Shown: positions 1 through 21,326 of the stretch, in pieces
Layout of the letters: each line of letters opens with the position of its first letter
How positions within the stretch are numbered: the stretch's first letter is position 1
Virus record (IMG/VR): IMGVR_UViG_3300037110_000216
Span: 1-21,326 of that record
Source: a virus
Strand: one strand, 5' to 3'
DNA length: 21,326 nt
Notes under the pieces: model-generated
Database searches by the model: none
What the model saw: the letters and a program-made list of their open reading frames with translations, nothing else
What the model was told of the DNA's origin: nothing
Made by a program: the position numbers and the translations under genes

Positions 1-194
1 TCGGCGATGTTATTCGCCACGAGGGTGGGAGGAATCGGAACGTTGACCGTGTCGCCGGCCTGGGCGAGCACGGGCTCATAGTCCCGGTTCACCAGGTTGC
101 CGAAGACCAGGTTGCTGACGAGCGGCGCCAGGGCTTCCGAGGCGACCAGTTTGACGATGGCTTGCGCCACATTGGTGCTAGTGATGGCGGACAT
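1..194 (-). CDS. Phage major capsid (coat) protein, N-terminal part
   Basis: The gene runs off the left edge, so only the first 64 residues are visible. They read as the N-terminus of a P22-coat-like capsid protein: a short helix, then the segment LVFGNLVNRDYEP, then AGDTVNVPIPP. This arrangement (NRDY followed by GDTV-x-[IV]P) is typical of coat proteins in this family. The ATG at 192-194 is the first possible start, because an in-frame TAG lies three codons upstream. An AAAAGGAG ribosome-binding site is present but about 13 nt from the ATG, which is long. It is the last gene seen in the head operon and directly follows the scaffold gene, the usual scaffold-coat order. The call rests on the motif and on position, not on a database match. 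Confidence 0.75.
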   Translation of the reverse strand, partial: MSAITSTNVAQAIVKLVASEALAPLVSNLVFGNLVNRDYEPVLAQAGDTVNVPIPPTLVANNIA

Positions 195-240
195 GGGGTG
201 CTAAGAACTCCTTTTGGGGAAATCGAATGTGTGAGAGCTG

Positions 241-969
241 CTACTGCGGGGCGCCGGCGAAAGCTTCTTTCGCCACCTGCTGAATGTGATTGAAGAGCGC
301 GGCCTTCTCTTCCGGCTTCATGGCTGCGAGTTTGGCTGGAGTGATGTCCTCCATCTGCGGCCCGGCGTTGACGCCGGGGGCGTTGGGCCTGCCCGCGCGG
401 GCGCCCGCTCCGCCCGAGCCTTGCGCCTGGAGCAGATAGGGAGCCTGGTTGGCCTGTTCCTTGATGAACTCGTCGTACATGACCGGTCCGGCTTTGCTTT
501 CGGCGACCAGGTTGCCGTCCGCGTCGCGTTTGATCTGGCCGATGACGCCGTTGAAGAACAGCGTGCGCGCGGCCTCGTCGCGGAACGGAATGTCGGCCAT
601 GGCGCTCTTCACCGAAGCGGTGCGCTCGGTTTCGAGGCGCTGCGTTTTCTCGCTCTCCCGCTCCTGCGTGAGTTGCTTGGTCTGATCGGTTAAGGTCTTG
701 ATCTGACGCTGGAGCTGCTGGAGCTGCGTGTTCGTCGCCGGATCCAGCGCCTTGGGATCCTTGGGAGGATCGGCCGGGTCGGCAGGATCGGCAGGATCGG
801 CCGCATCTTTCGCTGGAGGCTTCACGGTGAATTCCTTCACCTGTTTCGCCACCCCGTTGATCTCCTTGCGGAAATCGGCGAGGGTGGTTTTCACATCGGC
901 CATGAAGGCGGCCAGGTCGGGCGCTGCTGGCGGATCCTTCGGATCCGTCGCCGGGTCTTTAACGGGCAT
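241..969 (-). CDS. Phage scaffold / capsid assembly protein
   Basis: The 242-residue product is acidic and highly charged. It starts with a Pro/Asp-rich region, including a short tandem PAD repeat at about residues 55-70 encoded by repeated ggatcggca units. A long Gln/Lys/Glu-rich coiled coil follows at about 80-120 (LQQLQRQIKTLTDQTKQL), then a compact helical C-terminus. Scaffold proteins of tailed phages have this makeup: they fill the procapsid, direct coat assembly and leave before or during DNA packaging. The position immediately upstream of the coat gene supports the role. The start has an AAAAGAG-like ribosome-binding site. A head-associated minor protein is the main alternative. Confidence 0.72.
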   Translation of the reverse strand: MPVKDPATDPKDPPAAPDLAAFMADVKTTLADFRKEINGVAKQVKEFTVKPPAKDAADPADPADPADPPKDPKALDPATNTQLQQLQRQIKTLTDQTKQLTQERESEKTQRLETERTASVKSAMADIPFRDEAARTLFFNGVIGQIKRDADGNLVAESKAGPVMYDEFIKEQANQAPYLLQAQGSGGAGARAGRPNAPGVNAGPQMEDITPAKLAAMKPEEKAALFNHIQQVAKEAFAGAPQ

Positions 970-1153
970 GTTTCTCTTTTCTTGGGAACCCCGTGCGATG
1001 AAGCCCCACGGCGGGCTGCGATTGAACCCCGCGATTTAGGAGGCCCGCGGCGGCCAGGAGTCGAACCCCGTGTCGGCTGCCAGCTTGGGTCGCTGGCCGT
1101 CGTCAACGCCCACGGCGGCGTTTTACTGCGGAACTGTTTAGCTGTTTAGCTGT
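970..1153. other. Intergenic stretch upstream of the scaffold gene, with hairpins
   Basis: This 184-bp gap is the largest inside the left part of the operon. On the minus strand it has a clean stem-loop (GCCAGC, 7-nt loop, GCTGGC) and three copies of cggggttc. A 25-codon open frame starting with GTG runs 1113 to 1036, but it has no ribosome-binding site. The piece ggggttcgactcctgg resembles a tRNA T-arm, but no acceptor stem can be formed. It may be an operon leader, a processing region or a lost gene; I see no firm function. Confidence 0.4.
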
Positions 1154-1157
1154 TTAG
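1134..1157. repeat. Three perfect 8-bp tandem repeats over a stop codon
   Basis: The unit ctgtttag occurs three times in a row and covers the stop codon of the minus-strand gene 1154-1630. It looks like a slippage-prone microsatellite. A change in copy number would not alter the protein, because the stop lies in the first unit read. Confidence 0.9.
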
Positions 1158-1630
1158 TCGCCGTCTTCCAGCCGCGAGCCGATGTAGCCCGCCTCTGTGA
1201 GCTTCTTGATCAGCGCGCGCTCGCGCTCGATCGTGACGGCCTGATATTCGAGCGCCTTGATGGCGTGCTCGTAGACATCGGGGGTATAGTCGGCGCGCGC
1301 ATCCCAGGCGGCCTTGCGAAATCCGGTCAAGCTGTCGAGCGCGGCGTACACTAGTGTCTCGGCCCGTTCGAGCAGCGCGTCGACATTGTCGGCTCCCGCG
1401 GTTTCACCGGCGTCGTATTCGGGATCCACGCTGAAATAAAGCAGGCGATCGACGAATTGCCGGAGATACTTTTCCGAGCCCTGGTACCACTTCTTTACGC
1501 ACTTGGCGAGCCACTTCAGGCCCATCGCCTTCAACTGCTGCACGTCGACCTGGTACTGGCCGGCCAGGTGCGCCATGACCTGGCAGGAGGTCTGCAGATT
1601 GTCGACGACGGTTTGGTTCGGAGCTTCCAT
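1154..1630 (-). CDS. Hypothetical phage head-region protein
   Basis: The 158-residue soluble, mostly helical protein (MEAPNQTVVDNLQ... to ...GSRLEDGD) is not recognised. The ATG at 1630 is chosen because AAAAGGAAAGG lies just upstream at ribosome-binding distance. A longer frame starting with GTG at 1660 exists only because the end of the inserted IS happens to be open; those extra codons are IS sequence. Before the insertions the gene began 16 nt after the stop of the FkbM-fusion gene and continued the head operon (portal, fusion gene, this gene, scaffold, coat). A packaging, head-completion or adaptor role is possible by position only. It now lies 1.76 kb downstream of its former neighbour, behind two elements with genes on the opposite strand. 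Confidence 0.7.
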   Translation of the reverse strand: MEAPNQTVVDNLQTSCQVMAHLAGQYQVDVQQLKAMGLKWLAKCVKKWYQGSEKYLRQFVDRLLYFSVDPEYDAGETAGADNVDALLERAETLVYAALDSLTGFRKAAWDARADYTPDVYEHAIKALEYQAVTIERERALIKKLTEAGYIGSRLEDGD

Positions 1631-1640
1631 GCTTGCCTTT

Positions 1641-1648
1641 CCTTTTTT
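1641..1648. repeat. Left target-site duplication of the IS (cctttttt)
   Basis: The 8 bp directly outside the left end of the IS are cctttttt, repeated exactly at 2566-2573 outside its right end. An 8-bp duplication is the size known for the IS1595 family. It also supplies part of the ribosome-binding region of gene 1154-1630. Confidence 0.9.
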
Positions 1649-1714
1649 GGGAACTATCACCTTGACTCCCTTCGCCTTTTCTACAACTATTTGCGGGAGT
1701 CATCTACTTTTCTC

Positions 1715-1743
1715 TTGTACTCAGTGAGGGAATCATGTACTAT
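1715..1743 (+). promoter_or_regulatory. Candidate IS promoter with overlapping palindrome
   Basis: TTGTAC (1715-1720) and TACTAT (1738-1743) are separated by 17 bp, a fair sigma-70-type promoter. An inverted repeat, catgta (1734-1739) and tacatg (1747-1752) with a 7-bp spacer, overlaps the -10 box and could be an operator. It would drive the two IS genes at 1765 and 1996. Confidence 0.5.
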
Positions 1744-1764
1744 ACATACATGGAGACCAACACA

Positions 1765-1995
1765 ATGACCACGAAGCAGACGACCAAGAGAGAGGTTAGA
1801 ATCGGCTATTGTCTGGATGACGCCACAAAGGTATTCTGGCGCGCCTACGCGATAGAAGGCAGCGAGAGAGTCGGCAGTATTATCGACCAAAACACCACTG
1901 TCGGCGAATTGGCCGCAAAAAGAAATTACGAGAGCTTACTGGCCTCGTTCCGGTCGGACAAGCGATTTGCCGTCAAAGACGAGGGACGGAGCTAG
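1765..1995 (+). CDS. Small unknown protein of the IS, upstream of the transposase
   Basis: The 76-residue product starts MTTKQTTKREVRIGYCLDD and is not recognised. The ATG at 1765 is preferred over ATGs at 1735 and 1750: GGAG lies 9 nt before it, and the earlier ATGs fall inside or next to the predicted -10 box. The stop codon directly abuts the ATG of the transposase at 1996, so the two are probably translated together. A palindrome over the promoter raises the idea that this protein represses the IS, but no clear helix-turn-helix is visible. It could equally be a passenger gene, which some IS1595-family elements carry. Confidence 0.55.
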   Translation: MTTKQTTKREVRIGYCLDDATKVFWRAYAIEGSERVGSIIDQNTTVGELAAKRNYESLLASFRSDKRFAVKDEGRS

Positions 1996-2508
1996 ATGTC
2001 TCCTTCGACAATCAGCACCTTCCAACTTTTCGAGATGTTCCCCGATGAAGACGCCGCGCGTAAGTACCTTGAGGATCGGCTCTGGACGAGCGGTCCGGTT
2101 TGTCCGACTTGCAAAGGTCAGGATCGTCTCACGACCCGCAAGAAGGGCTTTCATCGCTGCAACGCCTGCCAACTTGATTTCACGATCCGAACTGGGACGA
2201 TCTTCGGACGGTCACACATCCCATTGCATAAGTGGGTCCATGCGATGTATCTGCTGGTGACCGCGCGAAAGGGAATTTCTTCCCTTCAGCTCGCCAAGCA
2301 GATCGGCATCAGCCAGCACGCCGCATGGTTCATGCTTCAGCGGTTGCGGGAAGCCTGCAGCACGCCCGATAGCCAAGACAAGTTGAGAGGCGTTATCGAG
2401 ATTGACGAAGCATTCTTTGGCGGCAAAGAGGCCAACAAACACGAGCGTAAGAAACTCCACGCCGGACGAGTCGGCAAGCGCATTACCTACAAGCAGGTGA
2501 CCGCGTGA
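1996..2508 (+). pseudogene. IS1595-family transposase with most of the catalytic domain deleted
   Basis: The 170-residue frame is open but incomplete. A zinc ribbon is visible (CPTC at residues 36-39, CNAC at 55-58), then a helix-turn-helix-like segment (about 96-120, LQLAKQIGISQHAAWFMLQ). The ISXO2-type domain starts with its first catalytic Asp in IEIDEAFFGG (D137) and continues to KKLHAGR. Family members usually have around 300 residues, with further acidic residues downstream; here the protein jumps after about residue 158 to VGKRITYKQVTA and stops. That tail looks like a normal family C-terminus, which suggests an in-frame internal deletion rather than simple truncation. Without the second and third catalytic residues it should be unable to transpose DNA. 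The start has a GGACGGAG ribosome-binding site. Confidence 0.85.
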
Positions 2509-2565
2509 GGTACGATGCGCCCACGACCCGCGAGGAACGGCTGAAGAACGTCCCGGATAGTTCCC

Positions 2566-2573
2566 CCTTTTTT
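2566..2573. repeat. Right target-site duplication of the IS (cctttttt)
   Basis: This is an exact copy of 1641-1648, directly outside the right end of the IS. Its last six bases are also part of the target duplication of the neighbouring cassette (2568-2575), so both elements used the same poly-T site. Confidence 0.9.
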
Positions 2574-2575
2574 AG
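2568..2575. repeat. Left target-site duplication of the cassette (ttttttag)
   Basis: The 8 bp outside the left end of the 810-bp cassette are identical to 3386-3393 outside its right end. This proves insertion with an 8-bp staggered cut. Confidence 0.93.
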
Positions 2576-2600
2576 GGGAATTATATACATGACTACCTCG
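2576..2600 (+). repeat. Left 25-bp terminal inverted repeat of the cassette
   Basis: It is a perfect match to the reverse complement of 3361-3385. It contains an ATG at 2589 that opens a seven-codon frame (MTTSELK) whose TGA overlaps the ATG of the passenger gene. Confidence 0.97.
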
Positions 2601-2608
2601 GAGCTTAA

Positions 2609-3358
2609 ATGACGGAGGTTTGGAGTTGCGGCGGCGGAACCCAGTCGGGCGCGATGGCCACGCTCATCAGCCTCGGCAAATTGCCACGGCCAGATTTCGC
2701 GTTCATGACCGATACCGGGCGTGAGCGATCTAGCACTTGGCCGTTTGTGGACGGATTTATCCGGCCCGCGCTGGCCAAGGTCGATTTGGAGTTGACCGTC
2801 ATTCAAGCGTCGGAGTTTGCGCGACTTGATATTTATTGGAACGATACCGTTTTGCTCCCAGGCTACACCAACATCAGTGGCGACGTTGGGAAGCTTAGCC
2901 CTTTCTGTTCGGGGAAGTGGAAACGGGACGTTGCAGAGCGTTGGATGCGCTCCGTTGGGATTCAGACCGCTCGTAACTGGCTCGGAATTTCCCGCGACGA
3001 AGCGCGTAGGATTCGCGCGCAGCACCGGCCTTGGCTTGAACTTTGGTATCCGCTCATCTTCGAGGTTCCAATGCGCCGCGAAGAGTGCGAGCAGTTGATC
3101 CGGAATCAGGGGTGGACCGGGCATATCCCGCATTCAGCTTGCTTTATGTGCCCCAACTTGTCCGACGCCGAGTGGATCGACATGAAGATGAATTGGCCGG
3201 TGGACTTCGCGGCGGCCTGCGAACTGGAAGCGGAGACGCGGCTCAAAGATCCGCACTTCTTTTTACATCCGGCCTGCATTCCATTGGCGGATGTTGATTT
3301 TATGGCGCAAGCAACCATGTTTTCGGAACGCGGCTGCACTACGGGGTGCTTCACATGA
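2609..3358 (+). CDS. Phosphoadenosine phosphosulfate reductase-family protein (PP-loop ATPase)
   Basis: The 249-residue product opens with the pyrophosphate-binding loop SCGGGTQS (residues 6-13), a variant of the SGGxDS motif of adenine-nucleotide alpha-hydrolases. ADTG-like FMTDTGRE follows at 32-39. Later cysteines are C100 in PFCSGKWKRD, CxxC at 178-181 (SACFMC) and CxxxC... at 243-246 (CTTGC). Such spacing could hold an Fe-S cluster, as in DndC-like relatives, but this is inference. Phage members of the family are usually annotated as PAPS reductase or sulfotransferase; true sulfate assimilation is unlikely, and nucleic-acid modification or a defence-linked role is more plausible. The start has CGGAG 5 nt upstream. 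It is the sole passenger of a mobile cassette and runs against the phage operon. Confidence 0.8.
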   Translation: MTEVWSCGGGTQSGAMATLISLGKLPRPDFAFMTDTGRERSSTWPFVDGFIRPALAKVDLELTVIQASEFARLDIYWNDTVLLPGYTNISGDVGKLSPFCSGKWKRDVAERWMRSVGIQTARNWLGISRDEARRIRAQHRPWLELWYPLIFEVPMRREECEQLIRNQGWTGHIPHSACFMCPNLSDAEWIDMKMNWPVDFAAACELEAETRLKDPHFFLHPACIPLADVDFMAQATMFSERGCTTGCFT

Positions 3359-3360
3359 GA

Positions 3361-3385
3361 CGAGGTAGTCATGTATATAATTCCC
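3361..3385 (-). repeat. Right 25-bp terminal inverted repeat of the cassette
   Basis: It is the perfect inverted copy of 2576-2600. It begins 3 bp after the stop codon of the passenger gene, so the element holds almost nothing but the gene. Confidence 0.97.
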
Positions 3386-3393
3386 TTTTTTAG
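3386..3393. repeat. Right target-site duplication of the cassette (ttttttag)
   Basis: It is identical to 2568-2575. It contains the TAA stop codon of the minus-strand FkbM-fusion gene (3390-3392), so the insertion left that gene intact. Confidence 0.93.
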
Positions 3394-5597
3394 CGGCGCT
3401 CGGTCAGGCGCACGCGTTCGAGCGAGAAGCGGCGCGCGAAATCCTCGGGCATGAAGCGTTCCTCGGGGATGCAGACCAGCATCGCGCTCACGATCTTGCC
3501 GAACACGTTGATCCGGTTGCCGGCGAAGTTCGCCGGATTAAACAGCGGCGCGAAGTGCTGGTAGATCCGATAGCCGCGCGCGTGTACCCACGGAATCAGA
3601 TCGGGGTAGCACTCCGGCTTGTCGTACTCGACGTAGAGGAACGGCCGCGCCTTCGCGATGGTGCGCTCGGCACCTTCAAGTATTTCGAGTTCCTGGCCGT
3701 CGACGTCGACCTTGATCAGCGCCGGCGCGACGCCCAGCTCATCGATGTTTTGCTGCGCGACCAGTTCGGTATCGCCCGTCACCTTCCAGCCAGGCGCGCT
3801 CACCTTGTCGGTCTCGGCCGAGGGAACCTCCACCAGTTCTCGCGAGCGGCCGTTACCAAGAACGCGTCGGATGGCCGTGACGTTAGCGCGGTTCGCGGTG
3901 TTCCAATCGAGCAGCCGCGAATAGGCGAGCTGTGGCTCGAAGGCCAGTACCGCGCCGTCTGGTCCGACCATGTCGGAGATCGCCACCGTCAGTGCCCCGA
4001 TGTTCGCGCCCGCCTCGATCACGGTATCGCGCGGCTTCAGGAGCGCGCGGAGCAGCGCCGCCTCCGATTCCGAGTACTCGCCGTAGAGCGCAAGCGAGCG
4101 GCCGATATAGTGGTCGCTGCGGTGGAACGTCATCCGGCCGTACCGGGTGTTGGCGGCGACCAGCGGCGGCACCGGATCCGGTTTCGGCTCGGGTTCGGCC
4201 TGGTGGCGATCACGCGCGTTGGTAAGCGCGAGCCTCACCCAATCGATTACGGTCGCCCAGTCGCCCGATTCCTTTTGGCGGAATAGCTGCGCCGATCCGT
4301 AGAGCGGCGAGCTCATTCCGGTTTCGCCCCAGGCCCAGTAAGGTTTCGCCTGCAGCATCACCCACACCGGTTTCCCGAGCGCGCCGGCGAGATGCGCCGG
4401 CATGGTGCAGGTCGTGATCACGAGATCCAAGCGCTCGATCGCGGCCGCGAGATCCGCGACGTCGTGCGTGTGCTCGGCCAGGTTCGGGACCTTGGAGTCC
4501 GCGGCTTGCTCGGCCGGAACGCCCGCCTGCAGCAGATAGAAGTCGACGCCAGGTACGTCCAGAATCGGCGCGATCTGCGAGAAGTGCAGCGAGCGGCCGG
4601 CGTCCCGGGCATATTTCGGATTGCCGGCCCAGCAGACGCCCACCTTCAGCCGTCCGTTTTCCGGGACCCGCGCTTTCCAGCGGCCGTCGTCGGGTGCCTT
4701 CAAGTACCGCCCAAGGCTCGCGACGTCGTAGGTGCAGCAGTATTGCGGCAGCGAGGCCAGCTCTATCCAGTAATCGAAGCTGATCGGGTCCGCTTCGGCG
4801 TTGGATGTGATTACCCGGTCCGCCATTCTTGCGTCAAACAGCGTGGCCATGTCGCAGCACTTCGCAAAGAGTACGACCTTCGCGACATTAAACTGCGGAT
4901 GCCACAGGCAGCGCGAGAACATGATCTGGTCGCCCAGACCCTGGTCGGCCACCACCAGAATTGTCTTACCGTCCAGCGGCTCGCCCTTCCACTCGGGCAG
5001 CTCGTCGAGCTTGGCCGCGAGATCCAGGCGCGCCGGCCGGTGTTCGTAATCCCGCCAGCCGTTCTCGAAGTCGCCGCGCGCGAGTTCAATCTCCGATCGC
5101 GCGAAGAGCAGCTCGTGGCATTTCGGGTCGATGATCAGCGCCGCTTCGATGGTTTCGAGCGCGTCGTCGTGCCGGTCCAGCCGCAGTTCAATGGCGGTCA
5201 TCTGGATGAACGCCGGAATAAAGCAGCGATCCAGTTCCAAGGCCTGGTGGCAGAGAGCTAGTGCCTCGTCGGTCTCGCCCAACTCCGTGGCCGCATGCGC
5301 CGCGTTCACGCAGAAGGCCGCGCGCGGCTCGGCGGCAAGGGCGAGACGAAAGGCATTGTAAGCCTCTCGCCAGCGCTTCCGTTCCAGGTGTATCCGGCCG
5401 AGCGCATTCCAGGCGCGGGCATTCTCGGGTTCGAGGTCGAGCGCCCAGCGGTAGCAGCGCTCCGCGTTGTCGTCCTGGGGCTTTTTCGAGGCAACCAGCA
5501 CCAAGAAGTCGGAGATCTCGCCCGCGCGCCGGTAGTCGGGCATCTGCAAACGTGCGCTCGAAAGTCCGGCGCGAAGCGGTTCGATGATGGTCGACAC
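3390..5597 (-). CDS. TPR + glycosyltransferase-like + FkbM methyltransferase fusion
   Basis: The product has 735 residues in three parts. Residues about 45-185 are tetratricopeptide-like helices (ERCYRWALDLEPENARAWN...). Residues about 205-460 resemble the ADP-heptose-type (GT9-like) domain often fused to TPRs: GDQIMFSR near 222-229, VCWAGNPK near 320-327, and AHLAGALGKPVWV near 400-412, where family members usually have DT before the AHL. Residues about 485-700 are an FkbM methyltransferase with the SAM loop VIEAGANIG (525-533) and IKVDVDGQELEILEGAE (627-643). The likely role is glycosylation and O-methylation of a glycan, either on the virion or on the host surface. The GTG start shares its G with the portal stop (TAGTG), so translation is coupled to portal. 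The open frame extends far upstream inside the portal gene, but that part is a shadow. Its place between portal and scaffold is unusual. Confidence 0.85.
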   Translation of the reverse strand: MSTIIEPLRAGLSSARLQMPDYRRAGEISDFLVLVASKKPQDDNAERCYRWALDLEPENARAWNALGRIHLERKRWREAYNAFRLALAAEPRAAFCVNAAHAATELGETDEALALCHQALELDRCFIPAFIQMTAIELRLDRHDDALETIEAALIIDPKCHELLFARSEIELARGDFENGWRDYEHRPARLDLAAKLDELPEWKGEPLDGKTILVVADQGLGDQIMFSRCLWHPQFNVAKVVLFAKCCDMATLFDARMADRVITSNAEADPISFDYWIELASLPQYCCTYDVASLGRYLKAPDDGRWKARVPENGRLKVGVCWAGNPKYARDAGRSLHFSQIAPILDVPGVDFYLLQAGVPAEQAADSKVPNLAEHTHDVADLAAAIERLDLVITTCTMPAHLAGALGKPVWVMLQAKPYWAWGETGMSSPLYGSAQLFRQKESGDWATVIDWVRLALTNARDRHQAEPEPKPDPVPPLVAANTRYGRMTFHRSDHYIGRSLALYGEYSESEAALLRALLKPRDTVIEAGANIGALTVAISDMVGPDGAVLAFEPQLAYSRLLDWNTANRANVTAIRRVLGNGRSRELVEVPSAETDKVSAPGWKVTGDTELVAQQNIDELGVAPALIKVDVDGQELEILEGAERTIAKARPFLYVEYDKPECYPDLIPWVHARGYRIYQHFAPLFNPANFAGNRINVFGKIVSAMLVCIPEERFMPEDFARRFSLERVRLTERR

Positions 5598-7168
5598 TAA
5601 GCCGCCGCGTCTCCTTCGGCGGTCAGGACACCCTTGGCGGTGCTGCGCTGAAACTGGGTTTGGAACATCTGCTGTTGAGCCTGCTCTGCGGCATCCTTCG
5701 CCTCGGCGCGCGATGGCGCCGCTTCGATTTCCGCGACCACCTTGTTCTTGGTGGCGTCGTTGGCGTCGTCGAGAAGGGAAAGCGCCACGCGCTTGTCGAG
5801 CTCGACTTCCAACGTTTTCGATTTGTCGGTGAGGCCCAGGTCGATCACGGCCTGGGACGTCTGAATGTCCTGGAGCGCCGGGCGCGATTCGAAGCGGAAG
5901 CCCTGTACATCCGGGTCCGGGCTCGTATCGCCGCGCGCGTCGCGGACGTCGATCAGCACCCGCTGCATTCCGGTGCGCAGGTAATCGCCCAGGCCGTTGG
6001 CGATGTCGGCGGCGGGCGCCATATCTAGCTCCTTCGAGTATCCGGAGCTGCCGGCGGCCGAGGCCGACGAATCCCGCCCCTGCGCCTGCAGGTAAAACGA
6101 GCGGTAGACTTCCTGGCGCAACGTGTCGACGCGCTGCTGCGAGATTGCGAAGCTCTTGCCCTCGGGTTCGGTCCAGGAAAACTTCGCCTTCGGATCCGAC
6201 AGATGCAGGAAGCCGGCTTCCGACAGCGTGATGGTCTTCATGTCGGGCTGCCCGATGATCAGGGGCATCGCGAGGTTGGCCATGAAGAGCGCCCACATCA
6301 GCGTGTTCTCGCTGTTCAGGTGATCGATCAGTTCGAGGTAAGCCCGGTTCGCGAGCCACAGCGTCGCCGGCACTTCCACCTTACGGATCGGCACCCGCTT
6401 TAGTTTCGAGAGCGCGTGGGGTCCGGTTCCGGCTAGGTCGGCCGACACGGGGTCCTGGCCGAGCGGCTGGCCGTTCGCGTCGTACAGCTTGTACGTGCCG
6501 TCGGCGTCCTGCTTCAGCTCGCCGCGCATCTGATATTCGTAATAGTTCTCGCGGTCGAAGATGTACCAGGTGTGCAGCGTCGACGGCAGGCCGTCCCACG
6601 TCTCCTGGTCCTGGATCACGGTCTTGATCACCACCCAGGTGAGGTTGCCGTAAGAATCCTGCGACCAATTCTGCACCTGCACCGGCATGTAGCCGCACAG
6701 GTAGGGGCGATCGAGGCCGGCCGCTTGCTCGTCCGCGCGGCTGGCCGGCGGTGTCGAGGCGCGCGGCTTGTCGATCAGCACGTAAGCCGAGCGATAGAGG
6801 ATCATCGACAGCAGGACGCCGCGGAAGAAGTCGATGTAGCCGGTGCCGGCGTTGTCCGAATCCGCGAGGAAGTCGCTATAAAACGCGTCGGCGTTTTTCG
6901 CGTCGATGGTCGGGTTCCGCTGGAACATCTTGGTGATGTACCAGCCGGTGACGTTGCCCAGGATGTTTTTGTAGGTGAAGCGCCGCATGCGCTCCTGGTA
7001 AACGTCGAACAGTTCCTTCGGCCGCTTGATCAGGAACGCCTCGGCCTTGTTCTTTAGCCGGACGCCGCCTTCGTGCAGCAGATCGAGCTTCTCCCACATG
7101 TCGTGGTAGAGAAGCCACTCGGGATTCTTGCGGTCGAGAGTAGCGACCGGGAGCGTAGCTGCGGCCAT
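5597..7168 (-). CDS. Phage portal protein (DUF4055-like)
   Basis: The 523-residue product has the layout of DUF4055-type portals: a helical N-terminus, the segment FFRGVLLSMILYRSAYVLIDKP around residue 115-135, a central beta-rich clip/stem part, and a long helical C-terminus with Ala/Gln-rich EAKDAAEQAQQQ. Portals form the dodecameric ring at one capsid vertex through which terminase pumps DNA. The gene follows the large terminase after one small gene, as expected. The ATG is 6 nt after the previous stop, and no strong ribosome-binding site is visible. Confidence comes from context and general similarity; residues diagnostic for a subfamily cannot be confirmed by eye. Confidence 0.82.
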   Translation of the reverse strand: MAAATLPVATLDRKNPEWLLYHDMWEKLDLLHEGGVRLKNKAEAFLIKRPKELFDVYQERMRRFTYKNILGNVTGWYITKMFQRNPTIDAKNADAFYSDFLADSDNAGTGYIDFFRGVLLSMILYRSAYVLIDKPRASTPPASRADEQAAGLDRPYLCGYMPVQVQNWSQDSYGNLTWVVIKTVIQDQETWDGLPSTLHTWYIFDRENYYEYQMRGELKQDADGTYKLYDANGQPLGQDPVSADLAGTGPHALSKLKRVPIRKVEVPATLWLANRAYLELIDHLNSENTLMWALFMANLAMPLIIGQPDMKTITLSEAGFLHLSDPKAKFSWTEPEGKSFAISQQRVDTLRQEVYRSFYLQAQGRDSSASAAGSSGYSKELDMAPAADIANGLGDYLRTGMQRVLIDVRDARGDTSPDPDVQGFRFESRPALQDIQTSQAVIDLGLTDKSKTLEVELDKRVALSLLDDANDATKNKVVAEIEAAPSRAEAKDAAEQAQQQMFQTQFQRSTAKGVLTAEGDAAA

Positions 7169-7174
7169 GCGCGG

Positions 7175-7405
7175 CTATTTGGCTGGAGCGGCGCTTTCCT
7201 CGACGCACTTGGCCACCGCGGCTTCCACTTCGCTCTTGACGGGCGCCAGGCCTTCGCTTTCTACAGGCGCAAGCGCCTTGGCCGCGAGGCTTTTGACGTT
7301 GCCGAGATGCCTGGACGCGGCGTTCGCCGCGACCGGGTCTATCTCGTTCACGTGCTGCCCGAGCAGAAACTGCAGCGCTTCCACAATGATCTTAAATTCG
7401 TTCAT
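7175..7405 (-). CDS. Small hypothetical protein between terminase and portal
   Basis: The 76-residue product is not recognised. It has an N-terminal helix (MNEFKIIVEALQFLLGQ) and an Ala/Val/Glu-rich tail ending SAAPAK. Its ATG overlaps the terminase stop by four bases (ATGA) and its stop is 6 nt before the portal ATG, so it is translated as part of the packaging block. Small genes at this position in other phages are often of unknown function. Confidence 0.6.
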   Translation of the reverse strand: MNEFKIIVEALQFLLGQHVNEIDPVAANAASRHLGNVKSLAAKALAPVESEGLAPVKSEVEAAVAKCVEESAAPAK

Positions 7406-8739
7406 GCAATAAACTCCGGTCTGTACCCGCCAGCGGGCCTAACTCCGAATTCGGTTTCGACTAAATATCCGAGGGCGTCCGACAGGTGCGTGAGCATCCC
7501 GTCCGAGTCCTTGTCGAGCAGCGGCGAGCCTTCCTTCCACACCACCCGCTCAAGATCGCGGATCAGGTTCTTCGCGCGCGGATCGACAAACAGCCGCGAT
7601 TGACCGAGCGAATTCCGCAGCATGCCGTTGACGGCCGCGACGCGATCGCGCACCGGAGGGTTCGACCGGCTGTACTTGTAACTGGGCGTGTACTCGCGAT
7701 GCCGCGAGAAGAATTCGCGCACCGCCTGCCAATCCGACTCGGCGCCCGCGCCGGCCGTCTGGCGCGCTGATCCCGATGCGTCGCCGTAGATATTGACCTG
7801 GATCGGGAAGCCGCGGAAGAACCGGCTGGCCTTCTGGTGGAATGCCTCGCAGGCCTGCGGGGTACTTGCGTTCCTTAGATACAACTCGTCGAGCACCTGG
7901 ATTACGCCGCTGCGCCGGCCGCTCAGCATGTCGGCGCGCGAGGTGGTGTCGACCACCTGCGCGATCACCGAGCACATCGGGTCGACGTTGAAATCCAGCG
8001 ACCAGGCCAGCGACGCGCTCGATTCATATTCGACCTGCTGCATGTTGCGCGCGCGCTCGAAGGCGTAATACGCGTTGCCCGAAAGAACGTTCAGGTACTC
8101 GCCCAGCACCTCTTGCTGGTAGAGCTTCTGGTCGTAACTCTCGGCCAGGCGGTCGTAGAGCCCGGTGGCGTCCGTGTACGGATTCTCCCGCGGCGAGGCC
8201 AGGAAGGCCTTGTATTGGCTGCCGGGCTTAGCGATGAAGGCCTCATACACCGCATCGAAGCCCTTGGGAGTCCATGCCGCGAATCCGCACAGCCGGTTGG
8301 CCTTGGGATGACGGAGGCGCGCCTCTAGCCGCGACCAGGCCGCAGGCTTGCAGTAAGTCAGCTCGTCGACACCGAACCAGGCCAGGTTCGGACCTCGCAG
8401 CCGTTCGTAATTGTCGAGCGACCTGAAGATGATCTCCGAACCCGGATCGAGGAGGGTAATCCGGTTCTCGTTCTTGTTGAAGCTGTACGGTATTTCCTCG
8501 AGTTCGAGGATTTCTAAAAACGTCCGCCGCGTGGCGTCGCGCAGCAACGGGTATGTAGGCGCGCCGATCAGACCGAGCAGCCCGCGGTTCCAGAAGTAGG
8601 CCAGATTCAGCGCTTCATACGCGAAAGCGTATGACTTGCCCGAACCGACCGGACCCGAAAAGCCTTTGTAGGTGTGGACGTAGTCGTAATGAAACAGGCT
8701 CGCCGTTGGCAGCGGCTTATAGAGCCACTCGCGGTCCAC
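7402..8739 (-). CDS. terL: Terminase large subunit
   Basis: The 445-residue protein has the full packaging-motor signature. Walker A is GPVGSGKS at about residues 29-36. Walker B is AWFGVDE at about 120-126, with the catalytic Glu next to the Asp. The C-terminal RNase H-like nuclease has acidic residues in SLDFNVDP (near 249), IYGDASG (near 320) and HLSDALGY (near 420). TerL hydrolyses ATP to drive DNA through the portal and cuts the concatemer. The start is GTG, 3 nt after the previous stop, with no ATG upstream of the Walker A motif; the ribosome-binding site is weak. This is the most secure phage marker in the window. Confidence 0.95.
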   Translation of the reverse strand: MDREWLYKPLPTASLFHYDYVHTYKGFSGPVGSGKSYAFAYEALNLAYFWNRGLLGLIGAPTYPLLRDATRRTFLEILELEEIPYSFNKNENRITLLDPGSEIIFRSLDNYERLRGPNLAWFGVDELTYCKPAAWSRLEARLRHPKANRLCGFAAWTPKGFDAVYEAFIAKPGSQYKAFLASPRENPYTDATGLYDRLAESYDQKLYQQEVLGEYLNVLSGNAYYAFERARNMQQVEYESSASLAWSLDFNVDPMCSVIAQVVDTTSRADMLSGRRSGVIQVLDELYLRNASTPQACEAFHQKASRFFRGFPIQVNIYGDASGSARQTAGAGAESDWQAVREFFSRHREYTPSYKYSRSNPPVRDRVAAVNGMLRNSLGQSRLFVDPRAKNLIRDLERVVWKEGSPLLDKDSDGMLTHLSDALGYLVETEFGVRPAGGYRPEFIA

Positions 8740-8742
8740 CGA

Positions 8743-9057
8743 TCAAAACGTCCAGTAAGTCACCTTGCAGGTGTCGCCGGTGGTGCCCCAGACCCACAGG
8801 TCGCTCGCATCGTAGTTGTGATCCGAGCCCTGCGCGTCGACAGTGAGGCGGTCGTTCACCACGGTGTTTGCTCCCGGCTTCGCCAGGTCCGTGATGCAGC
8901 CGGCCGATCCGGTCTGGGTGAGCGACGAGTTGCCGACGAACATATTCGCGGTGTTGCCGCGCACCGGCTCGATGATGATCTTTTTTACGTAACTGCCCGC
9001 CGGCGCGACTTGCGTCGCGGCGGCGCCGAAGGTGACGAGTGTTACCGAGAGAGCCAT
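8743..9057 (-). CDS. Small beta-rich phage protein, possibly virion-associated
   Basis: The 104-residue product is rich in Thr, Val, Gly and Asn and predicted to be beta-stranded (YVKKIIIEPVRGNTANMFVGN, LWVWGTTGDTCKVTYW). Small proteins of this look are often head-decoration or virion components, but I do not recognise the family. The gene lies between the small-subunit block and the large terminase. An AAGGA ribosome-binding site lies 8 nt before the ATG. Confidence 0.6.
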   Translation of the reverse strand: MALSVTLVTFGAAATQVAPAGSYVKKIIIEPVRGNTANMFVGNSSLTQTGSAGCITDLAKPGANTVVNDRLTVDAQGSDHNYDASDLWVWGTTGDTCKVTYWTF

Positions 9058-9068
9058 GTTTGAAATCC

Positions 9069-9260
9069 TTAGCCGAGGTGCATCGCGCTGTTGACGTGCA
9101 AGGCTATCTCGGCCAGCAGCGCGATCGCGGCGCCGAGCGTAGCCAGGATGAGCTTGTCGATCTTCTTGGCCAGCTTGTCCACGTCGCTTTGCGTGCGGGC
9201 GTGCGACTGCTCAAGCAAGCTAACGCGGGTTGGGATGCTCTGGGCTATCGTCGCTTCCAT
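9069..9260 (-). CDS. Small coiled-coil plus membrane-anchor protein
   Basis: The 63-residue protein has a heptad-like segment (LEQSHARTQSDVDKLAKKIDKL, residues about 16-37) followed by one hydrophobic span (LATLGAAIALLAEIAL). That is the layout of XhlA-like or other small phage membrane proteins linked to lysis or superinfection, but identity is unproven. Its start lies inside the 3' end of the small terminase gene (41-bp overlap in another frame). An AAAGGACAAGG site precedes the ATG, which supports it being real. Confidence 0.6.
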   Translation of the reverse strand: MEATIAQSIPTRVSLLEQSHARTQSDVDKLAKKIDKLILATLGAAIALLAEIALHVNSAMHLG

Positions 9261-9897
9261 TCGCCTTGTCCTTTCCGTCGGTGATCTGCCGCGCGCGGTC
9301 TTCCAACACCACCCGCATGAACTCGGGCATGATCGCCTTGGGCGCTAGGACCGACGTTCGGTCCTTCTTGTCGCGAGGGGGACCAAGCACCGCCTCGTCG
9401 AGCGTTTCGCGGTAAGCGTCGCCCAGGCGCGCCAGACCGGAAGCTTTCATGCCCTTGATCTTGGTGGTGACGGTAACTACCTTCAGCTCGCCGTTGGTTC
9501 CGACGGTTACTTCCTTGTCCTCTTTGCGCTCAATGTCGGTGGCCGGTATCGCGTTGTGTTTCTCGATCGCGGCGCGAAACCAGTCGGCCAGCTCCTCAAC
9601 TCGATCCTGATGGCGGAATTCGTACTCGGCGCGCCGCGCGGCTAATTCGAGAAAGCGCTTCTCGCGCGCCTGGCGGACGAGATCATTGAGGTGCTCGTCG
9701 TAACGGGCAGCGCGGTCGGGCCAGGCGTACCTGCTCGACCATTTATTCCAGTGCCCGGGAGCCGATCCTCGCTTGCGTTTGCGATGCGCTCGCCAGGCGG
9801 CGTCGAGCGACCGGCTTTCGCCGAGGTCGCGGTAAATCGTAAATGCGGCAAAGGCCTTCGGACTCTCGTCACGCCGGCGTTCGCTCCAGGTTGCCAT
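9220..9897 (-). CDS. Probable terminase small subunit
   Basis: The 225-residue protein begins with a helix-turn-helix-like region (AFAAFTIYRDLGESRSLDAAWRAH) and then a W-x-RY-x-W-x-x-RAARYDEHL segment. This combination is common in small terminases and in related DNA-binding packaging proteins. A charged helical middle and an acidic tail follow. The small subunit recognises the packaging site and recruits TerL, encoded just downstream. It is the first gene of the packaging block on this strand and is divergent from the plus-strand gene at 10031. There is no strong ribosome-binding site before the ATG. Confidence 0.7.
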   Translation of the reverse strand: MATWSERRRDESPKAFAAFTIYRDLGESRSLDAAWRAHRKRKRGSAPGHWNKWSSRYAWPDRAARYDEHLNDLVRQAREKRFLELAARRAEYEFRHQDRVEELADWFRAAIEKHNAIPATDIERKEDKEVTVGTNGELKVVTVTTKIKGMKASGLARLGDAYRETLDEAVLGPPRDKKDRTSVLAPKAIMPEFMRVVLEDRARQITDGKDKANGSDDSPEHPNPR

Positions 9898-10030
9898 GGG
9901 CGGGTTAGTACTAGAGCCCTTTTGTCGGGGACAGAAAGCGCTTGCTTCCCGCCCGGACTGACGCTAAGCTGTGTCCGTAAGCAGATAGCAGCCACCCCCG
10001 ATGAGGGTGGCAAGAAAGAAGGACTCGACA
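9898..10030. promoter_or_regulatory. Divergent intergenic region with a stem-loop
   Basis: This 133-bp gap separates the packaging block (-) from the plus-strand gene pair, so it should hold promoters for both. The only candidate I see for the plus side is TTGCTT, 17 bp, TAAGCT, which is weak. A perfect 7-bp hairpin (GCCACCC, loop CCGATGA, GGGTGGC) spans 9991-10011, a few bases before the AAGGA ribosome-binding site of the gene at 10031. It could control translation. Confidence 0.45.
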
Positions 10031-10615
10031 ATGTCCGATTCAATCGCAGATCAATTGGCCGCAGCCGTGGCCGCCCGCAAAGATTCCCTGAAGGCGCTCC
10101 GCCTTCGCCTGGCCGAAATCCTCGCACCGATACCTGTAGGGACCAAACTGAGCGATGCTCGTCCCTGCGAAGCGCCCGATGGAATGCGCGACGGAACCGA
10201 GCCGCACACCGTCGCCGGACCTTACCACACCAAGAATTGCGCGTGCGGCGGAACTGGCGAGCTTGGCGGCCTCATCCTCAAGGTCGTGCGCGTCTGCAGC
10301 GGCGCGAGCCAGTGGAGTAATCGCACCTGGGAGGTCACGATCAAAGGCATCGGCTACCTAAGCGCAGACAACAAGGTTGTGGCCGAGGATCTCGACGGCA
10401 CCTACTGTGACGGCTCCAACATGCACCATCGCACAAGCGAGCCTACCTGCCTCTGGGATAGCAAGGGCTACATGGGCGATCACGTCGGCGACGCTCTCTC
10501 GTACTTGTCCGGCAAAGAGACTCGCGCGCTCGCCACTCGGCTGCCGGCGGCGATTGCGGCCTACATGCGCGATTGCGAGGCTGAGCGCGCAGCGAACGAG
10601 AGGACGGCGGTATGA
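10031..10615 (+). CDS. Unknown plus-strand protein, first of a two-gene island
   Basis: The 194-residue product is not recognised. Its N-terminus is helical (about 1-45). A Cys/His-containing patch HTKNCACGGTGE follows near residue 70, then a beta-rich centre and a helical, charged C-terminus. An AAGGA site 8 nt before the ATG supports the start; a longer frame from 10001 would begin inside the hairpin. It is one of only two phage-like genes on the plus strand in the left half of the window, apart from the mobile elements, and is coupled to the next gene by ATGA. The isolated opposite orientation suggests an independently expressed accessory gene (moron). Confidence 0.6.
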   Translation: MSDSIADQLAAAVAARKDSLKALRLRLAEILAPIPVGTKLSDARPCEAPDGMRDGTEPHTVAGPYHTKNCACGGTGELGGLILKVVRVCSGASQWSNRTWEVTIKGIGYLSADNKVVAEDLDGTYCDGSNMHHRTSEPTCLWDSKGYMGDHVGDALSYLSGKETRALATRLPAAIAAYMRDCEAERAANERTAV

Positions 10616-10881
10616 AGAGCGGATACATCCTCACAGCCGACGGCCCCGAAAGAGCGAGCTGCGCTGATCTTCCCGAGATTCGCCCCACGCGCTTCCACCA
10701 GCTCGGCGGCCAAGACATTAAAGTGTGGGGCACGCGTTACACGGTGGAGGCTGATACGCTCGCCGCGATCGACTACGCAATCGAGCGCCTCGGTTTGGAA
10801 GTAGACACGATTCAACTTCCGAACGAGATGCTGGATCAATCCGAATACGCGGCCTTCAAAGCGCGCGGCGGACGCGGATAG
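10612..10881 (+). CDS. Unknown plus-strand protein, second of the island
   Basis: The 89-residue protein starts MKSGYILTADGPERASC and is not recognised. It is mixed alpha/beta, with no membrane span or nucleic-acid motif visible. Its ATG overlaps the TGA of the preceding gene (ATGA), so the two are one transcription-translation unit. It ends 1 nt before the stop of the convergent methyltransferase gene, and no terminator fits between them. Confidence 0.55.
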   Translation: MKSGYILTADGPERASCADLPEIRPTRFHQLGGQDIKVWGTRYTVEADTLAAIDYAIERLGLEVDTIQLPNEMLDQSEYAAFKARGGRG

Positions 10882-10882
10882 T

Positions 10883-12160
10883 CTAGCCTGCCAGCTTTCC
10901 TTCGACGCCCAGCTTCTGCATTCGCTCCAGAATTACCGCGCAGTATTTCGGCTCGATCTCGATGCTGTAGCAGATCCGGCTCGATTCGTGGGCCGCGACC
11001 ATCGTCGAACCCGAGCCGGCGAATGGCTCAAAACCGATGTTGCCAACCTGGCTGGATTGCTCCAGGCAGTACCGGATCAGATCGACCGGCTTCATGGTCG
11101 GATGGTTCTCCGATCGCGAAGGCCGATGGAAATTCAACAGCGTGGTCTTGTTGCGCTCGCCGAACCAGGGCCGATCGTCGAACATCGATCCTGGCCACAC
11201 GCGGCCGGTCCCGTTCTTTTTCCAGCCGTAGAGAATCGGCTCGTGCTGGAACTGGTAATCGCAGTGCCCTAGCACCATCGCGTTCTTCACCCAGATCAGC
11301 GTCTGATGGTGGTTCCACCCGACACTGTTAATTGCGCCCAGGAACGCAGGCGCGCCTCGGTCGGCGTGTGCGATATAAAACGGAGCGCCGGGCAGCAAGA
11401 CCGCGTCGGCGTTCTTGAACGTCGCCCGCAGCAGCGCATCGAGGTCGTCGCCGTCGTCGTTCTGAATGGTCAGTGCGTCCTTGGTCTTGCCGACGTATTT
11501 CACGCCATACGGCGGGTCGGTCCACATCCAGTGGGCTTCCTGGCCGTTCATCACGCGGTTGACGATCCGCGCCTCGGTGGCGTCGCCGCAAAACAGTCGG
11601 TGCGGACCGATCTCCCACAATTGCCCGGGCGCCACGCGCCACTTGCCGAGCAGCTCCTCGGCTTTATCGGGCTCCGGTTCTTCCTTCTCTGGCTCCGGAT
11701 TCGCGCTGACGCTCGCGCGGAGGATCGCGTCGCCCGCCTCCTGGCAGATGGCGTCGAACGACGCCTGGTCGTACCCGGTGCCTTCGAATCCGCCAGTGTC
11801 GGCTTTAACCGATCCCAGCAGTTCGGCCAGGGCCTGGGGATCGTAGCCCGCCAGGTCCGAGGTCCGATTGTCGGCCGCCAGGATACGGAGGGCCGCCTGG
11901 TCGTCGACGTCTACCCAAATTACCGGCAGCGTTGCTATTCCTGCCGCCTGTGCGCGCTCCCAGCGATGCCGGCCAGCCAATATGAGGGAGGTCGACCTCT
12001 GCGCCACCACGGCCCCGTAAAAGCCGTTTTGGGCGATGCTGGCGTCTATCGCCTCGGCCGCGCCCTTGCGCGGGTTCTTCGGATGCGGCTTTAGGTCCGC
12101 TACCGGTACGAGCTCGTAGCGCTGCTCGACGACGGCCGGCTTCGGGGCTTTTTTCTCCAT
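10883..12160 (-). CDS. ParB-domain / DNA methyltransferase fusion
   Basis: The 425-residue protein joins two domains. Residues about 15-110 are a ParB/Srx-like domain (VPVADLKPHPKNPRK, then ILAGRHRWERAQ at 60-71, the counterpart of the ParB GxRR box). Residues about 175-425 are an amino-methyltransferase of the beta order. It has motif IV TDPPYG at 214-219, HPTMKPVDL at 353-361, and the SAM motif FEPFAGSGST at 377-386. It should methylate adenine N6 or cytosine N4; the sequence target is unknown. No restriction enzyme is nearby, so it is a solitary phage methyltransferase, probably protecting phage DNA or marking it. A Glu/Pro linker (about 154-168) separates the domains. Confidence 0.92.
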   Translation of the reverse strand: MEKKAPKPAVVEQRYELVPVADLKPHPKNPRKGAAEAIDASIAQNGFYGAVVAQRSTSLILAGRHRWERAQAAGIATLPVIWVDVDDQAALRILAADNRTSDLAGYDPQALAELLGSVKADTGGFEGTGYDQASFDAICQEAGDAILRASVSANPEPEKEEPEPDKAEELLGKWRVAPGQLWEIGPHRLFCGDATEARIVNRVMNGQEAHWMWTDPPYGVKYVGKTKDALTIQNDDGDDLDALLRATFKNADAVLLPGAPFYIAHADRGAPAFLGAINSVGWNHHQTLIWVKNAMVLGHCDYQFQHEPILYGWKKNGTGRVWPGSMFDDRPWFGERNKTTLLNFHRPSRSENHPTMKPVDLIRYCLEQSSQVGNIGFEPFAGSGSTMVAAHESSRICYSIEIEPKYCAVILERMQKLGVEGKLAG

Positions 12161-12261
12161 CCGGCTAACAGCCTGCGCAGCCTGCCCAAGAGGAGCTGCT
12201 CCTCGATGTCGAGCGAGTCGCCGTCCTTGAAATCCATCGGATTGGCGGGATAGTCTTCCAT
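12100..12261 (-). CDS. Tiny gene overlapping the methyltransferase start
   Basis: The 53-codon frame begins MEDYPANPMDFKDGDSLD, runs through an acidic then Leu/Arg-rich helix (IEEQLLLGRLRRLLAGW), and ends in a Ser-rich tail. The ATG has one of the best ribosome-binding sites in the window (GGAGG, 7 nt spacing). The frame overlaps the first 61 bases of the methyltransferase gene, which itself lacks a good site; translational coupling between them is likely. Function is unknown. Confidence 0.55.
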   Translation of the reverse strand: MEDYPANPMDFKDGDSLDIEEQLLLGRLRRLLAGWRKKPRSRPSSSSATSSYR

Positions 12262-12277
12262 GCGCGCGCCTCCATCA

Positions 12278-12577
12278 TCAGTAGCCTGCCTGCTCCATCG
12301 CTTTTGACCATTCGCGGAACGCCTGGCGCACGTTTTTAATGCGCTCTATATCTTTCGCGTCGAGGGCGTCGAGGTGCCCCGGCTGATTCGGTCCACCGTG
12401 CGTCTGCCCGTATTCGTTCATGGCGGCAACCAGCAGCGGCCACAGGATCGAATCCGCGCGGCGGTGCGCTTCGCGGTCGATGACGGCGCCGCTCACGAGC
12501 CAGCTAACCCAACCAGCCAGAAACAACACTGCCGTCGCCAGGCGAAAGCGTTTATTCAAACTGTCGAACCTCTTCAC
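12278..12577 (-). CDS. Small membrane protein of the lysis region
   Basis: The 99-residue protein has a short basic N-terminus, one hydrophobic span (ATAVLFLAGWVSWLVSGAVI, about residues 14-33), then a charged soluble domain. It starts with GTG overlapping the stop of the preceding gene (GTGA). Placed after a holin-like gene and an endolysin-like gene, it might be a spanin-type or other lysis accessory protein, but no lipobox or known family is evident. Confidence 0.6.
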   Translation of the reverse strand: MKRFDSLNKRFRLATAVLFLAGWVSWLVSGAVIDREAHRRADSILWPLLVAAMNEYGQTHGGPNQPGHLDALDAKDIERIKNVRQAFREWSKAMEQAGY

Positions 12578-12744
12578 TTTCCGAGCGGGCTCGGGTAGAG
12601 CAGGTGCGCGACGGCGATCATGGCGCCGGCTAGGGCCGCCGTGGCGGCATGGTTGAAATCTCCGGCGGCGACGCGCTCGGCTCCTGCGGCCATGGCCGCG
12701 CCGATGCCGGCGGCGACGATGCTGTGGAGAAGCGTTTTGTTCAC
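12574..12744 (-). CDS. Holin-like small membrane protein
   Basis: The 56-residue protein starts with GTG overlapping the previous stop (GTGA) and is almost wholly hydrophobic: LLHSIVAAGIGAAMAAG, a short polar turn, then AATAALAGAMIAVAHLLY. Two short Ala/Gly-rich membrane spans immediately after a peptidoglycan-enzyme gene is the classic context of a holin, which forms holes that release the endolysin. There is no sequence proof; a generic membrane peptide is the alternative. Confidence 0.6.
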   Translation of the reverse strand: MNKTLLHSIVAAGIGAAMAAGAERVAAGDFNHAATAALAGAMIAVAHLLYPSPLGK

Positions 12745-13103
12745 GCGGTCACCGTCAAATCGATGTCGTTCGAGAAACTGATTTCCTCGCGTAGCGGGTA
12801 GGCCAAGACGATGCAACCATGCGAGGCCTCTCCGGGATGGGCGAGCGAATCGCCGTGGATGAAGAACCCCGAGCGCCCGAAGGTTTCCGTTCCAGCTTTC
12901 GGATACAGCGGCATCACGTGCGGCCCGAGATCGGAGGAGTTCTCGGCCGGTCCGATGGTCCACGCGCCCTGCGGGATCGGGCCTTGGCCTTGGACGAGCT
13001 GGTCGGCCGGCACGTTCTTGTCGGCGCCGAGCCCGGAGTAGCCGGTGCCGAATAGCTTACCGTCGCGGGCGAGCTGGCCGGTGGATTGGGAGTAGGTCCA
13101 CAT
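12741..13103 (-). CDS. L,D-transpeptidase-like peptidoglycan enzyme (DUF2778), probable endolysin
   Basis: The 120-residue protein matches the DUF2778 layout: MWTYSQSTGQL at the start, GYSGLGADKN at about 21-30, GPIPQGAWTIG near 41-51, and the catalytic half SGFFIHGDS (His83) followed by SHGCIVL (Cys97). The His and Ser-His-Gly-Cys pattern is that of YkuD-like L,D-transpeptidases, some of which act as carboxypeptidases or lysis enzymes on Gram-negative peptidoglycan. It has no signal peptide, so it would need the neighbouring holin-like protein to reach the cell wall. Its ATG overlaps the stop of the upstream gene by one base. Confidence 0.85.
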   Translation of the reverse strand: MWTYSQSTGQLARDGKLFGTGYSGLGADKNVPADQLVQGQGPIPQGAWTIGPAENSSDLGPHVMPLYPKAGTETFGRSGFFIHGDSLAHPGEASHGCIVLAYPLREEISFSNDIDLTVTA

Positions 13104-13300
13104 CAGGCTGCCGCCCGCTTCGGATACCCAGCGCGGAGGTGCCAGAGTACTTCGTCGACGAAAAGCGAGCGTGCCGGATCGTCGCCCCGCGAATAGTCGA
13201 TCCTGATTTTTCGATTCTCGACCTGCCGTCCCTCGCCCGCAATAAAGCGCCGGCCCTCAGGCCCCGATCCCGCAGATTCGAGTTCCCACTGCACTCTCAT
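13103..13300 (-). CDS. Small unknown protein upstream of the endolysin
   Basis: The 65-residue basic protein begins MRVQWELESAGSGPEGRRF and is not recognised. The ATG at 13300 is chosen because it lies 8 nt after the stop of the preceding virion-like gene; a longer frame would overlap that gene deeply. The stop overlaps the endolysin start (TGATG), which ties it to the lysis block. No membrane span is visible. Confidence 0.5.
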   Translation of the reverse strand: MRVQWELESAGSGPEGRRFIAGEGRQVENRKIRIDYSRGDDPARSLFVDEVLWHLRAGYPKRAAA

Positions 13301-13308
13301 GTGGATCA

Positions 13309-13713
13309 CTATGAGTGCTGGTGGCAGATGCCGCGGATCTTCAGATTCGCGACGGTGCTGGCGGAATTCGTGACGTAGATGGCCGTCACGTTGCCGGCGA
13401 AAGGGATGGCTCCCGAGCCGTCGGTTTGGAGCGTCCAGGTTTTCACCTGGCCGGCCGCTACGGCGATGGTGTCCTGTGGCGAGCTGCCCGAGGGATTGTT
13501 CGTGTAGAGAGTGACCGCCTGGTCGCACGAAATACAAACCGATTTCAGGTGCGCCACCGTGATGGCGACGTAGATCTCGACGTTCGTGCCCGAGGCCGCG
13601 ATCTGTCCATCGAAGGCCGGGAGTTCGGAATCGTCGGTGATCGATTCCGAATAGCTGATCGCTTTGTTCGAAATGTCGGTGTAGGAGACCTGCCGGGTGT
13701 GTGAGAAGCTCAT
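13309..13713 (-). CDS. Small beta-rich protein, probably virion-associated
   Basis: The 134-residue product is rich in Ser, Thr, Val and Ala with alternating hydrophobic residues (VEIYVAITVAHLKSVCIS, QDTIAVAAGQVKTWTL, VTAIYVTNSAS). The pattern suggests a beta-sandwich such as a decoration or tail-fibre-associated protein. I do not recognise the family. The ATG comes 1 nt after the stop of the upstream secreted-protein gene (TGAaATG), so it sits in the same operon. Confidence 0.6.
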   Translation of the reverse strand: MSFSHTRQVSYTDISNKAISYSESITDDSELPAFDGQIAASGTNVEIYVAITVAHLKSVCISCDQAVTLYTNNPSGSSPQDTIAVAAGQVKTWTLQTDGSGAIPFAGNVTAIYVTNSASTVANLKIRGICHQHS

Positions 13714-13714
13714 T

Positions 13715-14422
13715 TCAGTTTCCGCTTGCGCTGGTGAACCAGGCCGACGAGCCGAAGGGCGTGGAGCCGGTATGGTATACCATTGCCCCGCGCGGGTCCT
13801 GCGCGTACTGCTCGCCGTTTTTCAAGATCGCGCCGCACGCGGGCACCGCGGCGTAGTAGCCGGCGCCGAGCGCAATGCCGACGCAGCTCGTGGGCAGCGC
13901 CGCTGGCGCGGTCACCACGGGAACCGGCGGATTGAAGGGCGGATAGTCGCCCCAGCTCGTGACGCCCAAATCGCCGATATTCAACGACACCTTGATCGAG
14001 CCTGCGGGCGGGGAATTCGGATTGTAGGTGATCGCGCCTGGAACGCCCAGGCCGGGCGCTATGGTGACGGGCGTTTGCAGCAGCGCCGGAATCCACGTCC
14101 AGCCGTATTGCTGGCGCATCTGCATCGTCAGGAACGGGTCCCAGCCATTGATGTCGATCAGCCCGTCTATCGGGTAACCGGTGGTCGCGAGCTGGATGGC
14201 TACCGAGGTGCGGCCGGAGGACGTGGGCGACCCAACATCGACCGGGAGCTGAGCCAAAGCCGCAACTACCGGCGGCTGGTGCGCCCAATAGATCGGATCG
14301 AAGTTCGACTCGGTTGCGGCGACGGGGGCGGCACTCGAGGAGGGCGCGGCAGCGACCGACTGCGAGAAGGCGCTGCCGCCTGGCAGAAGTAAGGCGAGGA
14401 GGAAGAGGAGGGCTGTTTTCAT
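13715..14422 (-). CDS. Exported protein with Sec signal peptide, unknown function
   Basis: The 235-residue protein starts MKTALLFLLALLLPGGSAFS, a textbook Sec signal peptide with cleavage expected after SAFS or nearby. The mature part is Pro/Ala-rich with Trp/Tyr patches (FDPIYWAHQPP, DINGWDPFLTMQMRQQYGW) and one likely disulfide pair (SCVGIA, PACGAIL). The ATG is fixed by an ATGA overlap with the upstream gene. A phage protein sent to the periplasm or surface could alter the host envelope, block superinfection or assist lysis. No family was recognised. Confidence 0.6.
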   Translation of the reverse strand: MKTALLFLLALLLPGGSAFSQSVAAAPSSSAAPVAATESNFDPIYWAHQPPVVAALAQLPVDVGSPTSSGRTSVAIQLATTGYPIDGLIDINGWDPFLTMQMRQQYGWTWIPALLQTPVTIAPGLGVPGAITYNPNSPPAGSIKVSLNIGDLGVTSWGDYPPFNPPVPVVTAPAALPTSCVGIALGAGYYAAVPACGAILKNGEQYAQDPRGAMVYHTGSTPFGSSAWFTSASGN

Positions 14423-14802
14423 GGTTGAAGATCTGGATCGAAAAAGGGAGCTATGCAGCCGGTCCAAACGGCGCGAAAACTCTTCGCCGTCGAATTAGGC
14501 AGATCCTTCAGAGCCCAGCAGTTCTGAGGATTGGTCGGCGTCTCGTAGTCGTAGGAATAGTTGGTCGGCTGTGGCTCGGAAGGCTTGTAGCCGGCCGCTT
14601 CGTCGGCCGAGGTGACGGCGCGCCAGGGAATCGCCCCATGCCAGTGCAGCTCACGGACGCAGTTCTTGGGGCCAATCGGCTTGATCAGACCCTCGCGGAT
14701 GCGCGCCAGCACCAGCTCCTCGGTCATGAAGCAGATGCCGCCGGTGCGGGGATCGATAACGGTGATAAGTTCGCCGTGCGTGGCGAGGTGCTTTAGATAC
14801 AC
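14419..14802 (-). CDS. Hypothetical protein, first gene after a structured gap
   Basis: The 127-residue protein (IDPRTGGICFMTEELVLARI..., later NVRELHW-like CVRELHWHGAIPW) is soluble and not recognised. The GTG at 14802 is the only start after an in-frame TAA, but no ribosome-binding site is seen before it. Initiation at the later Met in ICFMTEELV would give a shorter protein. The stop overlaps the next gene by ATGA. Confidence 0.5.
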   Translation of the reverse strand: MYLKHLATHGELITVIDPRTGGICFMTEELVLARIREGLIKPIGPKNCVRELHWHGAIPWRAVTSADEAAGYKPSEPQPTNYSYDYETPTNPQNCWALKDLPNSTAKSFRAVWTGCIAPFFDPDLQP

Positions 14803-15000
14803 TTCGGGCGTCGAAGCAGCAGCGGGGAATTTCTCCGGGGCTTATACGCGGGCCGGTGTCTTTCAACACTGGGCTGTAGCGACGCCAGCGCCTTCCCTAC
14901 AGGCGCCACCGGGGAAGCCGGTGCGATGTGCTCACAACAATACTGTGCAGTCAGGAGGGCAAAAGGAATACTCGAAGGAATGAAGTCGTTGCGGAAGCGG
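14803..15000. other. Intergenic region with two tandem hairpins
   Basis: No gene is visible in these 198 bp. Two stem-loops lie side by side: GCGCC, 9-nt spacer, GGCGC at about 14889-14907, then CACCGG, GGAAG, CCGGTG at about 14907-14923. No poly-T follows on the minus strand, so they are not typical terminators. They may be a leader or RNA-processing structure before the genes 14802-13715. Confidence 0.4.
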
Positions 15001-15384
15001 CTAATAATACTCTGGCGCGACGCCGGTCTCGCTCGGGTGCGGCAGCTCGGGTCCGAAGCATGCCGGGCCGTCCCAGCAGCGGCAGCGGGCGCGCGAGCAC
15101 GAGCGCTTGCAGGTGTTGTGCGGCTCCTTCGTGTCCGCATGCTGGATGATCTCGCAGTTGTCGGGGATCTTCGCTAGACAGGCGTCGATGGCGCTCCGCG
15201 AGCCTAGAGCGTAGCAGTGCTGCCGACCTTCCTCTTCCACCCGCACCACCATGCGCGGGCAATGACACTGGTGATAGGAGCCGATCTTGCAGGCCCAGCG
15301 CTCGTCCGGATCGGCGGCGGGAGCTTTGGGCTTTTGGGCCAGCGCGGCGAGCGCGATCGCGGCGAGAAGGAGAAGGCGCCTCAT
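15001..15384 (-). CDS. Secreted cysteine-rich small protein
   Basis: The 127-residue protein has a Sec signal peptide (MRRLLLLAAIALAALAQ) and a mature part with eleven Cys, including HCHC-like QCHCPR and RCRCW, suggesting several disulfides or metal binding. It is probably periplasmic or extracellular. The ATG overlaps the stop of the upstream gene (ATGA). No known toxin or family pattern was matched. A Cys-rich exported protein in a phage operon is unusual. Confidence 0.6.
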   Translation of the reverse strand: MRRLLLLAAIALAALAQKPKAPAADPDERWACKIGSYHQCHCPRMVVRVEEEGRQHCYALGSRSAIDACLAKIPDNCEIIQHADTKEPHNTCKRSCSRARCRCWDGPACFGPELPHPSETGVAPEYY

Positions 15385-15560
15385 GAAGGATCGATCTGAG
15401 ACTTCAGCGCGCCTGCTCGGATGAACCTACTGTGTCCAGACCACGCTTGAGCGGCGTCTCCGCAACTGCGCTCGGCTGGATTACCAGGACACCGTTCGGT
15501 GGCTACCCGGATAAAACACCAGTAGACGACAGCCCTCGGCAGGTGCCACGCGAGCCACAT
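15381..15560 (-). CDS. Small conserved-type phage protein (HLPRAVVYW motif)
   Basis: The 59-residue frame starts MWLAWHLPRAVVYWCFIRVA. This W-x-LP-x-x-[VL]VYW-x-x-IRV opening resembles small orphan proteins found in many phages, whose function is unknown. The ATG at 15560 has GAGG 8 nt upstream and lies 30 bp after the preceding stop; a longer frame from 15680 would overlap the previous gene and is less likely. The stop overlaps the next start by ATGA. Confidence 0.6.
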   Translation of the reverse strand: MWLAWHLPRAVVYWCFIRVATERCPGNPAERSCGDAAQAWSGHSRFIRAGALKSQIDPS

Positions 15561-15589
15561 GAGAAACGCCTCGGTGCGGTGCTCGCGGT

Positions 15590-16195
15590 TCACGGCTGCC
15601 CCGCCTTCGTCGCCGGCGCGGGCACGGTCGGCGTCTTGCCAAAGCTCCGCGAGAGAAACACGAACGGATAGCCCTTCCATCCGGAGCTGATCTTGTCGCC
15701 CGAGAAGCCCACGCCCACATTCCAGTTGCCGACCGCGGTTTCGATGCCGGCCGCGTACTGCTGGGCGAAGCCGGCGCTCGTGCCGATGGCTGTGACTGTG
15801 GCAGCGTTCAAGCCAGGCGCCGCCGGCGTCACGATCTTGGTTTTCAGAAGCGTCTCGATGGCCGCGCCGTAGCCGACGATGGTGAACGGCGTGAGCTTCC
15901 GGGTTTTTACCGTCATGGACGGTAAATTCGACTTGACCCCGATCACCAGGGTGGTGGCCTGGTGGATGGTCGATCCGGTTTGTAACCCGAGCTCGCCGAA
16001 GATCTCCTGATTGCCGCCCACCGGCACGGCGACGCCCAGGCCTCCGAGCAGGCTGTTGCCCGTGGAAGCTCCGGCTTCGCTGAACCAGGACGCCTGGCTA
16101 ATCGAGGACGTTTGCGCGCGCGCGGCTGTCCATGAACATAGACAGAGGAGCGCGGCTGTCAATGATGCTGTCCGCGCTCGGCCGTGCCGTTTCAT
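15590..16195 (-). CDS. Exported, possibly outer-membrane beta-barrel protein
   Basis: The 201-residue protein has a long signal peptide (MKRHGRARTASLTAALLCLCSWTAARAQ). The mature part is made of alternating strands rich in Gly, Thr and aromatics (LLGGLGVAVPVGG, EIFGELGLQTG, WNVGVGFSGDKIS, YPFVFLSRSFGK). This looks like a small outer-membrane barrel, though it does not end in the usual terminal Phe. The ATG at 16195 is preferred over a TTG at 16210. A phage-encoded surface protein could change the receptors of the host cell. No family was recognised. Confidence 0.55.
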   Translation of the reverse strand: MKRHGRARTASLTAALLCLCSWTAARAQTSSISQASWFSEAGASTGNSLLGGLGVAVPVGGNQEIFGELGLQTGSTIHQATTLVIGVKSNLPSMTVKTRKLTPFTIVGYGAAIETLLKTKIVTPAAPGLNAATVTAIGTSAGFAQQYAAGIETAVGNWNVGVGFSGDKISSGWKGYPFVFLSRSFGKTPTVPAPATKAGQP

Positions 16196-16256
16196 AAGTA
16201 TACGTATCAAGCGGCCGCCTTCTTGTCACTGCTGTTGTCTTCCGCAAGTGGCACGA

Positions 16257-16401
16257 TCATGCGGCCGCCTTTCTTGCTTTCGGTTGTGCGGCGCCGATGC
16301 GCTCGCGCGCCATGCAGTAAGAGCGGGCTGGTGACGCAACAGTGAACGGAGCCGGCGTCGAGGGTCCGCAGGACGCGCAGTGCGTCGCCGTGGATGATCA
16401 C
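16257..16401 (-). pseudogene. Remnant of a DNA methyltransferase with internal deletion
   Basis: The GTG start overlaps the previous stop (GTGA). The first 26 codons (MIIHGDALRVLRTLDAG, then SVHCCVTSP) are a clear N-terminus of an N4-cytosine/N6-adenine methyltransferase, where CVTSPPY is expected. Instead the text jumps after TSP. In the next frame it reads CMARERIGAAQPKARKAAA and TGA (16257-16259), which is a typical C-terminus of the same family. The central few hundred codons, including the SAM-binding motif, are gone and the frame is shifted. The product cannot be an active enzyme. In its own frame the remnant continues through a 17-codon tail (MIVPLAEDNSSDKKAAA) to 16207. Confidence 0.75.
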
Positions 16402-16601
16402 GCGACCTCCTTCTTCAGCAGCTCCACTTTCCCGCGCCGCTGCTTGGCCAGGAACTCGGCCGACGCCAGGTTGGAGCAGAAGGCGAAGCTCGCGTCCTGC
16501 TCGCTATAGACTAATTCTTTGCCGCCCACCAGCGTCAGCCCGAGGCGGCGTCCAATCACCCGGTAGGGATGCACTTTCAGATCGATGTGAGGCTCCGGCA
16601 T
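16398..16601 (-). CDS. Small hypothetical protein
   Basis: The 67-residue protein (MPEPHIDLKVHPYRVIGRRL...) is not recognised. It is mixed alpha/beta with a basic C-terminal helix. The ATG directly follows the stop of the metallopeptidase gene, and the stop overlaps the GTG of the methyltransferase remnant. It may be an accessory to either neighbour. Confidence 0.55.
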   Translation of the reverse strand: MPEPHIDLKVHPYRVIGRRLGLTLVGGKELVYSEQDASFAFCSNLASAEFLAKQRRGKVELLKKEVA

Positions 16602-17339
16602 TTACGCGGCCTCCCATTCCTTTTCGCGCGGCACTTTCGCGTCGCAGACGCCGACGGCCGCAGCCTGCCAGCGGAACGCGTGCTCTTCCACCATGCGGGC
16701 CCAGAAGCCGCGGATCGCGTCGAGCTTCAGCGGATGCTCAAAGCCCGGGTGCGGCCAGAATTCGGTTTCGATGCCGGTGACGCAGATCCGGAAATCGTTC
16801 GCGATGAGCTCGCCTACTTCCGCGTGCCACTTCCGGCCACCGTAGGCGGTGCCGGCCTCCGGACGCATCTTCATGTACTCGCGGTCGAATTCGGTGACGG
16901 CGTGGTCCTCGATGCGCCGGAGGGCTTCGATCGCCCATTGGACGACGTGGCCGTACTCGTGCGCGACCAGGTAGCGCGTCATTGCTGGGTGTATCGGGAT
17001 GCGTTTACCGGACAGCACGATCCAGGGCGTGAACTTTGTGCGCGGCGCGCGGTCGTCCCAATCGAAGGCGCGGTCGCTGTGGCCGCTGGTCCGGCTCACG
17101 GCCTCGTGGTGAAGCAGATAGTACGTGGGCGGCGTGACGATCGGAAAGGCAGCCTCCACCTGGTCGGCCGTCTCCTGCACCAGCTTGCGATCGTGCGCGT
17201 AGCAGGGGAAAGGATCCACCTTCACGTTGCGGTAGTGGGCGGGCGGTCCCACCTGAAACTGCGGCGTGCCATCGAAGGGCCAGCCCAGGTCTTCGGTCTT
17301 CAACTCGATCACGCGCAGGGTAGTCATGTTCTCTTTCAT
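16602..17339 (-). CDS. HExxH zinc metallopeptidase-like protein
   Basis: The 245-residue protein contains YLVAHEYGHVVQWAI, with the zinc-protease motif HEYGH at residues 127-131. A downstream Glu/Asp-rich helix (FDREYMK, then AEVGELIANDF) could give the third zinc ligand. No signal peptide is present, so it would act inside the host cell. Substrates are unknown: virion maturation, or cleavage of a host protein, are possible. The first ATG overlaps the sigma-factor stop (ATGA); a second ATG four codons later is also possible. Confidence 0.72.
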   Translation of the reverse strand: MKENMTTLRVIELKTEDLGWPFDGTPQFQVGPPAHYRNVKVDPFPCYAHDRKLVQETADQVEAAFPIVTPPTYYLLHHEAVSRTSGHSDRAFDWDDRAPRTKFTPWIVLSGKRIPIHPAMTRYLVAHEYGHVVQWAIEALRRIEDHAVTEFDREYMKMRPEAGTAYGGRKWHAEVGELIANDFRICVTGIETEFWPHPGFEHPLKLDAIRGFWARMVEEHAFRWQAAAVGVCDAKVPREKEWEAA

Positions 17340-17971
17340 CCGGCGATGGGCAGGAGTTCGTCGGGCGGCGACAACAGCTTCAGCCTGCGGTAGCCCCTCT
17401 GGAGCTTCGTCCGTGCGAGCTGCATCCGGGCTTTGAGCTGCATCGCCGTGAGCTTAAGCTCGCGCTGGATTTGAGCCGCGGGCTGGCCGCGAAAATAGAA
17501 CCGCAGCACGATCTCGCGATGCTCCGGATCGAGTTCGCCGAGCAGCGACTGGAAGATGCCGGCCATTTGCGCCGCTTGCTCGCGATCGATAAGCTCGGCC
17601 TCGGGGCTAGAGCCATCGCCCGACGCCGCGGTCTTGTCGCGCTTCGGCAGCGGGATTACCTTGCCCATCAGGCGCGACTGCGTTTCTGCCGCGCGCGATC
17701 TCAGGTTGCGCGCTACACCGCGCGCGAAGGAAAGCAGCGCGTTCGAATCTTCGATCCGATCTTCTTCGATGGCCTGGATGACAAGCAGCGTGAGTTCCTG
17801 CAGCAGGTCTTCGCCCGCGTCCTGGCCAACGCGGTAAACCAGGTAGCGCAGGAAATTGGCGCGCAGCAGACGGTGCAGTTGCGCGTAGGCCTGGACCAGC
17901 GGCCCGGTGTCGCGCGCGGCGGCTACCTGGCGGCCCTGCCGGATGGCTTCCGCTATTTCGCGCTCGGTCAC
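17336..17971 (-). CDS. Sigma-70 family (ECF-like) RNA polymerase sigma factor
   Basis: The 211-residue protein has a region 2-like part (LLRANFLRYLVYRVGQDAGEDLLQELTLLVIQAIE, about 33-67), a variable linker, and a region 4 helix-turn-helix (LDPEHREIVLRFYFRGQPAAQIQRELKLTAMQLKARM). It would redirect host RNA polymerase to phage or host promoters. The GTG start at 17971 overlaps the preceding stop (GTGA); longer readings extend into the previous gene and are not real. It is the second sigma-like gene in this operon, after 19648-20157. Confidence 0.85.
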   Translation of the reverse strand: MTEREIAEAIRQGRQVAAARDTGPLVQAYAQLHRLLRANFLRYLVYRVGQDAGEDLLQELTLLVIQAIEEDRIEDSNALLSFARGVARNLRSRAAETQSRLMGKVIPLPKRDKTAASGDGSSPEAELIDREQAAQMAGIFQSLLGELDPEHREIVLRFYFRGQPAAQIQRELKLTAMQLKARMQLARTKLQRGYRRLKLLSPPDELLPIAG

Positions 17972-18261
17972 AGCTCCAGACGTTCCTGGATGTCGGCCAA
18001 CACCGTTGAGATCTGGGACGCCATTTCGACCGCCTCCCCGATCTGCGCGCCGATCTGGCTCTGCCTTATTAGCGGGGCACCGACCTTGCCCTCGGGGTTC
18101 GACGGCGTGCACACGGGCAGCAATCGCTCGCGCAGAGTAAAGGCATGCTTCAAAAGGCTGTCGAGCCGCTCGCGGAGCGTTTCGATTACGGCCGGGATTT
18201 CGCGCTCCGGCCTCTCTTGCACCTTCCACGGGCGTTCATCTCGTGCTGCTAGTTCGCTCAT
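17968..18261 (-). CDS. Hypothetical protein with duplicated start region
   Basis: The 97-residue form starts MSELAARDERPWKVQERPE and is helical and charged; no family was recognised. A 60-bp-period tandem duplication upstream provides a second identical ribosome-binding site and ATG in the same frame at 18321. That gives a 117-residue form in which the duplicated ribosome-binding region is translated. Both sites have GGAAGG 4-5 nt before ATG. The stop overlaps the sigma-factor start (GTGA). Confidence 0.6.
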   Translation of the reverse strand: MSELAARDERPWKVQERPEREIPAVIETLRERLDSLLKHAFTLRERLLPVCTPSNPEGKVGAPLIRQSQIGAQIGEAVEMASQISTVLADIQERLEL

Positions 18262-18365
18262 GATGCCTTCCTTTTCCAACTTTCGCGGTAGGTATTGTTT
18301 CGGGGTTGCTAGTTCGCTCATGATGCCTTCCTTTTCCAACTTTCGCGGTAGGTATTGTTTCGGGG
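18247..18365. repeat. Exact tandem duplication (59 bp identical, 60-bp period)
   Basis: Positions 18247-18305 and 18307-18365 are identical. Each copy carries the ribosome-binding site, ATG and first codons of gene 17968-18261. The period is a multiple of three, so the frame is kept. The lack of any divergence suggests a recent event, or an assembly artefact. Confidence 0.95.
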
Positions 18366-18387
18366 CTTAGCCTCGTTGGTTTTTCGA

Positions 18388-18570
18388 TCACGCCGCGCTG
18401 CCTCCGTCGCTCGGGAAGCTGCCGGCAAAGAGGATCGCGGCCGCCAGACAACACAGCAACGCCGGGCCGCTATAGCCGGGCGTCGGCTTCTCGACCAGAC
18501 CCAGGTAGAAGGCCGCGCCGATGAAGAGCAGGCCGCCCGTGATGAGGACACCCCTGGTCATGCGCGTCAT
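18388..18570 (-). CDS. Small two-span membrane protein
   Basis: The 60-residue protein has two hydrophobic spans (GVLITGGLLFIGAAFYLGL and GPALLCCLAAAILFAGS) and a short polar loop. Its ATG overlaps the preceding stop (ATGA). Membrane peptides of this type in phage operons can be holins or inner-membrane effectors; position does not distinguish these. Confidence 0.6.
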   Translation of the reverse strand: MTRMTRGVLITGGLLFIGAAFYLGLVEKPTPGYSGPALLCCLAAAILFAGSFPSDGGSAA

Positions 18571-18902
18571 TGCTTCGTGTCGCTCGCCGGCTGCATCGGC
18601 CCCAGGTTCGCGGCCAGCACCAGGTCGAGGAGCTTGGGATGGATCTCGGCCCACGTGTAAAGCTCGGCCTTCTGGACGACGAGCTCGTAGGGCTTGCCCA
18701 CAATCATCACGACGCCCGGCACGACCGCGGCTTCCGTGAATAGCTTGGTCTGCGCGGTCTCGTGACGATGCACCGTTTCCTGCGCGCAGTCGGTCAGATC
18801 CGCGCGCGAGAAATACACGCGCACGCTCGCCGACATGTCGAGGTAACCCACCGGGAGCGTCTGGTTTCCGGGCGTCGCGAAGCTGTTTTCCGAGCTGTTC
18901 AT
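18567..18902 (-). CDS. Hypothetical phage protein
   Basis: The 111-residue protein (MNSSENSFATPGNQTLPVG...) is mixed alpha/beta and soluble and is not recognised. The ATG lies 12 nt after the stop of the tiny membrane gene upstream; the ribosome-binding site is weak. The stop overlaps the next gene by ATGA. Confidence 0.6.
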   Translation of the reverse strand: MNSSENSFATPGNQTLPVGYLDMSASVRVYFSRADLTDCAQETVHRHETAQTKLFTEAAVVPGVVMIVGKPYELVVQKAELYTWAEIHPKLLDLVLAANLGPMQPASDTKQ

Positions 18903-18914
18903 ATACGGGCGGGT

Positions 18915-19010
18915 TTATACCTTGATGCGTACCACCAGGACCAGCAGCAGCGCCCACGCGGCGAGCACCAGGACCAGCAGCACCAACCGGAGTGCGTCTT
19001 CGAACGTCAC
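18915..19010 (-). CDS. 31-residue single-span membrane peptide
   Basis: The short frame MTFEDALRLVLLVLVLAAW (then ALLLVLVVRIKV) is one continuous membrane helix with an acidic N-terminal cap and a basic C-terminus. The GTG start overlaps the stop of the upstream gene (GTGA), the same coupling used through this operon, which supports it being real. The repeated ctgctggtcctggtg units show internal duplication. Function is unknown. Confidence 0.55.
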   Translation of the reverse strand: MTFEDALRLVLLVLVLAAWALLLVLVVRIKV

Positions 19011-19498
19011 GCGGCTTTCTCCTCGGCCTCGGGCAGCGCCACGGCTTTCACCGGCCGCGAGCCGGTGCGCGCGGTGAGGACCACGTCTTTCTGTTTCTCG
19101 CCCGGCAGCAGCGCGTCGATGATCTTCATGGGGATCGTGCAGTGCAGCAGGAAGACGGCCTGGCTAAGAGCCTTGAACAGCTTCGCCATGGACGTTACCT
19201 TGCGCTCGTTGTCGCGCGGGCCGATCTGCACCTCGTACTTCGCGCCCAGGATCTTGAAGCCGTCGCCGGCGGCTGCGTCGTCATAGAGCGCCTGGATCTC
19301 GTGCCGGCAGGCCTCGTGAGCTTTGGCGGTCGGCTTGAAGCGCTGCACCTCCGCATCGAGCGCGCCGAATTTGTCGGCCAGGTCGCGGCGATGCGCCTGG
19401 GCCAGGGCCAAGGAGGCCAGGGCCGGGGATTCGGGAGTACCCCGGCGCTGTTCAGGCGCCGGGGCTGGCTGTCCACCAACAACTACTTTGCTGCTCAC
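19007..19498 (-). CDS. Hypothetical helical protein
   Basis: The 163-residue protein has a Pro-rich N-terminus, a helical region (LALAQAHRRDLADKFGALDAE) and a C-terminal segment with FKALSQAVFLLHCTIPMKIID. No family was recognised. The GTG start has AGG 5 nt upstream. It is the first gene after the 149-bp gap downstream of the sigma gene, so a promoter, perhaps one read by that sigma factor, may lie at 19499-19647. Confidence 0.55.
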   Translation of the reverse strand: MSSKVVVGGQPAPAPEQRRGTPESPALASLALAQAHRRDLADKFGALDAEVQRFKPTAKAHEACRHEIQALYDDAAAGDGFKILGAKYEVQIGPRDNERKVTSMAKLFKALSQAVFLLHCTIPMKIIDALLPGEKQKDVVLTARTGSRPVKAVALPEAEEKAA

Positions 19499-19647
19499 TA
19501 CACCTGCTTAACGGAGCGAGCGGGCGAAAGCGCAATAGCTGGGGCGCCGGTTTGTTTCCGCCGCTCCGATGAACTAGGGGGACTCGCGAGCGTCCCTTTG
19601 TACGTTTAAACGCACCGCACGGCCTTGCCAATGCGTCCCCAGCACCA
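19499..19647. other. Gap downstream of the sigma gene, with one hairpin
   Basis: No gene is seen. On the minus strand AGGGAC, GCTCGCGA, GTCCCCCT can form a stem without a following T run, so it is a weak terminator candidate. The AT-rich patch gtacgtttaaacg nearby could contain a promoter element not of the sigma-70 consensus. Confidence 0.35.
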
Positions 19648-20157
19648 CTACGCCGCCAGGCGCTCCAGCGCCGTCTGCCTTAGCTTCCGTACGCGGCTGC
19701 CGCTCACGCCCAGCTCCCGCGCGATCGCCCCGGAGCCGGCGCCTTCCACCGCCAAGCGAAAGACCTCGCGCTCGCGCTCCGTCAAAGTTGCAGCGTTTCG
19801 CTGCAAGTGTCGCGCCCGCTCGCCGCGCATCGCGAGCTGCTCGGGGTTGGCTTCCTCCGCAATTACATCCGGCGGCATGGCGGATCTCCGGCTCTCGCCC
19901 GCTTCCCTGATCAGGTCGAGCATCGCGCCGCGCACGCGCTGCCAGGTCCAGAAGCGGCCTTGATCGAGAATTCGGATCATGGCGAGTACTCCGGCGGCCA
20001 CCAGATCGTCGGTATCGATGGAGGGCGGGAGGCGCGTTCGAAACTGCCGCGCGATTAACTGAATTCGCGGTAAATGCTTCTCAATTAGCGAGTTGCGGTC
20101 CGCGCGATTCAAGGTATCCTCGTTGTAGCGTCCACAGAGTTGATGCGATTGGTTCAT
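19648..20157 (-). CDS. Sigma-70 family RNA polymerase sigma factor (FliA-like layout)
   Basis: The 169-residue protein contains a region 2 core (LPRIQLIARQFRTRLPPSI, then DTDDLVAAGVLAMIRILDQ) and a region 4 (LTEREREVFRLAVEGAGSG, then ARELGVSGSRVRKLRQ). It lacks a full region 3, which shortens it relative to FliA. It probably starts a phage expression programme. The ATG follows a perfect 6-bp hairpin by three bases and has no separate ribosome-binding site, so structure may control its translation. It is divergent from the XRE regulator. Confidence 0.85.
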   Translation of the reverse strand: MNQSHQLCGRYNEDTLNRADRNSLIEKHLPRIQLIARQFRTRLPPSIDTDDLVAAGVLAMIRILDQGRFWTWQRVRGAMLDLIREAGESRRSAMPPDVIAEEANPEQLAMRGERARHLQRNAATLTEREREVFRLAVEGAGSGAIARELGVSGSRVRKLRQTALERLAA

Positions 20158-20160
20158 TTT

Positions 20161-20177
20161 GCGGGGAAAGGCCCCGC
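20161..20177. promoter_or_regulatory. Perfect palindrome between divergent sigma and XRE genes
   Basis: The sequence gcggggaaaggccccgc is a 6-bp inverted repeat with a 5-bp spacer. It lies in the 35-bp gap between the two divergent genes. It could be the operator of the XRE regulator, an RNA hairpin at the sigma start, or both. Confidence 0.55.
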
Positions 20178-20192
20178 GAATGCAAGGGCTCG

Positions 20193-20654
20193 TTGCGCTA
20201 CTTTGAAGTCCTCGTCGATATCGTAAAGCGGCAGCTCCCCTGGCGAATTACCCGGCTGCGGGAGCAGCACGGCCTGAGCCAGCAGAAACTAGCGACCGCC
20301 ACCGGACTATCGCCCGCGACGATCAGCCTGCTCGAACGCGGCCGGTTCCAGGGGTTACGATTCCAGACGGTTCTCACCTTAGCCGGGATCTTCGAGGTGT
20401 CGCTCGACTACATGGCGGGCGTCGATCACGCGGGGCTGGTACGCGCTATCTCGATCCGCCAGGTGCCCTGCGCCGAGTGTGGGAAACTCGAGGGCCATTC
20501 GGTGGCGACCTGCGCGCTCGAAATGTTCGAGCGCGGCCGAAGCCACGCTTACATCGCGGGGCGCCACGAGCTCACCGTGGCTACCGTCGAGTTCATGCTG
20601 AGGGAGGAGATCCGGGTGCTGCGGGAGCGGAGGCGCGGCGGTCCACGTATATAA
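20193..20654 (+). CDS. XRE-family helix-turn-helix regulator
   Basis: The 153-residue protein has a Cro/CI-type DNA-binding domain at about residues 17-70 (ITRLREQHGLSQQKLATAT, then GLSPATISLLERGRF). The C-terminal part has a CAEC pair (about residue 93) and a second helical segment (TVATVEFMLREEIRVL) that could also be a helix-turn-helix. The start is a TTG with AAGGG 4 nt upstream; no in-frame ATG precedes the DNA-binding domain. Its place opposite a sigma gene suggests it represses the early switch. The stop codon lies inside the GGGAATTATATACGTGG-type repeat at 20643-20659. Confidence 0.8.
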   Translation: MRYFEVLVDIVKRQLPWRITRLREQHGLSQQKLATATGLSPATISLLERGRFQGLRFQTVLTLAGIFEVSLDYMAGVDHAGLVRAISIRQVPCAECGKLEGHSVATCALEMFERGRSHAYIAGRHELTVATVEFMLREEIRVLRERRRGGPRI

Positions 20655-20659
20655 TTCCC
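20643..20659 (-). repeat. Copy of the cassette-end motif (GGGAATTATATACGTGG)
   Basis: Read on the minus strand, 17 bp match the inverted copy at 20773-20789 exactly, and the first 13 bases plus TG match the ends of the cassette at 2576-3385. It contains the stop codon of the XRE gene and abuts the stop of gene 20660-20890. Confidence 0.9.
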
Positions 20660-20890
20660 TTAACTTGTGGGTTCCACGTCCGCGAGCCGTTTATCTAGCG
20701 GGCGCAGGCGCTCGTCGGTATCGATGACCCAGCCGAGCGCGATGAGGGCGCCGACGTTCAACCAGTAAATTGGGGAATTATATACGTGGGCATAGTGCCT
20801 CACGATGCGCGCCTTCCGCTCGGCTTCGATTTCGGCGAGCGTGCGGCCGGTGCGCTGGTCCATCGCGCGCTGATCGATCGAGTCGCTCAT
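20660..20890 (-). CDS. Small single-span membrane protein
   Basis: The 76-residue protein has a charged N-terminal helix (LAEIEAERKARIVRHYA) and one membrane span (YWLNVGALIALGWVI, about 43-57), then a charged tail. The ATG overlaps the upstream stop (ATGA). Codons for HVYNSP lie in a copy of the cassette-end motif, and the stop TAA directly adjoins the second copy. It is therefore possible that the last 37 residues come from a rearrangement; the reading frame through the membrane span nevertheless looks normal. Confidence 0.6.
   Translation of the reverse strand: MSDSIDQRAMDQRTGRTLAEIEAERKARIVRHYAHVYNSPIYWLNVGALIALGWVIDTDERLRPLDKRLADVEPTS
20773..20789 (+). repeat. Second copy of the cassette-end motif, inverted
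   Basis: This is a perfect inverted partner of 20643-20659, with 113 bp between them. It lies inside the coding region of gene 20660-20890 and is strongly AT-rich compared with its surroundings. Confidence 0.9.
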
Positions 20891-21171
20891 CCGAAGATTC
20901 CTCGGAGTCCCCTGGTGGGCCGCGCGTTCCGCCGGGGATCGCTCTCGCGCTGCGCGATGGCGGCCGCCGAGCACAGCCCCTCGCCGGGTTTCATGGCGAG
21001 CAACATGCGCCCGGCTTCTACCGAGAGAAAGCCCATGCAGTCCCGGCACAGGATCGCGCCCAAGTCCTTCTTGCCGGTACAGAAACAGATGGTCGATTCG
21101 AGGTGATTGTAGTCGAGCTGGAGATTCTCTTCCAGGTACGGCGAGGGCTTGGAGGTGGGGCTGAAGGGCAT
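20887..21171 (-). CDS. Small protein with Cys motifs, possible zinc ribbon
   Basis: The 94-residue protein contains STICFCTGKKDLGAILCRDC: a CxC pair and a CxxC pair about 11 residues apart, compatible with one zinc site. The rest is charged. The ATG follows the upstream stop by 1 nt, and the stop overlaps the next gene by ATGA. Similar short Cys-patterned proteins occur in early regions of phages, without known function. Confidence 0.6.
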   Translation of the reverse strand: MPFSPTSKPSPYLEENLQLDYNHLESTICFCTGKKDLGAILCRDCMGFLSVEAGRMLLAMKPGEGLCSAAAIAQRESDPRRNARPTRGLRGIFG

Positions 21172-21172
21172 T

Positions 21173-21310
21173 TCAGTTCACCCCCATGCGCACCACGACG
21201 CACTTGTCGGCCGCGTGATAGTACGAAACGAAATAGAAGCGCCAGGGGCACAACGGGCCGAGCCAGCAAGGGCAGAAGCCGACGGCGCGGAGCAGGAGAG
21301 CTACGGCCAT
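21173..21310 (-). CDS. Tiny Cys-rich hydrophobic protein
   Basis: The 45-residue frame (MAVALLLRAVGFCPCWLGP, then LCPWRFYFVSYYHAADKC) has four Cys and many aromatics. A strong AAGGGAG site lies 4 nt before the ATG. Its stop is 1 nt before the next ATG, in keeping with the operon. It could be membrane-associated. No family was recognised. Confidence 0.5.
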   Translation of the reverse strand: MAVALLLRAVGFCPCWLGPLCPWRFYFVSYYHAADKCVVVRMGVN

Positions 21311-21326
21311 GGAGCTCCCTTCTTTT

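Follow-up and report, generated by a model that had tools for sequence, protein, structure and literature searches.

The 810-bp unit at positions 2576-3385 (+) of a tailed-phage contig is very probably a non-autonomous IS1595-type transposon, presumably mobilised in trans, that belongs to a phage-enriched subfamily with exchangeable passengers and a putative cargo of modification genes. The contig is an IMG/VR virus record of 21,326 bp, analysed here over its full length (the window), and it carries terminase, portal, scaffold and methyltransferase genes. A preliminary description had reported perfect 25-bp inverted repeats, an 8-bp duplication (TTTTTTAG), a single PAPS-reductase-family gene and no transposase, and each of these details proved correct. 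Its proposal that a single gene with transposon boundaries moves as a minimal cassette is supported by the presence elsewhere of the same 22-bp ends, with exact duplications, around different single passengers. The IS1595 type of the ends, the adjoining element with its defective transposase and the family of passengers were absent from that description and are reported here.

Structure of the cassette

The arms of the cassette (2576-2600 and 3361-3385) are 100% complementary over 25 nt. Their outer 22 bp form a conserved core, GGGAATTATATACATGACTACC, which occupies 2576-2597 (+) at the left end and 3364-3385 (-) at the right end and which matches the consensus of 150 family ends. The two copies of the target duplication TTTTTTAG lie at 2568-2575 and 3386-3393, and the right copy contains the TAA stop of the adjoining minus-strand FkbM-domain gene. 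No extra copy of the 25-mer was found in the window with up to three mismatches, and none is expected by chance. A blind scan for GGG-starting inverted ends with identical 8-bp flanks detected exactly two elements in the window, 2576-3385 and 1649-2565, whereas simulated sequences gave a mean of 0.03 elements per window.

Elements of the IS1595/ISXO2-like type have 8-bp duplications, 5'-GG ends and, in autonomous members, a zinc-ribbon and DDE_Tnp_IS1595 transposase (PMC8101967). The cassette carries TTTTTTAG twice and has 5'-GG inverted ends, and the ends of a set of 75 elements start with GGG(A); it differs from these elements in having no transposase. None of the ORFs within 2576-3385 encodes such an enzyme, the unit is 92% coding, and no trace of a transposase is present between the ends and the gene. 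Because an internal zinc-ribbon and IS1595-type DDE transposase gene is lacking, the cassette is a non-autonomous derivative and not an insertion sequence.

Two end-like 17-mers, GGGAATTATATACGTGG, occur elsewhere in the window at 20643-20659 (-) and 20773-20789 (+), 114 bp apart and facing outward from each other, without a duplication; the first of them encloses the stop codon of an XRE regulator ORF (20193-20654). A search for an ordinary promoter consensus in window positions 1500-3500 found none.

A second element in the same T-run

The second element found by the blind scan (1649-2565, +, 917 bp) is older, has the ends GGGAACTATCACCTTGACTCCC and GGGAACTATCCGGG, and is flanked by an exact 8-bp duplication, CCTTTTTT, at 1641-1648 and 2566-2573; the right copy overlaps the left duplication of the cassette. 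It encodes an 86-aa ORF (1735-1995, +) that has no family match and is likely a passenger or accessory gene, followed by an IS1595-family transposase of 170 aa (1996-2508, +). The latter matches NF033547 at 91.5 bits over profile positions 1-95 of 215, matches the zinc ribbon PF12760, and is 71% identical to the full-length transposase of locus L022 over its first ~160 residues, after which it jumps to the natural C-terminus VGKRxTY. Residues ~163-295 of the full protein are missing, and with them the catalytic-domain residues D206, N239 and E242. This internally deleted gene is the sole transposase in the 21-kb record, and it was rejected as a helper for the cassette because its catalytic core is deleted.

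The two elements are sequential insertions into the same T-run between two minus-strand phage genes. The phage sequence before insertion would have read ...CTTTCCTTTTTTAGCGGCG... in the interval that separates the stop of the FkbM-domain gene from the start of the following minus-strand gene. Insertion of the transposase element, duplicating CCTTTTTT, would have come first, followed by that of the PAPS cassette, which adjoined it and duplicated TTTTTTAG so as to overlap the first duplication.

A family of elements with common ends

The preliminary description had considered that its reading would fail if no other locus carried the inverted repeats, and this is clearly not the case, as many viral contigs have the 22-bp ends. 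The exact 22-bp end was found in 12 other viral stretches, and looser end patterns recovered 33, 26 and at least 120 loci in viral sequences. Exact 8-bp duplications flank 35 of 64 inward-facing end pairs, as against 0 after an 8-bp shift of the flank, and a repeat with an independent end pattern gave exact duplications at 38 of 61 pairs, again with 0 in the shifted control. A separate route was led by the transposase and covered 80 viral loci with homologues 58-100% identical, around which ends were sought with no template beyond GG. Blind end finding around 73 homologous transposases yielded 50 single solutions with exact duplications, nearly all of them with the GGGANTTATATA-type end.

After removal of duplicates, the catalogue holds at least 104 distinct elements with exact 8-bp duplications, a count that depends on the end patterns scanned and that is drawn, beyond isolate phages, from metagenomic fragments. 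Among the 104, 54 have a near-complete transposase, 10 have a partial one and 4 are shorter than 230 bp and comprise little more than ends; the other 36, about a third, are transposase-free and mostly single-gene. Three elements of 46-52 bp are hardly more than a pair of abutting ends, again flanked by exact 8-bp duplications (L011:1669-1714, L205:270-317 and L218:6235-6286).

Across 150 family ends the consensus is sharp for 22 bp and conservation stops abruptly at position 22-23. The target duplications are 80% A/T, compared with 42% A/T in the contigs. When the longest ORF across joined insertion sites was taken as a measure of bias to intergenic insertion, it was somewhat shorter than in controls, a weak difference in sequences with GC-rich shadow ORFs. 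The motif TATAAT reads outward from 116 of the 150 ends, for example at window positions 2576-2588 and 3373-3385, so the cassettes may drive expression of adjacent phage genes. This motif, together with the occurrence of the end-like 17-mers at 20643-20659 and 20773-20789 without a duplication, could be taken as a sign of an ordinary phage PAPS gene whose flanks resemble transposon ends by chance or as phage regulatory repeats. That explanation is scarcely credible and is already contradicted by the dozens of ends that have exact 8-bp duplications where shifted controls have none, by the linkage of the ends to IS1595 transposases and by the simulated expectation of 0.03 per window.

The same catalogue bears on whether the cassette is itself mobile. 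It might instead be the decayed remainder of an autonomous IS1595 transposon with a PAPS passenger, the transposase having been lost after insertion. Elements that combine a transposase with a PAPS-family passenger do exist (L022, L033, L081, L086, L088, L097 and L117), as do the 10 of 104 members with partial transposases. Yet the cassette has no remnant of a transposase within its 92% coding length, its two 25-bp ends match each other perfectly and its duplication is unaltered. In addition, the 36 transposase-free elements appear as compact units, a 24-member sample of them being tightly packed (median 87% coding, with a stop codon inside an end in 11), and the PAPS passengers of autonomous elements are only 24-26% identical to that of the window where they align along most of their length. 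Decay in place is unlikely.

Passengers and their origin

The commonest passenger family is phrog_424, with 9 members among 82 passenger ORFs scanned, followed by several DNA methyltransferase families; further passengers include ASCH, Dam, C5 methylase, DUF3307 and DUF6527 proteins. A profile trained exclusively on PAPS genes from six isolate phages and one plasmid, all lying outside elements, detected 7 PAPS-family genes across 144 kb of element sequence, of which the window contributes one, against 2 across 788 kb of sequence outside (p = 6e-5). At locus L039 a PAPS-like gene is bounded by family ends, with no duplication flanking them. Genes for TnpB, the IS605-type nuclease, are also bounded by the same IS1595-type ends (L021:1865-3074, L032:7525-8737, L054:9414-10725 and L036 near 381); the three such units with both ends visible depart from most other elements in lacking an 8-bp duplication. 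The 3' end of tnpB is no more than ~20 bp from the left end in L021, L032 and L036, and a guide RNA might therefore extend into the flanking sequence.

Genes related to the window passenger also occur outside cassettes. The preliminary description held that finding the same gene without these ends in related phages at this locus would count against its reading, and the outcome is mixed: four genes that are 63-73% identical to the window passenger (L003-L006) have no IS1595 ends around them, but they are not at this locus. The same four loci led to rejection of the idea that such ends invariably accompany phrog_424 genes. A further gene of the same subfamily (L167, 68%) lies 36 bp from a single family end and is evidently, with that end, a remnant. 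Because its 63-73% relatives are mostly without ends, the window gene appears to have been a free phage gene that a transposon took up; end-less relatives in other phages therefore point to capture of a free gene and are no argument against the cassette. The PAPS passengers diverge widely from one another, that of the window being closer to free genes than to the passengers of autonomous elements, and the simplest reading of the sequence comparisons is that the PAPS passengers represent independent captures of free phage genes. As a guess, genes may enter between the ends through recombination of the ends of neighbouring elements.

Putative function of the window passenger

The passenger (2609-3358, +) encodes a 249-aa PP-loop ATPase of the phage PAPS-reductase family that is tentatively SspD-like. 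It matches phrog_424 (PAPS reductase) at 1e-30 over residues 4-248, most of the protein. It has no Pfam match, including to PF01507 (PAPS reductase, CysH), a profile that is matched by three other passengers. All 7 PAPS-family passengers tested match the PADLOC SspD profile, strongly in L022 and L086, and in the case of the window protein weakly (3e-7, residues 4-217). The structure model of the protein is poor (pLDDT 54); a fold search with this low-confidence model gave no significant match, the weak ones being to tRNA thiolases and LarE, and a sequence search against solved structures gave nothing significant.

The window protein has a PP-loop region and cysteines in common with the SspD/DndC-type PP-loop ATPases of DNA phosphorothioation. 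It differs from these systems in its weak score and in standing alone, as no sspA/B/C or Dnd partner genes were seen among the ten window ORFs scanned of this fragmentary record. Our best guess is that the passenger would help to modify phage nucleic acid, for example against host restriction, in view of the relation of its PP-loop to SspD/DndC and PAPS reductase and of the methylases that make up the other passenger theme.

Transposases of the subfamily and their possible hosts

The phage transposases form one clade (100/99) with three genes from metagenome-assembled genomes (MAGs) of the candidate phylum FCPU426. The best plasmid matches of the L022 transposase share ~43% identity with it, its best isolate-phage match shares ~36%, and a close transposase homologue was found in 0 of 398 Pseudomonadota genomes. 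A contig of an FCPU426 MAG (L160; L157:1029-2584) has a same-clade transposase with matching ends and duplication, and no phage marker among five ORFs tested; this element is a hint to the hosts of these phages.

The FCPU426 clade members, and in particular the one on a contig whose five tested ORFs include no phage marker, are what would be expected if the units were elements of bacterial chromosomes that prophages had acquired by chance, and not a phage-adapted family, and two MAG contigs do carry the end. The distribution of the ends and the nature of the cargo make this account distinctly improbable: a 21-base end pattern gave 2 loci in genome_contigs (257 Gb), whereas 33 loci were recovered from viral_contigs with a very similar pattern; the Pseudomonadota genomes have no close transposase; the passengers are phage-type genes; and many element-bearing contigs have a terminase. 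A phage-enriched subfamily remains the preferred reading.

Ends that match those of the cassette are found with a transposase at two loci. A damaged transposase element in L016 has one end identical and one near-identical to those of the cassette, and in L018 a transposase frame truncated by the edge of the contig adjoins an identical end. At the level of sequence, these two loci show that probable matching transposase sources exist or existed. Many elements have, close to one end, a small ORF whose product terminates in a lysine/arginine-rich tail (like M..P.ELD.IADVVL.YRPKPKSKAAKRR); examples are L016, L012, L024 and L167, and a loose motif detects it in 52 of 70 elements over 1 kb. This product is possibly an accessory transposition protein.

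Mobility and a proposed mechanism

Two elements are found complete at more than one unrelated site, with a different duplication each time. The elements of L096 and L100 are 90% identical in nucleotide sequence, and those of L081 and L088, which carry a transposase and a PAPS-family gene, are 80% identical. Passengers are also exchanged: in L081, L084, L086, L097 and L121, for example, the transposases are 86-90% identical at the protein level, the interiors are unlike with unrelated passengers, and the last ~25-40 bp, at the right end, are alike. A second copy of the exact window cassette was not found. The preliminary description had suggested a search for empty sites lacking one copy of TTTTTTAG, and none was found: the terminase of the window phage yielded no relatives through which to locate one, and comparison of the joined flanks of all elements with all fetched loci returned mainly re-assemblies of the same phages.

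The following mechanism is proposed. A transposase supplied by an autonomous relative, in the same phage, a co-infecting phage or a prophage, would act in trans, bind the 22-bp ends, cut out the unit and join it at an A/T-rich site, leaving the 8-bp duplication. Passengers would be exchanged between the transposase block and one end of subfamily members, and loss of the transposase would leave single-gene cassettes like 2576-3385.

Relation to known elements

Mobile insertion cassettes were first named in the Bacillus cereus group, and the classic examples have IS231/IS4-family ends and reside in bacteria. The unit at 2576-3385 resembles them in having insertion-sequence ends around a passenger gene, no transposase and presumed mobilisation in trans; it differs in that its ends are of the IS1595 type and its setting is a phage.

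A second likeness is to MTnSag1 (tISSag10) and tISCpe8, IS1595-family elements of 1.7-2.0 kb with a lincosamide-resistance passenger (PMC5704250). In common with the present subfamily they have an IS1595-type transposase, 25-bp inverted ends, an 8-bp duplication, A/T-rich targets and one passenger. However, these elements occupy chromosomes or plasmids of Firmicutes, carry resistance genes and keep their transposase, whereas the elements described here are found in phages, carry phage accessory passengers and in many cases have no transposase.

Implications for gene exchange among phages

Recombination is the usual explanation for the movement of phage accessory genes. Phages have been described as rarely carrying transposons (DDE elements), and virulent phages as doing so very rarely (PMC8136500). 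No report of a phage-enriched IS1595 subfamily that spreads single accessory genes was found in open papers, which is weak evidence of absence. The cassette is real; IS1595 passenger elements and bacterial mobile insertion cassettes were already known, and it is the scale in phages that is unexpected.

The more than 100 similar units suggest that phages share accessory genes, especially those of the PAPS family and DNA methylases, as small transposable cassettes. A broader possibility, offered tentatively, is that phages have a modular cassette system of their own, in which an IS1595 subfamily would move single accessory genes in trans and swap passengers, giving a shared pool of anti-restriction and DNA-modification genes. 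The end sequence GGGANTTATATACNTGASTMC provides a simple handle with which to find unknown phage accessory genes by their packaging alone. Through the at least 104 IS1595 elements in viral contigs, accessory genes of the DNA methylase and PAPS/SspD-like kinds, among others, could pass between unrelated phages, a proposal concrete enough to be tested.
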